The position numbers and the translations under genes are program-made. Shown in pieces: positions 1 through 64,000 of a stretch of DNA of 64,000 nt (position 1 is the stretch's first letter; each line of letters begins with the position of its first letter). The notes beneath the pieces are model-generated. The model made no database searches and was not told where the DNA came from. It saw only the letters and a program-made list of their open reading frames with translations. This stretch comes from Nesterenkonia salmonea (GTDB taxonomy: Bacteria; Actinomycetota; Actinomycetes; Actinomycetales; Micrococcaceae): NCBI RefSeq assembly GCF_005771525.1, contig NZ_VAVZ01000010.1, positions 1-64,000 of the forward strand, in the 5' to 3' direction.

Positions 1-83
1 GACCCTACATCGGCGTCAGATCAAGGATCCGGGGCCAACGTGTACACACATTCTTGCCTATAACCCCCGACCTCCGCATCAAA

Positions 84-102
84 ATACCCCATGGGGTATA
101 CT
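84..102 (+). promoter_or_regulatory. Palindromic operator overlapping a -10 box, CsoR/CstR/RcnR-family type
   Basis: A perfect 16-bp palindrome, ATACCCCATGGGGTAT (84-99), overlaps a good -10 hexamer TATACT (97-102). C-tract/G-tract palindromes flanked by ATA/TAT are the usual operators of the DUF156 regulators (CsoR, RcnR, CstR, FrmR), which release DNA on binding metal, sulfane sulfur or formaldehyde. Its place on the -10 box about 65 bp before the small Cys-rich gene suggests repression of that gene. The regulator itself is not in the window, so the inducer is unknown. Confidence 0.6.
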
Positions 103-166
103 TGGGTCGTTCAGCGCCACCCACCAAGGGGGCAGCGCTGGTTTTCACGAAGCGAGGGAGAGTGTG

Positions 167-352
167 ATGTGCCGAGCAGTTAATTGCCGTGTATGCGGCA
201 AAACGACGTGGGCCGGATGCGGTCAGCATGTCGCGATGGTCAAGAAGAACGTGCCCGCCGTGCAGTGGTGCAACGGCAAGCACACTCAGGGGCAGATTGA
301 TTCCGCCACAGCAGGCCGAGGAGGGTTCCTGGCGCGTCTGTTCGGCCGCTGA
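167..352 (+). CDS. Small Cys-rich (zinc-ribbon-like) protein of unknown function
   Basis: A 61-aa protein starting MCRAVNCRVCGKTTWAGCG. Cysteines at 2, 7, 10, 18 and 35, with His21 and His39, suggest a small metal-binding fold (CxxC at 7-10). I recognise the MCRAV..C..CGKTTWAGCGQH N-terminus as a small conserved actinobacterial protein with no known function. GAGGGAG lies just upstream; GTG 164 is in frame but ATG 167 is the better start. It stands alone, preceded by a DUF156-type operator, so it may belong to a metal, sulfur or aldehyde response; that is inference. The C-terminal tail (RGGFLARLFGR) is short and basic. Confidence 0.7.
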   Translation: MCRAVNCRVCGKTTWAGCGQHVAMVKKNVPAVQWCNGKHTQGQIDSATAGRGGFLARLFGR

Positions 353-421
353 GCCTCTCGCTCCAAGCAGCCGCACATCATCCCAGGTGACAGATTGCTT
401 GCAGACGTAGATTGGTGGCCC

Positions 422-1573
422 ATGACAGTCGAAAGGGGACGTTGTCACCGGTGTTCCCTATGCGCGGTCGGGCAGATTCCAGGAGCCTCGCCCACTACCA
501 GACTGGCTGACTCCGTATGACGGAACACAGCCTGCTCCGGCCTGCCCCCAACCTGCGGTCTCAGACCTTGATCCTGTCATCGGCAGCCAGACCGGTGGCC
601 TGCCGCAAGACGAAGACTGCCAGAATCTCTCGATTACGATGCCGGTGGGTCGCGGAGAAGCAGAGCCCTTACCCGTCATGGTGTGGATCCATGGCGGCTC
701 CTACGTAGCAGGCGCCGGAGATGCGCCCGACTACAACCCCAGCTCGTTGGTTTCCGAACAGGGGGTGATCGTGGTGTCGGTGACCTACCGTCTTGGTGTT
801 TTGGTATATCTCGGCGGCAATGGGCGTCCTCCAAACCTTGGGTTACTCGACCAGCTGGTGGCATTGAAATGGGTCCGCCGGAATATCGCCGCCTTTGATG
901 GCGATCCCAAGCAGGTGACACTCTTCGGCCAATCAGCCGGCGGGGACGCCGTGGCTCACCTCATGGCGGTACAGGGCGCTCGCGCCCTCTTTCGCCGCGC
1001 CATTATCCAAAGTCCACCACTGGGCATCTCGCGTGGGCGAGATGAGATGGCGAAAGCCATGGTGAGTGCCGCCTCAGTGCTCAGCTCGCGCACACCGATA
1101 GGAGAGCTGCTCGCTGCCCAGGATGCGGCCAAAACAGCGGCCGCCCCCTTTGGGCTGAAAGGCCTCATGCCCTTCGGTAACCAGTACCGAGAGGTGCCAT
1201 TGCCCAAAGAGCAGCACATTGATGCCGCATGGGATGCTGCTGCGCCGCATATCGACATCCTGGTGACGCGCACCGCGCACGAGACCCGGCTTTTCCTGCC
1301 AATCGTCCCCGCCGTCCGTCAGCTGCGTGCCTTGCCGCTGGTCGGAGAACACGCTGCGACCTTCATCAGCTGGATCCTGACAAGGAAGGTCTATACCAAG
1401 AGCATTAAGGCTTTCGCCCAGCGTCACCGAAAAGCCGGAGGTGCCGCGAGTGAGTTCACCTTCCGCTGGGCTGCCCCGGGAAACCCCTACGGAGCTGCTC
1501 ACGCGATCGACGTTCGATTCGGCAGCTATGGGCACGTTTTGCACGCGGTGAGGAACCCTTCGTAGAGGTTTGA
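422..1573 (+). pseudogene. Type-B carboxylesterase remnant with frameshifts and a 3' deletion
   Basis: The main open frame (639-1565) encodes an alpha/beta-hydrolase of the carboxylesterase type-B family: oxyanion motif WIHGGSY, nucleophile GQSAGG, acid ETRLFL and catalytic His in GAAHAID. The same frame is coding-like back to about 432 (GVPYARSGRFQEP, then EDCQNLSI, the family's normal N-terminus) but has no start codon and is closed by TGA at 423. The likely start ATG 422 (M-T-V-E) is in another frame, with the break near the AAAGGGG run at 432-438. At the 3' end the family's terminal W..FARGEP signature is read from 1529 in a third frame (WARFARGEEP, stop 1571-1573), directly after VRF, so roughly 30-50 residues seem deleted. 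Two lesions at opposite ends argue for decay rather than one sequencing error. Confidence 0.65.
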
Positions 1574-1617
1574 CACCGGCCTCTTGTTACTTTTAGTCTC
1601 ATGGGAAGACTAAAAGT
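1570..1617 (+). promoter_or_regulatory. Xylanase promoter with overlapping 11-bp inverted repeat
   Basis: TTGACA (1570-1575) and TTTAGT (1592-1597) are separated by 16 bp and fit a sigma-A promoter. An inverted repeat with perfect 11-bp arms, ACTTTTAGTCT (1589-1599) and AGACTAAAAGT (1607-1617), and a 7-nt centre covers the -10 and presumed start site. That position suits a repressor operator, for instance a sugar-responsive one, for the xylanase gene 55 bp downstream. The AT-rich arms make it a poor terminator, though a weak one for the upstream pseudogene cannot be excluded. Confidence 0.5.
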
Positions 1618-1674
1618 GATTCAGGTCACTGTGGTCTGCGGCGAAAACTGTACTCAGCGAGCAGAGGAGTCATG

Positions 1675-3012
1675 ATGACTGTCCATGTCCGAAGCATATT
1701 TGTGGTCTTGGGGGTGGGTGCGCTGGCGCTCACGGCATGCGCGGAGCAGCCCGAGGAAAACGGCGTCGCGACCAACGGTGAGACCACCGAGAACGGCAAC
1801 GGGGAGGACGCCCCGGAAACAGAGGACGATAATTCCGCCGAGGACGACGCCGCTGCGGGCACTGAGTGCCAATTCGCTCCGGAGCAGGCATCGGAACATG
1901 AACATGACCGTGACAGTCTGGCTTACTGGGCAGAAGAACTGGACCTGAAGGTCGGTAATGTCGCTGCAGGCGGGGGCCACCACGAGGACGAGGACTATCC
2001 CGACCCATTCCCCGACGATGAGGGCTACCGCGAGCATTTGGCGGAAGAGTACAACTCGCTGACTCATGAGAACTACCTCAAATGGGAGTTCGTTCAGCCG
2101 GAGGAGGGGGAGTATGACTTCTCGGCGGCAGATGCAGTAGTTGAGTTCGCTCAGGAGCATGGCATGGATGTCCGAGGACATGCATTGTCATGGCACTCTC
2201 AGAACCCTGAATGGCTGGAGGAGGGCGACTTCTCTGAAGATGAGCTGCGGGAGATTCTCGAAGACCATGTCCGCACCGTTGTCTCCCGGTATGCCGGATG
2301 TATCCAGCAGTGGGACGCCGCAAATGAGATTTTTGACGACGATGAGGACGCATCCATCCGCGATGGAGAGGATGGCAACATTTGGATCCGCGAGCTTGGG
2401 GAAGAGATTCTCGACGATATCTTCCTCTGGGCGCATGAGGAGGATCCGGATGCGCTGCTGTTCTACAACGACTACAACGTTGACGGCGTCAACGCGAAGT
2501 CTGATGCCTACTATGAGCTCATCGAGGAGCAGCTGGACCGTGGAGTTCCAGTCCACGGCTTCGGCAGCCAGACACACCTATCTATGCTGTACGGATTCGA
2601 TGATAGCTACCGCGAAAACTTGGAACGCTTTGCGGATCTGGGGCTCCACACTGCTGTGACTGAGATCGACGTCCGTGGTGAGGTCGATGAGGACGACGTG
2701 ATGAGTCAGGATGACCGAGTCGGGGCTGCCGAGCGGTACGTTTCAGTTCTCGAGGACTGCCTGGCAGTGGATAACTGTGATTCGTTCACCATATGGGGAA
2801 CTCTGGATGAGCACAGCTGGGTTCCCAACACCTTTGAAGGAGAGGGAGACGCCACCCTTCACAAGCGCAGCGATGACGGCGGCTTTGAGCGGAAACCAAC
2901 GTACTGCGCCATCCAGCGGACCCTCGTCGACGCCGCTGACGACGAGGCATCTTTCGATGATGATGAGGCCTTTGACCAGTGCCGTGAAGTACTGGAGGAC
3001 TACGACCTCTGA
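1675..3012 (+). CDS. Secreted GH10 endo-1,4-beta-xylanase, lipoprotein, highly acidic
   Basis: A 445-aa glycoside hydrolase family 10 xylanase that hydrolyses internal beta-1,4 bonds of xylan outside the cell. A signal peptide ends in lipobox LTAC (Cys22), so it should be a membrane-anchored lipoprotein. An acidic Asn/Gly/Glu-rich linker (about 25-65) precedes the barrel. Family landmarks: RGHALSWH, acid/base Glu218 in WDAANE, FYNDYN, nucleophile Glu330 in TEIDVR, and IWGTLDEHSW near the end. By hand count about 120 of 445 residues are Asp/Glu against roughly 24 Lys/Arg, an extreme halophile- or alkaliphile-like composition. ATG 1672 and 1675 are both possible; AGAGGAG is better spaced for 1675. 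It stands alone between a pseudogene and convergent plsC, so it looks like an accessory gene. Confidence 0.92.
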   Translation: MTVHVRSIFVVLGVGALALTACAEQPEENGVATNGETTENGNGEDAPETEDDNSAEDDAAAGTECQFAPEQASEHEHDRDSLAYWAEELDLKVGNVAAGGGHHEDEDYPDPFPDDEGYREHLAEEYNSLTHENYLKWEFVQPEEGEYDFSAADAVVEFAQEHGMDVRGHALSWHSQNPEWLEEGDFSEDELREILEDHVRTVVSRYAGCIQQWDAANEIFDDDEDASIRDGEDGNIWIRELGEEILDDIFLWAHEEDPDALLFYNDYNVDGVNAKSDAYYELIEEQLDRGVPVHGFGSQTHLSMLYGFDDSYRENLERFADLGLHTAVTEIDVRGEVDEDDVMSQDDRVGAAERYVSVLEDCLAVDNCDSFTIWGTLDEHSWVPNTFEGEGDATLHKRSDDGGFERKPTYCAIQRTLVDAADDEASFDDDEAFDQCREVLEDYDL

Positions 3013-3018
3013 GGAGGC

Positions 3019-3717
3019 TCAGGGCTCTCCGGCCTGCTGACCTTTGACGGCTGAGGCGTACACGTCGGCGTACTCCTGGCCGGACAGGCGCATGATCTGA
3101 GACATGATCCTGTCGGTGACCGCCCGTTGGGCGAAACGATCGTCGGCGTTGGCGAAGTACGCGTCGAAACGCAGCGGCTCACCAATAATGAGTCCCACAC
3201 GGTGAATCCTGGGGATGTTGCGCTCAATCGGTTGGACTTTGTCTGTGACGATCAGTGCCATAGGTATCACTGGGACCTGGGCGCGCAGGGCCAGGTGTGC
3301 CACTCCCAGCTTGCCCCTGTACAGCCGCCCGTCGGGGCTGCGAGTGCCCTCCGGATAGATGCCGAGAAGATCCCCATTGCGCAGTGCCTCCTCGCCTGCG
3401 TCCAACGAGTTCTGGCTTGCCGCGCCTCCCGAGCGATCCATCGGGATCTGCCCGGTGATGTCGAAGAACCAACGATTCCACTTTCCAGAGACCCCTTTGC
3501 CCTTCCAATAGTCGTTCTTAGCCAGAAACCTCACCTGGCGAGGAACGATGACGGGGATGAACACTGAGTCGGAGAACGAGAGATGGTTCGACGCGAGAAT
3601 CGCGGCACCTTCAGAGGGGATATTGTCCAGTCCCTTGACCCAGGGGCGGAAAACAGCATTGACTGCCGGTCCGACCAGGAACCTCTTAGCATTTCGATAG
3701 AACAACAAGGACGTCAC
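3019..3717 (-). CDS. PlsC-like 1-acyl-sn-glycerol-3-phosphate acyltransferase
   Basis: A 232-aa membrane-associated acyltransferase that likely transfers an acyl chain to lysophosphatidate or a related lysolipid in phospholipid synthesis. It shows the catalytic NHLSFSD (HX4D) block near residue 44, the glycerophosphate-binding block YPEGTRSPDGRLYRGK near 121, and VPVIPMAL. GTG 3717 follows a GAGAGGAAGAG purine-rich ribosome site. In Mycobacterium an acyltransferase (Rv2182c) lies in the same neighbourhood as fadD15, aroG and pknL, and this window keeps that order. The exact acyl acceptor cannot be read from the sequence. Confidence 0.85.
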   Translation of the reverse strand: MTSLLFYRNAKRFLVGPAVNAVFRPWVKGLDNIPSEGAAILASNHLSFSDSVFIPVIVPRQVRFLAKNDYWKGKGVSGKWNRWFFDITGQIPMDRSGGAASQNSLDAGEEALRNGDLLGIYPEGTRSPDGRLYRGKLGVAHLALRAQVPVIPMALIVTDKVQPIERNIPRIHRVGLIIGEPLRFDAYFANADDRFAQRAVTDRIMSQIMRLSGQEYADVYASAVKGQQAGEP

Positions 3718-3776
3718 AGACAGACTCTTCCTCTCGGACTGGCGGACACCGCTACTACTCTAACGGCGCGAGCCGA

Positions 3777-3782
3777 TAGTCT
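3777..3782 (+). promoter_or_regulatory. Leaderless -10 element for the two-TM protein gene
   Basis: TAGTCT ends 6 nt before ATG 3789, so transcription would begin at or next to the start codon. There is no ribosome-binding site in between. This TANNNT plus 6-8 nt spacing recurs in front of several genes in the window. Confidence 0.5.
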
Positions 3783-3788
3783 TAGTCT

Positions 3789-4154
3789 ATGAGCAACCGA
3801 CGCGAGGACGGATCCCACTACCGGCGCAGAACGGCCAGGCCGCAGCCAGGCCGTCCGGTCCCCAAGAACCTCGGACAACGTGGCCCACGCGACTTCAGTC
3901 CCGCTGAACACGAGGACGACTTCCGTCCGCCCAACCCCAAGAATCCAGTAGCTGGAGCCAAGCCCGGGGTCGTGATCGGTGCTCTGCTGGCCATCGGCGG
4001 CATACTCTGCTTAGTGGTCTTCCCCTTCCTGCCTGTGAACTTCCCCGGGTGGACAACCGCAGCACTCATAGGTGCGATTCTGCTGGGCCTCGTGGTGCTC
4101 TTTCTACAAATGCCCTCCAAGCGGACAGGCACTGATGACGGAGCCCGCGTCTAA
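3789..4154 (+). CDS. Small two-TM membrane protein of unknown function
   Basis: A 121-aa protein not assigned to a named family. The first 60 residues are hydrophilic, rich in Arg and Pro, and likely cytoplasmic. Two hydrophobic segments follow (about 61-82, GVVIGALLAIGGILCLVVFPF, and 88-107, TAALIGAILLGLVVLFLQM), then a short charged tail. It sits divergently from the acyltransferase gene and about 130 bp before the fadD-like gene, in a block of envelope and lipid genes, so a membrane-related role is possible but not shown. A leaderless promoter fits ATG 3789. Confidence 0.7.
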   Translation: MSNRREDGSHYRRRTARPQPGRPVPKNLGQRGPRDFSPAEHEDDFRPPNPKNPVAGAKPGVVIGALLAIGGILCLVVFPFLPVNFPGWTTAALIGAILLGLVVLFLQMPSKRTGTDDGARV

Positions 4155-4232
4155 GAGACCTCTCGCGGCCAAATCCGACGTGTGTTCCGCTTATCCTGGG
4201 CAGTCCATGCTGATAGTGTGAACTGAAGCACA

Positions 4233-4263
4233 TATACTGGGTAGTAAGTACAAGAAACCAGTA
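4233..4263 (+). promoter_or_regulatory. Promoter and inverted repeat upstream of the acyl-CoA ligase gene
   Basis: A good -10 hexamer TATACT (4233-4238) has no convincing -35. TACTGG (4235-4240) and CCAGTA (4258-4263) form a 6-bp inverted repeat with a 17-nt centre, starting within the -10; it could be an operator but the arms are short. GGGAGGAG follows just before GTG 4288. Confidence 0.4.
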
Positions 4264-4287
4264 CATCCCCTGGGAGGAGAAAGACCT

Positions 4288-6117
4288 GTGAAGGAATACG
4301 CAGTGCCAGCCGCCGTGGAGGTCGATTCAGGCCTCAACACAACTGACCTGCTGGAACGGCAGGTCGCAGAGAACCCCAATAACGTCCTCTTCGGCCGTCA
4401 ACTGACGCCGGGGGAGTGGACTGACGTATCGGCTGCCTCCTTCCGCGAGGACGTCGTCGCTCTCGCCAAGGGGCTCATAGCTAAGGGCATCGATACCGGT
4501 GATCGTGTGGCCATTATGGCCGCCACCCGATACGAGTGGACCTTGCTGGACTTTGCGATCTGGTACGCGGGCGGCATCACAGTGCCGATCTATGAAACCT
4601 CCTCGCCCTCCCAAATCGCGTGGATCGTGGAAGACGCCGGGGTCAAGCTAGTTTTCGCAGAAACGGACTCACATGCAAAAGCGGTGGACCGTGCAATCAC
4701 CCAAGAAAAGCTGGACTCGGTAGAGCACCTCTTGACCATCGACAGTGAAGATCTCAATGAGCTGCGCAGCTCAGGTGGCTATATCGCCGACGATGAGGTT
4801 GAATCCCGACGTGCCGCCGCGAACCTGGACGATCTCTCCACCATCATCTACACCTCTGGCACTACGGGGAAGCCCAAGGGATGCGAACTGACTCACGGTA
4901 ACTTCGTGGAGCTGAGCCTCAACGGCACCGCATCGCTGAGCGAAGCAATCAACTCCCGGTCATCGACGGTGCTGTTCATTCCTCTGGCTCACGTCTTCGC
5001 CCGCTTCATCTCCGTGATCTGTGTGGCCGCCGGCGCGAGGGTTGGCCACACTTCCGACATTAAGGACCTGGTGGATGACCTGGGAACCTTCAAGCCCAGC
5101 TTCCTCCTAGCGGTCCCGCGAGTGTTCGAGAAGATCTACAACGCTGCCATGATGAAAGCTGAGGGCGACGGCAAGGGCAAGATCTTCCAGAAGGCAGCCC
5201 AGACCGCCATCGACTACTCCACCGCTGAGCAGGACGGGAAAGCCGGACTCGGACTGAAGCTCAAGCACGCTCTCTTCGACAAGCTTGTTTACTCCAAACT
5301 GCGGGCCCGGATGGGCGGGGAAGTGAAGTTCGCTGTCTCGGGAGGTTCCCCGCTGGGAGCGCGATTGGGACATTTCTTCCACGGCGTTGGTCTGCACGTC
5401 ATGGAAGGGTACGGGCTCACAGAAACGACGGCGCCACTGACTGTGAACACTCCCACCGCCACCAAGATCGGTTCAGTCGGGCAGCCCCTGCCCGGCAGCG
5501 CCGTCAAGATTGCTGACGATGGAGAGATCCTCGGCAAGGGCGTGTGTGTCTTCCGCGGCTACCGCAACCGTCCTGACCTCGCTGACGATACCTTCACCGA
5601 TGATGGCTGGTACCGCACTGGAGACATAGGGTTCCTAGACGACCAGGGATACCTCAGCATCACTGGTCGAAAGAAGGAAATTCTGGTCACCGCGGCCGGG
5701 AAGAACATCGCACCGGCTCAGCTGGAAGACCAAATCAGAGCCGATGCCATTGTGTCCCAAGTTGTGGTGGTCGGCGATGGGAAGCCATTTGTGGCGGCAC
5801 TGATCACACTTGATCCGGAGACGCTGCCCGCATGGCTGCAGCGGCAGGGCATCCCGGAAGACACCCCCATGGGTGATCTGATCAAGAACCAGACGATTAT
5901 TGACCACGTTCAGTCAGTCGTGGACAAGGCCAATGAATCAGTCTCCCGAGCGGAATCGATCCGAACCTTCAGGCTGCTGGAAGAGGATTTCACCATCGAT
6001 TCAGGGCACCTCACACCTTCGATGAAGATTCGCCGTGCCGATGTCATGAAGGATTACTCTGAGGTGGTGGAAGATCTCTACGCCCAGGCTTCGGAGGCTC
6101 GGTCTGAGAAGCCTTGA
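4288..6117 (+). CDS. Long-chain fatty-acid--CoA ligase (FadD15-like)
   Basis: A 609-aa AMP-forming acyl-CoA synthetase that activates long-chain fatty acids with ATP and CoA for lipid synthesis or degradation. The ANL-superfamily P-loop YTSGTTGKPKG lies near residue 189, followed by a EGYGLTET block, GWYRTGDIG with the AMP-ribose Asp, and the hinge/C-terminal GRKKEILVTAAGKNIAP. The length suits the long-chain bacterial class that includes FadD15 (Rv2187). GTG 4288 is preceded by GGGAGGAG about 8 nt away. Downstream of the PlsC-like gene it would supply acyl-CoA; substrate chain length is not visible in the sequence. Confidence 0.9.
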   Translation: MKEYAVPAAVEVDSGLNTTDLLERQVAENPNNVLFGRQLTPGEWTDVSAASFREDVVALAKGLIAKGIDTGDRVAIMAATRYEWTLLDFAIWYAGGITVPIYETSSPSQIAWIVEDAGVKLVFAETDSHAKAVDRAITQEKLDSVEHLLTIDSEDLNELRSSGGYIADDEVESRRAAANLDDLSTIIYTSGTTGKPKGCELTHGNFVELSLNGTASLSEAINSRSSTVLFIPLAHVFARFISVICVAAGARVGHTSDIKDLVDDLGTFKPSFLLAVPRVFEKIYNAAMMKAEGDGKGKIFQKAAQTAIDYSTAEQDGKAGLGLKLKHALFDKLVYSKLRARMGGEVKFAVSGGSPLGARLGHFFHGVGLHVMEGYGLTETTAPLTVNTPTATKIGSVGQPLPGSAVKIADDGEILGKGVCVFRGYRNRPDLADDTFTDDGWYRTGDIGFLDDQGYLSITGRKKEILVTAAGKNIAPAQLEDQIRADAIVSQVVVVGDGKPFVAALITLDPETLPAWLQRQGIPEDTPMGDLIKNQTIIDHVQSVVDKANESVSRAESIRTFRLLEEDFTIDSGHLTPSMKIRRADVMKDYSEVVEDLYAQASEARSEKP

Positions 6118-6192
6118 CAGCTGCGAGGTGACCGCACTCTCATCATGTGGAACGCTTTCAGCGCCCATTAGGTGTGCTGTCGTGAAGACCCT

Positions 6193-6198
6193 TACGCT
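6193..6198 (+). promoter_or_regulatory. Leaderless -10 element for the DAHP synthase gene
   Basis: TACGCT ends 6 nt before GTG 6205, matching the leaderless spacing seen elsewhere in the window and supporting GTG 6205 over ATG 6199 or GTG 6172, none of which has a well-spaced ribosome site. Confidence 0.45.
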
Positions 6199-6204
6199 AT
6201 GGGA

Positions 6205-7611
6205 GTGAATGCCGCACATGAACCCCGCACTGAAACTCCGCTAACCGCCCCAGGTGAGATCGTCCACACAGGTGCCGCCGAGTTCCCAGGGTTGGACTCA
6301 TGGCGAGAGCTTCCGCTGAAGCAGCAGCCCGACTGGAGAGATCACCCCGACTTCAGTTCGGCCTGTGCGGAGCTCTCCTCCAACCCTCCTCTGGTGTTCG
6401 CCGGTGAGGTGGACAAACTCAAGCGCAGACTCGCTCTTGTCGCCAACGGTGAGGCCTTCCTGCTCCAGGGCGGTGACTGCGCTGAGACATTTGAAGATGT
6501 CACGGCGGACAAAATCAGTGCCAAAGTGAAGACCCTCCTGCAGATGGCAGTCGTGTTGACCTATGGCGCCTCGCTCCCCGTGGTCAAGATGGGCCGTATG
6601 GCCGGCCAATACGCGAAACCGCGCAGTTCAGACATGGAGACGCGCGGTGACGTCACGCTCCCAAGCTTCCGTGGCGAGATCGTCAACGGCTTCGACTTCA
6701 CCCCTGAGACGCGAATCCCGGACCCCAAGCGCATGGTCCAGGCGTACCACAAGTCTGCAGCCACGCTGAACCTGATCCGGGCTTTCACTGAGGGCGGTTT
6801 CGCTGATCTGCGGGCCGTCCAGCAGTGGAACAAGGGCTTCATGGAGAACCCCGCCCATGCCAGGTACGAGCAGATCGCCGGAGAAATTGACCGAGCTGTG
6901 AGATTCATGAGTGCCTGCGGGGTGGAATTCGAAAGCCTCAAGCGCACCGAGTTCTACGCCGCTCATGAGGCACTGCTCCTTGACTATGAGCGCGCACTGA
7001 CCAGGATCGACTCCCGCACTGGTCAGCCGTACGTCACCTCAGGTCACTTCGTCTGGATCGGGGAACGCACCCGTGACCTGGACGGCGCCCACGTCGACTA
7101 CCTCTCCAGGGTGCGCAACCCGCTGGGCGTGAAGCTCGGCCCCTCCACCACACCAAGCACAGTGTTGGAGCTCATCGAAAAGCTCGACCCAGAGCGCGAA
7201 CCGGGACGCCTGACCTTCATCGTGCGCATGGGGACAGCAAACGTGCGCGAAAAGCTGCCCGCGCTGGTGGAGGCTGTCCGTGATTCCGGCGCCAAGGTCG
7301 TGTGGGTCACGGATCCCATGCATGGCAACACCATCACCGCCAAGAACGGCTACAAGACGCGCCGCTTCGACGATGTGATGGACGAGGTCAGGGGATTCTT
7401 CGAGGTCCACCAAGCCGCGGGCACCTACCCCGGAGGCCTGCATGTGGAGATGACCGGGGACGACGTGGCAGAGTGCCTCGGTGGCTCAGACGTCATTGAC
7501 GAGTCCGCGTTCGACACCCGGTACGAATCCCTCGTTGACCCACGTCTGAACCACAAGCAGTCACTGGAGCTGGCCTTCCTCGTCGCTGAGCAGCTGACTC
7601 GAGTCACCTGA
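6205..7611 (+). CDS. aroG: Class II 3-deoxy-7-phosphoheptulonate (DAHP) synthase
   Basis: First enzyme of the shikimate pathway: condenses phosphoenolpyruvate and erythrose-4-phosphate to DAHP, the entry to Trp, Tyr and Phe. The 468-aa protein is the plant-like class II type used by actinobacteria: LLQGGDCAETF near residue 90, a KMGRMAGQYAKPRS block, GHFVWIGERTR, and TDPMHGNT near the metal/PEP site. GTG 6205 is chosen because TACGCT sits 6 nt upstream (leaderless); ATG 6199 would add two residues. It is convergent with the PknL-like kinase, the same pairing as aroG/pknL in Mycobacterium. It feeds the trp genes found about 42 kb away in this window. Confidence 0.95.
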   Translation: MNAAHEPRTETPLTAPGEIVHTGAAEFPGLDSWRELPLKQQPDWRDHPDFSSACAELSSNPPLVFAGEVDKLKRRLALVANGEAFLLQGGDCAETFEDVTADKISAKVKTLLQMAVVLTYGASLPVVKMGRMAGQYAKPRSSDMETRGDVTLPSFRGEIVNGFDFTPETRIPDPKRMVQAYHKSAATLNLIRAFTEGGFADLRAVQQWNKGFMENPAHARYEQIAGEIDRAVRFMSACGVEFESLKRTEFYAAHEALLLDYERALTRIDSRTGQPYVTSGHFVWIGERTRDLDGAHVDYLSRVRNPLGVKLGPSTTPSTVLELIEKLDPEREPGRLTFIVRMGTANVREKLPALVEAVRDSGAKVVWVTDPMHGNTITAKNGYKTRRFDDVMDEVRGFFEVHQAAGTYPGGLHVEMTGDDVAECLGGSDVIDESAFDTRYESLVDPRLNHKQSLELAFLVAEQLTRVT

Positions 7612-7614
7612 GTC

Positions 7615-7630
7615 GGCGGCTCTAGCCGCC
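7615..7630. terminator. Short GC hairpin at the aroG/pknL convergent ends
   Basis: GGCGGC-TCTA-GCCGCC forms a 6-bp GC stem with a 4-nt loop in the 10-bp gap between the two stop codons, including the kinase stop. There is no T-tract on either strand. It may act as a shared bidirectional transcription end. Confidence 0.35.
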
Positions 7631-9133
7631 CAGCGATGGGATGAAGCGGTTGCTGATGCCAAGCTGGTAGCCCAGCAGCATCAGGACCGCCATGAGCATC
7701 AGCACGATCACGAATGCCACGGCCTGGCGAACATGCGAAGGCCCATTCAACTGTTCCAGAGGGCGCTGTCTGGTGCGCCGATCAGCGCGCGGATCATAGC
7801 TGCGACGACGCCGTTCAGACGTTGCGCTCTGGCGCCCGGTCTGCGGTTCTTCGACACTGAGCCTTCCCAGTTGCAGAGGAACCTCAGCGACCGTCTGGCG
7901 GTCTTCGACTGCGAGGCTGCTCCAGGTCTGGTCCGAAGGATCCTCTTCAGTCGCAGGATCTTCCGGTGCTTGAGGACGCGGCGCAGGTGGTTTATGACCT
8001 CCGGTTGAGTTGCCAAGAGCCGTGGTCACGTCGTCGTCCCAGCCGTCACGGTGCTCAACAGCTGTGGGAAAATCTTCTGCTCCCATAGCCACCGTGGAAG
8101 CTTCTTGAGGGTCCTGACTCTGATCGTCCTGATCCTCCTCCCATCGGGTGTCCGGATGGTGGTGGGAGGGGGCTCCTGCCGGTTGAGCTGACTCTGCGGG
8201 CAAGACGTGAGTCGAGGAACCTGGGGCGTCGTCGTGTTCGGGTTCGACACCGTGGTATCGCTGGTGCTTCAGAATGGCCCCATCAAAGTCCAGTTCCTCA
8301 CCTGAGAGCTGTTCCCGGGCGGACTCCAGCATCTCCAGCATCTCATCGGCGTTCTTCGGCCGCTGTGCCGTCTCAGCTCGAGTCGCGGTGCGGACTAGGT
8401 CATCCAGTGGCTGGGCGAGGCCGGGAACGTAGGAGGATGGTGCTGGAACCGTGGAGTTCACATGCTGGAAGGCGACACGCACCGGAGAGTCTCCCGTGAA
8501 GGGCTGGACACCGGTCAGAAGTTCATAGAGCAAGATGCCCACAGCGTAGATATCAGCACGTTCGTCGGCGCCTTCGCCGGAGAGCAGCTCAGGGGCGATA
8601 TAGGCCACAGTGCCCATCAGCGTTGAGGTCCCCGAATGGTGGGTAGCTGCCCTGGCAAGACCGAAGTCCGCGAGCTTGATTCGGCCTTCGGGAGAGACCA
8701 GGACGTTCTCTGGCTTGATGTCACGGTGAACCAAACCAGCGCGGTGGGCTGCTGAGAGTCCGCCAAGGATCGCCTGAGCGTATGCGAGGGCCAGGCGGGG
8801 GGTCATCGGGCCACGCTTGAGCAGAGTTCGCAGGGTAGCGCCGGGCACATACTCCATGACCATGTACGCGGTTTCACGAGTCTGGCCCTGATCCAGGACC
8901 TGCACCACATTGGGATGGCTGATCAGCGCGGAGTTGCGGGCCTCCTGCTCGAAGCGCTGGACGACCTTGCGGTCCTCCGCCATATGGGGAAACAGCACCT
9001 TGATGGCGACATCCCGGTGCAGCCGCTCATCATGGGCCAGGTACACAGTGGACATGCCGCCACGAGCGACGCGCTTATCGATGGTGTAGCGATCCCCGAT
9101 GGTGGCGCCGATCCAACTTTCTTCGGTGCTCAT
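7622..9133 (-). CDS. pknL: PknL-like transmembrane Ser/Thr protein kinase
   Basis: A 503-aa Hanks-type kinase. The N-terminal domain (about 15-275) has a Gly-rich loop RGGMSTVY, ATP-anchoring Lys45 in AIKVL, catalytic HRDIKPEN (Asp138), DFG at 156-158 and the activation segment GTVAYIAPELL. A long acidic Pro/Gln-rich linker follows, then a C-terminal transmembrane helix (about 472-494) and a tail of fewer than 15 residues, so there are no PASTA sensors. That architecture and the position next to class II aroG and a polyprenyl synthase gene match mycobacterial and corynebacterial PknL, linked to division and envelope control. Targets here are unknown; the adjacent dcw cluster is suggestive. 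A leaderless promoter fits ATG 9133. Confidence 0.85.
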   Translation of the reverse strand: MSTEESWIGATIGDRYTIDKRVARGGMSTVYLAHDERLHRDVAIKVLFPHMAEDRKVVQRFEQEARNSALISHPNVVQVLDQGQTRETAYMVMEYVPGATLRTLLKRGPMTPRLALAYAQAILGGLSAAHRAGLVHRDIKPENVLVSPEGRIKLADFGLARAATHHSGTSTLMGTVAYIAPELLSGEGADERADIYAVGILLYELLTGVQPFTGDSPVRVAFQHVNSTVPAPSSYVPGLAQPLDDLVRTATRAETAQRPKNADEMLEMLESAREQLSGEELDFDGAILKHQRYHGVEPEHDDAPGSSTHVLPAESAQPAGAPSHHHPDTRWEEDQDDQSQDPQEASTVAMGAEDFPTAVEHRDGWDDDVTTALGNSTGGHKPPAPRPQAPEDPATEEDPSDQTWSSLAVEDRQTVAEVPLQLGRLSVEEPQTGRQSATSERRRRSYDPRADRRTRQRPLEQLNGPSHVRQAVAFVIVLMLMAVLMLLGYQLGISNRFIPSLGG

Positions 9134-9139
9134 TGGATC

Positions 9140-9145
9140 AGGGTA
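9140..9145 (-). promoter_or_regulatory. Leaderless -10 element for the kinase gene
   Basis: On the minus strand TACCCT is followed by 6 nt and then the kinase ATG at 9133, with no ribosome site between. Confidence 0.45.
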
Positions 9146-9208
9146 CCCAAGTTGGCAGGGGAGGCGTTCCAGAATCGGTGCATTGGGGCCGCGCTCGCGA
9201 TGAGAGTG

Positions 9209-10327
9209 TCATGAGGTGCGTGACACCAGCAGTTCTGCGACAGCATCAAAGTCGCGCAGTATGCCCGGGGTGAGACCGAGGTTTACCAGCTTCGCCCTCG
9301 CTTCTGTGCTGCGTGCGGTGAGCCGCTCGATCTCGGCCTCGACATGTGACAACGCTCCAGCCGAGGTCAGGATCTCTTGGATTTGAGTAGCGTCCTGCTC
9401 GGTCAGGTCAGGGTTGCCGAGCATCGATTCCAATTCGGCGCCTGCGGCCTCCGGGGCCCGATGCAACCCGTAGGCAATCAGCTCAGTCCGCTTGCCTTCG
9501 CGCAGGTCATCACCCACAGGCTTTCCCGTGACTCCTGGGTCGCCGAACACGCCGAGCACGTCATCGCGCAGTTGGAAGGCGATTCCCAGGGGAAGAGCCG
9601 CTTCAGCCAGTGCGGCGGACAGCTCCGTGGTGCCCCCGGCCAAAGCGCAGCCGAGCTCAATGGGGTATTCCGTGGAGTACTTTGCCGACTTATAGGTCAG
9701 GACGGTCCTCGCCCGGCGCACTGCTTCTTCCTCCGTGGCGGTGGGTCCTGACACTTCCGCCACCACGTCTAGGAACTGTCCGGTGATGACTTCGGTGTGC
9801 ATCTGCCGGAAGACCCTCCCAGCGCGAAGAGCATTGGCCGGCATGGCCTCGGCAGCCAAGTCGAACAGTTCCGAGGCCCAGGAGAGTGCGAGGTCGCCGC
9901 TCAGGATCGCACCTGTGGTGCCGAAATGCGCTGTATCCCCGGCCCAGCCAGATGCGCGGTGCCGCTGCTCGAACTGAATATGGACACTCGGCTGGGAACG
10001 TCTCGTAGCTGATCGATCGATGACGTCATCGTGGACCAGGGCGGCGGCCTGAAAAAGCTCAAGAGCAGCCGCCAAATTCAGCAGTGGTTGGACATCTTCG
10101 GTCTCAACGGGAGCATGCACCCAGGCTGCTCGCCACCCGATCCACGCCAAGACCGGCCGAAGCTTCTTGCCGCCCCTGCTCAGTGCGATGAGCGAGTCGA
10201 CAAGCGGTGCTGCCTGAGGGTCTATGGCAGCGACTTGGTCCTTCTTCTCAGCGAGGAAAGTTCCGATGCGCTGATTGACCGCCGCCACGAATTCAGCCTG
10301 ATCGTAGAGATGTCCTGAGGTGGGCAT
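9209..10327 (-). CDS. Polyprenyl (geranylgeranyl/farnesyl) diphosphate synthase
   Basis: A 372-aa trans-isoprenyl diphosphate synthase, of IdsA type, that extends allylic diphosphates with isopentenyl diphosphate to make precursors for quinones, carotenoids or undecaprenyl carriers. Visible motifs are GGKKLRPVL (substrate Lys/Arg) near residue 52, the first Asp-rich motif LVHDDVIDRSATRR (Asp100-Asp101...Asp104) and the second in LRDDVLGVFGD, followed by GKPVGDDLREGKRT. The class keeps the DDxxD pattern, so it is likely active; chain length cannot be read with confidence. It diverges from dinB with only 12 bp between the start codons. In Mycobacterium idsA2 lies in the same block as pknL and aroG. 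Confidence 0.88.
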   Translation of the reverse strand: MPTSGHLYDQAEFVAAVNQRIGTFLAEKKDQVAAIDPQAAPLVDSLIALSRGGKKLRPVLAWIGWRAAWVHAPVETEDVQPLLNLAAALELFQAAALVHDDVIDRSATRRSQPSVHIQFEQRHRASGWAGDTAHFGTTGAILSGDLALSWASELFDLAAEAMPANALRAGRVFRQMHTEVITGQFLDVVAEVSGPTATEEEAVRRARTVLTYKSAKYSTEYPIELGCALAGGTTELSAALAEAALPLGIAFQLRDDVLGVFGDPGVTGKPVGDDLREGKRTELIAYGLHRAPEAAGAELESMLGNPDLTEQDATQIQEILTSAGALSHVEAEIERLTARSTEARAKLVNLGLTPGILRDFDAVAELLVSRTS

Positions 10328-10342
10328 ACCCTTGATCTTATG
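10325..10342. promoter_or_regulatory. Ultra-compact divergent leaderless promoter pair
   Basis: Plus strand: TACCCT (10327-10332) plus 7 nt then dinB ATG 10340. Minus strand: TAAGAT (10340-10335) plus 7 nt then the polyprenyl synthase ATG at 10327. Each -10 element therefore touches the opposite gene's start codon, and each core promoter must extend into the other coding sequence. The intergenic space is only 12 bp. Confidence 0.5.
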
Positions 10343-11548
10343 GGTTCAGAGCAGTCCAGGTCTCGAGGACGCGCCTCATCAATCTTCGCGCATGTCGACA
10401 TGGATGCCTTCTACGTTGAGGCGGAACTGCTGGACAAGCCAGAGCTGAGAGGCCGGAAGATCATCGTGGCCGGAGACGGCCGTTCCGTTGTGCTGTCGGC
10501 CTCATACCCGGCACGAACGGACGGGGTGCGCTCGGCCATGCCGCTTTCGCGGGCGTGCAGGCTCAGCCCAGACTCCGTGGTGCTCACACCGCAGATGGAT
10601 CGCTATCGGCGAATTTCCGCTGAGATTATGAACTACTTCGACACTCTTACTCACCGGAAAGAGCAGCTCAGCGTCGATGAAGCCTTCCTGGACCTCACCG
10701 GAGCCCGACGGCGGCTCGGGGAACCAGAAGAAATGGGTCGGCTGATCCGGGAAGGCTTGCGCGAACGAGTGGGCATGCCGGCCTCAGTGGGTATAGCCGA
10801 CCGGAAATTCATCTCGAAAATTGCTTCTACGCAGGCCAAACCCGACGGACTGCTCGTGGTGCCCCCGAACAGGAGACTCCAGTTCCTTCACAGCCTAGAA
10901 GCAAAGCAGCTGTGGGGCGTCGGAGCCAAGACCGCTGAAGTTCTGGCCCATATGGGGCTACGCACGGTGCGGCAGATCGCTGAGACGCCCAGGGACGTTC
11001 TCGTTCACCGATTCGGAGCAGTCGGAAGCCATCTTCATGATCTGGCCTGGGGTATAGACCCTCGGCAGGTTGAGACTCACCGTGCTGAGAAGAGCATCGG
11101 AGCGGAAGAAACATTCGAAGCCGATGTCAGCGACGACGCCGAGTTAAGGCGAGAACTGCTTCGACTGGCGCATCGAGTCGCTGCAAGGCTCCGCGCCGCT
11201 GGGCTCAGTGCCAGTGGAGTGAGCCTGAAGCTCCGGTGGAAGGACTTCTCTACCCTGACCCGCGCTGCCTCCCTGCCGCATCCTACGCAGTCTGCGCCAG
11301 AGCTCCACCGGCACGCGGTGCGGCTGCTGGAGGCGTTGGGGCCGCGCGCGCAGCCGGTGCGCCTGATCGGAATCCGGGCCGAGCGGCTCAGCGGCGGCGA
11401 CGGCAGTCTGCAATTGAGCTTTGACGCCCACGATGACGACTGGCAAGCCGCACAGCGCACACTGGATGACGTGGCGGGCAAATTCCCGCAGGCAGCGCTG
11501 CGGCCAGCGACTCTGCTGGAGCCGAGGAAGCGCGAAGCAGAGGACTGA
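10340..11548 (+). CDS. dinB: Y-family DNA polymerase IV (translesion)
   Basis: A 402-aa translesion polymerase that bypasses damaged bases at low fidelity. Catalytic carboxylates are in HVDMDAFYVEAE (near residue 19) and SVDEAFLDLTG (near 111). VGIADRKFISKIASTQAKPDG (split: VGIADRKF, KIASTQAKPDG) is the palm region, then helix-hairpin-helix LWGVGAKTAEVLAHMG, and a little-finger domain to the end. No LexA box is visible in the 12-bp intergenic gap, so SOS control is not supported here. The start ATG 10340 fits a leaderless transcript. Length is normal for the family. Confidence 0.93.
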   Translation: MGSEQSRSRGRASSIFAHVDMDAFYVEAELLDKPELRGRKIIVAGDGRSVVLSASYPARTDGVRSAMPLSRACRLSPDSVVLTPQMDRYRRISAEIMNYFDTLTHRKEQLSVDEAFLDLTGARRRLGEPEEMGRLIREGLRERVGMPASVGIADRKFISKIASTQAKPDGLLVVPPNRRLQFLHSLEAKQLWGVGAKTAEVLAHMGLRTVRQIAETPRDVLVHRFGAVGSHLHDLAWGIDPRQVETHRAEKSIGAEETFEADVSDDAELRRELLRLAHRVAARLRAAGLSASGVSLKLRWKDFSTLTRAASLPHPTQSAPELHRHAVRLLEALGPRAQPVRLIGIRAERLSGGDGSLQLSFDAHDDDWQAAQRTLDDVAGKFPQAALRPATLLEPRKREAED

Positions 11549-11627
11549 AACTGAAGTCCGGCTGGGAGTTGCGTGACAAAATCGTCACAGCATAGACCCG
11601 GGCTATGTGGACACGGGCCTCAGAAGA

Positions 11628-11633
11628 TAGACT
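11628..11633 (+). promoter_or_regulatory. Candidate -10 upstream of the DUF3040 gene
   Basis: TAGACT lies about 46 bp before ATG 11680 and has no clear -35. The 131-bp gap also has GTGAC-N6-GTCAC (11570-11585) and CATAG-N7-CTATG (11592-11608), both short inverted repeats of unknown meaning. Confidence 0.3.
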
Positions 11634-11679
11634 GGTTATCCAGGACCCCAGAGACAACAGGACGACATAGGAGCATCCC

Positions 11680-12096
11680 ATGCCACTTTCGGAGCGCGAG
11701 CAGCGGCTGCTGAAAGAGCTGGAGCAGCAGCTCCAGTCCGACGACCCGGGCTTTGCCAGCTCGTTAGAAGAGTCACCGGTAGGTGGTGCTTTCAATGTGC
11801 GCAACCTCGTTCTCGGTCTCTTAGTGACCGTAGCCGGTATCGCGGTCCTCATCGCGGGGATCTACCAGCAGTGGATTCCACTTGGCATAGCTGGCTTCAT
11901 CATCATGGGGGCAGGAGTCTATTTCGCCACCACAGGTGGACCTATCGGCCCCAAGAACAAGGGCAATGGTGGAAACGGCAACGGAAACGGCGGTGGATCC
12001 GGTGGGTCTGGCCCACGCAGCTCTGCACCCAGCCCCTCCGGTGGCAACTTCATGAGTAATCTCGAGCAGAAGTGGGAGGAGCGACGCCGGTCCTAA
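11680..12096 (+). CDS. DUF3040 membrane protein
   Basis: A 138-aa small membrane protein whose MPLSEREQRLLKELEQQL start is typical of the actinobacterial DUF3040 family, function unknown. A cytoplasmic N-terminal helix (1-35) is followed by two transmembrane segments (about 42-65 and 67-86), then a Gly/Asn-rich low-complexity stretch (95-115) and a charged tail ending EEKW-like (QKWEERRRS). AGGAG precedes ATG 11680. Family members commonly sit just upstream of mraZ and the dcw cluster, as here. A strong terminator closes the unit 30 bp later. Confidence 0.8.
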   Translation: MPLSEREQRLLKELEQQLQSDDPGFASSLEESPVGGAFNVRNLVLGLLVTVAGIAVLIAGIYQQWIPLGIAGFIIMGAGVYFATTGGPIGPKNKGNGGNGNGNGGGSGGSGPRSSAPSPSGGNFMSNLEQKWEERRRS

Positions 12097-12125
12097 GACC
12101 CAGGCAGCCCCCACTTCCCACCACC

Positions 12126-12165
12126 CATACGAAAAACCCTCGCTTCGGCGGGGGTTTTTCGTATG
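12126..12165. terminator. Strong intrinsic terminator after the DUF3040 gene
   Basis: CATACGAAAAACCCTCGC and GCGGGGGTTTTTCGTATG pair over 18 bp (one T-G wobble) around a stable TTCG tetraloop. The A5/T5 tracts inside the stem would act in either direction. It insulates the upstream block from the dcw cluster. The remaining 150 bp to the MraZ repeats hold no feature I can identify. Confidence 0.85.
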
Positions 12166-12319
12166 TCCGCAGACAGGTGCGCTCCACCAGCCTACGGAGC
12201 CCCTCCACCATGCTCCACCTCGCGCCACCTGCCCAAATGGGCATTAAGCCCCAGGTCACAGGCGCGCTGTGACCGCCCCACTCATGCCCTTCTGGGGCGC
12301 CAGTGGGACGGTCTGCGTG

Positions 12320-12357
12320 AAAGTGGTTGGAAAGTGGGGGAAAGTGGAGTAAAGTGG
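12320..12357 (+). promoter_or_regulatory. MraZ operator: four AAAGTGG direct repeats
   Basis: AAAGTGG occurs at 12320, 12331, 12341 and 12351, a 10-11-bp (one helical turn) phase. MraZ proteins bind arrays of GTG-containing direct repeats ahead of their own gene, and this array ends 50 bp before mraZ, so autoregulation of the dcw operon is expected. Four repeats is at the high end of what is typical. Confidence 0.85.
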
Positions 12358-12407
12358 AGCGCGATGGGACGAAGTGTCCGGATTGTCCAGAGCGAGGAGA
12401 CGGGGCC

Positions 12408-12839
12408 ATGTTTCTCGGCACCTACACTCCCCGCCTCGACGAAAAGGGCCGTCTGATTCTGCCAGCGAAATATCGGGACGAGCTTTCAGCAGGGCTTGTT
12501 CTGACTCGTGGGCAGGAACGCTGCATATACGTCTTCAGCACTGATCAGTTCGCGGCAGTGCATGGGCAAATGCGCCAGGCGCCGCTGACCTCCCGTCAAG
12601 CACGTGACTACATTCGCGTGTTCCTCTCTGGAGCCTCTGACGAGACCCCAGACAAACAGGGGCGAATCACCATTCCTCCTGGTTTGCGGGAATACGCGGG
12701 ACTGGACCGGGAAGTCACGGTCATCGGAGCGGGAGACCGCGCCGAGATCTGGGACTCCACGGCCTGGAACACGTACCTGGAAGAGAAGGAATCCGAATTC
12801 TCCTCCACTGACGAGGAAGCCATCCCCGGCCTCTTCTGA
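12408..12839 (+). CDS. mraZ: Transcriptional regulator MraZ
   Basis: A 143-aa regulator of the division and cell wall cluster with two AbrB/SpoVT-like beta-barrel halves: [26 protein letters not shown] (split: [26 protein letters not shown]) and, near residue 77, [21 protein letters not shown]. The duplicated D-x-K/Q-GR-x-x-x-P signature contacts the direct repeats upstream. ATG 12408 is chosen by homology and by GAGGAGACGGGG; an in-frame ATG at 12327 lies inside the operator and would add 27 unrelated residues. First gene of the dcw operon; rsmH follows after a 140-bp structured gap. Confidence 0.96.
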
Positions 12840-12850
12840 CAACTCCATAC

Positions 12851-12951
12851 GGGCCCTTGAGTACGCCTCCTTACCGGACTGAGCAATCCTGACTTCACTT
12901 CCCCGATGTCAGGCCGCAGCAGGCCCGGTGGGGGAGCAGATTCAAGGGCCC
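12851..12951 (+). ncRNA. mraW-type structured RNA in the rsmH 5' leader
   Basis: The mraZ-rsmH gap folds as nested helices: GGGCCCTTGA (12851-12860) with TCAAGGGCCC (12942-12951), a perfect 10-bp closing stem; CTCC (12867-12870) with GGAG (12933-12936); ACCGG (12873-12877) with CCGGT (12925-12929); and CCTGAC (12888-12893) with GTCAGG (12908-12913). An actinobacterial mraW RNA motif has been described in the 5' region of mraW (now rsmH) genes, and location and organisation agree. Whether the consensus nucleotides match was not tested. Likely cis-regulatory. Confidence 0.65.
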
Positions 12952-12979
12952 GATTTCGTTCAGACGTGCGGAGGTGACG

Positions 12980-13978
12980 ATGAGTACTCAGCAAGCAGCC
13001 AACCGGCATGTGCCGGTGATGGTGGAGCGTTGCACTGAGTTGCTCGCGGAAGCCTGCCAGCACGTCGAAGCTGGACAGGCACCTGTGATCATCGACGCAA
13101 CGTTGGGAATGGGTGGTCATACAGAGGCACTGCTCAGAGAAGTCCCTCAGGCGACCGTTATCGGCATCGACCGGGACCCACAGGCGCTCAACCTAGCTGG
13201 CCAACGGCTGCAGCGGTTCGGCGCGAGATTCCGGTCAGTCCGGGGTGTCTACGATGCAGTCGCCGACGTTGCTGCCGAGCTTGAAGAGAATGAGATTCTT
13301 GTCGGGGTGCTCTTCGACTTGGGGGTCTCCTCGCTCCAGCTCGATGAAGCCGAGCGTGGATTCGCGTACTCCTATGACGCTCCATTGGATATGCGCATGG
13401 ACTCCGCAGCCGACTCGGAGGACCCCACCGCCGCTGAACTGGTCGCGGACATCTCCGAATCGGAGCTCAAACGCATCCTGTCGGAATACGGCGAAGAACG
13501 GTTCTCCGGCAGAATCGCCTCAGCGATTGTGCGTGAACGCGCAAAGGCCCCTCTGCGGACCACTGCCCAGCTTGCGGCAGTCATCGACTCGGCAGTCCCG
13601 GCGGCGAGTAAGCGAACCGGCGGGCATCCGGCCAAACGCAGTTTCCAAGCGATCCGCATTGCGGTGAACCGGGAACTCGAAGTTCTCGCCCGAGCTGTTC
13701 CATCGGCAATGGACGCAATCGCAGTGGGCGGGGCCGTCGTCGTTCTCTCGTATCACTCCCTAGAAGACCGGATCGTCAAAAGGGCCTTCACGGCGCGCAC
13801 CACCTCTTCGGCGCCTGCAGGGCTGCCCGTTGAGCTGGAACAGCACAAACCGACGTTCGCGCCGCTGCTGCGTGGGGCGGTTCCTCCGACGGACGAGGAA
13901 ATCGCCGCTAATCCCCGCGCTGCGTCCGCCAAGCTCCGGGCAGTCAAGAAGACCAGAACACAGGCAAGGAACACATGA
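12980..13978 (+). CDS. rsmH: 16S rRNA (cytosine-1402 N4)-methyltransferase
   Basis: A 332-aa S-adenosylmethionine-dependent methyltransferase (formerly MraW) that methylates N4 of C1402 in the ribosomal P site. SAM-binding DATLGMGGHTEALL lies near residue 38, VIGIDRDPQAL follows, then LFDLGVSSLQLD and the family's RGFAYSYDAPLDMRMD, and C-terminal VLSYHSLEDRIVK. ATG 12980 has GGAGG 5 nt upstream; GTG 12974 lies inside that site. A structured leader precedes it. Its stop overlaps ftsL by 4 nt (ATGA), so translation is coupled. Confidence 0.96.
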   Translation: MSTQQAANRHVPVMVERCTELLAEACQHVEAGQAPVIIDATLGMGGHTEALLREVPQATVIGIDRDPQALNLAGQRLQRFGARFRSVRGVYDAVADVAAELEENEILVGVLFDLGVSSLQLDEAERGFAYSYDAPLDMRMDSAADSEDPTAAELVADISESELKRILSEYGEERFSGRIASAIVRERAKAPLRTTAQLAAVIDSAVPAASKRTGGHPAKRSFQAIRIAVNRELEVLARAVPSAMDAIAVGGAVVVLSYHSLEDRIVKRAFTARTTSSAPAGLPVELEQHKPTFAPLLRGAVPPTDEEIAANPRAASAKLRAVKKTRTQARNT

Positions 13979-14622
13979 TGAGCGTTCTTCCACTGGCGGA
14001 GCCCCAGCCGGCTGAGCACGCGGCCCGACGACGAGCCGCTGCCTCCGAGGGAGCAAAACCCGACCTGAAGGCGTTGCCCACTGTCCAGCGTCGCCAGAAG
14101 GGACTCATCGTCGGAGTTCTGATGCTGCTGATCACCGCACTCGCCGCAGTGCTGGCCACCAACATCTATGTCGCCAACTCCCAATACGACGTCGTGCAGA
14201 TGACCAATGAACATCGAGACCTCGTACACCAGAACCAGGCGTTGTCCCAGCAGGTCCAGTTTCTAGAGTCACCACAGTCGCTGTCGAACTCCGCCGTCTC
14301 CCTGGGAATGGTCATGCCAGCACCGGCCGGCACGATCGATTTGAGCACCGGAGACATTGTCAGCGGTGCCGAAGTAGCATCCAGCTCCGAGGTCCCGTCC
14401 AGCTTTGTCAGCGCGCCCAGCTCTCTACAACCTGAGCTTTCCGCTGGTGACGTGGCAGAACATGCTGAGACCTCCGCCAGCGGTCTTCTCGGTACCGGCG
14501 CGTTGCACACGCTCAGCCAGCCTTCGGCGGGAGAGAATAGTCCCGGCACAGCCACAGGGGGCACTTCCCCTGGCACTGATCTCCACGGCGGAACAATACC
14601 CGCACCGAAACTGACCGACTGA
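13975..14622 (+). CDS. ftsL: FtsL-like bitopic cell-division protein
   Basis: A 215-aa protein in the position of ftsL. A basic cytoplasmic N-terminus (1-40) is followed by one transmembrane helix (about 43-63, LIVGVLMLLITALAAVLATN) and a short coiled-coil (about 70-100) ending in the FtsL/DivIC-like LG(M)VxP pattern (SLGMVMPAPAG). A long Ser/Gly/Pro-rich extracytoplasmic tail makes it longer than most FtsL proteins. FtsL normally pairs with FtsB/DivIC and FtsQ to activate FtsWI. ATG 13975 overlaps the rsmH stop. Sequence conservation in this family is weak, so the name rests on context and topology. Confidence 0.8.
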   Translation: MMSVLPLAEPQPAEHAARRRAAASEGAKPDLKALPTVQRRQKGLIVGVLMLLITALAAVLATNIYVANSQYDVVQMTNEHRDLVHQNQALSQQVQFLESPQSLSNSAVSLGMVMPAPAGTIDLSTGDIVSGAEVASSSEVPSSFVSAPSSLQPELSAGDVAEHAETSASGLLGTGALHTLSQPSAGENSPGTATGGTSPGTDLHGGTIPAPKLTD

Positions 14623-14643
14623 CACCGCAAGGAGAACGCACTT

Positions 14644-16419
14644 ATGGCGCGAACCCTCTCTCTGCGGATGCGCATCGGACTGGCGATCGTCTTGGCCTTG
14701 CTTGTAGTCCTCGGTGGTCGCCTTTTCCACATACAAGGATTGGACCCCGCCGGCCACGCCCACCAGGCGATCTCTAACCGCCTCCACACCGTAGAAGTAC
14801 CCGCAGCGCGCGGAGACATTATTGACACGCAAGGTCGGCTGCTTGCGGGAAGCGCAGACCGGTATGACATTGTGGCCGACCCCAGGCTCACCGGTGACTA
14901 CACCGTGCCGGACGAAGAATTGGGGATGCAGCGGCCCGTGACGGTGGAAGAAACCGCGGAGGAGCTGGCGACCCTTGTGGAATCCGACGCTGAGGACGTC
15001 CTAGAACGCCTCACTGCCGAGGACACCCACTACTCCACCATCGCTCGGAACGTCACTCCCGAGGTTCACCAGCGCATCATGGAGTTACGTGCCCCTGGCG
15101 TCTACGCAGAACCCGTATCCGAGCGCACGTACCCTTCCGGGCCTGTTGCCGGGTCCATCATCGGTTTTGTCGGTGTCGACGGCCCTTTGGAGGGACTCGA
15201 GGCGGAGGAAAACGAGGCGCTCACAGGTGAACCCGGAGAACGTATCTATGAAGTGGGCGCCGATGGCGTCCGGATCCCCACGGCAACATACGAGGAGATC
15301 CCAGCGGAGGATGGCCAGGATCTTCGCCTGACCATCGACCAGGACATTCAGTGGTTCGCTCAGGAAGCCATCGCTGAAAAGACCAGCGAGTACAACGCCC
15401 AATGGGGCAACGCGACAGTGGTAGATCTCCGGGAAGGCCGTGAGGGAGAAATCCTCGCGATGGCCGACTCCGAGACAGTGGACCCTTCAGATCCAGCAGC
15501 CACTGATGAACTCTTCCGCAGACCACTGGCGCTGACCCAGGACTTTGAACCAGGGTCCGGCGGCAAGTCAGTGACGTTCGCGGCAGCACTCGAAGAAGGC
15601 GTCGTCGAGCCTGAGTCAGAATTCAGCGTGCCCTACAGAATGACCGTGGACGGTGAATCCATCCGCAATGCCCGTTCCCACGCTGAGTACGATATGACGG
15701 CCGCCGGTATCTACGCTCGTTCGTACAACACCGGCACGCTCATGATCGGCAACCGGATGGAGGAGCAGACCCGCTACGACTATCTGCGCCAAGTCGGCTA
15801 CGGAGAGCCCATGGACATCGGATTGGGAGTCGAAGGACAATCCATCCTCCGGCCTCCGGAGGAGTGGGACCGCCGCCAACCGCTGACCACACAGTTCGGT
15901 CAGGGCTACACCGGCAGTGTGCTGCACAATGTTCAGCTCTACCAGATGCTCGCTCAGGACGGGGTTAAGCACCCGTTGCGGATCGTGGACGCCCACGTCG
16001 ACCCGGATGGGGAAGAGCACCTCGTCACCAGCGAACCCGAACGGATCTTCTCCTCCAACACCTCCCAGGAAATGCTGAAGCTCATGGAGGGTGTGGTGGA
16101 CTACGGCTCCGCCATGGGCGCACAGATTGACGGCTACCGGGTAGGCGGCAAGAGCGGAACCGCTGAAGCTGCGGGAGCAGCAGGAGGCTTCGACGGTTAC
16201 ACCGTCAACTTCATCGGGGTCGCGCCCCTGGATGACCCGCAGTTCGTCGTGTCCATCACCGTGCACCGGCCGGCCGGCCAGTTCGGCGACTGGGACCTCA
16301 CTAACACGTTCAGAGACATCATGACGCATGCCCTGACGAGCTACGACGTCCCGCCCTCTGAGGAAGAGTCTGGGGCCTATGATGGTTTCGTGGGTGAACG
16401 TCAGGACTATCCGTGGTGA
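14644..16419 (+). CDS. ftsI: Septal peptidoglycan transpeptidase FtsI (PBP3 class)
   Basis: A 591-aa class B penicillin-binding protein that cross-links peptidoglycan at the septum with FtsW. One N-terminal membrane anchor (about 10-27), a dimerisation/pedestal region containing ARGDIIDTQG, and the transpeptidase domain: SxxK as EPGSGGK (Ser305, Lys308), SxN as SYN (360-362) and KSGT (503-506). The SxxK surroundings differ from the common EPGSTFK in having Gly-Gly. There are no PASTA repeats. ATG 14644 follows AAGGAGAACG. murE starts inside its last codons. Confidence 0.95.
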   Translation: MARTLSLRMRIGLAIVLALLVVLGGRLFHIQGLDPAGHAHQAISNRLHTVEVPAARGDIIDTQGRLLAGSADRYDIVADPRLTGDYTVPDEELGMQRPVTVEETAEELATLVESDAEDVLERLTAEDTHYSTIARNVTPEVHQRIMELRAPGVYAEPVSERTYPSGPVAGSIIGFVGVDGPLEGLEAEENEALTGEPGERIYEVGADGVRIPTATYEEIPAEDGQDLRLTIDQDIQWFAQEAIAEKTSEYNAQWGNATVVDLREGREGEILAMADSETVDPSDPAATDELFRRPLALTQDFEPGSGGKSVTFAAALEEGVVEPESEFSVPYRMTVDGESIRNARSHAEYDMTAAGIYARSYNTGTLMIGNRMEEQTRYDYLRQVGYGEPMDIGLGVEGQSILRPPEEWDRRQPLTTQFGQGYTGSVLHNVQLYQMLAQDGVKHPLRIVDAHVDPDGEEHLVTSEPERIFSSNTSQEMLKLMEGVVDYGSAMGAQIDGYRVGGKSGTAEAAGAAGGFDGYTVNFIGVAPLDDPQFVVSITVHRPAGQFGDWDLTNTFRDIMTHALTSYDVPPSEEESGAYDGFVGERQDYPW

Positions 16420-18035
16420 ATCTTTCAGGCGCTGCTGGCGCCGATGTCGGCACCCTAGCCGAACAGCTAGTTGCTGCCGGCTACAACCCCATTGTGACGC
16501 CAGTCGCTGCAACAGCAGATCGTGTGCACCTCACTGGTGCTGCCATGAGTCCGAAGCTCGTCGAGCCGGGAGACCTGTTCGTCGCAGTCACCGGGGCGCG
16601 GGCACATGGCGCTGACTTCATCCAAGAGGTCATAGACCGCGGAGCCGCTGCCGTGCTGACTGACCCAGCAGGAGTTGTGAAGGTTCGTGAGGCTGCGGGC
16701 TACCGGCTCCCAGTGATCGAAGTCGCCGGAGTTCGGGACGCTGCGGGCCCGGCCGCGGCGGCCATCTACGGCACCACCGCCACATCCGATCCTGCACTTT
16801 TCGGAGTCACCGGCACCAACGGCAAGACGACAACCACCTACTTCCTTCGCTCATTACTCCGAGCCGTGCTCACGCCACAGGGTCGAGAAACCGGGCTCAT
16901 CGGAACCATTGAGATTGCCGCAGGTCAGGAGCGGATCGCTTCGGAAATGACCACGCCCGAAGCCGTCGCGCTGCACAAACTGATGCACTCCTTCCGAGGG
17001 AAGAACGTAGCTGCCGCCGCCATGGAGGTTTCCTCCCATGCCATCAGCTATCAGCGAATCTCCGGGCTCTACTATGACGTAGCCGGGTTCACCAACCTCA
17101 CTCAAGACCACTTGGACCTGCACGGAACCATGGAAGACTATTTTGCCGCCAAAGCTGACCTCTTCCGCCGCGCACGCACCCGAACGTCGGTGATCACTGT
17201 CGACGACGCTGCTGGGCATCAGATGGCTGCTGAGGCCACTGGTCACGTCGTTACCCTTTCGACCAACGGCCAGCCCGCCCAGGCGCACTGGGAGGTCTCA
17301 GAGGTGGAGCCCGCTGGATTGGGCAGCGCCTTCACGCTGGCGAATCGCCATACCGGTGAGCGGATCCGCACCTCCACTGCTCTGCCCGGTGCTTTCAACG
17401 TGTCGAACGCGGCGCTGGCTGCGGTCATGGTGCTTGAAGCTGCAGCAAGCAGTGAACGGACCCAAGCTTTCCATCGGCAGGATGTTGTCGAAGCCCTACA
17501 GACTGCACAGCCCTTCCACATTCAAGTGCCAGGCCGTATGCAGGTCATCGCTGAGCAACCGGCAGCCATCGTGGACTTCGCGCACAACCCCGATGCCATG
17601 ATCCGGGCTCTGGAGGCTGTGCGGCGCCCCACAGGGCGGCTCATTCTGGTCATCGGCGCAGCGGGGGAGCGCGACGCCACCAAACGCCCAACTATGGGGG
17701 CGATAGCTGTGCGTATGGCAGATCACGTCATCATCAGTGACGACGACCCCCATGGAGAGGACCCCGCGGAGATCAGAGCTGGACTCCTGAACGGGGCCCG
17801 AGACGCGATCGCCACTGGCGGCCTCAGCACCACGCTGGAGGAGATCTCCCCGCGCGCTGATGCCATTGCTGCAGCCGTAGCTGCAGCAGAGCCTGAAGAC
17901 ACCATTCTGCTGGCCGGTCGAGGTCACGAAGTCCACCAGGATGTCGCCGGAACGCGCGTCGAGATCGATGACAGGGAAGAACTGGCCCGCACCCTGAAGG
18001 CTAAGGGCTTCGCGACATTAGACGGAGGCGCCTGA
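16416..18035 (+). CDS. murE: UDP-MurNAc-L-Ala-D-Glu ligase MurE, probably L-Lys adding
   Basis: A 539-aa Mur ligase that adds the third stem-peptide residue using ATP. P-loop GTNGKTTT near 133-140, the NLTQDHLDLHG block and C-terminal VIGAAGERDATKRP are typical. The amino-acid selecting loop reads DDDPHGEDP (about 441-449) where meso-diaminopimelate enzymes have DNPR, so another diamino acid, most likely L-Lys as in Micrococcaceae, is expected (inference). GTG 16416 gives a GTGA overlap with ftsI like other junctions here; GTG 16413 is one codon earlier. One-base overlap with murF. Confidence 0.94.
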   Translation: MNLSGAAGADVGTLAEQLVAAGYNPIVTPVAATADRVHLTGAAMSPKLVEPGDLFVAVTGARAHGADFIQEVIDRGAAAVLTDPAGVVKVREAAGYRLPVIEVAGVRDAAGPAAAAIYGTTATSDPALFGVTGTNGKTTTTYFLRSLLRAVLTPQGRETGLIGTIEIAAGQERIASEMTTPEAVALHKLMHSFRGKNVAAAAMEVSSHAISYQRISGLYYDVAGFTNLTQDHLDLHGTMEDYFAAKADLFRRARTRTSVITVDDAAGHQMAAEATGHVVTLSTNGQPAQAHWEVSEVEPAGLGSAFTLANRHTGERIRTSTALPGAFNVSNAALAAVMVLEAAASSERTQAFHRQDVVEALQTAQPFHIQVPGRMQVIAEQPAAIVDFAHNPDAMIRALEAVRRPTGRLILVIGAAGERDATKRPTMGAIAVRMADHVIISDDDPHGEDPAEIRAGLLNGARDAIATGGLSTTLEEISPRADAIAAAVAAAEPEDTILLAGRGHEVHQDVAGTRVEIDDREELARTLKAKGFATLDGGA

Positions 18036-19495
18036 TGATTGACCTTACTGCTGCTGAGATTGCCCGTGCAGTATCGGGACGGCTGAGGGGAGTGGAGGAC
18101 CCGCATCAGCTCACACTGACCCATGCTGATACCGACTCCCGGACGATGCGCCCATCAGCACTGTTCATCGCCAAGCCAGGTGAGGTCACCGACGGTCACC
18201 GCTTCATCGACAATGCCCTGGCGGCAGGGGCCGAACTTGTGCTGGCCGAACGTGAAACCGATGACCCCTCAGGAAACCCCCACCCAGCTGTGATCGTTGA
18301 CGATGCGATCGTGGCTATGGGAATGCTGGCGCAGGAAATCGTGACGAGAATCAAAAACCACTCTGCGACCACCGTGATCGGTATCACCGGCTCCGCAGGA
18401 AAAACGACTACCAAAGACCTCCTTGCGGCGCTGTTGGCTCCAGAGGGGCCGACCATCGCCCCACAAGGGTCCTACAACGGTGAGGTCGGAGTGCCGCTCA
18501 CTGTGTTCACCGCCGAGCTGGAAACCCGCTACCTCATCATCGAAATGGGAGCTGACGCGCCCGGAAACATCCGTGATCTGTGCACGATGGTGCAGCCGCA
18601 CATCGGTGCAGTGCTCATGGTCGGCACCGCCCATGCAGGCAAGTTCGGTGGTGCAGACAAAATCGCTCAGACCAAGGGTGAACTGGCTGAACTCGCCACT
18701 GACCATGTCATCCTCAACGCCGATGATGCTCAGGTCTCTGCCATGGCAGAGCGTGCATCAGCGCCCATCACCTGGTTTGCGTCCGAACCAGCCGCAGAAG
18801 GTGCGTATGGTGTGGCCGCCGATGCCGTGCGCCAACTGCCCGACGGCCGTATGGAGCTGACCTTGGTCTTTGATCAGCCGGGCAAGCAAGGTCAGACTGA
18901 GTTCCGGACCACAAGCGGGCTTATCGGCGCGCACCACGTGACGAATCTCTTAGCTGCCGCAGCCGTTGCCTACCGGGCCGGTGTGGCGCCTTCGAACATC
19001 GCCGCACGGCTCGACGGGTTGGGCCCGAGCTCCAGATGGCGCATGGAACGCACCGAGATCAGCTGGGGGGGCCAGCAGGATGCCGTCACCATTGTCAATG
19101 ATGCGTACAACGCCAACCCCGAATCCATGCGGGAAGCGCTGCGCACATTGGCGATCCTCTCGCGTGACAATCAGCGGCGCGGGGTGGCCGTGCTGGGTCC
19201 GATGCTCGAACTGGGCGAGGAGTCAGTCTGGCTCCACCACAAGCTCGGCGAGACAGTCGTCAGGCTCAACATTGATCTCACCCTGGTCGTTGGGAAAGAG
19301 GCGTATGCCCTCTACCGTGGCGCCATAGCCGAAGGGTCATGGGGCTCAGAAGTGCAGTGGGTGGCCACTGTCGATGAGGCTGAATCATGGTTGCGCACAG
19401 CGCTGCAGCCGGGCGACATCGTGTTGTTTAAGTCTTCTCACTCCGCTGGGCTTAGACTTCTGGGTGACAAATTCGCCACCGAGGAAAGGAACTGA
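18035..19495 (+). CDS. murF: UDP-MurNAc-tripeptide--D-Ala-D-Ala ligase
   Basis: A 486-aa cytoplasmic Mur ligase that attaches the D-Ala-D-Ala dipeptide to complete the UDP-MurNAc-pentapeptide. N-terminal DTDSRTMRPSALF is the UDP-substrate domain; the P-loop is GITGSAGKTTTKD near 113; then GSYNGEVGVPLT, EMGADAPGNI and the C-terminal NDAYNANPESMREAL with LGPMLELGEES are all family marks. ATG 18035 shares one base with the murE stop (TGATG). Length is normal. Confidence 0.96.
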   Translation: MIDLTAAEIARAVSGRLRGVEDPHQLTLTHADTDSRTMRPSALFIAKPGEVTDGHRFIDNALAAGAELVLAERETDDPSGNPHPAVIVDDAIVAMGMLAQEIVTRIKNHSATTVIGITGSAGKTTTKDLLAALLAPEGPTIAPQGSYNGEVGVPLTVFTAELETRYLIIEMGADAPGNIRDLCTMVQPHIGAVLMVGTAHAGKFGGADKIAQTKGELAELATDHVILNADDAQVSAMAERASAPITWFASEPAAEGAYGVAADAVRQLPDGRMELTLVFDQPGKQGQTEFRTTSGLIGAHHVTNLLAAAAVAYRAGVAPSNIAARLDGLGPSSRWRMERTEISWGGQQDAVTIVNDAYNANPESMREALRTLAILSRDNQRRGVAVLGPMLELGEESVWLHHKLGETVVRLNIDLTLVVGKEAYALYRGAIAEGSWGSEVQWVATVDEAESWLRTALQPGDIVLFKSSHSAGLRLLGDKFATEERN

Positions 19496-20602
19496 GTGAT
19501 CGCCGTTGTCATCGGTGCCGCCACTGGGCTGATCCTCACCCTCCTCGGTACCCCACTGTTCATCCGTTTCCTTGTCAAACGTGGCTACGGCCAGTTCATT
19601 CGCGACGACGGACCCACCACCCACCACGTGAAGAGGGGAACACCCACTATGGGTGGCGCCGTGATCATCCTCGCGGTGATCATCGCCTATGCCGCGACCC
19701 ATGCGGTGCTGTTCTTCACCAGCGACGTCGCCGCCGGCCCCAGCGCCTCGGGGCTCCTGCTTTTACTGCTGATGACCGGTATGGGACTGGTCGGGTTCTT
19801 CGACGACGCCGCCAAGATCACCAAGAAGCAGTCGCTAGGTCTGAGCCCCTGGGCCAAGATCACCGGACAGGCTTCCGTCGGCGTCCTGTTCGCCGTTCTC
19901 GCCCTGCAGTTCCCCAATGACCAAGACATCACCCCGGCGTCGACCGCGATTTCCTTCGTCCGCGAAACCGTCTTGGACTTTGCCGTGCTCGGAACTGTGG
20001 TGGGAGGAATCCTCTTCGTCATCTGGGCCAACATCATCAACACCGCCGCCACCAACGCGGTGAATCTCACCGACGGTCTCGACGGGTTGGCCAGTGCCGC
20101 TACCGCGATGGTCACCGCCGCCTATGTGATCATCTCCATCTGGCAGTACAACCAGTCCTGCGGCGGCGTTCGTGCTGTGGACTCTGTCTGCTACTCAGTG
20201 CGGGACCCCATGGATATGGCCACACTTGCAGCGATCATCACCGGAGCGCTGATCGGGTTCCTGTGGTGGAACACCTCGCCGGCAAAGATCTTCATGGGAG
20301 ACACCGGCTCACTGGCCCTGGGTGGGGCACTGGCCGGTTTCGCCATCCTGACCCACACCCAGTTGCTGTTCGTCATCCTGTGCGGACTGTTCGTCATCAT
20401 CACCGTCAGCGTGATCATCCAGGTCGGCTACTTCAAGCTCTCCAAGGGCAAACGTGTCTTCCTCATGGCCCCCCTGCAGCATCATTTCGAACTCAAGGGG
20501 TGGGCTGAGGTCACCGTGGTGGTTCGGTTCTGGATCATCGGAGCCCTCGCCGTCGGCATGGGCCTCGCCGTGTTCTACGGAGAATGGGTGCTCGCCCAGT
20601 GA
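19496..20602 (+). CDS. mraY: Phospho-MurNAc-pentapeptide-transferase
   Basis: A 368-aa integral membrane enzyme that makes lipid I from UDP-MurNAc-pentapeptide and undecaprenyl phosphate. About ten transmembrane segments. Signature sites are [12 protein letters not shown] near 42, [12 protein letters not shown] (Asp pair) near 103, [13 protein letters not shown] near 189, [12 protein letters not shown] near 265, and [13 protein letters not shown] near 323 (HHH/HHFE loop). GTG 19496 directly follows the murF stop with GAAAGGA upstream. The end overlaps murD by 4 nt. Confidence 0.96.
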
Positions 20603-22122
20603 GCGAACACCGCACACTCCCACAGCTTCACGGATGGGACGGACCCTGGGCAGGCCTGCGGGTTCTCGTCACCGGGTTCGGGGTCACCGGATTTTCCGTT
20701 GCGGACACACTGGCGGAACTCGGAGCCCACATCGTCGTGGTTGACGGCACCGCAACAGGAACAAAACAAGACGACGCCGCCACGCTTTCCACCATGTGGG
20801 GAGACCGTCTGGAGTTCCGATTCGGCGAGGACCACACGACCACACTGCGACACTTCGCAGCAGCCGACGGCACCACTGACATTCCGGAACTCATCGTCAC
20901 GTCACCTGGATGGCGGCCAGACTCCCCGATCATCGCAGCAGCCGCAGTCCACCACGTGCCTGTCTGGTCAGATATTCAGCTCGCCCGACGGCTCGGGGCC
21001 CGTCCTGGTGCCAAAGACCCCGACTGGTTGGTCCTCACCGGAACCAACGGCAAGACCACCACTGTCATGATGCTGGAGGCCATGCTGAGCGCCGACGGAC
21101 GACGCGCAGCCGCCTGCGGAAATATCGGCATGCCCATCCTGGACGTCATCCGCGACCCCGAAGGCTATGACGCACTTGCTGTGGAACTGTCCAGCTTCCA
21201 GCTGCACTACACCGAACCGCTGCACCCGGTGGCCTCCGCAGTGCTCAACATCGCTGAAGACCATATGGACTGGCACGGAGGACTTGAGAGTTATTTGGCG
21301 GACAAGGCCAAGATCTACGAGTCAACCCAGGTGGCCTGCGTCTACAACGCCCAGGACTCCGTGACGGAGAAGATGGTCGCTGCCGCCGATGTGGTCGAGG
21401 GAGCCCGCGCTATCGGCTTCACCACCGACTCCCCGGACGTGTCGATGCTCGGGCTGGTCGACGACATCCTGATTGACCGTGCCTTTCTGGACAACCGTCG
21501 GCACCAGGCCTTGGAGCTCGCTACCCGTGCGGATTTCGGAAGCCTCGCCCCACAGCACCTCGTGGCCAATGCCCTTGCGGCCGCCGCCCTGGCCCGGGCG
21601 GTCGACGTGGCCCCGGCATCCGTGCAACAGGCTATTCGGGCCTATGAGCCGGCGGAGCATCGCATACAGCCAGTGGCCAAGGCGGACGATGTCCTCTGGA
21701 TCAACGACACCAAAGCCACCAACCCACATGCGGCAGCAGCCTCACTGGCGAGCTTCACTGATGTGGTGTGGATCGCCGGAGGGCTCTCCAAAGGAGTCGA
21801 CTACGACCCTCTGGTTCAGCAGGTCGCCGCCCGTCTGCGACATGTGATCCTGATTGGTACAGACTCCACCCAGCTTCGCTCCAGCCTTGAGCGACACGCC
21901 CCCCAGGTGCCCGTCACAGAGGTCTCCGGCAGTGATGATGGAGAGGCAGTCATGCGCAGCGCTGTCCGATCAGCAGACCGGTACGCCCAACCAGGGCAGG
22001 CCGTAGTGCTGGCTCCGGCCGCAGCATCCATGGACCAGTTCGCCTCGTACATCAGTCGAGGAGAGCAGTTCATTGCCGCGGTGACCGCGCTGATGCAGGA
22101 CAAAGGTTTCTCGACCGAGTAA
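20599..22122 (+). CDS. murD: UDP-MurNAc-L-alanine--D-glutamate ligase
   Basis: A 507-aa Mur ligase adding D-Glu to UDP-MurNAc-L-Ala. N-terminal Rossmann-like [14 protein letters not shown]-loop [12 protein letters not shown] near 147, [46 protein letters not shown] (split: [19 protein letters not shown]) and WIAGG are visible. GTG 20599 is chosen because it gives a GTGA overlap with mraY; ATG 20584 upstream would add five residues and has no spaced ribosome site. An AAGGAGGAG follows the stop for ftsW. Confidence 0.95.
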
Positions 22123-22133
22123 GGAGGAGCACC

Positions 22134-23609
22134 ATGGACAAGAGGCCCCCGCGCCTACCCTCCTCCAAAAGGCCAGATATTCACGGCGACTCGGCAGTTC
22201 TCACGCCGCCCAGCGCTGCCTCGCCGGAGGAGCCCGACGAGCAGCACACCGGTGACGTGCCCCAGGGCTATCTGCGTCTGGTGGACGATATCGACGACGA
22301 CGCCGCGGGCCCAGACGCTGCGGAAGAACCCGGTGATGGGTCACTGGGGCGGGCATGGAGAGCCCAGCAGGCCGAGCGCCGAGCTGAACGCATCACCAAA
22401 TTCTGGGGCATCTTCGAAGGGGGCAATCCTTACACCAACTACTGGTTGGTATTGGGTGCCACGATCGCACTTGCGGCGTTCGGACTGACCATGGTGCTCT
22501 CTTCCACCTCAGTCGATGGAGGCGGACAGCCCTTCACCACCGCTACTCGGCAGGCAGTATGGGCCGGTATCGGCGTCATCGGCATGCTGTTCATGACGGT
22601 CATTCCCACCCGATGGATGGGATGGATCGGCTGGGCAGCCATGATCATCGCCAGTGTCCTGCTGGCACTGGTGGCGTTCTCGCCCTGGGGCTACACCGGA
22701 GGCGGCTCGACGAACTGGCTGCGCATCGGACCAGTTCAGGGGCAGCCCTCAGAGGTCGCCAAGCTGGCGCTTGTGCTCTGGGGGGCAGCCGTGCTGGCGC
22801 GCAAAGGGAAACTGGTCAATCAGTTCACGCACTGGATGATGCCGTTCGTGGCCCCCGGTGCCCTGTCCGTTCTGGTGCTCGTACTCGCAGGTGGCGACCT
22901 CGGGACCAGCCTGGTGATCATTCTCATCGCCGCGGCGCTGCTCTTCACCGCCGGAATCGGTATGCGCTGGTTTGCTCTTGCCGGACTCTTCGCCTCTGGC
23001 GCAGTTGCGCTGCTGATGTGGATCACTCCCTATCGCATGATGCGCGTCTACGCCTGGTTGGGAATGAACTGTGACCATCCCACCGAGCCCTGCTACCAGA
23101 CGGAGCAGGGCCTCTTCGCTCTCGCGTCTGGAGGCTTCTGGGGCGTAGGTCTGGGGCAGTCCCGGCAGAAATGGGACTACATTCCCGAAGTGCACAATGA
23201 CTTCATCTTCACCATCATTGGCGAGGAACTGGGTCTCCTTGGAACGGTGACAGTTCTGGGACTCTTCGCCGTCCTGGTCGTCGGCATCTTCCGAGTCGCC
23301 AACGGCATCACGGGAGACACCTACCACGCGCGGTTCGTGAAACTGGTCTGCATCGGTATCATCGCGTGGATCGTCGGTCAGGCCTTCATCAACATCGCGA
23401 TGGTCACCGGGCTGATCCCTGTGGTGGGTGTGCCCCTGCCGTTCATCTCCTACGGCGGGTCCGCCCTGACTGTTGCCCTGATCGCCGTCGGCGTGATTCT
23501 CAACTTTGCCCGTAGGCAACGGATTGAGGCGCGAACACCTAAACGGCGCAACAGAAAACGGCGCAAGCGGTCTACACTGACACCGCCAGCCACGTCCGCC
23601 CCCTCCTGA
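22134..23609 (+). CDS. ftsW: Septal peptidoglycan polymerase FtsW (SEDS family)
   Basis: A 491-aa multi-pass SEDS glycosyltransferase that polymerises lipid II at the septum together with FtsI. A long acidic cytoplasmic N-terminus (about 1-100) precedes some ten transmembrane helices. Family marks: NWLRIGPVQGQPSEVAKL, GGDLGTSLV with the catalytic-region Asp, SGGFWGVGLGQSRQKW, VHNDFIFTIIGEELG, and GVPLPFISYGGSA. The tail is very basic. ATG 22134 has an excellent AAGGAGGAG site. murG follows after 18 bp. Confidence 0.96.
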   Translation: MDKRPPRLPSSKRPDIHGDSAVLTPPSAASPEEPDEQHTGDVPQGYLRLVDDIDDDAAGPDAAEEPGDGSLGRAWRAQQAERRAERITKFWGIFEGGNPYTNYWLVLGATIALAAFGLTMVLSSTSVDGGGQPFTTATRQAVWAGIGVIGMLFMTVIPTRWMGWIGWAAMIIASVLLALVAFSPWGYTGGGSTNWLRIGPVQGQPSEVAKLALVLWGAAVLARKGKLVNQFTHWMMPFVAPGALSVLVLVLAGGDLGTSLVIILIAAALLFTAGIGMRWFALAGLFASGAVALLMWITPYRMMRVYAWLGMNCDHPTEPCYQTEQGLFALASGGFWGVGLGQSRQKWDYIPEVHNDFIFTIIGEELGLLGTVTVLGLFAVLVVGIFRVANGITGDTYHARFVKLVCIGIIAWIVGQAFINIAMVTGLIPVVGVPLPFISYGGSALTVALIAVGVILNFARRQRIEARTPKRRNRKRRKRSTLTPPATSAPS

Positions 23610-23627
23610 ACTCCGCAAAGGAAACAC

Positions 23628-24722
23628 ATGACAGCTGCCAGCGTCGTCCTCGCCGGCGGAGGAACTGCCGGGCACATCAGCCCGATGCTCGCCATCGCCT
23701 CCGCCATCGAACGGCTCGACACATCGGTGAGCCAGTCGATGATCGGCACTGCCACGGGACTTGAAACGCGCCTGGTGCCCGCCGCCGGCTACGAACTCGA
23801 CCTCATTGAGAAGGTCCCCTTCCCACGGAGGCCGAACCGCGACACCCTGAGCTTTCCCTCCCGTTTCGCCCAGGCGAGCCGAGAAGCCCAGAACATCCTG
23901 CGCAGGCGGGGAGCCGACGTCGTTGTGGGTGTGGGTGGATACGTATGCCCTCCCGTCTACCGTGCCGCGAAGAAGCTCGGTATTCCCGTAGTTGTCCACG
24001 AGGCGAACGCACGGCCCGGCCTAGCCAATAGGATTGGCGCCCGACAAGCTGCCTTTGTGGGAACGGCCTTTCAGGAGACCCCGCTCAAGGGGGCCACCCA
24101 TGTGGGCATGCCGATGCCACGGCAGGTCTCGCAATTGGATCGTGAGCACATGCGCGTTCAAGCCCGCCAGGAGCTGGGCCTGCAGACTGATCGGACCACC
24201 TTGGTGGTCACCGGTGGGTCCTCCGGTGCGCAGAACCTCAATGCGGCAGTCGCCTCCGCACTGGAGGACCTGCTCAGCACCGGCGCGCAGGTCCTCCACC
24301 TGACCGGACAGGACAAGGAAGTCAGAGATGACACCGGCGCGCTCCTCGAGGCGGACGGATACCACCAGCGGGAGTACCTCGACGGGATGCACCTCGCCTA
24401 TGCTGCTGCAGACCTGATCGTGGCTCGTGCCGGGGCGGCCACAGTATGCGAAGTCGCTGCCGTAGGCCTGCCGGCGGCATTCGTGCCACTTCCCATAGGC
24501 AACGGTGAGCAGGAGCTGAACGCTCGAGGCCTGGTCGATGCAGGAGGTGCACTCCTAGTCAAGGACGAACATTTCACCCGATCCTGGATCGGACGCAACC
24601 TTTTGCCCCTTCTGGAAGATCCCCGACTTCTGGGCACCATGCAGAAGCAGTCCGCCGCCCGCGGTATCACTGACGCCGATGAGCGTATGGCTCGTGCGGC
24701 TCTGGAGGCGGCTGCCAAATGA
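23628..24722 (+). CDS. murG: Lipid II synthase: UDP-GlcNAc transferase MurG
   Basis: A 364-aa peripheral membrane glycosyltransferase (GT28) that adds GlcNAc to lipid I. N-terminal GGGTAGHISPMLAIA binds the lipid-linked acceptor; GVGGYVCPPVYRAA, VHEANARPGLANR, VTGGSSGAQNLN and the UDP-binding ARAGAATVCEVAAVGLPAAFVP follow (split: ARAGAATVCEV, GLPAAFVP). ATG 23628 follows AAAGGAAA. Four-base overlap (ATGA) with murC. Confidence 0.96.
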   Translation: MTAASVVLAGGGTAGHISPMLAIASAIERLDTSVSQSMIGTATGLETRLVPAAGYELDLIEKVPFPRRPNRDTLSFPSRFAQASREAQNILRRRGADVVVGVGGYVCPPVYRAAKKLGIPVVVHEANARPGLANRIGARQAAFVGTAFQETPLKGATHVGMPMPRQVSQLDREHMRVQARQELGLQTDRTTLVVTGGSSGAQNLNAAVASALEDLLSTGAQVLHLTGQDKEVRDDTGALLEADGYHQREYLDGMHLAYAAADLIVARAGAATVCEVAAVGLPAAFVPLPIGNGEQELNARGLVDAGGALLVKDEHFTRSWIGRNLLPLLEDPRLLGTMQKQSAARGITDADERMARAALEAAAK

Positions 24723-26131
24723 GCCTTGACTCTCTTGGCCGCGTCCACTTCCTCGGCCTAGCCGGCGTCGGGGTTTCCGCAGTCGCGCGGCTGATGCTTG
24801 CAGCCGGGGTGCCCATCTCCGGAACCGACGCCAAGGAACTGCCCGTGCTCGATGAGTTCAGGGCAGCCGGTGTTCCCGTCAGGGTCGGATACAGCGCGGA
24901 AAACCTCAGCTCCTTGGAAACTGAGACGGGTTCGACCATCAGCACCGTCGTCGCCTCCTCCGTGGCCACCGCCGGTAACCCCGAGTACGACGCCGCGGCA
25001 GCAGCTGGCGTGCGCCTGCTGCACCGTTCAGAGGGCCTGGCTGCCTGTATGGAGGACAAGCAGGCGATCGCGGTCGCAGGAACCCATGGCAAGACCACCA
25101 CAAGCTCTATGACGGCCATCATGCTCCACGGCGCCGGGTGCGATCCCAGCTTCGCGATAGGTGCCAATGTGGCCGGGTTTGGAACGAACGCCAGATTAGG
25201 AGCAGGGGAGTGGTTCGTCGCTGAGGCCGATGAGTCGGACGGGTCTCTGCTGAACTACTCAACGGCGATCTCCGTGGTGACCAATGTCGAACCCGACCAC
25301 CTAGACCACTACGGAACCGCCGAGGCGGTAGAACAAGTCTTCATTGACTTCACCGAACGCATCCAGGAATCTGGAGCGCTCGTGCTCTGCCTGGACGATC
25401 CCGGAGCCCGCGACCTACTCCACCGGGTCCAACAGCCCCTCACAGAACGCGGGGTGCGGATCCTGACCTATGGCACGTCCCAGGATGCCGACCTCACACT
25501 CAGTGCTGTCACCCCATCTGGGTTTCGGCAGGAAAGCGTCCTGACGCTTGGCGCAGATACGGACCGGCCGCAGCCGCGCAGCGCCAGTATGGTGTTGCAG
25601 GTTCCAGGGCTGCACAACGCCCTCAACGCCACCGCAGCGGTGGCGGTAGGGATCGCGGCAGGCCTTGACCTTGAGCGGTGCACGGCCGCACTGGGACGGT
25701 TCAGCGGAAGCTCCAGAAGGTTCGAACTTCGCGGCGAGGTCAATGGTGTGGCGGTCTACGACGACTACGCCCACCACCCCACAGAAGTTGCCGCTGTACT
25801 GAGCGGGGCCCGCAGTGCGACAACGGGAAAAGTGCACGCTGTCTTTCAACCCCACCTGTTCAGTCGCACACGGGACTTTGCCGCAGACTTCGGCGCCGCC
25901 CTCAACGCCGCAGATACTGCCATCGTGCTGGACATCTACCCTGCGCGTGAGAAGCCCATTGTGGGAGTCACCGCAGAACTGCTCGGCCACCCGGTGCTCA
26001 GCCGGTCTGAGGCTGCCGCCGCAGTTGCCAACGCGGCTGAACCCGGAGATATCGTTCTCACCATCGGAGCTGGAGACGTCACCTACCTGGCTACCGAGAT
26101 AGTGAAAGTACTGCAGGAGCCCACAAGGTGA
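24719..26131 (+). CDS. murC: UDP-N-acetylmuramate--L-alanine ligase
   Basis: A 470-aa Mur ligase that adds the first amino acid, L-Ala, to UDP-MurNAc. HFLGLAGVGVSAVARLML is the N-terminal nucleotide-sugar domain, GTHGKTTTSSM the P-loop near 118, then EADESDGSLLNY, NVEPDHLDHYG and DDYAHHPTEVAAVL. ATG 24719 overlaps murG (ATGA) and the stop overlaps ftsQ (GTGA). Length is typical. Confidence 0.96.
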   Translation: MSLDSLGRVHFLGLAGVGVSAVARLMLAAGVPISGTDAKELPVLDEFRAAGVPVRVGYSAENLSSLETETGSTISTVVASSVATAGNPEYDAAAAAGVRLLHRSEGLAACMEDKQAIAVAGTHGKTTTSSMTAIMLHGAGCDPSFAIGANVAGFGTNARLGAGEWFVAEADESDGSLLNYSTAISVVTNVEPDHLDHYGTAEAVEQVFIDFTERIQESGALVLCLDDPGARDLLHRVQQPLTERGVRILTYGTSQDADLTLSAVTPSGFRQESVLTLGADTDRPQPRSASMVLQVPGLHNALNATAAVAVGIAAGLDLERCTAALGRFSGSSRRFELRGEVNGVAVYDDYAHHPTEVAAVLSGARSATTGKVHAVFQPHLFSRTRDFAADFGAALNAADTAIVLDIYPAREKPIVGVTAELLGHPVLSRSEAAAAVANAAEPGDIVLTIGAGDVTYLATEIVKVLQEPTR

Positions 26132-26889
26132 CGCTGGACCCTGAGGCCGCTCTCGAGTTCCCTGAACCCGAGGCGGTCGGAGCTAGGCGACGGCGTCGTC
26201 GTTATCTCATGAGCCTGGCAGCAGCCTTCCTCGGCCTACTGGCGGTGGTCGCCACGATCTACTTCTCACCGCTTTTTCCCTTACGCACTATCGAAGTCCA
26301 GGGCAATGAGCTGCTCACCGACCAGCAGGCAGATGAACTGCTCTCTGACCTTTATGGCCAGCCGGTGGCACAGGTCGGCACCGGCGAGGTCCACGAGCGG
26401 CTCGATGCGGAGAACGTTGTGGCAGAGGTCTCGAGTCGGATCGAGCTACCCGGCACCTTGCATGTCGAGATTGTTGAGCACCCCCCTGTGGCAGAGGTCC
26501 ACCAAGACGGGGATGTCCTGCTGTACTCCGATCTCGGAGAAGTCATCCGTACGTTCGCAGGCGCGGAACAGTTGGAGGCCGAGGACTATGCGACTCCGGA
26601 GATATCCTCTGAGGCCGCCCTGGAAGATGAGGCCGTCTTCGGCACCATCGTCTCCGTGCTCGGAGAACTGCCACCCGATGCGCGATCCCAACTTGACTCA
26701 GCAACAGCCGATTCGATCGATTCCGTCCAACTGGAACTAGCGGATGGGCGAACCGTCGTCTGGGGGTCCGATGACCGCGGAGAAGAGAAGGCCGTGGTCC
26801 TGCAGTCCATCCTCGGCTCCTCTGAGGAAGCCTTCCAGGAGGCTGACATCATCGACATATCCACGCCGTCAACTCCGGTTACGCGGTGA
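26128..26889 (+). CDS. ftsQ: Cell-division protein FtsQ (POTRA domain)
   Basis: A 253-aa bitopic membrane protein that bridges early and late divisome parts and binds FtsL/FtsB. A short cytoplasmic N-terminus with an Arg cluster (ARRRRRRY-like, 23-30) is followed by a transmembrane helix (about 31-51) and the POTRA domain starting FPLRTIEVQGNELLT. The extracytoplasmic portion is acidic (EAEDYATPEISSEAALEDE), in line with the acidic xylanase. GTG 26128 overlaps the murC stop. The last gene before the 323-bp gap to ftsZ. Confidence 0.9.
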   Translation: MTLDPEAALEFPEPEAVGARRRRRRYLMSLAAAFLGLLAVVATIYFSPLFPLRTIEVQGNELLTDQQADELLSDLYGQPVAQVGTGEVHERLDAENVVAEVSSRIELPGTLHVEIVEHPPVAEVHQDGDVLLYSDLGEVIRTFAGAEQLEAEDYATPEISSEAALEDEAVFGTIVSVLGELPPDARSQLDSATADSIDSVQLELADGRTVVWGSDDRGEEKAVVLQSILGSSEEAFQEADIIDISTPSTPVTR

Positions 26890-26950
26890 GAGCTGACCTC
26901 GCGGGTAGGCTGGGGACACAACTGAAGATCGCCGCACCCCCTGATCAGCT

Positions 26951-26975
26951 AAGGTTCAAGCTCAACTTGAACCTT
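26951..26975. promoter_or_regulatory. Perfect 10-bp inverted repeat in the ftsQ-ftsZ gap
   Basis: AAGGTTCAAG (26951-26960) and CTTGAACCTT (26966-26975) flank a 5-nt centre, CTCAA. The symmetry looks like a protein-binding operator; MerR/SoxR-type sites have similar TTCAAG/CTTGAA halves, but I cannot assign a regulator. TTGAAC in the right arm could also serve as a -35. It lies 238 bp before ftsZ. Confidence 0.5.
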
Positions 26976-27039
26976 GCTGACGGTACCTGCGGAGCAGAAG
27001 AATGAGCCCTGTTACGAAGACTCCCGGCCGGTGAGAGGC

Positions 27040-27120
27040 ACGTCGAGTCGACGTCTCCGGTGCACAGGCTTCCCGAGGCACCCGCGAACTGCCTCGGTAG
27101 GTACCGAACGCACTGGAGAC
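27040..27120 (+). ncRNA. Structured ftsZ leader RNA (candidate cis-element)
   Basis: An 11-bp helix joins 27053-27063 (GTCTCCGGTGC) to 27110-27120 (GCACTGGAGAC) with a single G-U pair. It encloses a second hairpin with perfect 8-bp arms, CCGAGGCA (27073-27080) and TGCCTCGG (27090-27097). Just 5' lies ACGTCGA-G-TCGACGT (27040-27054), which competes for two bases of the big helix. Alternative long pairings also exist: CGGTACC (26981-26987) with GGTACCG (27100-27106), and CCGGTGAG (27028-27035) with CTCACCGG (27154-27161), suggesting a possible switch. No T-tract follows, so it is not a simple terminator. I do not recognise it as a known RNA class. The rest of the 323-bp gap codes for nothing credible. 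Confidence 0.45.
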
Positions 27121-27212
27121 GGGGAAGACAGTGAGGAGTCGTTCTCGGCTTCGCTCACCGGCGGGGGTCTTCGTGCATCTGTGACTTTTCAACAGCTAAG
27201 GGACAAACACAC

Positions 27213-28403
27213 GTGGCTACACCGAGCAATTACCTCGCCGTGATTAAGGTCGTCGGCATAGGCGGCGGCGGCGTCAACGCCGTCAACCGCATGATCGAAG
27301 TCGGTTTGCGCGGCGTGGAGTTCATCGCCATCAATACAGACGCCCAGGCGCTACTGATGTCTGACGCCGACGTCAAACTCGATGTGGGTCGCGAGCTGAC
27401 CCGCGGACTCGGGGCCGGCGCCAACCCTGAGGTGGGCCGACAGGCTGCAGAGGACCACACCGAGGAGATCGAAGAAGTTCTCCGAGGTGCCGATATGGTT
27501 TTCGTCACCGCAGGTGAGGGAGGCGGCACCGGAACGGGCGGCGCCCCCGTGGTGGCACGGATCGCCCGCAGCCTGGGAGCGCTGACCATCGGAGTCGTCA
27601 CCAGGCCGTTCACCTTCGAAGGACGCCGGCGCGCGAGCAGCGCTGAGGCTGGTATTGAAGGGCTGCGCGATGAAGTCGACACCCTCATCGTCATCCCCAA
27701 CGATCGCCTGCTCTCCATCTCGGACAAAAACGTCTCCGTCCTGGACGCTTTCCGCTCCGCAGACCAAGTCCTGCTTTCCGGTGTCCAAGGCATCACTGAC
27801 CTGATCACCACCCCCGGTCTGATCAACCTCGACTTCGCAGACGTGAAGTCAGTCATGCAGGGGGCTGGCTCAGCTCTGATGGGCATCGGTTCCGCCAACG
27901 GTGAGGACCGCGCGGTGAAGGCTGCTGAACTTGCGATCGCTTCACCCCTGCTGGAAGCCAGCATTGACGGTGCCCACGGTGTGCTGCTCTCTATCCAAGG
28001 CGGCTCGGACCTCGGTCTCTTCGAGATCAACGAGGCTGCACGGCTGGTCCAGGAAGTCGCGCACCCCGAGGCGAACATCATCTTCGGTGCTGTGATCGAC
28101 GACGCTTTGGGAGATGAGGCACGGGTCACGGTCATCGCCGCCGGGTTCGACCAGGCAGATGTGACATCAAAGCCCGCCGCCCCCGCTGCTCCAGCTCAGC
28201 CACAGCGGCCTGTTGCCCCGGTCGCTGGAGCCACTGCAGGTGCCTACGCCGCCTCTGCGGGCTCTCAGGACACCGCGCCTCAGAGTCGTACCTCCCCAGA
28301 TGCGGCCCAGGAGCGATCGGAAGAAAAGCTCCCCGAGATCGTTGAGTCTGACTACACCGGTAAGAACGACGACGACCTCGACGTTCCCGATTTCCTCAAG
28401 TAG
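27213..28403 (+). CDS. ftsZ: Cell-division GTPase FtsZ
   Basis: A 396-aa tubulin homologue that polymerises into the Z ring. N-terminal [16 protein letters not shown], tubulin signature [10 protein letters not shown] near 106, T7-loop region [11 protein letters not shown], and a variable Ala/Pro linker (about 320-380) ending in the conserved C-terminal peptide DLDVPDFLK that binds SepF. GTG 27213 has AAGGGA 9 nt upstream. There is no ftsA upstream, as usual in actinobacteria; SepF encoded 1.6 kb downstream is the membrane tether. The long structured leader suggests its own regulation. Confidence 0.97.
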
Positions 28404-28437
28404 AACGCCTCCGGCGCCGGGAACGCGAGCTGACTTG

Positions 28438-29148
28438 GTGTCAACACTCTGGTGGCAGGACCGCAGCGGGCGAGTGAGTCTGGGGTTCACCTCAGTTGAA
28501 GTTGGAAACTTGGCACATCATGTGGGCGACAGCAGTGATGCCGCGGTCAACCGTGGCACACTCGAAAGTCAGCTGAGTCTGCCCCAGGGCTCGTTCCGGT
28601 ACCTCAACCAGGTCCATTCGGCGAACGTCATAGATGCCTCCACAGCTGATTCGATCCCGACCGGTGACGCCTGGATCTCCACCGACGGGTCCCATCCGCT
28701 GGCGATCATGGTGGCCGACTGCCTGCCTGTGCTGTTCATCGCCCGCAATGGTGGAGGCAGCCAGCTGACAGCAGCCGCGCATGCAGGACGGCCTGGTCTT
28801 ATCGGCGGGGTCCTCCAGAACACTGTCGCCGAGCTTCTGCGTCATGGTGGCGACTCCGTTACCGCCTGGATTGGCCCTGGAGCCTGCGGCGCATGCTACG
28901 AGGTGCCCCAGGAGATGTTCGATGAACTCACCGACGGCAGACCTGCACTGGCCTCCACAACCCGCTGGGGCACACCTGCGTTGGACCTGCGCTCCGAAGC
29001 CCGCGCCATCTTGGAGTCCCTAGATGTCACGGTGGTTGATATCGACGGCTGCACGATTGAGGACCCGACGCTTTTCTCACATCGGGCCAGCCAACAGAGC
29101 GGAGCCCCGGAGGGGCGCATCGCCGGACTCATCTGGGCAGACAGCTAG
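28438..29148 (+). CDS. pgeF: Laccase-domain purine nucleoside phosphorylase (YlmD/YfiH family)
   Basis: A 236-aa protein of the DUF152/COG1496 family (multi-copper-oxidase-like fold). Characterised members are purine nucleoside phosphorylase/adenosine deaminases; the gene is also called pgeF for a role in peptidoglycan editing. The Zn-binding His/Cys/His set is visible in NQVHSANV, VADCLPVLF and AAAHAGRPG; the last usually reads HAGWRG, so the Trp is missing here. The frame opens inside ftsZ, but GTG 28438 (TTG 28435 is one codon up) is the first sensible start. Placement between ftsZ and yggS is conserved in actinobacteria. Confidence 0.85.
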   Translation: MSTLWWQDRSGRVSLGFTSVEVGNLAHHVGDSSDAAVNRGTLESQLSLPQGSFRYLNQVHSANVIDASTADSIPTGDAWISTDGSHPLAIMVADCLPVLFIARNGGGSQLTAAAHAGRPGLIGGVLQNTVAELLRHGGDSVTAWIGPGACGACYEVPQEMFDELTDGRPALASTTRWGTPALDLRSEARAILESLDVTVVDIDGCTIEDPTLFSHRASQQSGAPEGRIAGLIWADS

Positions 29149-29178
29149 CCGCGTTGGGACTAGTGAACAGAGGCCAAG

Positions 29179-29184
29179 TAGGCT
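29179..29184 (+). promoter_or_regulatory. Leaderless -10 element for yggS
   Basis: TAGGCT ends 7 nt before GTG 29192, giving a transcript that begins at the start codon. Confidence 0.5.
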
Positions 29185-29191
29185 GGACACC

Positions 29192-29998
29192 GTGGACTTC
29201 ACAACTGCTTTTCGCTCCGCGGCTGACAACGCCGATGATCCTCGCACCCGCCAGTTGGCGCTGAACCTCGCCGCAGTCCACGAAAGAATCGACAAGGCAG
29301 TGGCCGCCTCCGGACGGACCGACCGCCCTGAACTTATTGTGGTGAGCAAATACTTCCCACCTGAAGATGTTCAGCGCCTGTTCGAACTTGGTGTCCGGGA
29401 TATCGGAGAGAACAAAGACCAAGAAGCCGCGGCCAAAGCGGCCTCTGTGGCAGAGCTGCTTCAGGATAGAGACCGCAGGTCATCCCCTGAAGATCCTCAC
29501 GACACAGCGTTGCGGTGGCACTTCATTGGGCAGCTGCAAACGAACAAGGCGAAGTCCGTTGTTCGCTACGCTCATTCTGTCCACTCTGCAGACCGTCCCA
29601 AACTGGTCAAAGCTCTGGACAACGCGGCCGAACGTGCCTCCGGGGAGGGAGTCCGCAGCCAACCGCTGGAAGTTCTCATCCAAGTGGACCTGCGCAGCCC
29701 TCTTCCTGAGGACCACCGCGGGGGCGCCTCCCCCACAGACATGCTGAGCCTCGCCGAGATCATCGCCTCCTGCGAGCACCTGCATCTCGGGGGCCTCATG
29801 GCAGTAGCTCCATTGGAGGAAGCGCCGGAACCTGCGTTCGCCAGGCTGGGAGAACTCGCTCAACTACTGGTGACTGAGCATCCAGTGGCTACGCAGATCT
29901 CTGCCGGGATGAGTCAGGACCTTGAAGCGGCGGTCAGCTGCGGAGCGACACGCCTACGCATCGGACGCGATGTCCTCGGTGAGCGGCCCCACCACTAG
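29192..29998 (+). CDS. yggS: PLP-homeostasis protein, YggS/PLPBP family
   Basis: A 268-aa single-domain protein with the alanine-racemase TIM-barrel fold that binds pyridoxal phosphate but is not an enzyme; it buffers free PLP. The PLP Lys is in VVSKYFPPEDV near residue 50. IGENKDQEA, WHFIGQLQTNKAK and the C-terminal SAGMSQDLEAAVSCGATRLRIGR (split: SAGMSQDLEAAV, CGATRLRIGR) are family marks. A frame open further upstream overlaps pgeF; GTG 29192 is chosen because of the leaderless promoter and homologue length. Its place between ftsZ and sepF is conserved across Gram-positive bacteria. Confidence 0.93.
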   Translation: MDFTTAFRSAADNADDPRTRQLALNLAAVHERIDKAVAASGRTDRPELIVVSKYFPPEDVQRLFELGVRDIGENKDQEAAAKAASVAELLQDRDRRSSPEDPHDTALRWHFIGQLQTNKAKSVVRYAHSVHSADRPKLVKALDNAAERASGEGVRSQPLEVLIQVDLRSPLPEDHRGGASPTDMLSLAEIIASCEHLHLGGLMAVAPLEEAPEPAFARLGELAQLLVTEHPVATQISAGMSQDLEAAVSCGATRLRIGRDVLGERPHH

Positions 29999-30047
29999 TA
30001 ATGTCGGGATCGCGACACAACCATAACCTTCCCCAGGAGCTTGAACC

Positions 30048-30674
30048 ATGGCCGGTGCATTCAAGAAAACAATGATCTACCTCGGTTTAGCCGATGGTGA
30101 CGACTACAACGAAGACAGCTTCGGCAGCGAGGAACGACCCTCGTCCCGCCACGCCGCATCATCCGGTGGTACTGCCACCACAACACGCCCAGCACCTGCG
30201 GCCGCTCAGCCTACAGGTGCGGTGGTGTCACTGGCGGATCGCGCCGCAGCAACGACTCCTGACAGCAGCGACGACGCTGACCCGGCAGGCTCGTACAACA
30301 GCACCAACCTTGCGGTGGCCCCGGACTACCGGGCCCCAGTAACCCCCATCAAGCGTGCACCCTCCTCTCGGGACGAAAGCTCAGAAATGCGAAAGATCAC
30401 CACTGTTCACCCCCGCTCCTACAATGACGCCAAAATCATCGGTGAGTCCTTCCGCGAGGACATCCCCGTCATTATGAACGTCACGGAGATGGGTGAGGGC
30501 GAAGCCAAGCGCCTTGTGGACTTCGCGGCGGGCCTCGTTTTCGGTCTCGGCGGGTCCATCGAACGGGTCACCAACAAAGTGTTCCTCCTGACTCCTCGCA
30601 ACGTAGAAGTTGTCGCCGAGGAGAAGGCCGCAGCTGAGCCTGAAACGAACGCCAAGTTCTTCAACCAGTCCTGA
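30048..30674 (+). CDS. sepF: FtsZ membrane anchor SepF
   Basis: A 208-aa protein that tethers FtsZ to the membrane in bacteria lacking FtsA. N-terminal amphipathic helix ([20 protein letters not shown]), a low-complexity Ala/Pro/Thr linker (about 30-105) and the C-terminal beta-alpha SepF domain (about 112-190) with [43 protein letters not shown] and [13 protein letters not shown] 30048 follows AGGAGCTTGAACC. It should bind the FtsZ tail peptide DLDVPDFLK noted upstream. Confidence 0.95.
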
Positions 30675-30713
30675 CACAAGATTGTGAAGATGGCTCAAAC
30701 GGGTTCGCTGAGG

Positions 30714-30719
30714 TAGCCT
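30714..30719 (+). promoter_or_regulatory. Leaderless -10 element for yggT
   Basis: TAGCCT ends 8 nt before GTG 30728; no ribosome site lies between. Confidence 0.45.
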
Positions 30720-30727
30720 GAGCACCC

Positions 30728-31015
30728 GTGGACCTCATCACTGCACCCCTCTATCTCGTCCTTACCGTCTATCAGTTTGCCCTGATCATTCGGATTATCT
30801 TCAACATCACGGAGTCATACGCGCGGAACTGGCGACCAAAGGGCCTGGTGCTCATGCTGGCGGTCGGTATCTACGCTGTGACTGACCCGCCATTGCGCTG
30901 GTTGAACCGCAAGATTCCACCCCTGAACCTCGGTGGTGTCTCGCTGGATATGGCGTTCATCATCGTGTTCTTGGCCGTTGTGATCGCCAAATCTCTGATT
31001 GCCGGTTTCGCCTGA
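30728..31015 (+). CDS. yggT: YggT family membrane protein
   Basis: A 95-aa protein with two hydrophobic segments (about 4-24 and 72-94) and the family's central YARNWRPKG...DPPLRWLNRKIPPLNLGG stretch (split: YARNWRPKG, DPPLRWLNRKIPPLNLGG). Function is not well defined; the gene normally sits between sepF and divIVA in Gram-positive bacteria, as here, and has been linked to division or envelope maintenance. GTG 30728 fits a leaderless transcript. Confidence 0.9.
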   Translation: MDLITAPLYLVLTVYQFALIIRIIFNITESYARNWRPKGLVLMLAVGIYAVTDPPLRWLNRKIPPLNLGGVSLDMAFIIVFLAVVIAKSLIAGFA

Positions 31016-31149
31016 TCTGTGAACCCAGACGTTCCCAGTGAAGCCTGACTTGAAGGTTCGGGTCGAAGCGGCCAAAGTTGGCTGGGTATTGTGTGGGATG
31101 AGACGCTTTTATGCCACAACCTGCCACTGACAATGAGGTGACGCTTTCC

Positions 31150-32073
31150 ATGGCTCTGATGCCAGATGACCTCCTGAACAAGGAGTTTCCGGAGACCAAA
31201 TTCCGCCCTGGGTACGACAAGGACGAGGTCGACGACTTTCTCGATGAGGTGGTCGTCGAATGGCGCCGTCTGATTCAGGAGAACGAGGAGCTGCGGGCAG
31301 AGAACGCCACGTTGCAAGAGCAGCTCGACGGTAGCGACTACGTCGAGCCCGATGAGCTCAAAGACGCAGGTCTCTCCGGCTACGCCGGTACCTCCGCAGA
31401 GGTCACCGGAACATTCGAATCCGTTGACGATGACGCCGCAGCGGTGCCCGACACGCCGGAGTCCGACCAGGACCACACACAGTCTGTGACCCCGCAGGGC
31501 GACCCCAACGTCACCGCATACCCGGAGTACGCGCTCGGCACCCGACCAGCACAGGAACGCCCAGAAGCGCAACCGGACACATCCGCCGGAGGCCCAGCGG
31601 CCGAGGCAGCCGGTGTGCTTGCCATGGCGCAGAAGCTTCACGATCAGTACGTCGCTGAGGGCGAAGAGAACCGTGCAGCATCGATCGCCGAAGGTCAGTC
31701 AAAGCGCGCTGAGCTCATCCATGAAGGTGAAACAACCAAGGAAGAACTCATCAATGAGGGCACATCCAAGCGTGCCGAACTGATCGCAGACGGTGAGCAG
31801 ACTCGCGCTGAGTACATCGCCGAAGGTGAAGCCAAACGCTCCGAGCTGCTCACCGACGCTGAGACTCGCGCTGAGTCCATGATCGAAGAGGCCGAACTGA
31901 CTTCCACTCGCACCCTCAACGCACTGGAGCGGAAGAAGGGCGACCTGGAGGCTCGAGTGAGCGAACTCACCGGCTTCGAACGTGACTACCGCGCCCGGTT
32001 GAAGGACTACATTGAGAATCAGCTGGCAGAGCTGAATTCCCAAGGAACTATCGAAAAAGAGACGTCAGGCTAA
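31150..32073 (+). CDS. divIVA: Polar growth scaffold DivIVA/Wag31
   Basis: A 307-aa coiled-coil protein that recognises curved membrane at poles and septum and recruits wall synthesis. The N-terminal lipid-binding DivIVA domain has MALMPDDLLNKEF, KFRPGYDKDEVDDFLDEV; a first coiled coil follows (35-60), an acidic Pro/Ser-rich spacer (62-150), then a second coiled coil with seven tandem 11-residue repeats (169-245). ATG 31150 is chosen by homology and has GAGGTGA upstream; an in-frame ATG 31111 would add 13 residues. A terminator closes the division cluster directly downstream. Essential in related actinobacteria and a target of Ser/Thr kinases such as those of the Pkn family. Confidence 0.93.
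   Translation: MALMPDDLLNKEFPETKFRPGYDKDEVDDFLDEVVVEWRRLIQENEELRAENATLQEQLDGSDYVEPDELKDAGLSGYAGTSAEVTGTFESVDDDAAAVPDTPESDQDHTQSVTPQGDPNVTAYPEYALGTRPAQERPEAQPDTSAGGPAAEAAGVLAMAQKLHDQYVAEGEENRAASIAEGQSKRAELIHEGETTKEELINEGTSKRAELIADGEQTRAEYIAEGEAKRSELLTDAETRAESMIEEAELTSTRTLNALERKKGDLEARVSELTGFERDYRARLKDYIENQLAELNSQGTIEKETSG
31654..31884 (+). repeat. Seven tandem hendecad (11-aa) repeats inside divIVA
   Basis: Residues 169-245 read as seven 11-residue units: AEGEENRAASI, AEGQSKRAELI, HEGETTKEELI, NEGTSKRAELI, ADGEQTRAEYI, AEGEAKRSELL, TDAETRAESMI. The pattern (x-E-G-x-x-K/R-R-A-E-L-I) is a hendecad coiled coil, straighter than heptads. It likely grew by in-frame duplication of 33 bp, though the DNA has diverged between units. 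Confidence 0.8.
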
Positions 32074-32093
32074 ATCCGCGCTCTCGATCATAG

Positions 32094-32128
32094 AAGAAGG
32101 GGACTCCCATGTTGGGGGTCCCTTTCTT
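32094..32128 (+). terminator. Terminator after divIVA
   Basis: AAGAAGGGGACTCCC (32094-32108) and GGGGGTCCCTTTCTT (32114-32128) pair over 15 bp with wobbles around a 5-nt loop, with pyrimidine-rich CCCTTTCTT on the 3' side. It ends the division cluster 20 bp after the divIVA stop. Confidence 0.75.
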
Positions 32129-32154
32129 GCGTGCTGAGGGCATAGACGTGCTTG

Positions 32155-32160
32155 TAGACT
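32155..32160 (+). promoter_or_regulatory. Leaderless -10 element for lspA
   Basis: TAGACT ends 6 nt before GTG 32167. Confidence 0.5.
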
Positions 32161-32166
32161 CGACAG

Positions 32167-32790
32167 GTGCCATCAGCCGAATCTCCTTCCCAGCCTGACC
32201 CGGAAAACGCGACTACGCCCCAGCCCCGGACCAAAGGGCCTCGCCGCGGCGTCGCCATCGGTGTTGCTTGTCTCATCGCACTCAGTGCGTGGCTGCTGGA
32301 CCAGGCCACCAAACTATGGGTGGAAAGAACTATGGAGATCGGCCAACAGCTGGACGCGATCCCACCGGTGCTGTACTGGCGCTATCACCTCAACCCAGGT
32401 GCCGCATTCTCCATGGGGACCGATCACACGTGGGTCTTCACGATTATTCAGGCCATCGTGTTGAGCGTCGGTCTGTTCTATCTGTTCCGACTGGGGGGGT
32501 CATGGTTGTGGACACTCGGGCTGGGCGGACTGATCGGTGGAGTCGCCGGGAACTTGACGGACAGGCTCTTCCGGGCGCCTTCCCTCGTGGATGGAACCTT
32601 CGAACAGTTCGGCCAGGGTCACGTGGTGGATATGATCGCGGTGCCGCATTTTGCGGTATTCAATGTCGCGGACAGCTTCATCGTCTTTTCCATTATTGGG
32701 CTGTGCGCCATGATGTTATTCGGTCTGAACCTGGACGGCACTCGAGACGTTAAGAACACATCCGCACCCGAAGACACAGAGGCAAACTGA
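32167..32790 (+). CDS. lspA: Lipoprotein signal peptidase (signal peptidase II)
   Basis: A 207-aa membrane aspartyl protease that cuts the signal peptide of prolipoproteins after diacylglyceryl modification by Lgt (encoded at 55.1 kb). Four transmembrane helices follow a Pro-rich cytoplasmic N-terminus. The catalytic Asp pair lies in [12 protein letters not shown] (near 137) and FNVADSFIV (near 170); [10 protein letters not shown] is a family mark. GTG 32167 fits the leaderless pattern. One-base overlap (TGATG) with rluD. The xylanase is a predicted substrate. Confidence 0.94.
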
Positions 32791-33731
32791 TGACTGAATA
32801 CTCCGTTCCAGCAGAGCTGGCTGGGAAACGGGCTGACGCCGTCGTGGCGGGCGTCAGTGGGGTTTCCCGGACCGAGGCAGCTGGGTGGATTGCCGACGGC
32901 AGAGTCACCTGGGCCCAGTACCGGACTCAGGGTCGGGAGGCAGGTGTGCCGGTGAAGAAGTCGGAAAGGCTCCACGAAGGCGCCCAGATTGCGGTCCATG
33001 AGCCAGATCCAGTCGACCTGACCGATATTAAGGCGGAATCCGTGCAAGATATGACGCTGCTGTATGAGGACGACGACCTTGTGGCAGTCAACAAGCCGGT
33101 AGGTGTGGCCGCGCACCCCTCTCCGGGGTGGCGGGGTGCCACGGTCATCGGAGGGCTATTGGCACAGGGCGTCAACATCTCCACCTCAGGGGCTCAGGAA
33201 CGCCGCGGGATCGTGCACCGACTAGACGTTGGAACCTCCGGAGTGATGGTGGTGGCGAAGACTGAGCGGGCCTACAGCGTGCTCAAAGACGCCTTCCGTG
33301 ACCGGACCCCGGCAAAGACTTACCACGCACTCGTTCAGGGACTTCCAGATCCACATGAGGGAACTATCGACGCCCCCATCGGCCGCCACCCCGGACATGA
33401 CTGGAGGTTCGCGGTTATGGAGGGCGGACGTGAGGCTCGCACCCACTACGAGCTCATCGAGGCCTATGGACGTGTCAGCCTGATGAACATCCGCCTAGAA
33501 ACTGGGCGGACACACCAAATCCGTGTGCACTTTGCAGCGCTCGGGCATCCCTGTGCTGGTGATCTGACCTATGGTGCTGATCCACATCTGGCCGCTGATC
33601 TGGGGCTCACTCGGCAGTGGCTGCACGCCTTTGAACTGGGCATAGATCACCCGGTCGGCGGTGAAAGGCTGACTATCCGCAGCGACTATCCGCAGGATCT
33701 TACTGAGGCACTGCGCATCTTGGAGGGCTAG
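32790..33731 (+). CDS. rluD: RluA/RluD-family 23S rRNA pseudouridine synthase
   Basis: A 313-aa pseudouridine synthase with an N-terminal S4 RNA-binding domain (about 14-80, [20 protein letters not shown]) and the RluA catalytic domain. [20 protein letters not shown] holds the catalytic Asp (HRLD), followed by KTYHALVQG and [20 protein letters not shown]. Members next to lspA usually modify helix 69 of 23S rRNA; the exact target is inference. ATG 32790 shares a base with the lspA stop. Confidence 0.9.
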
Positions 33732-33739
33732 GAGAGCTT

Positions 33740-36700
33740 ATGGTTGAGAACTTCGTCCACCTGCACAACCACACCGAGTACTCGATGCTTGACGGTGCCG
33801 CCAAGATCGATGACATGTTCGCACGAACAGAGGAACTGGGGATGCCGGCGGTTGCCATGACCGACCATGGGTTCCTTTTCGGCGCCTACGAGTTCTGGAA
33901 GACCGCGCAGAACTACGACGTGAAACCCATCATTGGGCTCGAAGCCTATTTGACCCCTGGCACTCATCGTTCGGAACGGAAAAGAGTGCGCTGGGGCGAA
34001 GGGTCAGTGGGTGAGAAGGACGTCTCCGGCGGCGGTGCCTACACCCATATGACGATGTGGGCGCAGAACACCGAGGGTATGCACAACCTCTTCCGGCTCG
34101 GCTCGCGAGCCTCCGTGGAGGGCACCTTCTATAAGCCGCGCGCAGACCGGGAACTCCTCTCGGACTTCGGCAGAGGAATCATCGCTACGACAGGGTGCCC
34201 CTCCGGTGAGATTCAGACCAGACTGCACCTGGGCCAGTATGAAGAGGCTAAGCGGGCAGCCGGCGAATTTGAAGAGATTTTCGGCAAAGGTAACTTCTAC
34301 TGCGAACTGATGGACCACGGCCTGCCGATCGAGCGCCGAGTTCGCCAGGACCTTCTGCAACTGTCCAAAGATCTGAACCTCCCCCTGGTGGCCACCAATG
34401 ACCTCCACTACACGCATCAGCACGACCATAAGGCGCACGGCGCTCTGCTGTGCTTACAGACCGGTGCGACTCTGGATGACCCCAACAGGTTCAAGTTCGA
34501 TGCTGAAGAGTTCTATCTCAAGTCTCCAGCCGAGATGCGCCACCTGTTCCGTGAGGTGCCTGAGGCCTGCGACAACACGCTCGAGATCGCAGAGCGTTGT
34601 GAGGTCACGTTCGATGAGAACGCCTCCTATATGCCCAGGTTCCCTGTCCCAGAAGGCGAGACAGAAGAGTCCTGGTTCATCAAAGAGGTAGAGAAAGGGC
34701 TGCACTACCGCTTCCCGGACGGCATCTCAGAGGAAACCCGGGAGCAGGCCCGGTACGAAATCGGCGTGATTACCCAGATGGGCTTCCCCGGTTACTTCTT
34801 GGTCGTGGCAGACTTCATCAACTGGGCTAAGGAGAACGGCATCCGAGTCGGTCCCGGTCGTGGGTCCGGGCCAGGCTCAATGGTCGCCTATGCCATGCGC
34901 ATCACTGACCTCGACCCCTTGCAGCACGGGCTGATCTTTGAACGGTTCCTGAACCCTGACCGCGTGTCCATGCCCGACTTCGATGTGGATTTCGATGATC
35001 GTCGCCGCAGTGAAGTTATTGACTACGTGGTCAAGAAATACGGCGATGAGCGCGTGGCCATGATCGTGACCTACGGCTCGATCAAATCCAAACAGGCCCT
35101 CAAAGACGCCGCCCGAGTCATGGGCGAACCTTTCCAAACTGGTGAGACGCTCACCAAAGCTATGCCGCCGGATCAGCAGGGAAAACCCATCCCACTGGCG
35201 GACATCCACGACAAAGACTCCAAACGGTACGCCGAAGCCGGCGAATTCCGTGAAATGGTCGACTCTGACCCTCGGCTGAAAGAGATCTTCGAGGTCGCCG
35301 TCGGACTGGAAGGCCTGAAGCGTCAGCCCGGTGTGCACGCCGCAGGTGTCATCATGTCCTCCGACCCACTGATCGACATTATCCCCCTGATGCGCCGTGA
35401 GCAGGATGGGGCGATCATCACGCAGTTCGACTACCCGATCTGTGAGTCGCTCGGCCTCATCAAGATGGACTTCCTGGGGTTGCGCAACCTCACCATCATC
35501 TCCGATGCACTGGAGAACATTCAGCTGAACAAAGGCGTCGAGATCGATCTGGAAACTCTGGATCTCAACGATCGTCCGTCCTACCAACTGCTCTCGCGCG
35601 GCGATACTCTGGGTGTGTTCCAACTCGACGGCTCTGGGCTGCGTTCACTGCTGCGGCAAATGCGCCCCGATAACTTCGAAGACATCTCCGCGACGATCGC
35701 CCTGTATCGACCCGGTCCGATGGGCGCGAACTCCCACACCAACTACGCCCTGCGCAAGAATGGTCAGCAGAAGGTCACTCCTATCCACGCGGAGCTCGAA
35801 GAGCCGCTGGCGGAGATTCTCAACACCACCTACGGTCTGATCATCTATCAGGAGCAGGTGATGGCCATTGCTCAGAAAGTCGCAGGCTATAGCCTCGGCC
35901 AGGCGGATATTCTGCGTCGGGCCATGGGTAAGAAGAAGAAGTCTGAACTAGACAAGCAAAAGGTCGGTTTCTTCGAAGGAATGGCAGCAAACGGGTACTC
36001 CGAGCAGGCATCCCAAACTCTCTGGGACATCCTGCTGCCGTTCTCCGACTACGCATTCAACAAGGCCCACTCTGCCGCCTATGGGCTCATCGCCTATTGG
36101 ACGGCGTATCTGAAGGCCAACTACCCGGCTGAATACATGGCTGCATTGCTCACCAGTGTGGGAGAGAACCGCGATAAGCTCGCGATCTACCTCTCCGAAT
36201 GTCGTCATATGGGGATTACGGTCACCGCTCCGAGCATCAACGAATCAGCACTGACCTTCACCCCAGTGGGGGACGACACCATCCGATTCGGCATGGGGGC
36301 AGTCCGAAACGTTGGAGCAAACGTCGTCGCCGGCATCGTCGATGCTCGCCAGGAGAAGGGCAAGTACACGTCCTTCGTGGACTTCTTCACCAAGGTCCCA
36401 GCACAGGTCTGCAATAAGCGCACTATGGATTCACTCATCAAGGCCGGAGGCTTCGACGAGCTCGGGCACACTCGCCGGTCCCTGGTGACCATCCATGAGT
36501 TGGCTGTCGACCAGGCGATCCGGCAGAAGAAAGACTCGGAGCAGTACGAGACAGATATTTTCGGTGCTTTTGCTGAAGCCGACGATGAACCCGGCGGAGG
36601 TTTCGAAGCCGTCAAGGTTCCTGAGCTGCCTGAATATGAGAAGAAGGACAAGCTGAACTTTGAGCGGGAAATGCTCGGACTCTATGTCTCTGATCACCCA

Positions 36701-37279
36701 CTATCAGGCATGGAGCGCACGCTAGCCTCCCATGCAGACCGGTCGGTGCCCAGCGTGGTCAGTGAGGATGGACCACCGGACGGCGCCACAGTGACCATAT
36801 GCGGCATGATCACCTCCCTGGCCCGCAAGATCGCAAAATCCGGCAACCCCTACGCGCGCGCCGAAATCGAGGACCTGACCGGATCTGTCGAAGTGATGTT
36901 CTTCGGTAAGACCTACCAGGCAGTGTCGATGGTGCTCGCTGAGGATCTCATCGTCGCGGTCAAGGGACAAGTGGACCGCCGCGAAGACGGGGGAGTGGTG
37001 CTCAAGGCGATGGACGTTACTGTTCCGGAGGTCACCGAAGATGGTGTGTCGGGGCCCGTCGTGGTGTCGATGCCGGTGCAGAAGGCAACCGAACGCATCA
37101 TCACCGAACTGGGATCCACACTCCAGGCGCACCGGGGCACCTCGGACGTCCACATCAGGCTGCTGACAGGCGAGAAGGTCGAAGTCATGAAGCTGGGGGT
37201 GGCCTATCAAGTCTCTCCCTCACCGTCGCTGTACGGAGACCTCAAGGTCCTTCTGGGTCCCTCGTGCCTTGAGAGTTGA
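33740..37279 (+). CDS. dnaE: DNA polymerase III alpha subunit (DnaE1)
   Basis: A 1179-aa replicative polymerase of family C. N-terminal PHP domain (FVHLHNHTEYSMLDGAAK; TDHGFLFG) with intact metal-ligand His, as in proofreading-competent actinobacterial DnaE1. The palm carries GPGRGSGPGSMVAYAM and catalytic PDFDVDFDDRRR, then HAAGVIMS, the fingers (GVFQLDGSGLRSLLRQM; ATIALYRPGPM), a helix-hairpin-helix region and a C-terminal OB fold (GATVTICGMITSLARK). ATG 33740 has AGGAG 9 nt upstream. It ends 86 bp before nrdR, the regulator of dNTP supply. Confidence 0.96.
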   Translation: MVENFVHLHNHTEYSMLDGAAKIDDMFARTEELGMPAVAMTDHGFLFGAYEFWKTAQNYDVKPIIGLEAYLTPGTHRSERKRVRWGEGSVGEKDVSGGGAYTHMTMWAQNTEGMHNLFRLGSRASVEGTFYKPRADRELLSDFGRGIIATTGCPSGEIQTRLHLGQYEEAKRAAGEFEEIFGKGNFYCELMDHGLPIERRVRQDLLQLSKDLNLPLVATNDLHYTHQHDHKAHGALLCLQTGATLDDPNRFKFDAEEFYLKSPAEMRHLFREVPEACDNTLEIAERCEVTFDENASYMPRFPVPEGETEESWFIKEVEKGLHYRFPDGISEETREQARYEIGVITQMGFPGYFLVVADFINWAKENGIRVGPGRGSGPGSMVAYAMRITDLDPLQHGLIFERFLNPDRVSMPDFDVDFDDRRRSEVIDYVVKKYGDERVAMIVTYGSIKSKQALKDAARVMGEPFQTGETLTKAMPPDQQGKPIPLADIHDKDSKRYAEAGEFREMVDSDPRLKEIFEVAVGLEGLKRQPGVHAAGVIMSSDPLIDIIPLMRREQDGAIITQFDYPICESLGLIKMDFLGLRNLTIISDALENIQLNKGVEIDLETLDLNDRPSYQLLSRGDTLGVFQLDGSGLRSLLRQMRPDNFEDISATIALYRPGPMGANSHTNYALRKNGQQKVTPIHAELEEPLAEILNTTYGLIIYQEQVMAIAQKVAGYSLGQADILRRAMGKKKKSELDKQKVGFFEGMAANGYSEQASQTLWDILLPFSDYAFNKAHSAAYGLIAYWTAYLKANYPAEYMAALLTSVGENRDKLAIYLSECRHMGITVTAPSINESALTFTPVGDDTIRFGMGAVRNVGANVVAGIVDARQEKGKYTSFVDFFTKVPAQVCNKRTMDSLIKAGGFDELGHTRRSLVTIHELAVDQAIRQKKDSEQYETDIFGAFAEADDEPGGGFEAVKVPELPEYEKKDKLNFEREMLGLYVSDHPLSGMERTLASHADRSVPSVVSEDGPPDGATVTICGMITSLARKIAKSGNPYARAEIEDLTGSVEVMFFGKTYQAVSMVLAEDLIVAVKGQVDRREDGGVVLKAMDVTVPEVTEDGVSGPVVVSMPVQKATERIITELGSTLQAHRGTSDVHIRLLTGEKVEVMKLGVAYQVSPSPSLYGDLKVLLGPSCLES

Positions 37280-37286
37280 GCGCTCA

Positions 37287-37333
37287 CCACTAGATGTTGA
37301 GTTGAACGAGTTGTTGGACACAATATGTAGTGG
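37287..37333 (+). promoter_or_regulatory. Two NrdR boxes 31 bp apart upstream of nrdR
   Basis: ACACAATATGTAGTGG (37318-37333) agrees with the NrdR-box consensus ACACTATATATAGTGT at 13 of 16 bases. A weaker partner lies at 37287-37302 (CCACTAGATGTTGAGT), exactly 31 bp (three helical turns) upstream, the spacing NrdR boxes usually have. The stronger box sits in the spacer of a promoter TTGTTG (37311-37316) N18 TAGACT (37335-37340). Autorepression of nrdR is the simplest reading. Confidence 0.75.
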
Positions 37334-37365
37334 ATAGACTGTGATGTGGGAGAGGAGGCCCACAA

Positions 37366-37866
37366 ATGTTCTGCCCTTATTGCCGTCACGACTCATCTCG
37401 TGTGGTGGACTCAAGGACGCTGGAAGACGGATCCGGAATCCGCCGTCGTCGGCAGTGTCCGCAATGTTCTAAGCGTTTCACCACAGTGGAAACCACAAGT
37501 CTCAGTGTGATCAAGAGGTCCGGGGCGGCAGAGCCCTTCGACCGGTCCAAAGTGATCAATGGTGTGCGAAAAGCCTGCCAGGGCAGGCCCGTGACTCCTG
37601 ATGATCTGGCAGTCCTGGCCCAGGAAGTCGAGGAAACGGTCCGCGCCTCCGGAAACGCAGAAATCGACGCCAATGACGTCGGTCTGGCTATTCTTGGTCC
37701 ACTCAAAAGGCTCGACGTCGTCGCCTATATGAGATTCGCCTCCGTCTACAGGGGTTTCGAGAATCTCGACGACTTTGAGGCAGCTGTCGAAGAGCTTCGG
37801 AGGGAAGAGCTGGAACCGGAGGGCGTCGCAGCGAAAGTTGTTCAGCCGCGATTCGGATTCAGGTAG
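37366..37866 (+). CDS. nrdR: Transcriptional repressor NrdR
   Basis: A 166-aa Zn-ribbon/ATP-cone repressor of ribonucleotide reductase genes; the ATP-cone senses ATP/dATP. Zn ligands are the two pairs in MFCPYCRH (Cys3, Cys6) and [10 protein letters not shown] (Cys31, Cys34). The ATP-cone starts at [20 protein letters not shown] near 47. ATG 37366 follows GGGAGAGGAGG. Two NrdR boxes precede it, and a terminator follows at once, so it is probably monocistronic. Confidence 0.96.
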
Positions 37867-37878
37867 ACTCTCAGACAT

Positions 37879-37926
37879 ACCGGTGGTGGTCTCTTCAGGG
37901 GAAGGTTGAGACCACCGCCGGTTTTC
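37879..37926 (+). terminator. Intrinsic terminator of nrdR
   Basis: ACCGGTGGTGGTCTC (37879-37893) and GAGACCACCGCCGGT (37908-37922) pair over 15 bp with one wobble, loop 14 nt, followed by TTTTC. It lies between the convergent nrdR and rpe genes and is oriented for nrdR. Confidence 0.85.
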
Positions 37927-37956
37927 TTATCTCCGGCACTCCCTCAAGGCACGGCC

Positions 37957-38607
37957 CTAGCTCCCTGCCAAGTGGCGCAGACCAGCGATAGCCGCCTCCG
38001 GATCATCCGCGGAGTAAACCGCCGATCCCGCCACAAAGGTGTCAGCACCGGCTTCTGCAGCACGCAAGATGGTCTCGCTGTTGACGCCGCCGTCTACCTG
38101 GACGGCAATTCGGCCTCCGAGATCATCGGATGCTCGACGTGCCGCAGCGATCTTCGGCAGCATCTCATCCATAAAAGACTGCCCGCCGAAACCAGGTTCC
38201 ACCGTCATGATCAGCAGCATGTCCAGCTCGCTGAGAAGTCCCAGGTGGGGTTCAAGGGCGGTCCCGGGTTTCATAGCCATGGCGGCTTTGGCCCCGTGCG
38301 ACTTCAGATCCCGGGCAACCTGAACCGGCCGGACAGCCGCCTCCACGTGGAATGTCACTGACTCCGACCCAAGCTCCGCGTAAGCAGGCGCCCAGCGGTC
38401 AGCATCATCGATCATCAGATGCACGTCCAGCGGCAGAGCAGTCGCGGCGCGGATGGCTTGGACCACAGGCAGCCCGAGCGTCAGGTTGGGAACAAAATGA
38501 TTGTCCATCACATCCACGTGGACGGCATCCGCCGAGGGAATGCGCGCAAGCTCGGAAGCAAGGTTCGCGAAGTCGGCGCTGAGAATGCTCGGGTGGATAG
38601 CGGTCAT
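37957..38607 (-). CDS. rpe: Ribulose-phosphate 3-epimerase
   Basis: A 216-aa TIM-barrel enzyme of the pentose phosphate pathway interconverting ribulose-5-P and xylulose-5-P. Metal/catalytic residues lie in [56 protein letters not shown] and [14 protein letters not shown] 38607 overlaps the rsmB stop (ATGA). Last gene of the def-fmt-rsmB-rpe unit. Confidence 0.96.
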
Positions 38608-40115
38608 GGGGCCTCTTTTCTCAACAGGGCAAAAAACATGGCATCAGTTCCGTGGGTGTGAGGCCACAGCTGCACGCATTTGGCAGCCGTTTCACCAGTG
38701 GCCGCGGGACGTTTCTGGATCAAGTCTGCTCCTGCAGGCAGCGCCAGATCTTCCATGAGGACATGAGCATCCAACAGCTCAAGCTCCGGATGCCTCTTCA
38801 GCGTGTCCTCGACCTGAACCAGAGTTTCAGCAGGGTGCGGTGAACAGGTCACATAGGCCAGTAGGCCATCGTCTGCAAGGACTGCCGCAGCGGAATCGAT
38901 CAGCTCCGCCTGCAGGATTGTCAGCTGAGCCAGATCCCCGGGCTGCCTTCTCCAGCGAGATTCAGGACGACGCCGCAGCGCACCTAATCCTGTACAGGGA
39001 GCATCCACAATGATCCGGTCGAATGTCTGACCCAATTCTCCGATGCTCTGTCCATCCCCAGTGCGGACCTCCCAAAAGTCTGAGTTGATCGGCTGCAGAG
39101 CCTTTCTGACCAGTTCAGCGCGATGCGGCGCAGGCTCGTTGGCAGTCAAGTGAACCTCGTAGTCCGCGGCGAGGCTAGCCAGCAGGGCGGCCTTGCCGCC
39201 TGGCCCTGCGCAGAGGTCGAGCCACTTTTCCCCGGGAGCTACGGCGGGTTCAGCCAGGGCCCGGGCGATCCATTGAGAGCCGATGTCCTGGACCCGGAGC
39301 ACATTCTCCCGGACTCCGCTGAGCCGGCCGATGTCACCTCCCCGGAACACCGCTGCCCCATCAATGAGTTCGGAGCCCACCGCACCGGACTCTATGGCCA
39401 GCTGCAGGGCTTCGGGGCCGCTGGGCTCCGCGCCAGCGGGAATGCCCACCAGGTGAACTTCTGGGGCTGCGTTATCAGCTTCCAGCAGCTCTACCAGCTG
39501 ATCCTCATACCCATGGAGCTTCAGCGACTGTCGCATCGCGCGTACGATCCAGCGTGGATGGGCATGACGCAGGGCGAGGGCCTCCAGGTCACCGAGGTCA
39601 GCGGTGAGGTCGTCCAACCATTCCTGCAGGGGCTTCGCCCCTACTTTTCGCAGGACGGCGTTCACCAACCCAGAAGGTCCTGCCCCGACCTGGTCGCGAA
39701 CCAACGCTACTGTTTCATTAACTGCTGCGTGGTCGTCAACGCGCATGGCGAGCAGCTGATGAGTGCCTAGGCGCAGGGCGTTGAGCACTGGGGGATCCAG
39801 CTGCTCCAGCTCTCGGTCAACGTTCTGGCGAAGAATCGTGTCATACGTTCCCTGGGCACGAAGAGTGCCGTAGGTGAGTTCCGTGGCGAACGCGGCGTCG
39901 CGTTTATCCAGCTTGGCATGACGGATCTCCGTAGGCAGCACGAGGTTGGCGTACGCGTCATCGAGAGCCACTGCTCGCAGCACCCGGAACGCCGTCAGCC
40001 GAGCTGGGTCGGACCGCCGGGTGCGTCGAGAGGGAGCTGATTGGCTGAACTGGCGGTGTCCGCCGCGGTGCCGCTGGCGACCCTTCTCATTCCGGCGTTG
40101 TGAACCATCGCTCAC
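38604..40115 (-). CDS. rsmB: 16S rRNA (cytosine-967 C5)-methyltransferase
   Basis: A 503-aa RNA m5C methyltransferase. An Arg/Gln-rich N-terminus is followed by a NusB-like domain (about 35-170, [12 protein letters not shown]), then the Rossmann SAM domain with [38 protein letters not shown] (Cys for product release) and [16 protein letters not shown] (catalytic Cys). The name assumes the usual C967 target. Overlaps of 4 nt with fmt and rpe indicate translational coupling. Confidence 0.92.
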
Positions 40116-41062
40116 CGTTGACCTCCCAGTAGTACGTCCTCGTGCTGGCCGCGGAGCCAGTCAGCAGCCGGCATCATCTGCTTCCCAGCCGGCTGCACCT
40201 CGGTAAGCACCACTCCAGCCCCGTCGCCTGTTGTCATGACGACTACCCGTTCACCCGAATGCCGATCGGAGGCCAGCAGGGAGACCTGCCCCGGGTCTCC
40301 GCCAGGACTGCCGTGAAAAGCGCGGGCCACTCCCAGCTTCACTCGGGATTCACCATTGAGGGTCCATGCACCGGGTTCAGGAATCGTCGCGTTGATCCGG
40401 TCAGCGACCTGAGGCGCTGCCGACCTCGGGTCAATGAAAGCGTCCTCGCGGGTGAGTTTCGGCGCGAATGACGGCTCGCCCACCTGGGGAACAGGAGACA
40501 CTGAGCCTTCCACCAAACTAGGTAGTAGATCCAACAGCATGCGGCTTCCCAAGGTGGTGAGGTCCTCCAGCACCCTTCCGGCGGAGGCCAACTCCGGAAT
40601 CTCATAAGTCCGTGCGGCGTGGACGGGGCCTGTGTCCATCCCCTTCTCCAGCTGGAAGATCGTGGCCGCCGTCGTGCGTTCGCCATTGAGAATGGCATGC
40701 TGAACCGGTGAGGCTCCGCGGTACTTGGGCAATTCTGAATAGTGAAGGTTCACCCAGCCCTGAGTGGGGACCTGCAGGGCTGGTTCAGGCAGCAGCGCTC
40801 CGTAGGCGACGACCACTCCGAGATCAGGCCGGAGTCTGCGGATCGCCTCTGTGACGTCATGATCGAGCTTCGATGCCTTCAGCAGAGGCAGCCCGGCGTC
40901 CCGGGCGACCTCAGCCACAGGGGAGGGGGTGAGCACTTTGCGCCGACCCACCGCGGCATCGGGCCGCGTCAGCACGCCCGCCACAGAGACGTCAGAGGTG
41001 ATGAGTCCCATCAGGACATGGGCTGCGATCTTCGGGGTGCCAGCAAAGACTATTCCGCTCAT
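40112..41062 (-). CDS. fmt: Methionyl-tRNA formyltransferase
   Basis: A 316-aa enzyme that formylates initiator Met-tRNA using 10-formyl-tetrahydrofolate. N-terminal IVFAGTPKIAAHVL, VVVAYGALLPEPAL, WVNLHYSELPKYRGASPVQHAI with the catalytic Asn-His region (N/HxxLPxYRG), and a C-terminal OB-like tRNA-binding domain. ATG 41062 overlaps the def stop by 4 nt, a common pairing of formylation and deformylation. Confidence 0.95.
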   Translation of the reverse strand: MSGIVFAGTPKIAAHVLMGLITSDVSVAGVLTRPDAAVGRRKVLTPSPVAEVARDAGLPLLKASKLDHDVTEAIRRLRPDLGVVVAYGALLPEPALQVPTQGWVNLHYSELPKYRGASPVQHAILNGERTTAATIFQLEKGMDTGPVHAARTYEIPELASAGRVLEDLTTLGSRMLLDLLPSLVEGSVSPVPQVGEPSFAPKLTREDAFIDPRSAAPQVADRINATIPEPGAWTLNGESRVKLGVARAFHGSPGGDPGQVSLLASDRHSGERVVVMTTGDGAGVVLTEVQPAGKQMMPAADWLRGQHEDVLLGGQR

Positions 41063-41598
41063 GCCATCACTCCATTCCGTAACGCTCGGTAGGCATGTTT
41101 CTTATGCTCTCCGGTCAATCGGTCCAGAAAGAGCTTCCCATCCAGATGATCCAGTTCATGTTGCAAACAGGCTGCCAGCAGGCCGGTGGCTTCGATCCGC
41201 AGGCTCTCACCATCGGGGCCCACGCCGGTGAGCACGGCATGGGGGAAGCGTTCTACCGGGGCGTAGATTCCGCCAGGAACGGAAAGGCATCCCTCCCGGA
41301 GGACAGCGTCCGCATCCTCTTCCTCAGGACGGGGGACGAACGAGGGGCTTCCGGACCACGTGATTTCAGGGTTGATCACTGCACCTCGGGAGTCCTCCAC
41401 ATGCCATGTGAAGATCCGCAGGCTCACTCCCACCTGTGGTGCGGCGAGGCCGATGCCGTTGACGTGTTCCATCGTATGGTCCATGTTATGGATGAGCTGG
41501 CTGATGCGTTGGTCCGGGGTTCCGTCATTGAGCGGAACAGCAGAAGCAGGGCTGCGCAGGACCGGATCACCGATCTGCCGAATTTCGAGGACAGACAT
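41059..41598 (-). CDS. def: Peptide deformylase
   Basis: A 179-aa metalloenzyme that removes the N-formyl group from new proteins. All three motifs are present: GIGLAAPQVG, EGCLSVPG (metal Cys) and QHELDHLDG (HExxH). The frame is open upstream to 41757 but that would overlap the recB-like gene; the ATG at 41598 gives MSVLEIRQIGDPVL and has GAAAGA about 8 nt before it (ATG 41607 is closer to that site). Confidence 0.94.
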   Translation of the reverse strand: MSVLEIRQIGDPVLRSPASAVPLNDGTPDQRISQLIHNMDHTMEHVNGIGLAAPQVGVSLRIFTWHVEDSRGAVINPEITWSGSPSFVPRPEEEDADAVLREGCLSVPGGIYAPVERFPHAVLTGVGPDGESLRIEATGLLAACLQHELDHLDGKLFLDRLTGEHKKHAYRALRNGVMA

Positions 41599-41639
41599 GT
41601 TCACCATTCTTTCATCACCGGAAGCCAGCACCCGGCGGC

Positions 41640-42512
41640 TCAAACAGTCGGGGCAGCCGCTGCAGGCGGCGGACCGATAGTCCGCAGCGCATGCCCTTGC
41701 TCGGTCACGGTTCGGGAATGCTCCCAGACTTGCCGCAGCGCCCAGAACTTCTTCCAATGCGCTCGGAGCCCCGAGGCCTGGGCCTGAACCGGGACCACCT
41801 CGGCCTCAGAGACTGCCACAGCGATCAGCAGGGGCAGCTCACCTTCGTCACCCCGGTGCGGCCATGGCTCCCACGTGCCAGAGGCCGCGTCAACCAGGAC
41901 CTCTTCAGCTCGCATTCCCGCCACGAGCTGCATCACCACGGAGTCACGAACCGGTTTCGCCCGGCCGTCACGACCGAGGCCTTTCGTCTTGAAGTCAAGA
42001 ATGCACGTCCTGCCGCCAATCTCAGCCAACAGATCCAGTGTGCCGGCGTAACCGACGGTGTGATTCCACACCGTGACCTCCGCGGCGAGTGGCTTGACCT
42101 GGTAGAGCTCCCACCACTCGTCGAAACGGTCAGCAAAGCGGGACTCCCCGTACTCGGACAGAACTGTTCGCGCGGCGTCGGGATCAGCGGCTTCCCCCAG
42201 GGTGTGCAGAGCCACCTGCTCAGCGTAGTGATGGACCCGATCTCCACGAGCTGCCGCAGCATCGCGGAATCTCTCTGCAGCAGAAGAAGCGTGGCGGGCC
42301 AGTTTCCGAAGGTCGCCGGGGGAACCTACCGAGCTGGTGAGACGTGCATCATTGATGAGTTCGGTCGCCGCCATATGACCAGACCAACCTGTCATGTCCT
42401 GCGACTCCTGGGCGATGACTGTGGTGATCGAAGGGACCATAGGTGGCTCGGACAGGGAGCGAGAGTACATTCGACCGAAGTCTGTAGCGTGGGCGAGCCT
42501 GGGATCCGTCAT
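41640..42512 (-). CDS. RecB-like PD-(D/E)XK family exonuclease/nuclease
   Basis: A 290-aa protein with a RecB-type PD-(D/E)XK nuclease core: GYAGTLDLLAEIGGRTCILDFKTK (split: GYAGTLDLLAEI, CILDFKTK), giving Asp in the first and Asp-x-Lys in the second motif, plus EVTVWNHTVG upstream and QLVAGMRAEEV after it. No helicase domain. I recognise the type as a stand-alone actinobacterial cytosolic nuclease often found next to def-fmt; its substrate and role are not known. ATG 42512 is 48 bp or so after a weak CAGACT -10 on the minus strand. It heads the minus-strand unit. Confidence 0.75.
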   Translation of the reverse strand: MTDPRLAHATDFGRMYSRSLSEPPMVPSITTVIAQESQDMTGWSGHMAATELINDARLTSSVGSPGDLRKLARHASSAAERFRDAAAARGDRVHHYAEQVALHTLGEAADPDAARTVLSEYGESRFADRFDEWWELYQVKPLAAEVTVWNHTVGYAGTLDLLAEIGGRTCILDFKTKGLGRDGRAKPVRDSVVMQLVAGMRAEEVLVDAASGTWEPWPHRGDEGELPLLIAVAVSEAEVVPVQAQASGLRAHWKKFWALRQVWEHSRTVTEQGHALRTIGPPPAAAAPTV

Positions 42513-42562
42513 AGCTGTTCAGTCTGCCATGAGGCCCCGAAACCGTGGTGACGACGAGGCGA

Positions 42563-42623
42563 TTGGACGGTCTGCCTCGGAGTGGGTTAGAGTTTCATGT
42601 CGTTGACCTGCCGGTTTCGGCAG
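42563..42623 (+). promoter_or_regulatory. Promoter and leader hairpin of the tRNA array
   Basis: TTGGAC (42563-42568) and TAGAGT (42588-42593) are 19 bp apart, a loose sigma-A promoter. A hairpin CTGCCG-GTTT-CGGCAG (42608-42623) lies between it and the first tRNA and may mark leader processing. Confidence is limited by the long spacer. Confidence 0.4.
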
Positions 42624-42631
42624 TAAGACAA

Positions 42632-42705
42632 GCGGATGTAGCTCAGCTGGCTAGAGCATCACCTTGCCATGGTGAGGGTCGCGAGTTCGAATCTCGTCAT
42701 CCGCT
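42632..42705 (+). tRNA. tRNA-Gly (GCC), copy 1
   Basis: Acceptor arms GCGGATG/CATCCGC pair, D-arm GCTC...GAGC, anticodon stem CACCT..GGTG with loop TTGCCAT giving anticodon GCC, and T-loop GTTCGAATC. Discriminator T, CCA not encoded. First unit of the 292-bp repeat. Confidence 0.96.
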
Positions 42706-42732
42706 CGCGAGGGAAATAACCCAAGCAACCCC

Positions 42733-42803
42733 GGTGGGGTGGCCGAGTGGTGAGGCAGCGGCCTGCAAAGCCGTTAACGCGGGTTCGATTCCCGTCCCCA
42801 CCT
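42733..42803 (+). tRNA. tRNA-Cys (GCA), copy 1
   Basis: Acceptor GGTGGGG/CCCCACC, anticodon stem GGCCT..AAGCC region with loop CTGCAAA giving anticodon GCA, T-arm GCGGGTTCGATTCCCGT. Discriminator T, CCA not encoded. 71 nt. Confidence 0.96.
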
Positions 42804-42830
42804 CGCACCGGTCCTACGGCCGGGCAGTAC

Positions 42831-42902
42831 GCGTGATTGGCGCAGCGGTAGCGCGCTTCCCTGACACGGAAGAGGTCACTGGTTCGATCCCAGTATCACG
42901 CA
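42831..42902 (+). tRNA. tRNA-Val (GAC), copy 1
   Basis: Acceptor GCGTGAT/ATCACGC, anticodon stem CTTCC/GGAAG with loop CTGACAC giving anticodon GAC, T-arm ACTGGTTCGATCCCAGT. Discriminator A. 72 nt. Confidence 0.96.
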
Positions 42903-42923
42903 CAGCTGGCTTTGGTCAGCAAC

Positions 42924-42997
42924 GCGGATGTAGCTCAGCTGGCTAGAGCATCACCTTGCCATGGTGAGGGTCGCGAGTTCGAATCTCGTCATCCGCT
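42924..42997 (+). tRNA. tRNA-Gly (GCC), copy 2
   Basis: Identical to copy 1, exactly 292 bp downstream. Confidence 0.96.
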
Positions 42998-43024
42998 CGC
43001 GAGGGAAATAACCCAAGCAACCCC

Positions 43025-43095
43025 GGTGGGGTGGCCGAGTGGTGAGGCAGCGGCCTGCAAAGCCGTTAACGCGGGTTCGATTCCCGTCCCCACCT
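43025..43095 (+). tRNA. tRNA-Cys (GCA), copy 2
   Basis: Identical to copy 1, exactly 292 bp downstream. A second tRNA-Cys gene is uncommon in bacteria. Confidence 0.96.
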
Positions 43096-43122
43096 CGCAC
43101 CGGTCCTACGGCCGGGCAGTAC

Positions 43123-43194
43123 GCGTGATTGGCGCAGCGGTAGCGCGCTTCCCTGACACGGAAGAGGTCACTGGTTCGATCCCAGTATCACGCA
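43123..43194 (+). tRNA. tRNA-Val (GAC), copy 2
   Basis: Identical to copy 1, exactly 292 bp downstream. Confidence 0.96.
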
Positions 43195-43215
43195 CAGCTG
43201 GCTTTGGTCAGCAAC

Positions 43216-43289
43216 GCGGATGTAGCTCAGCTGGCTAGAGCATCACCTTGCCATGGTGAGGGTCGCGAGTTCGAATCTCGTCATCCGCT
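43216..43289 (+). tRNA. tRNA-Gly (GCC), copy 3
   Basis: Identical to the other two tRNA-Gly genes; its 3' flank differs and leads into a terminator, marking the end of the array. Confidence 0.96.
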
Positions 43290-43302
43290 CAGAACGACAC
43301 AC

Positions 43303-43343
43303 ATGACGCTCGGTTTCTTCGGATACCGGGCGTCATTGTTTTT
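43303..43343 (+). terminator. Terminator of the tRNA array
   Basis: ATGACGCTCGGT (43303-43314) and ACCGGGCGTCAT (43325-43336) pair over 12 bp with one wobble, loop 10 nt, followed by TGTTTTTG. It separates the tRNA array from the riboflavin genes. Confidence 0.85.
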
Positions 43344-43362
43344 GTGGCACCATAGATGCCAC
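43344..43362 (+). promoter_or_regulatory. Inverted repeat and likely promoter before the FMN riboswitch
   Basis: GTGGCA-N7-TGCCAC surrounds CATAGAT, which can serve as a -10 (TAGATG/CATAGA). A start site close to 43362 would put the riboswitch at the very 5' end of the transcript. Confidence 0.35.
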
Positions 43363-43367
43363 GTGCT

Positions 43368-43483
43368 TACGGGATCGGTGAAAGTCCGAACCGGCGGTGA
43401 TAGTCCGCGACCCGGCGCCCACTGCGCCGGTTGAACCGATGAAATTCCGGTACCGACAGTTAGAGTCTGGATGGGAGTAGCAC
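43368..43483 (+). promoter_or_regulatory. FMN riboswitch (RFN element)
   Basis: The conserved RFN blocks appear in order: GGGATCGGTGAAAGTCC, GAACCGGCGGTGATAGTCCG (both near the consensus), a variable stem CCCGGCGCC/GGCGCCGGT-like at 43411-43432, ATGAAATTCCGGTACCGACAG (20 bases shown as GAAATTCCGG, TACCGACAG), and GAGTCTGGATGGGAG. It binds FMN and shuts off riboflavin genes. No terminator hairpin with T-tract separates it from the AGAAGGAG ribosome site, so control is probably at translation initiation. Confidence 0.95.
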
Positions 43484-43499
43484 AGAAGGAGACTGTTCA

Positions 43500-44579
43500 T
43501 TGGGCACTGCCCACCCGTCCTCCAGTGACGACACCATGCAGACCGCCCTGGAGGCCGCAATTCTAGGCCCCAGAGGCGCAAACCCACTTGTCGGGTCGGT
43601 ACTCGTCGATGCCCACGGACGGATCCTCGCGACGGGTCACCACCGCGGAGCCGGCACCTACCATGCCGAACGTGACTGCCTCACAAGAGCTCTTGCAGCC
43701 GGAGTCACCGACTTTTCCTCCACAACGCTCTACACGACCTTAGAACCGTGTACGCACTACGGGCGTCAGCCAGCGTGCACGGACCTCATCTCTGATGCGG
43801 GAGTTCGTACCGTTCTCGTCGGAGCAAGAGACCCTTCGCCCAATGGTGGCGGCGTCGAAGTGTTGCGCACCAGAGGTACCGAGGTCGTCGACGGCATTCT
43901 CAGAGAGCAGTGCGAAAAACTCAACCATCGGTGGAATGAAGCGGCCGGACAGCAGCGCATTTTTGTCACCGTCCACCTCGCGCAGAGCATTGATGCGCGC
44001 ATCGCAGCGGCCGATGGCACGAGCCAGTGGATCACCTCGGAGACGTCACGGGAACACACCCATATGATTCGCCAGCGAGTCGACGCCATCCTCGTAGGCA
44101 CTAATACGGTCAGAACCGACGATCCGCGCCTTACAGCCCGCGATGAGCGTGGCGCGCTGACGCCAGCCCAGCCGTTGCGCGCGGTCATGGGGCTCAGCGA
44201 CGTACCCGAGAAAGCCCAGCTCAAACAGGGCCGCCCCGAAGGTGAGGGGTGGATCCACCTGAGGACTCGGGACCCCTTGAAAGCGCTGAAGGATCTGGCC
44301 ACCACCCAGCACAACGGTCACCCGGTCAAGCATGTGCTGGTTGAGGGCGGTCAGTCGGTGCTCTCCGCATTCTTCGCCGCTGACCTGGTGGACGAGATAT
44401 TCCTCTACACAGCCCCACTGATTCTGGGGTCCGGCCGATCAAGCCTGGCCGATCTCGGCGTCACCACACTGACTGAAGCTCGCCGCTACACACTCGACGT
44501 CGCCGACGGCGGCCCCACCACCATTATGGACAACGATGTCTGCATCCACTTGCAGCCGGAGCCGAAAGGAGCGCGCTAA
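43500..44579 (+). CDS. ribD: Bifunctional pyrimidine deaminase/reductase of riboflavin synthesis
   Basis: A 359-aa enzyme performing deamination and then reduction of the GTP-derived pyrimidine. The N-terminal deaminase has TYHAERDCL and the Zn motif TTLEPCTHYGRQPACTDLI; the C-terminal reductase (about 150-355) has VTVHLAQSIDARIAAADG, DAILVGTNTVRTDDPRLTAR and LVEGGQSVLSAF. TTG 43500 is chosen because AGAAGGAG lies 9 nt upstream, next to the riboswitch; ATG 43536 would truncate the first helix. One base after its stop the fused ribEBA gene begins. Confidence 0.95.
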   Translation: MGTAHPSSSDDTMQTALEAAILGPRGANPLVGSVLVDAHGRILATGHHRGAGTYHAERDCLTRALAAGVTDFSSTTLYTTLEPCTHYGRQPACTDLISDAGVRTVLVGARDPSPNGGGVEVLRTRGTEVVDGILREQCEKLNHRWNEAAGQQRIFVTVHLAQSIDARIAAADGTSQWITSETSREHTHMIRQRVDAILVGTNTVRTDDPRLTARDERGALTPAQPLRAVMGLSDVPEKAQLKQGRPEGEGWIHLRTRDPLKALKDLATTQHNGHPVKHVLVEGGQSVLSAFFAADLVDEIFLYTAPLILGSGRSSLADLGVTTLTEARRYTLDVADGGPTTIMDNDVCIHLQPEPKGAR

Positions 44580-46607
44580 ATGTTTACGGGCATCATCACC
44601 GGCATTGGCAGCGTTATCGACAGAACCCCTGACCCCACAAAGGGGGTGGAGCGGCTTGTCTTCTCCGCACCCGGCCACGTGGAGGGTCTGGCACTGGGCG
44701 GTTCCATCGCGGTCAATGGCGTGTGCGTCTCCGCGGTGGAGATCAGCGGTGACCGCCTCACGGCCGAGCTCATTCCCGAGACCTTGAAACGGACCACCTT
44801 CGGTGAACTCGCATCAGGGGACGCGGTGAATCTGGAGCGCTGCCTTCCCTCAGGGGCGCGGCTTGACGGCCATGTGGTCCAAGGGCATGTGGACGGTATC
44901 GGCACTCTCATCGAGCGAGACACCAACGACGGTCGGCACCGTTTTGCCATTCCAGCCGAACTGGCGGAGTTCGTCGCGGAGAAAGGCTCGATCGCCATCG
45001 ACGGCGTATCCCTGACCGTCACAGCTGCCAGCACGGCCGGTCACGCTTCTGAACCCGACCCAGCGCAGGAGTCTCCATGGTTCGAGGTGGGACTCATCCC
45101 AGCTACCTTGGCGGACACTACGCTGGGACGCAAAGAACTGGGCAGCAATGTGAACCTCGAGGTGGATGTCCTGGCGAAGTACGTCCGCCGCATGCTGACC
45201 TTCGAGACCCACGCTGCAGGCTCAGCCGGCTCGGAGGACACTCCCTCTGAGGCGGGATCCCTTCCTTCGATACCGCAGCCAGCAACTCCGGCGCCGCTAC
45301 TTGACCCTGTTGAGGTGGCCCTGAACCACCTCGCCGCCGGACGCCCCGTAGTCGTCGTCGACGACGCCGACAGGGAGAACGAAGGCGACCTCATCTTCCC
45401 CGCCTCGGCGGCAACGGCGGAGCTGATGGGTTTCACCATCAGGCACAGCTCCGGTGTGATCTGCGTGCCTATGACCGCAGAGCGGGCACGTCACCTTGAT
45501 CTTCCCCCGATGGTCAGCAGCAATGAGGACCCCAAGGGAACCGCCTACACGGTCAGCTGCGACGCAAAATCCGTGGAGTCCACTGGTATCAGCGCCTACG
45601 ATCGAGCGCTGACGGCGGCAGTGCTGGCCAGTTCGGAAACTGAGCCAGCCGATCTCACCCGGCCCGGCCACATGTTTCCGCTGATCGCCGACCCACGTGG
45701 TGTTCTCGGACGCGATGGCCACACTGAGGCCGCAGTGGATCTCTGCCGGCTCTCGGGGCAGTCGGAGGTAGGTGTCATCGCTGAACTGGTCCATGACGAC
45801 GGTTCAATGATGCGGCTGCCTGCCCTACGCCAGTTCGCCGACACTCATGAGCTCGCCCTGATCAGCATCGCCGATCTCATTGAGTACCGAGGTGGAACGC
45901 CCCGCCCCGACGCCGTCCGGGAGTCGTACCTGACCTCCTGGGAAGCCCCCAAAGATGAGGCCTCCAAGCTCGTCAGCGGCGGACCTGTGGTGACTCTTCC
46001 CACAGACTTCGGAGTTTTCAACGCTCAGGTGTGGACCGAGCACACCACAGGTCATGAGCACCTGCTGCTTTCGGCCCAGAACCCTGATCCGGACCAGCCC
46101 CTGGTGCGCCTGCACTCAGAATGCGTCACAGGAGACGTCATCCACTCACACCGTTGCGACTGCGGCACACAGCTGGCCTCGGCCCTCGACACTGTTCACG
46201 AACTCGGCGGTCACCTGTTGTACCTCCGCGGGCACGAAGGGCGCGGCATCGGCCTGGCGAATAAGCTGCGCGCCTACAAGCTCCAGGAGAAAGGCGCCGA
46301 CACAGTGGAGGCCAATGAGATGCTCGGTCTTGCCGCAGAGCTCAGAGACTTCACCGGGGCGGCAGCGATCCTGCACGCTGCGGGAATCAGCGACCTGCGG
46401 CTGCTCACCAACAATCCGACCAAAGTTGATGCGCTCGCTGCGACTGGTCTGACCGTGAAGCAGGTGCCCAGCAACGGGGTTGTTCACCCCGACAACGAAC
46501 GTTACCTGCGCACTAAGCGCGACAAAATGGCCCATATGCTCGATCATCTTGCGCTCAATGAACAGAACGAATCCAAGAAACACACTGCGACGAAGGAGAC
46601 CTCATGA
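44580..46607 (+). CDS. Fused riboflavin synthase / DHBP synthase / GTP cyclohydrolase II
   Basis: A 675-aa single frame joining three riboflavin enzymes. Residues 1-206 are riboflavin synthase alpha (RibE/RibC): [36 protein letters not shown] and [11 protein letters not shown] in two barrels. A Ser/Pro/Glu-rich linker (about 207-241) follows. Residues 242-436 are DHBP synthase (RibB): [37 protein letters not shown]. Residues about 465-660 are GTP cyclohydrolase II (RibA): Zn Cys515, Cys526 and Cys528 in [27 protein letters not shown] and TNNPTKV. RibBA fusions are standard; adding riboflavin synthase is unusual to my knowledge. All catalytic motifs look intact. ATGA overlap with ribH. Confidence 0.93.
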
Positions 46608-47101
46608 GTGGAGCAGGAGCACTGAGCATCGATCCCCAAGAGATGCTGGAACTTCGTGAAACAGCCAAGGATCTCCGGATCGCCGTGATCTCCTCCCGGT
46701 GGCACACCCAGATTATGGATGGTTTGAGAGCCGGGGCCGACAGGTTCCTGACAGAAGTCGGGATTGAGCACGACGCCGTCACCAGGCTCGCTGCCCCCGG
46801 CAGCTTCGAACTGCCGGTGCTCGCCGCGCGGGCAGCACAGAGCCACCATGCCGTCGTCGCACTGGGTGTCGTGATTCGGGGCGGGACACCGCATTTCGAC
46901 TACGTGTGTTCCGCAGCCACCGATGGCCTGGTCAAAGTATCGGTGGAGAGCACAACTCCCGTGGGATTCGGACTGCTGACCTGCGACGATGAGCAGCAGG
47001 CGCTTGATCGAGCAGGTCTTGAGGGATCTCGTGAGGACAAAGGCTACGAAGCCGCGCACGCAGCTGTGGCCACGGCTGTCCAGATCGGCACCATCGGCTG
47101 A
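46604..47101 (+). CDS. ribH: 6,7-dimethyl-8-ribityllumazine synthase
   Basis: A 165-aa lumazine synthase, penultimate step of riboflavin synthesis, normally an icosahedral or pentameric assembly. Landmarks: [40 protein letters not shown] (catalytic His) and [23 protein letters not shown] 46604 overlaps the fused gene stop by 4 nt, so the product can pass directly to the fused riboflavin synthase encoded just upstream. Confidence 0.95.
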
Positions 47102-47111
47102 AAGCTCAGAG

Positions 47112-47117
47112 TAAGCT
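47112..47117 (+). promoter_or_regulatory. Leaderless -10 element for hisE
   Basis: TAAGCT ends 7 nt before ATG 47125. The GGAGG just after it is only 2 nt from the ATG, too close to act as a ribosome site. It would let his/trp genes be transcribed independently of the FMN riboswitch. Confidence 0.5.
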
Positions 47118-47124
47118 GGAGGCG

Positions 47125-47388
47125 ATGAAAACCTTTGACGAACTCTTCACCGAACTGTCCCGCAAGGCCGCCGAACGTCCTGAAGGTTCTGGCACCGTCG
47201 CTGCACTGGACGCAGGAGTCCATCAGATCGGCAAGAAAGTCGTCGAAGAGGCCGCTGAGGTCTGGATGGCTGCCGAATATGAGTCAGTTGATGCAGCCGC
47301 AGAAGAGATCTCCCAATTGCTTTACCATCTGCAGGTCATGATGCTCGCCAAGGGAATCAGCCCCCAAGACGTCTACCGCTACCTGTAA
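47125..47388 (+). CDS. hisE: Phosphoribosyl-ATP pyrophosphohydrolase
   Basis: An 87-aa all-alpha MazG-like enzyme, second step of histidine synthesis. [37 protein letters not shown] and the metal-binding [14 protein letters not shown] (E-x-x-E) are typical. It is 11 bp before hisG, so both first steps are co-expressed. Start ATG 47125 fits a leaderless transcript. Confidence 0.94.
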
Positions 47389-47399
47389 GAAAGGCCACT

Positions 47400-48326
47400 A
47401 TGTCTGAGCTTTCCGCTGAGCCCACCTCCGTCCCCGGGCCACGGGACGGCCAGAGACTCCGTGTTGCGGTGCCCAATAAGGGCGCACTCTCTGAGGCGGC
47501 CATGTCCATGCTTTCCGAGGCAGGCTACCTGCAACGTCGCGACCGCAAAGAGCTGGTCATGGTGGATGAGGAGAACGGCATTGAGTTCTTCTACCTCCGA
47601 CCACGCGATGTCGCCGTCTACGTCGGTTCGGGGATTCTCCACGTCGGGATCACTGGTCGTGACCTGTTTCAGGACGCGCGAGTAGATACTGGAGCCCAGG
47701 AGATCATGGGGCTTGGCTTCGGCCGCTCCACTTTCCGGCTGGCCGGGCCCAAGGGGCACTACAGTGTGGCCGCAGACCTCGCCGGCAAGCGCGTCGCCAC
47801 CTCCTACGATGCCCTCCTGACCCATTGGTTCGCCTCCCAAGGGATCCCAGATGTTGAAGTTGTCCACCTTGACGGTGCCGTCGAATCTGCGGTCCGGCTC
47901 GGCGTCGCAGATGCCATTGCCGATGTCGTCGAAACCGGCAACACGCTCAAGGCTGCAGGGATGGAAACCTTCGGAGAGCCTGTGATGGTCTCAGAGGCCA
48001 TCCTCATCTCCGGCAGGGGTTCCGACCAGGACGACGACACGGTCATTCAACGCGATACTGAGCGCCTGATCCGTCGACTGCAGGGCGTGCTGGTGGCTCG
48101 GCAGTACGTGATGATGGATTACGACATCCGTCGCTCCGATCTGGAGGCAGCCACCGCCATCACCCCAGGGCTGGAGTCACCCACGATCTCCCCGCTGGCA
48201 GACCCGGACTGGGTGGCGGTGCGTTCTATGGTTCCGGCCAAACGCACCAACCAGTTGATGGACCACCTGTATGAGCTCGGGGCCCGGGCTATCCTGGTCA
48301 CCACCATTCACGCCTGCCGCGTCTGA
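47400..48326 (+). CDS. hisG: ATP phosphoribosyltransferase (long form)
   Basis: A 308-aa enzyme for the first, committed step of histidine synthesis. It is the long HisG form: catalytic lobes (RVAVPNKGALSEAA; GITGRDL; DAIADVVETGNTLKAAGM with the PRPP loop) and a C-terminal ACT-like domain (about 230-305) that senses His, so no HisZ is needed. ATG 47400 follows AAGAAAGG. 45 bp separates it from hisF. Confidence 0.95.
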   Translation: MSELSAEPTSVPGPRDGQRLRVAVPNKGALSEAAMSMLSEAGYLQRRDRKELVMVDEENGIEFFYLRPRDVAVYVGSGILHVGITGRDLFQDARVDTGAQEIMGLGFGRSTFRLAGPKGHYSVAADLAGKRVATSYDALLTHWFASQGIPDVEVVHLDGAVESAVRLGVADAIADVVETGNTLKAAGMETFGEPVMVSEAILISGRGSDQDDDTVIQRDTERLIRRLQGVLVARQYVMMDYDIRRSDLEAATAITPGLESPTISPLADPDWVAVRSMVPAKRTNQLMDHLYELGARAILVTTIHACRV

Positions 48327-48371
48327 ACTGACCGAAGCAGCGCGCTCACCGTTGAAACAAGAAGGAGTGCC

Positions 48372-49136
48372 GTGTCACTGGCTGTACGGGTAATTCCCTG
48401 CTTAGATGTGGATGCTGGCAGGGTCGTCAAAGGTGTCAACTTTGAGAAGCTCCGTGACGCCGGTGACCCAGTCGAGCTCGCCCACCGGTACAACCTGGCC
48501 GGTGCCGATGAGTTGACCTTCCTCGACGTGACTGCATCCTCCTCTGACCGCGTGACCACCTACGATGTCGTCACCCAGACGGCCCAGGAGGTCTTCATTC
48601 CACTGACCGTCGGTGGGGGAGTGCGCAGCGTTGAGGACGTGGACCGACTCCTGAAGTCCGGGGCCGATAAGGCCTCCATCAACACTGCAGCTGTTGCCCG
48701 GCCAGCGGTGATCAATGAAATCGTGGCGCGTTTCGGCAACCAAGTGCTCGTTCTCTCCGCAGACGTTCGGCGCAGTCTGACCACTGATTCCGGGTTCGAA
48801 GTCACGACTCACGGGGGTCGAGAAGGCACCGGACTCGATGCCCTGGACTGGATTGCAGAGGCCTCCGAACGCGGTGTCGGGGAAATCCTGCTGAACAGCA
48901 TCGATGCCGACGGCACCCAAGACGGGTTCGACATCGCCATGATCTCCGCGGCACGTGCGGTGACCTGGGTGCCACTCATCGCCTCCGGCGGTGCAGGAAA
49001 ACCCGAACACTTCCCTGACGCCATCGACGCCGGGGCGGATGCCGTTCTAGCGGCCAGCATGTTCCACTTTGGTCCGGTGGACATGATCGCCCGGGTCAAG
49101 GATGCGCTGCGCCAGGCCGGACACAGCGTCCGATGA
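48372..49136 (+). CDS. hisF: Imidazole glycerol phosphate synthase cyclase subunit
   Basis: A 254-aa TIM-barrel cyclase that works with the HisH glutaminase (not in this window). Catalytic Asp near residue 11 in [18 protein letters not shown] and the second Asp in [14 protein letters not shown]; also [12 protein letters not shown] and [15 protein letters not shown] 48372 has AAGAAGGAG 6 nt upstream. Confidence 0.95.
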
Positions 49137-49148
49137 AGGAGAATCCCG

Positions 49149-49472
49149 ATGACAACGCTTGAGAACGTGAAGTACAACGCCGACGGCCTCGTGCCCGCAA
49201 TCGCCCAGGACACACAGACCGGGTCAGTGCTCATGATGGCGTGGATGAACGCCGAGGCGCTCAACGCCACACTGGAGACCCGGCGTGGCACCTACTGGTC
49301 CCGTTCGCGGGAGAAACTCTGGGTGAAGGGCGAGTCCTCCGGCCACATCCAGCACGTGAAGTCGGTGTCGCTGGACTGCGACGGCGACACCATACTCTTA
49401 GCGGTTGACCAGATCGGGCCAGCCTGCCACACAGGAGCCGAAACCTGCTTCACCGGAAGAGAGATCAGCTGA
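49149..49472 (+). CDS. hisI: Phosphoribosyl-AMP cyclohydrolase
   Basis: A 107-aa metalloenzyme for the third step of histidine synthesis. [35 protein letters not shown] and the metal ligands in [21 protein letters not shown] are all present. AAGGAG precedes ATG 49149. Its stop overlaps trpE by one base (TGATG), tying his and trp genes in one transcript. Confidence 0.95.
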
Positions 49473-51127
49473 TGCACGCCCTGGGTGCTGTTACCCCGAC
49501 CAAGGACGAGTTTCTCCACCTGGCACGTCACCACCGCGTCATCCCAGTAACGATGAAACTCCTCGCGGACGCTCACACACCCCTGAGCATTTATCGCGCC
49601 CTCGCGGCTGATGAGCATGGTGCTGGCCAACCGGGAACGTTCTTGATGGAGTCTGCCGCGCCAGGAGCTGCATGGTCGCGGTACAGCTTCATCGGTGTCA
49701 GATCCCTGGCTACTTTGACGGAAAAGGATGGCCAGGCGCATTGGCTCGGTGACCCGCCTGCGGGGACCCCCACCACCGGGAGCACCGCAGAGGTGCTTCG
49801 CAAGACTTTGGACTTCTTGGGCAGCCGTGCGTTCGCCGAGGGGCTTCCCCACTTGACCAGCGGTCTGGTGGGCTACGTCGGCTGGGATGTGGTCCGTCAG
49901 TGGGAACGGCTTCCCCATCCACCTGCCGATGCTCTCGGTCTGCCGGATATGGCCATGAACCTGATCTCAGACGTGGCTGTCCACGACAACCGAGACGGCA
50001 CGGTGACGTTAATTGCCAATGCCATCAACACCGATGGTCGCTCCTCCGGGGCAGAGCAGGCCTACGACGACGCCGCGGCGAGACTCAATTCGATGCGGGA
50101 CGAGTTGGCTCGTCCGGTGGCTCCCGGCCTCTCAGCCGCTCAAGAGGACTGGACCGATGCGGTAGAGGATGACCTCCAGCACAAGGTCAAACACAGCTGG
50201 GACCAGAACGAGTACCTGGCCACGCTGAGCAAAGCCAAACAGGCCATCGTCGATGGGGACGTCTTCCAAATCGTGGTGTCCCGCCGCTTCGAAGTCGAGA
50301 CCGATGTGGACGCCCTGGCCGTCTACCGCATGCTGCGCCTGCTGAACCCGAGCCCCTACATGTACCTGATGCACTTCCAGACGCCGGGGGGTCAGCCGTA
50401 TCAGGTGGTCGGAGCCTCGCCAGAGGCACTCGTCACTATGGATGCCCAGCGCAATGTGGTCTCCCACCCAATTGCCGGGACTCGCCCGCGCGGGGCCACG
50501 CCAGCCGAGGACAGTACTCTTGCGGAAGATCTGCTCGCCGATCAGAAGGAACGCGCTGAGCACATTATGCTCGTCGACTTGGCGCGCAATGACCTGGCCA
50601 AAGTCTGCGTGCCCGGTTCCGTGGAAGTCACAAAGTTCATGGGAGTCGAGCACTTCAGCCATGTGATGCACCTGACCTCGCACGTTCAAGGAAAGGTGGC
50701 GGCGTCATCGTCACCCTATGATGTGCTGGCAGCGACCTTCCCAGCCGGCACACTCTCGGGGGCACCCAAACCCCGGGCGCTTCAGCTGCTCGACGAGTGG
50801 GAACCCACACGTCGCGGCATCTACGGAGGAGTGGTGGGGTACTTTGACATCTCCGGCCGAATGGACGCAGCCATCGCCATCCGCACCGCGGTGCTCACCG
50901 GGGGCCGTGCCTACGTCCAGTCCGGCGGGGGTATTGTGGCGGACTCTGATGATGAGACCGAACGGCAAGAAACGGTGAGCAAAGCCGCAGCGCCGCTGCG
51001 AGCAGTGTTGGCCGCGGCACGACTCATCCCGCTCCAAGAAGACGGGCCCTCGGGTACTGCGGCACTTCCCCACGGTGAGCGGGCTACCCCGGGCGTCGAA
51101 ACTCCTACTGATAGGTTGCACCACTGA
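49472..51127 (+). CDS. trpE: Anthranilate synthase component I
   Basis: A 551-aa chorismate-binding enzyme making anthranilate with ammonia from TrpG (not in this window). The N-terminal tryptophan feedback site is FLMESAAPGAAWSRYSFIG, and the catalytic half has IVVSRRFEVETD, GASPEALV, PIAGTRPRG, RAEHIMLVDLARND, FSHVMHLTSHVQG and FPAGTLSGAPKPRAL. No leader peptide or attenuator is visible, as expected inside an operon. One-base overlaps on both sides. Confidence 0.95.
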   Translation: MHALGAVTPTKDEFLHLARHHRVIPVTMKLLADAHTPLSIYRALAADEHGAGQPGTFLMESAAPGAAWSRYSFIGVRSLATLTEKDGQAHWLGDPPAGTPTTGSTAEVLRKTLDFLGSRAFAEGLPHLTSGLVGYVGWDVVRQWERLPHPPADALGLPDMAMNLISDVAVHDNRDGTVTLIANAINTDGRSSGAEQAYDDAAARLNSMRDELARPVAPGLSAAQEDWTDAVEDDLQHKVKHSWDQNEYLATLSKAKQAIVDGDVFQIVVSRRFEVETDVDALAVYRMLRLLNPSPYMYLMHFQTPGGQPYQVVGASPEALVTMDAQRNVVSHPIAGTRPRGATPAEDSTLAEDLLADQKERAEHIMLVDLARNDLAKVCVPGSVEVTKFMGVEHFSHVMHLTSHVQGKVAASSSPYDVLAATFPAGTLSGAPKPRALQLLDEWEPTRRGIYGGVVGYFDISGRMDAAIAIRTAVLTGGRAYVQSGGGIVADSDDETERQETVSKAAAPLRAVLAAARLIPLQEDGPSGTAALPHGERATPGVETPTDRLHH

Positions 51128-51711
51128 TGGGCCATCTCGCGTTTATCTTCCAGCGGAAGAACACCATCCTCATCATCCAGGTGGGTGCGGTGCTTCTGCT
51201 GATCTCCACAGCCCTGACCTGGGTGACGGCGACGGGCCTGCCCGATACTGCAGCCGCCGACGAAGTGGCTCTGCTCGGTGGCGATATGTCACCGGCAGTC
51301 CGAGCCATGGGACTGGTCGGAGTGGCTGGTGGCGTGGCCGCCACCATTGCGCGCAAGTGGGTCCGCGGACTCATTGGAGCCGTTCTGCTCGGGGCGGGCG
51401 TGATCTCACTGACAGGTGCGGTGCTCACACTCATCGACCCCGCAGCAACGGCCGCCCCTGCGCTGTCAGAGTTCACCGGGACGACGGACCCTGCAGCAAC
51501 ATACGCTCCAGGGTTCGCGGTCTGGTTAGCCGTTCTCGGTTCAGTCATGCTCGTCATCAGTTCCCTGGGAATGCTGCTGTTTTCCCCCGGCTGGAGTGAT
51601 GAGAAGGCAGCCAAGAAGTACTCCCGTGGACAGTCCCGCGCGGAAGACCCCGATGAAATTGACCTGTGGGACGATCTCTCCGATGGGGATGATCCCACCG
51701 ATCGGCGCTGA
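51127..51711 (+). CDS. Trp-operon associated membrane protein (Trp_oprn_chp family)
   Basis: A 194-aa protein with four predicted membrane helices (about 14-35, 60-76, 80-100, 135-155) and a charged acidic C-tail (EDPDEIDLWDDLSDGDDP). Proteins of this topology between trpE and trpC in actinobacteria form a recognised trp-associated family of unknown function; a role in Trp or precursor transport is only a guess. ATG 51127 overlaps the trpE stop. Confidence 0.8.
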   Translation: MGHLAFIFQRKNTILIIQVGAVLLLISTALTWVTATGLPDTAAADEVALLGGDMSPAVRAMGLVGVAGGVAATIARKWVRGLIGAVLLGAGVISLTGAVLTLIDPAATAAPALSEFTGTTDPAATYAPGFAVWLAVLGSVMLVISSLGMLLFSPGWSDEKAAKKYSRGQSRAEDPDEIDLWDDLSDGDDPTDRR

Positions 51712-51794
51712 TCATGACGGCCGTGCAGACCGCCGACGGCCGATCTGGCAGAATAGGTCTAAAGGATTTCGACATCGTGTAGAGGAGTAGGTCT

Positions 51795-52205
51795 ATGGCT
51801 GCCAACCAGGCGACAGCACAGGCTCAGAAGCCCGTTCGTGACGTGGAGCAGAAACCCACATCGGATGACGCGTACATCCATCATGATCACATCGGCCACG
51901 GTTCCACTCCCGCTGCGTGGGCACTCTCAGGAACGATCGTTCTGGGCAGCGTGATCGCTGGTGTGGGCTTCATCGGACTGGCCTGGTCGGACGCCTGGTG
52001 GATCGCCATCGCCATAGGTGCTGCCCTGATACCCGTGGCGCTCATACTTGGCGTGGTATTGAAGAAAGCCGGCTATGGCGTGGAAATGGACTCTGCGGCA
52101 GTTTTGAGTCGCGGGCAGGATCCACGGAACTACTCAGGTCCGGCGACACCGGACAACACGAGGGGCGGCGTCGAAAAGCGCCAGCCCGATGCCAGCACCA
52201 GCTGA
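51795..52205 (+). CDS. HGxxPAAW-family membrane protein
   Basis: A 136-aa protein with the family signature GHGSTPAAW (near residue 37) followed by two membrane helices (about 44-63 and 67-88) and a hydrophilic tail. Short His/Asp-rich segment HHDHIGHG precedes the signature. Function is unknown; the family is commonly found in actinobacterial trp clusters between trpE and trpC. GTAGAGGAG lies 10 nt before ATG 51795. The 83-bp gap upstream has a possible -10 TAGGTC. Confidence 0.8.
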   Translation: MAANQATAQAQKPVRDVEQKPTSDDAYIHHDHIGHGSTPAAWALSGTIVLGSVIAGVGFIGLAWSDAWWIAIAIGAALIPVALILGVVLKKAGYGVEMDSAAVLSRGQDPRNYSGPATPDNTRGGVEKRQPDASTS

Positions 52206-52216
52206 AGCCGTACTGA

Positions 52217-53032
52217 ATGACCACAGTCCTCGACTCAATCATTGAAGGAGTCCGCGAAGACCTGGAGGCGCGCGCCCGGCAAACCCCGCTGAGCGAGATG
52301 CAGGCACTAGCGGCGTCAGCGGACTCAGCTCTCGACGCCCACACCGCCCTGGAGGCCGGACGGGACGACCCTTCAGGTGTCCGGATCATCGCCGAAGTCA
52401 AACGTTCCTCCCCATCGAAGGGCGCCCTCGCGGAGATCCCGGACCCTGCGGCTTTGGCTGCTGCCTATCAATCCGGCGGTGCCAGTGTCATCTCGGTGCT
52501 GACAGAGTCTCGCCGCTTCGGAGGTTCCCTTTCCGATCTCGCGGCGGTCCGCGCGGGTGTGGACATTCCGGTGCTGCGCAAAGACTTCATGGTCGATGAG
52601 TACCAGTTCCATGAGGCGCGGGCCTATGGTGCCGACCTTGTGCTTCTCATTGTCGCCGCACTCGACGACCGTCAACTCCGAGATTTCCTCTCGCTGACTC
52701 ATGAACTCGGAATGAACGCCCTCGTTGAAGCCCACACCGAAGAAGAGATTGAACGAGCAGTTACGGTGGGTTCGCGGATTGTCGGCGTCAATGTTCGTAA
52801 CCTGAAGACACTCGACGTTGACCTCAACCACTACTCAGCGATGGCTCGTCACCTTCCGCACGACGTGGTGCGGGTCGCGGAGTCCGGAGTCAGTGGCCCC
52901 GACGGCGTCCTCGACTACGCTCGGCAGGGTGCTGACGCCGTATTGGTGGGCGAGGCTCTCGTGAAACATGGGGACCCGACCGCAGCTGTTAAGAGTTTCC
53001 GGTCTGCAAGCCTTTCTAAGGAGGCACAGTGA
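52217..53032 (+). CDS. trpC: Indole-3-glycerol phosphate synthase
   Basis: A 271-aa TIM-barrel enzyme closing the indole ring from Cd[15 protein letters not shown] (catalytic Lys), [52 protein letters not shown] and [11 protein letters not shown] are intact. Not fused to trpF; actinobacteria often use PriA for the missing isomerase. GTGA overlap with trpB. Confidence 0.96.
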
Positions 53033-54297
53033 ACACTCATTACCGCGATGCCGCGGGCCCCTATTTCGGTGACTACGGTGGTCGCTGGATGCCGGAGTCC
53101 CTCGTGGCCGCCCTCGACGAAGTCGCCGACACCTTCGCCAAAGCCAAGGCTGATCCAGAGTTTACGGAGGAATACTTCCGGCTCTGCCGGGAATACACCG
53201 GCCGACCCTCCCTGCTGACCGAAGCGAAGCGATTCGCAGCCGAGGCAGGGCATGCGCGAATCTTCCTCAAGCGCGAGGATCTGAACCACACCGGAAGTCA
53301 CAAGATCAACAATGTCCTCGGGCAAGCACTCATTGCTCAACGATTGGGCAAGACCCGGCTCATCGCTGAAACAGGCGCTGGGCAGCACGGCGTTGCGACA
53401 GCTACGGCCGCAGCCCTTTTCGGAATGGACTGCGTCGTGTACATGGGCTCAGCTGACACTCGTCGCCAGGCGCTCAATGTGGCACGCATGCAACTGCTAG
53501 GCGCAGAGGTAATTCCCGTTGACCACGGGGCCCAGACCCTGAAGGACGCGATCAACGAGGCACTCAGGGACTGGGTCGCGAGCGTAGAGACCACCCACTA
53601 CGTTCTCGGCACAGTCGCCGGGCCACATCCGTTCCCAGAAATGGTCCGCTGGTTCCACCAAGTCATCGGTGAGGAGGCTCGGGAGCAGATCATCACCCAG
53701 ACCGGTAAGCTGCCGGAGGCCGTTGCCGCTTGTGTGGGAGGCGGGTCCAACGCAATAGGAATCTTCCACGGGTTCCTCGATGACCCCGAGGTCGGGCTCT
53801 ACGGGTACGAAGCAGGAGGAGACGGGGTCGAGACAGGACGTCACGCCTCGGCCATCACATTGGGCCGCTCAGGCGTTCTCCACGGCGCTCGGAGTTACCT
53901 CATGCAGGATGAGGACGGCCAGACAGTAGACAGCCACTCCATCTCAGCAGGTCTCGACTACCCGTCCGTCGGCCCCCAACATGCGTACCTCAATGACCAG
54001 GGACGAGTGACCTATCAGCCGGTGACTGATGCCGACTGCATGTCAGCCTTCGAATCTCTCTGCAGAACTGAAGGCATCATCCCCGCCATCGAGTCAGCCC
54101 ACGCATTGGCAGGAGCCGCACGACTCTCGGCTGAGTGGGGCTCTGAGGGTGAAGGCAAGGTGATCATCGTGAACCTGTCCGGTCGCGGTGATAAGGACGT
54201 TGCTACTGCTGCTGAATGGTTCGACCTTCTTCCCGACCAGGAAACTGACGTCGAATCAGCTGATGCCGAAGCACCAGAGGTAGGGATCCAAGCATGA
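53029..54297 (+). CDS. trpB: Tryptophan synthase beta subunit
   Basis: A 422-aa PLP enzyme joining indole and serine to give tryptophan. PLP Lys is in [13 protein letters not shown] near residue 90; [27 protein letters not shown] (phosphate loop) and the C-terminal [10 protein letters not shown] are present. A short acidic C-terminal tail ([13 protein letters not shown]) extends past the usual end. GTG 53029 overlaps trpC; ATGA overlap with trpA. Confidence 0.97.
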
Positions 54298-55085
54298 CCG
54301 CAGTAGTTCAGTCGAAGAGCGCGGCCGCGATTGACGCCGCTGCCGCCGAGGGTCGGGCGGCCTTCATCGGTTACTTGCCGGCCGGGTACCCGGACAAGGA
54401 AACCTCGATCCAAGCTGCGATCGCTCTGATCGAGAACGGCGCAGATATTCTCGAGGTCGGCATCCCGTACTCGGACCCGGTGATGGACGGCCCTGTCATC
54501 CAGCAGGCGACCACCGAGGTTCTCGCCCGCGGCTTCCGAATCAGCGAAGTGTTCGAGATTGTCCGGGCCGTCACAGAGGCCACTGGTGCTGCTGTGCTGG
54601 TCATGACCTACTACAACCTCATCGACCGGATGGGCGCAGATGAGTTCGCCCGCCGCCTGGCTGAGGCCGGGGGAGCAGGTGCCATCACCCCGGATCTGAT
54701 TCCCGACGAGGCCGAGGACTGGCTGGCCGCAACCGACAAATACGGATTGGACCGCATCTTCCTCTCGGCACCCACCTCCGCCCCTGAACGGGCGCAGATG
54801 GTCGCAGAATCCTCCCGGGGGTTCGTCTACGGAGTGTCTATTATGGGCGTCACGGGAACCCGAGACTCCGTGTCCGACCTCGCCGAACAGGTCGTTGTCG
54901 CATCCAAAGCGGCTGGTGCCCGCAGGGTCTGCGTAGGGCTTGGAGTCTCTGCGCGCTCCCATGTGGAGGAGATCGGAAGCTACGCTGACGGTGTGATCGT
55001 CGGCACCGCACTCGTGGCAGCTCTGCGGGATGGCGGGCCTGACGCTGTGGGAGAGTTGGCTCGCCAGCTCTCTGGAAAGTCCTGA
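54294..55085 (+). CDS. trpA: Tryptophan synthase alpha subunit
   Basis: A 263-aa TIM-barrel subunit that splits indole-3-glycerol phosphate and channels indole to TrpB. Catalytic Glu in [20 protein letters not shown] (near 50) and Asp in [15 protein letters not shown]; phosphate site GVTGTRD and [17 protein letters not shown] 54294 overlaps the trpB stop. Its end lies 13 bp before lgt. Confidence 0.95.
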
Positions 55086-55091
55086 TACGGT
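55086..55091 (+). promoter_or_regulatory. Leaderless -10 element for lgt
   Basis: TACGGT starts right after the trpA stop and ends 7 nt before ATG 55099. Confidence 0.45.
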
Positions 55092-55098
55092 TCCATCT

Positions 55099-56151
55099 AT
55101 GATGCTCTCTACTCTATCTTCTGGTGCCCAGACACTTACGGGCTTCCCCCCTCCGCCGATACGCGGTATCGACCTTCCCGGACCGTTCTTCATCGCCTTT
55201 TACACCCTGGTCATCATGATCGGAATTGTGATGGCCGTGGTAGTCGCCACCCGACTGTGGAAGTCCCGTGGAGGACAGAGCGACGACGTCTTCTCAGCGA
55301 TGCTCTGGGCGGTTCTGATTGGAATTGTCGGAGCGCGCATCTATCACGTGGTCAGCTCACCTGATGCGTACTTTGGTCCTGATGGCGATCTCACGAGGAT
55401 TCCCCAGCTCTGGCTGGGTGGGCTCTCCATCATTGGAGCGGTAATGGCCGGCTCATTCGCCGTCTGGTTCTTCTGCCGCAAGAACGGCATCAAATTCGGA
55501 GCATTTGCTGACGCGATTGTCCCCGGCGTCATACTGGCCCAAGCCATCGGCCGCTGGGGAAACTGGTTCAATCAGGAGCTGTTCGGACGTGCCACCGACC
55601 TCCCCTGGGGTTTGCGCATTGACACTGATCAGCAGCATCAGGGACTGACCGGGAGCCTCCCCGCATATGCCGCTGACGGCGGATTGTTTCACCCCACCTT
55701 TCTCTACGAATCACTCTGGAACCTACTTGGTTTCGTGGCCCTGATCCTGCTGTTCAAGCGCTTCCAGTTCCGCCAGGGCCTGATCGCATGGACCTACGTG
55801 GCGTACTATGCGCTGGGCCGCTTCTGGATCGAATCCATGCGAATCGATGAAGTCAACAAGTCCACCCAGTACCCGCTTCGGGACCTCCTGGGATTGGACT
55901 GGCGTCTGAACCAAATCGTCGCTTTCGTCATCTTTGTCGTGGCTATGGCTATTCTGGTATGGCTGTTCATCAAACGGCCCCAGACCGAAGCGGAGATCGC
56001 CGAACACGCCGAAATATACTCGCCCGACTCTCCACATCGCACCGGAGACATGGCTCTGGCCGGAAGCGCCGGTGGCGAAGCCGATGCAGAGAATGCGGCA
56101 GACCGCGCCCCCGATGAGAGCCCCGGTACGGGTCCACGGAGTGAAAACTGA
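55099..56151 (+). CDS. lgt: Prolipoprotein diacylglyceryl transferase
   Basis: A 350-aa seven-helix membrane enzyme that puts a diacylglyceryl group on the lipobox Cys of prolipoproteins, before LspA cleavage. GGLSIIGAVMAGSFAVW, the signature GRWGNWFNQELFG and GLFHPTFLYESLWNLLGF are visible. An acidic cytoplasmic tail (about 300-350) follows the last helix. The frame is open back into trpA, but ATG 55099 (or 55102) fits the leaderless promoter and family length. lgt after trpA is common in actinobacteria. Confidence 0.94.
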   Translation: MMLSTLSSGAQTLTGFPPPPIRGIDLPGPFFIAFYTLVIMIGIVMAVVVATRLWKSRGGQSDDVFSAMLWAVLIGIVGARIYHVVSSPDAYFGPDGDLTRIPQLWLGGLSIIGAVMAGSFAVWFFCRKNGIKFGAFADAIVPGVILAQAIGRWGNWFNQELFGRATDLPWGLRIDTDQQHQGLTGSLPAYAADGGLFHPTFLYESLWNLLGFVALILLFKRFQFRQGLIAWTYVAYYALGRFWIESMRIDEVNKSTQYPLRDLLGLDWRLNQIVAFVIFVVAMAILVWLFIKRPQTEAEIAEHAEIYSPDSPHRTGDMALAGSAGGEADAENAADRAPDESPGTGPRSEN

Positions 56152-56160
56152 GGACATTGA

Positions 56161-56188
56161 CTTGCGCCTGCCCAAGCGCAGGCGCAAG
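56161..56188. terminator. Strong hairpin after lgt
   Basis: CTTGCGCCTGC (56161-56171) and GCAGGCGCAAG (56178-56188) form a perfect 11-bp stem with a 6-nt loop, 9 bp after the lgt stop. No T-tract follows, so termination is probable but not certain. Confidence 0.6.
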
Positions 56189-56246
56189 ATAGAACACCGA
56201 CCACTCGAACGCTGAGTGAGCGCCGTACCTGCAGTCACGCACCCAA

Positions 56247-56291
56247 TATGATGCAGGCGCACCCACAGTGCCCACCCATGGCACTGCATCA
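56247..56291 (+). promoter_or_regulatory. gltB promoter region with overlapping inverted repeat
   Basis: A near-consensus -10, TATGAT (56247-56252), has no clear -35. TGATGCAG (56249-56256) and CTGCATCA (56284-56291) form an 8-bp inverted repeat, with AGTGCC (56267-56272)/GGCACT (56280-56285) nested inside. It could be an operator for nitrogen or glutamate control, or a 5' leader hairpin. Confidence 0.4.
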
Positions 56292-56367
56292 GGTCTGACG
56301 ACGTTGTCACGCACCCCAGCGAACGCCCCCTGAAGATGCCGCTCCCTTGAGGAAGGAACACACGCCT

Positions 56368-59300
56368 GTGAGCCCGAATAAGGTGATCTCCCCTTACGAG
56401 CGATACGCCGCCTTCCCTGAAAAGGCCGGGTTGTACAACCCAGCCAAAGAACATGAGAACTGCGGTATGGCCGCCATCGCGACTCTGCGTGGCGAACCAG
56501 GTCATGACATCGTCGACTACGCGCTCCATGCGCTGCGCTGCGTCGAGCACCGCGGTGCCACCGGCGGAGACGTCGGCACCGGTGACGGTGCAGGAATTAT
56601 CACTCAGATCCCTGACGAGTTCTTCCGCGCCGTCGTAGACATTGATCTTCCCGCCGCCGGCGAGTACGTGGCCGGAACGGCCTTCCTGCCCCAGGAGCAG
56701 GATGAGCGGGAAGAGACCATGGCGAACTTCGAGGAAATGGCCGGAGTCCAAGGGCTGAAAGTTCTCGGATGGCGCGATGTCCCAGTCGATGATTCCCTCA
56801 TCGGAAGTCTGTCGCGTGAGGCCATGCCGTTCTTCAAGCAAGCCTTCCTCACTTTCGCTGATGAAGATTCCATCGAGTTCCAGGAATCCGCAGACGGCAC
56901 GCTGGACCAGCGGGCATGGCGGCTTCGCAAACGCGCTCAGGTCCGCCTGGGCATCTACTTCGCTTCACTGTCATCGCGGACCATCACATATAAGGGCATG
57001 CTGACAACAGCTCAGCTTGAACCGTTCTACCCTGACCTGTCGGATGAGCGCTACAAGTCGACCCTGGGGATCGTTCACTCCCGCTTCTCCACCAATACGT
57101 TCCCCTCCTGGCCGCTGGCTCAGCCACTGCGGTACCTCGCCCATAACGGGGAGATCAACACTGTGGAGGGTAACCGCAACTGGATGCGTGCCCGGCAGGC
57201 CACCATGTCTGGTGCCGTTCTCGGTGACGATCCCGAGTATCTGTTCCCCATCTGCACACCGGGGGCATCAGACTCCACCAGCTTCGACGAAGCCGCTGAG
57301 CTGCTGATGCTTTCCGGAAGGCCGCTGTCGATGGCTATGCGGATGATGATCCCAGAGGCTTGGGAGAACCATGAGTCAATGGATCCCGATCTGCGAGCCT
57401 TCTACGAGTACCACTCCACGCTGATGGAGCCCTGGGACGGCCCAGCAGCAATCGCCTTCACCGACGGTGATCAGCTAGGCGCGGTGCTGGACCGCAACGG
57501 GCTGCGTCCTGCCCGGTGGTGGGTGACCGAAGACGGCCTGGTCGTGCTCTCCTCAGAGGTCGGCGTCGCTGAACTGGAACCCTCCACAGTGGTCCGCAAG
57601 GGACGTGTGGCCCCAGGGATGATGTTCCTCGCCGACACCAAAGAGGGTCGGATCATCGAAGATGAGGAAATCAAAGCTGATTTCGGATCCAAGCAGCCTT
57701 GGCGCGAATGGGTGGACGAAAACCGCATCACGCTGGAGGACTTGCCGGAGCGCCTGCACGTCAAACACCCCGCCGGTTCAGTGCGGCTGCGGCAGCAGAC
57801 CTTCGGCTACACGCATGAGGAACTGAAGATCCTCATCGGACCCATGGCAGCTACGGGAGCCGAACCGCTAGGGGCGATGGGCACTGACACGCCGATCGCC
57901 GTTCTGGCTGAACGCCCTCGTCTTCTGTTCGACTATTTCGTACAGACCTTCGCTCAGGTGACCAACCCGCCGCTTGATGCAATTCGAGAAGAACTTGTCA
58001 CGTCCCTCTCCCGCCACGTCGGCGCTGAGGGGAACCTCCTGGACACCGGCCAGGTGAAGTCCAAGCAGATCAAACTGGACTTCCCTGTGCTGACCAATGA
58101 CCAGTTGGCGCGTATTGCCAATCACCGGAAGGAAGATGGAGCGAAGGCGGCCCTGCGTATCCGGGGGCTCTTCCGTGTGGGTTCCACAGAAGATGAGTTC
58201 CGCCAGCGCCTCCGCACTCTCTGTGAGCAGGTCTCTGCTGCGGTGAACCGAGGCGTCAGTTACATTGTGGTCTCCGACCGTGACTCCAACGCGCAGTGGG
58301 CGCCCATTCCGTCACTGCTGCTCGTCTCAGCCATTCACCACCACCTGCTGAAGTCAGCCAACCGGACCAAGGCGTCCCTGTTGGTGGAGGCGGGAGATGT
58401 CCGGGAGGTTCACCATGTGGCCTGCCTGATCGGCTATGGCGCCTCTGCTGTGAACCCCTACTTGGCGATTGAAACAGCCGAGGACATGGTCCGCCGTGGG
58501 GACATTACCATGGTCACCGAAGAGCAGGCGGTGTCGAACCTCATCAAGGCGCTGGGCAAAGGTCTGCTCAAGATCATGTCCAAAATGGGCATCTCCACCG
58601 TCAGTTCCTACTGCGGAGCACAGACCTTCGAAGCCGTCGGACTCGCACAGAACGTGGTGGACCAATATTTCTCCGGCACCGAATCGCTTATGGGCGGAGT
58701 CGGTGTGGATGTTCTCGCCAAAGAGTCGATGGCTCGGCACACCAAGGCCTACCCTCCGGCCGGAAACGGTCTGGGACGTGGCAACGAGTTGGAAGTCGGT
58801 GGGGAGTACCAGTGGCGGCGTGAAGGGCCTCCGCATCTGTTCAACCCAGAAACCGTCTTCAGGCTCCAACATGCCTCCCGCACCCGGCGGTACGACGTCT
58901 TCAAGCAGTACACCAAGGCAGTGGATGATCAGTCCAAGGCCCTGATGACACTCCGAGGGCTCTTCAAGCTCGAAAACGACCGGCCCGCTGTCCCGATCAG
59001 CGAGGTGGAACCTGTCTCGGAGATTGTCAAACGATTCCAGACCGGTGCAATGAGCTATGGGTCTATCTCCCAGGAAGCTCATGAGACGCTCGCGATCGCC
59101 ATGAACCGGCTCGGAGGTCGGTCCAATACCGGTGAGGGCGGTGAACACCCGCAGCGGCTCATCGACCCCGAACGACGCAGTTCGATCAAACAGATCGCCT
59201 CTGGTCGTTTTGGCGTGACCAGCCAGTACCTGACCCACGCAGATGACCTGCAGATCAAGATGGCCCAGGGAGCCAAGCCCGGTGAGGGCGGACAGCTCAT

Positions 59301-60969
59301 GGGTAAAAAGGTCTACCCCTGGGTGGCAGAAACCCGGCACTCCACCCCCGGCGTCTCTCTGGTCTCACCGCCCCCGCATCACGACATCTACTCCATCGAA
59401 GACCTCAAGCAGCTCATCTACGACCTGAAGCGTGCAAACACAGGTGCTCGAGTTCATGTGAAGCTCGTATCCCTGCACGGGGTCGGGACTGTGGCCGCTG
59501 GAGTCGCCAAGGCCTCAGCCGACGTCGTGCTCATCTCCGGTCACGACGGTGGTACTGGCGCTTCACCGCTGAACTCCCTCAAACATGCAGGAACTCCGTG
59601 GGAGCTCGGGCTGGCTGAGGCCCAGCAGACGCTCATGCTCAACGGACTGCGCCAGCGCATCACGGTGCAGGTCGACGGCCAGCTCAAGACTGGCCGAGAT
59701 GTGGTGATTGCCGCCCTACTGGGCGCAGAGGAGTACGGATTCGCCACGAGTGCTTTAGTCGTCTCCGGCTGCATCATGATGCGTGTGTGCCATTTGGACA
59801 CTTGCCCCGTAGGTGTTGCCACACAGAACCCGACCCTGCGTGAGCGGTACACCGGCAAGGCCGACCATGTGGTGAACTTCTTTGAGTTCGTCGCCCAAGA
59901 GGTCCGCGAGTATCTCGCGGAGCTGGGTTTCCGGACAATGGATGAGGCGATTGGGCACATCACATCGCTCAACATCGAAGACGCTAAACGCCATTGGAAG
60001 ACCGAGGGTCTGGACCTGAGCAAGGTGCTCTCAGGCTGGGATCCCGAAGACCCCGAGGTGGCCCGCCAACTGCGACGGACCACCACCCAGGACCATGAGC
60101 TGGAAAAGCACTTCGATGTGGATGTGATCGAGCAGTCTCAGCGGGCCATCCACCACGGTGAGTCCGTCAGTATTGAAAAGCCTGTGGTGAACACTGACCG
60201 TGCTGTGGGCACCATGCTCGGTCATGAGGTCACCAAAGCCCTGGGACTCTCCACCCTGGAGAACAACACCATCGACATCAAACTCTCCGGCCAAGCAGGC
60301 CAGTCCCTCGGCGCGTTCCTTCCGCACGGCATCACCATCCGCCTGTCCGGAGATGCGAACGACTACGTCGGCAAGGGCCTCTCCGGTGGGCGAGTCATCG
60401 TCGCTCCCGATCCGGAAGCGCCGTTCGAAGCTGCCGACAACGTGATCGCCGGTAACGTCATCGGCTACGGGGCCACAGCGGGGGAGCTCTTCCTCTCAGG
60501 ACAGGTCGGTGAGCGGTTCCTGGTGCGCAACTCCGGAGCAACCGCGGTGGCCGAAGGCGTCGGAGACCACGGCTGTGAGTACATGACCGGCGGGCAGACA
60601 CTCATTCTCGGACCCGTGGGACGCAACTTCGGTGCAGGTATGTCCGGCGGCACCGCGTACGTGCTCGACTTCGACCAGATTCAGCTGAACACCCAGGCGG
60701 CAGCCAACGGAGAGCTGCTTCTGCTGAGCCCCGATGAGGAGGACAAGCAGATCATCCTCGACCTACTGCGCCGCCATCAGGAGGAGACCGATTCTCCCTT
60801 GGCGGCTCGGCTTCTTGAAGACCCCCAAGGAGTCCTCGAACGGATCACCAAGATCCTGCCGCGCGACTTCGACCGGGTGCTGACTGCCCGCAGTGCGGCT
60901 CTCGATGAGGGCCTTGACCCTGACGGCGACGCCGCATGGCAGAAAATTTTGGAGGTGACCAATGGCTGA
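56368..60969 (+). CDS. gltB: Glutamate synthase (NADPH) large subunit
   Basis: A 1533-aa enzyme that converts glutamine and 2-oxoglutarate to two glutamates. After a 31-residue propeptide, Cys32 (HENCGM) becomes the N-terminal nucleophile of the glutaminase domain. Then come the central domain, the FMN/synthase domain ([40 protein letters not shown]), the 3Fe-4S motif [17 protein letters not shown] and a C-terminal beta-helix ([10 protein letters not shown]). GTG 56368 is used; the upstream TTG 56347 lies in the GAGGAAGGAA ribosome site. It overlaps gltD by 8 nt. Confidence 0.96.
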
Positions 60970-62428
60970 TCCGCGCGGATTTCTCAAACACCGGGAACGA
61001 CAGGACAGGCCATCCCGCCCGGTTCCAGTGCGCATCATGGACTTCAAAGAAGTCAAAGAGCGTCAAGACCGTGGGGTGACCCAAACCCAGGCGGGACGCT
61101 GCATGGACTGCGGCATCCCGTTCTGCCACACCGGCTGCCCGCTGGGTAACCTCATTCCCGAGTGGAACGATCTGGTCTGGAGAGACCAGTGGGAAGAGGC
61201 CTCCAACCGGCTGCATATGACCAACAACTTTCCCGAATTCACCGGACGCATCTGCCCTGCGCCATGTGAGACGTCCTGCGTGCTGGGCATCAACCAGCCG
61301 GCGGTCACCATCAAGCAGTCTGAGGCGGAAATCGCGGATGAAGCTCTGGAGAAGGGCTATGTGGAACCGGTGCCTCCGAACCGGCTCACCGGCAAGACCG
61401 TAGCCGTGGTCGGATCGGGGCCCGCAGGCCTGGCCGCTGCTCAGCAGCTGACTCGCGCCGGTCACACCGTCGCGGTCTACGAGCGTGATGATCGTCTCGG
61501 TGGTCTTATGCGGTACGGGATTCCGGACTTCAAGATGGAGAAGGACCTGGTCGATTTCCGCATCACACAGATGGAGGCCGAAGGAACACGGTTCTACCCC
61601 TCCACCGATATCGGAACGGATATCACCTGGGATGGGCTCAGAGACTCCTACGACGCCGTGATCGTCGCTACCGGAGCCATGGTCCCGCGTGACCTGCCAA
61701 TACCAGGACGCGGCCTCAGCGGCATCCACTTCGCCATGGACTACCTGGTGCAGTCCAACCGGACAGTCGCCGGCGATGGAGTGTCCGACCAGATCCACGC
61801 CAAAGACAAGCACGTGGTCATTCTCGGCGGCGGTGACACCGGCGCGGACTGCATCGGCACCGCACACCGTCACCAAGCCAAGTCGGTCACCACGCTTGCG
61901 ATCGGCAAGGAGCTTCCCCGCGAACGGCCTGAGCACGAGCCATGGCCGATGGACCCCCGTGTGTTCGAGGTCTCCAGTGCCCATGAAGAAGGCGGAGAGA
62001 TCAAATGGCTGGCGTCCACCGTGGAGTTCTTGGGAGATGAGAACGGTCACATCCGCGCCCTGCGAGGCGCAGAGACGCAGTACAACGACGACGGCACCCG
62101 CACACCGAAGCCCGGCACAGAGTGGGAGATACCCGCTGATCTGGTGCTTCTCGCCCTGGGCTTCACCGGTGCCGAGCCGGAGACACTGACTGACCAGTTG
62201 GGAATCGAGTTCGCACCACGGGGCACTGTCCAACGTGCTGAGGACTACCAGACCAATGTGGAAGGCATCTACACCATCGGCGATGCCGGTCGTGGAGCCT
62301 CTTTGGTTGTCTGGGCTATTGCCGAGGGCCGTGCAGCCGCCGCCAAGGTCGACGAGTACCTAGAAGGCAGCACACGGCTGCCAGCTCCGGTGGCGCCCAG
62401 CGACCGGGCCATCTCTTTGGCTCCCTGA
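60962..62428 (+). CDS. gltD: Glutamate synthase small subunit
   Basis: A 488-aa FAD- and Fe-S-containing subunit that passes electrons from NADPH to GltB. Cys47, 50, 55 and 59 and a second set at 98, 102 and 106 ligate two 4Fe-4S clusters. FAD site [17 protein letters not shown] near 147, NADPH site [19 protein letters not shown], and C-terminal [19 protein letters not shown]. Eight-base overlap with gltB ensures equal expression. Confidence 0.96.
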
Positions 62429-62498
62429 CCCCGTTTCGCCGTTCTCCCGGCAGTCATTCTGCGATAGGCTCGCAGACAGATCCGGCCCAATGTCGTGC

Positions 62499-62504
62499 CA
62501 TAAT
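62499..62504 (+). promoter_or_regulatory. Candidate -10 of the pyruvate kinase gene
   Basis: CATAAT lies 32 bp before ATG 62537 with no evident -35. The 108-bp gap otherwise holds only the AAAGGTGAGG ribosome site. Confidence 0.4.
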
Positions 62505-62536
62505 CCATACCGCTCGACAACCAGTAAAGGTGAGGC

Positions 62537-64000
62537 ATGAGACACGCCAAAATCGTCGCCACATTCGGACCAGCAACAGCAGGATATGACAAGACTCGGG
62601 AGCTCATTGAGGCCGGCGTGGACGTCGTCCGCGTCAATATGAGCCACGGTGACTACGATGTCAACGAGTCGACCTACAGCACTGTGCGAGAGGTCGCTAA
62701 GGACCTCCGTCAGGCAGTGGCCGTCTTCGCCGATCTCCAGGGTCCCAAGATCCGGCTGGGACGCTTCATAGCAGGGCCACACCAGTTGGATGTGGGGGAG
62801 CGCTTCACCATCACCACCCGCGATGTGGAGGGCACGGCAGATATTTGCTCCACCACTCTGAAGACGCTCCCGCAGGACGTCAACGTTGGGGACACGCTGC
62901 TGATCGACGACGGCAAAGTCAGCCTCCGCGCGCTGGAAGTCACAGACACAGATGTGGTCACCGAAGTCGTCGTCCCCGGAGCCGTCTCCAACAACAAGGG
63001 AATCAACCTCCCCGGGGTTGCAGTCTCAGTCCCGGCACTGAGCGAGAAGGATGAGGCTGATCTTCGCTGGGCACTGCGTACCGGCTTCGACATGATCGCC
63101 CTGTCATTCGTTCGCGATGCGGCAGATATTGAAGCAGTCCACCGGATTATGGATGAAGAGGGCCGCCGCGTCCCCATCATCGCGAAGATCGAAAAACCCC
63201 AGGCTGTGGACGCCCTCCAAGATGTGATCGATGCTTTTGACGCCGTCATGGTGGCACGCGGAGACCTCGGCGTAGAACTGCCCCTGGAAGAAGTCCCCCT
63301 CGTCCAGAAGCGCGCTGTGGAGCTCGCCCGGCGCTGGGCCAAGCCTGTCATTGTCGCCACGCAGGTGCTGGAGTCGATGATCGACAATCCCCGCCCCACC
63401 CGCGCTGAAGCATCCGACTGTGCCAATGCGGTCTTGGACGGTGCCGACGCCGTGATGCTCTCCGGAGAGACATCAGTGGGCAAATTCCCCGTCCAGACAG
63501 TCAAGATGATGGCCTCAATCATCCAAGCCACCGAGGTCAAAGGGCTTGAACGAATCCCGCAGCTCGGAACCAAGCCGCGGACCCGTGGCGGCGCCATCAC
63601 GAGGGCTGCCAATGAAATTGCTGAGCAGCTCGACGTGCCGTATCTGGCGACTTTCACCCGCTCCGGCGACTCTGCGCGGCGACTGTCCCGTCTGCGCCCC
63701 AAACAGCCGATCTTCGCGTTCACCCACGTGGAGCACACCCACAACACGCTGTGCTTGTCCTGGGGTGTTCAGCCACGCTGGGTGGAGTTCGCCTCGCATA
63801 CGGACAGGATGACTGCGCAAGTGGAGAAACTGCTGTTGGAAGAAGGCGTGGCCGCTGCAGGCGACCTGGTCGTCATCGCAGCCGGCTCACCTCCAGGACA
63901 AGCAGGTACCACCAATATGGTCAAAGTGCACCGGATCGGCGACCTGCCCGACGGAGGACTCAGCGTGGAAGCCCTGCGTCGCGGAGATGATCCGCCGACC
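62537..64000 (+). CDS. pyk: Pyruvate kinase, 3' end cut by the window
   Basis: At least 488 codons of a glycolytic enzyme that makes pyruvate and ATP from PEP and ADP. MRHAKIVATFGPATAGYDK, VNMSHGDY, LQGPKIRLGRF, the B domain (about 72-165), IIAKIEKPQAVDAL with catalytic Lys, MVARGDLGVELPLEEVPLVQKR (split: MVARGDLGVEL, PLEEVPLVQKR) and the C-terminal allosteric domain (TRGGAITRAANEIAEQL) are intact. AGGTGAGG precedes ATG 62537. The frame is open to the last base; pyruvate kinases are about 475-500 aa, so the stop should follow soon. Confidence 0.95.
   Translation, partial: MRHAKIVATFGPATAGYDKTRELIEAGVDVVRVNMSHGDYDVNESTYSTVREVAKDLRQAVAVFADLQGPKIRLGRFIAGPHQLDVGERFTITTRDVEGTADICSTTLKTLPQDVNVGDTLLIDDGKVSLRALEVTDTDVVTEVVVPGAVSNNKGINLPGVAVSVPALSEKDEADLRWALRTGFDMIALSFVRDAADIEAVHRIMDEEGRRVPIIAKIEKPQAVDALQDVIDAFDAVMVARGDLGVELPLEEVPLVQKRAVELARRWAKPVIVATQVLESMIDNPRPTRAEASDCANAVLDGADAVMLSGETSVGKFPVQTVKMMASIIQATEVKGLERIPQLGTKPRTRGGAITRAANEIAEQLDVPYLATFTRSGDSARRLSRLRPKQPIFAFTHVEHTHNTLCLSWGVQPRWVEFASHTDRMTAQVEKLLLEEGVAAAGDLVVIAAGSPPGQAGTTNMVKVHRIGDLPDGGLSVEALRRGDDPPT

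Follow-up and report, generated by a model that had tools for sequence, protein, structure and literature searches.

In the window, the whole stretch of 64,000 nucleotides of Nesterenkonia salmonea DNA that was analyzed, the division genes ftsQ and ftsZ are separated by a gap of 323 bp. The preliminary description of this DNA gave the same length, and the ends of the open reading frames (ftsQ end at 26889, GTG at 27213) bear it out. The match of ftsQ to its family model (E 9e-33, 113 bits) falls below the model cut-off of 353. The genes and the ribosome binding site between them are as follows.

26128 to 26889, plus strand: ftsQ, the upstream neighbor (open reading frame, with NCBIfam PRK05529, cell division protein FtsQ)
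27198 to 27203, plus strand: ribosome binding site AAGGGA of ftsZ, read from the sequence
27213 to 28403, plus strand: ftsZ (TIGR00065, 417 bits), start codon GTG at 27213

The same AAGGGA lies upstream of ftsZ in many other Micrococcaceae genera. Compared with dinucleotide shuffles, the whole gap folds with z = -5.8, which points to more structure than expected by chance, and the 203 nt from 27010 also reach z = -5.8. In the explanation that we favor, the gap would constitute the promoter and 5' leader of ftsZ. The suggestion that this leader contains an undescribed structured RNA is well supported by conservation across the genus, by covariation in bulk, and by the lack of a relevant match in Rfam. 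The RNA consists of stems P1 to P3, a hairpin P4, an invariant loop, and an invariant junction, placed in the window as listed here.

27011 to 27178, plus strand: structured leader RNA (match to covariance model R1, 144.7 bits, this sequence being itself among the model-building set)
27014 to 27031, plus strand: P1 5' strand, pairing with 27158-27174
27044 to 27051, plus strand: P2 5' strand, assigned by eye in the window as CGAG-U-CGA pairing with 27139-27141 and 27144-27147
27052 to 27063, plus strand: P3 5' strand, pairing with 27110-27121
27068 to 27102, plus strand: P4 hairpin, 27073-27080/27090-27097 with extension 27068-27071/27099-27102
27082 to 27088, plus strand: invariant apical loop CCGCGAA, in 27/27 aligned sequences and also in L204
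27118 to 27138, plus strand: end of P3 and conserved junction GACGGG...GACAGTGAGGAG, in which CAGTGAGGAG is invariant in 27/27 and also in L204
27158 to 27174, plus strand: P1 3' strand, pairing with 27014-27031

All of the individual elements first described in the gap are present. The 11-bp helix is found at 27053-27063/27110-27120, within a 12-nt repeat and with one G-U pair, and the 8-bp helix at 27073-27080/27090-27097. Two long-range pairings, one of 7 bp (26981-26987 with 27100-27106) and one of 8 bp (27028-27035 with 27154-27161), likewise exist, but not as the mutually exclusive states of one switch that they had been taken for. The 8-bp pairing belongs to a longer closing stem, P1, of which it forms the inner end; this stem had been missed, and the pairing is compatible with the hairpin. 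P1 joins the separately described parts into a single rod of ~165 nt.

The helices differ in how firmly their pairing is kept (model-fitted alignment, 28 sequences). P1 has 96.8% of its cells paired, with double changes in 5/17 pairs, and is otherwise largely invariant or changed on one side. The part of P2 adjoining the junction is 96.4% paired, with two of four pairs double-changed; outer P2 is 80.4% paired, its register shifts between clades, and the window's own minimum-energy fold lacks P2 and pairs that part otherwise. The first four pairs of P3 are 96.4% paired and the remainder varies by clade, and the 8-pair part of P4 is 95.1% paired, with double changes in five of the eight. The 7-nt apical loop is predicted to be unpaired (mean 0.95 over 28 sequences). 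The 10-nt junction CAGTGAGGAG is only partly open in prediction, with a mean unpaired value of 0.59 over the 28 sequences and 0.24 in the window, where the minimum-energy fold pairs most of it. In leaders L105 to L109 an extra stretch, foldable as a hairpin, lies between P3 and the invariant junction.

The absence of credible coding in the gap, as first stated, holds in comparison with relatives: no conserved coding is present, and the RNA lengths of the 27 aligned sequences fall into all three classes modulo 3. A leader peptide beginning at an ATG that follows the -10-like element was considered and rejected, as the frames that follow differ among relatives when read by eye and the RNA lengths are not constant modulo 3. 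A simple scan of the plus strand agrees with the earlier remark that the gap has no T-tract, and by the same scan no terminator follows the RNA. This last result bears on the possibility that the rod is a processing substrate, cut by a double-strand-specific nuclease such as RNase III so that ftsZ mRNA is trimmed and perhaps a small RNA freed. The long stacked helices P1 to P3 would suit such an enzyme, but the near-perfect helices are short and interrupted and the scan shows no terminator behind them, and we consider processing very unlikely as the function of the rod.

To place the RNA among relatives, we compared ftsZ loci within Nesterenkonia and beyond it. The gene was found in 29/30 Nesterenkonia genomes; 27 of these loci have the RNA, and in the other two the gap is short and lacks it. 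The 27 leaders share a mean identity of 67% and a minimum of 50%, and the covariance model made from them finds a full sense copy before ftsZ in 28/30 genomes, one full copy per carrier. The 28th carrier, G028 (locus L204), lies outside the model-building set and scores 88.4 bits; its RNA runs into ftsZ near a contig end. The only other match in the genus is of 44 nt and 34.5 bits in G005, and with one full copy per carrier we rejected a mobile element as the source of the RNA. A comparison across Micrococcaceae, proposed in the preliminary description as a check, found the RNA in Nesterenkonia only, apart from one weak match: among 395 family genomes, 365 of them outside the genus, a 44-nt stretch in G326 (35 bits, E 0.0015) was the sole match outside the genus at E <= 0.01 and is taken as chance. 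Searches at E <= 1e-4 under strict filters gave no carrier beyond genus members in 297 genomes of the order and only the window's genome in 296 genomes of the phylum, the family, order, and phylum samples overlapping.

The invariant words follow the same distribution. From 31 other genera, 38 ftsZ upstream regions were collected and 37 placed; in the last 300 nt before ftsZ, CAGTGAGGAG occurs in 0/37 and CCGCGAA in 1/37. Among phage contigs, 50 stretches were returned for the two-word pattern, none with a model match at E <= 1. That no named RNA class is known here, as first supposed, agrees with Rfam searches of window positions 20000-34000 and seven genus loci, which gave no relevant match on the leader at E <= 1. 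Among the loci examined, L012, from a record titled Sporosarcina beigongshangi, has a Micrococcaceae-type ftsZ locus with 84% FtsZ identity and an Arthrobacter-like promoter; the record appears to be misnamed or to come from a mixed assembly.

Evidence of covariation is apparent for the structure as a whole, assessed on 44 pairs that we drew by hand, guided by folds of the same sequences taken singly and as a consensus. In a sequence-only alignment of the 27 leaders, 90.4% of cells are standard pairs, and 20 pairs, with 104 cells, are changed on both sides. None of 500 shuffles was as high on paired cells, double-changed pairs, double-changed cells, or covariation score, and the number of further pair types was reached by 85/500; versions of the structure slid along the alignment were at most 46% paired. 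The model-fitted alignment of 28, which leans to the structure, gives 92.5% paired cells, 25 double-changed pairs, and 123 such cells. As relatedness can mimic covariation, substitutions were also moved at random along the tree, in three modes of 200 runs each. These nulls average 59-70% paired and 27-38 double-changed cells (70% and 28 in the strictest mode), and in no mode were the observed values reached (0/200). As many double-changed pairs as observed arose in 9/200 runs of the loosest mode and in no run of the two stricter modes. Tested pair by pair against the tree-based null, 2/44 pairs are significant at E < 0.05, both in P4, and when all column pairs were tested against this null none was. 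Covariation is thus strong in bulk but weak pair by pair, and the structure as a whole is well supported, P4 best.

The strand on which this structure would act can be read from the same sequences. G-U cells number 95 versus 23 A-C cells (27 sequences), and in 27/27 the sense strand has the more stable fold, with a mean z of -6.4 versus -4.3 for the antisense strand. The excess of G-U together with the stabler sense fold makes it most likely that the RNA is read in the direction of ftsZ. Weak antisense model scores do appear at the same place in 9/30 genomes (25-38 bits), which the near symmetry of the rod explains, and they could be claimed for an imperfect palindrome in DNA, whether a mobile element remnant, a protein-DNA site, or chance, with no role as RNA. 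We find this hardly credible, given the single full copy that each of the 28 carriers has, the bias in G-U and in fold stability, and bulk covariation above the tree-based nulls.

Upstream of the RNA lie the following predicted transcriptional elements.

26906 to 26911, plus strand: upstream -10-like element TAGGCT, a consensus match only (upstream GTANNNT match in 27/28, none in L204)
26951 to 26975, plus strand: 25-bp inverted repeat AAGGTTCAAG-N5-CTTGAACCTT, a possible FtsR site (DNA operator), 14/25 letters
26974 to 26979, plus strand: predicted -35 element TTGCTG, starting within the last letters of the inverted repeat (TTGCYN, 17-18 nt from AASAAT in 28/28)
26998 to 27003, plus strand: predicted -10 element AAGAAT, a consensus match only (AASAAT in 28/28 genus sequences)

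A promoter-like arrangement, TTGCYN-17/18-AASAAT, stands directly upstream of P1 in 28/28. The -10-like element ends 9-11 nt upstream of P1 in the 26 sequences that could be measured, L097 and L101 having a variant P1 start, and the distance from the end of P1 to the start codon is 36-41 nt in 28/28 (about 38 nt in the window). The RNA between them is 158-213 nt long among the 27 aligned sequences and 158-216 nt with L204, so the flanking geometry is fixed while the inside of the RNA varies in length. From these elements we infer that ftsZ transcription may start near 27010, the mRNA beginning at the RNA. AAGAAT differs from the usual TANNNT, and should the promoter be the TANNNT element farther upstream, the leader would be longer.

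A fixed position at both ends would also suit a passive stabilizer, in which a strong helix at the 5' end blocks 5'-end-dependent decay and keeps the ribosome site open without any ligand. P1 begins about 2-4 nt from the predicted transcript start, its end keeps the same distance from the start codon in every carrier, and the fold is very stable. Such a role needs no invariant 7-nt loop and 10-nt junction, which are kept in 27/27 leaders at 67% mean identity, and we regard it as unlikely. That invariant CCGCGAA and CAGTGAGGAG sit on helices of variable sequence suggests that loop and junction form a binding surface.

The proposal of a two-state switch does not survive comparison within the genus. 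Its key pairing, 26981-26987/27100-27106, is in register with at least 6/7 pairs in only 5/28 sequences, or 7/28 if the register may slip by as much as 4 nt, and its 5' half lies inside the spacer of the conserved promoter-like element. An alternative helix, 27019-27024/27135-27140, is conserved, since nearly all sequences can form it, yet shows no compensatory change; by a rough estimate, a helix between such invariant segments is expected by chance. Sequestration of the ribosome site was sought in the 28 sequences, and nothing conserved was found beyond short pairings of 4-6 bp that lack compensatory change, including a 4-bp pairing of UCCC with GGGA that is taken as chance; no switch is therefore visible. 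Predicted openness is near one half at the ribosome site in every one of the 28 (0.42-0.56) and low at the ftsZ start codon, most of which is in pairs (mean open 0.06).

Two possible partners near the start codon were rejected. Loop CCGCG can pair with start region CGTGG in 28/28 carriers, yet it can do so with 32/36 starts of other genera and with both genus genomes that lack the RNA. Within the coding sequence, six pairs between 27212-27217 and 27237-27242 could form a hairpin over the start codon in 30/30 Nesterenkonia loci and 3/36 from other genera, a difference due mainly to a valine codon that is GTG and not GTC; as a partner of the RNA it was set aside, being possible in 28/28 carriers but also in 2/2 genus genomes without the RNA.

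These results also bear on a riboswitch, in which a small molecule or ion, held by junction and loop, would switch expression of ftsZ. The pattern of invariant words on variable helices is aptamer-like, and the alternative helix 27019-27024/27135-27140 could in principle serve, but no conserved expression platform was found and the full copy occurs only at ftsZ and in one genus. We consider a riboswitch of this kind quite unlikely.

The perfect 10-bp palindrome noted in the preliminary description (26951-26960/26966-26975) is present, and its designation as an operator is plausible. It resembles the site of FtsR, and FtsR is encoded in the genome; the resemblance is moderate, and the element may be the already known FtsR operator rather than a new one. 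In the available part of PMC6683498, FtsR (Cg1631/Rv1828) is a known actinobacterial activator of ftsZ with a 25-bp inverted repeat as its operator. An inverted repeat of this length lies before ftsZ here and would be a candidate for a site like AACCCTAAAGTAAAGGTTGAGGGTA; it matches the published Corynebacterium glutamicum site in 14/25 letters in the window and 12-17/25 in the genus (28 sequences, better strand), with one sequence at 12, six at 13, 11 at 14, four at 15, three at 16, and three at 17. As background, 0.08% of window 25-mers reach 14/25 and none reaches 16. In the two genomes without the palindrome, the best 25-mers in the 420 nt before ftsZ score 13 and 14, which leaves the resemblance only moderate. 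The exact palindrome pattern occurs solely upstream of ftsZ, in 23/30 genomes.

The window's genome encodes an FtsR (NF050798, 240 bits versus a cut-off of 150) that matches the Rv1828 structure 5ydc (1.9e-11). Its gene is flanked by an FHA gene and a nuclease-domain gene, the same neighborhood as described for the FtsR system (PMC6683498), with which the 25-bp inverted repeat upstream of ftsZ is also shared. Compared with the site given there, the Nesterenkonia palindrome differs at positions 3-4 and 22-23, and its center is 238-297 bp upstream of ftsZ, the RNA sitting between repeat and gene, whereas the same source (PMC6683498) gives site-to-start distances of 41-193 bp. In other genera, TTGACA is found in 25/37 regions, 24 of them with a site of at least 14/25 one base behind, and FtsR-like sites are centered 63-194 bp before ftsZ. 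Many of these other-genus regions (L147-L203) also have, by eye, a GACACG-type box with a TAGCGT-like -10 upstream. Across the 28 genus sequences, between 7 and all 10 of the palindrome's pairs are kept. Its reading as an RNA hairpin was rejected, since the right arm reads CGTT rather than CCTT in 15/28 and the left arm has no matching change. Such uncompensated changes make it more likely that the palindrome acts as DNA than as RNA, perhaps as a diverged FtsR site.

Taken together, the results lead us to consider it probable that the RNA is a cis-acting ftsZ leader which binds a factor and tunes the amount of FtsZ, downstream of an FtsR-type operator and promoter. In this explanation the operator (26951-26975), bound by FtsR, would adjoin the promoter; the transcript, predicted to run from near 27010, would begin with the rod-shaped RNA, whose helices of variable sequence would hold the CCGCGAA loop and the GACAGTGAGGAG junction in place. 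Loop and junction would bind a protein or other factor in cis, and binding would alter how the ftsZ mRNA is translated or how stable it is, thereby setting the amount of FtsZ, in one direction or the other. On this view the leader probably adjusts the FtsZ level. A variant would be a genus-specific riboswitch-like sensor, with a metabolite, ion, or RNA ligand at CCGCGAA and CAGTGAGGAG, inserted downstream of an FtsR operator of ancestral origin and ahead of the ribosome binding site; we hold this to be quite unlikely.

Genomes G015 (L110) and G016 (L091) have the short gap, with neither the RNA nor an intact palindrome, which indicates that the RNA is not indispensable; RNA and operator seem to have been lost together, and FtsR is retained in G016. 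A multi-gene tree groups G015 and G016 with the carrier G002 (support 0.98), with G013, a thinly covered carrier, falling among this group at 0.54; the tree is midpoint rooted with uneven coverage, its YlmD query, which contained stops, being aligned in 13 genomes only. The poorer ftsZ nucleotide tree instead places both beside the window's clade (0.89); other genera are intermingled with Nesterenkonia in it, and we give it little weight. Since both trees set G015 and G016 among carriers, loss is the simplest reading of the absence, with a root that is not secure.

Among known systems, the Nesterenkonia RNA is close in kind to structured cis-regulatory leader RNAs, such as riboswitches and protein-binding leaders. 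With these it shares its position in the 5' leader, covarying helices, sense strand, and invariant words in loop and junction; it differs in having no relevant Rfam match (E <= 1), a single target, ftsZ, restriction to one genus, and no visible expression platform. T-box leaders contain an ACCGCG-like conserved string. The Nesterenkonia RNA shares such a string but differs in having it in an apical loop, and Rfam searches gave no T-box match. RNA control at ftsZ is described in the available part of PMC9628754 for StfZ, a cis-antisense RNA at ftsZ of Escherichia coli made from the ftsA-ftsZ region. Both RNAs derive from the region before ftsZ, but StfZ is antisense as described there (PMC9628754), whereas the Nesterenkonia RNA is sense, lies in the ftsZ leader, and is conserved by structure. 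The actinobacterial control of ftsZ described in the sources consulted is transcriptional, via FtsR (available part of PMC6683498) and WhiA. The main texts of PMC11109978 and PMC8632094 do not contain ftsZ, Nesterenkonia, Arthrobacter, Micrococc-, Kocuria, or cell division. In openly licensed literature on ftsZ regulation or Nesterenkonia, main texts only, we found, among the best-ranked titles, none describing this RNA.

FtsZ drives bacterial cell division, and its level is a main control point of division. Through a conserved structured leader, ftsZ would gain a layer of control at the RNA level, in a small, concrete element open to testing. Restricted to one genus and apparently lost in one lineage, the RNA would also exemplify the recent acquisition of a regulatory RNA by a core gene.
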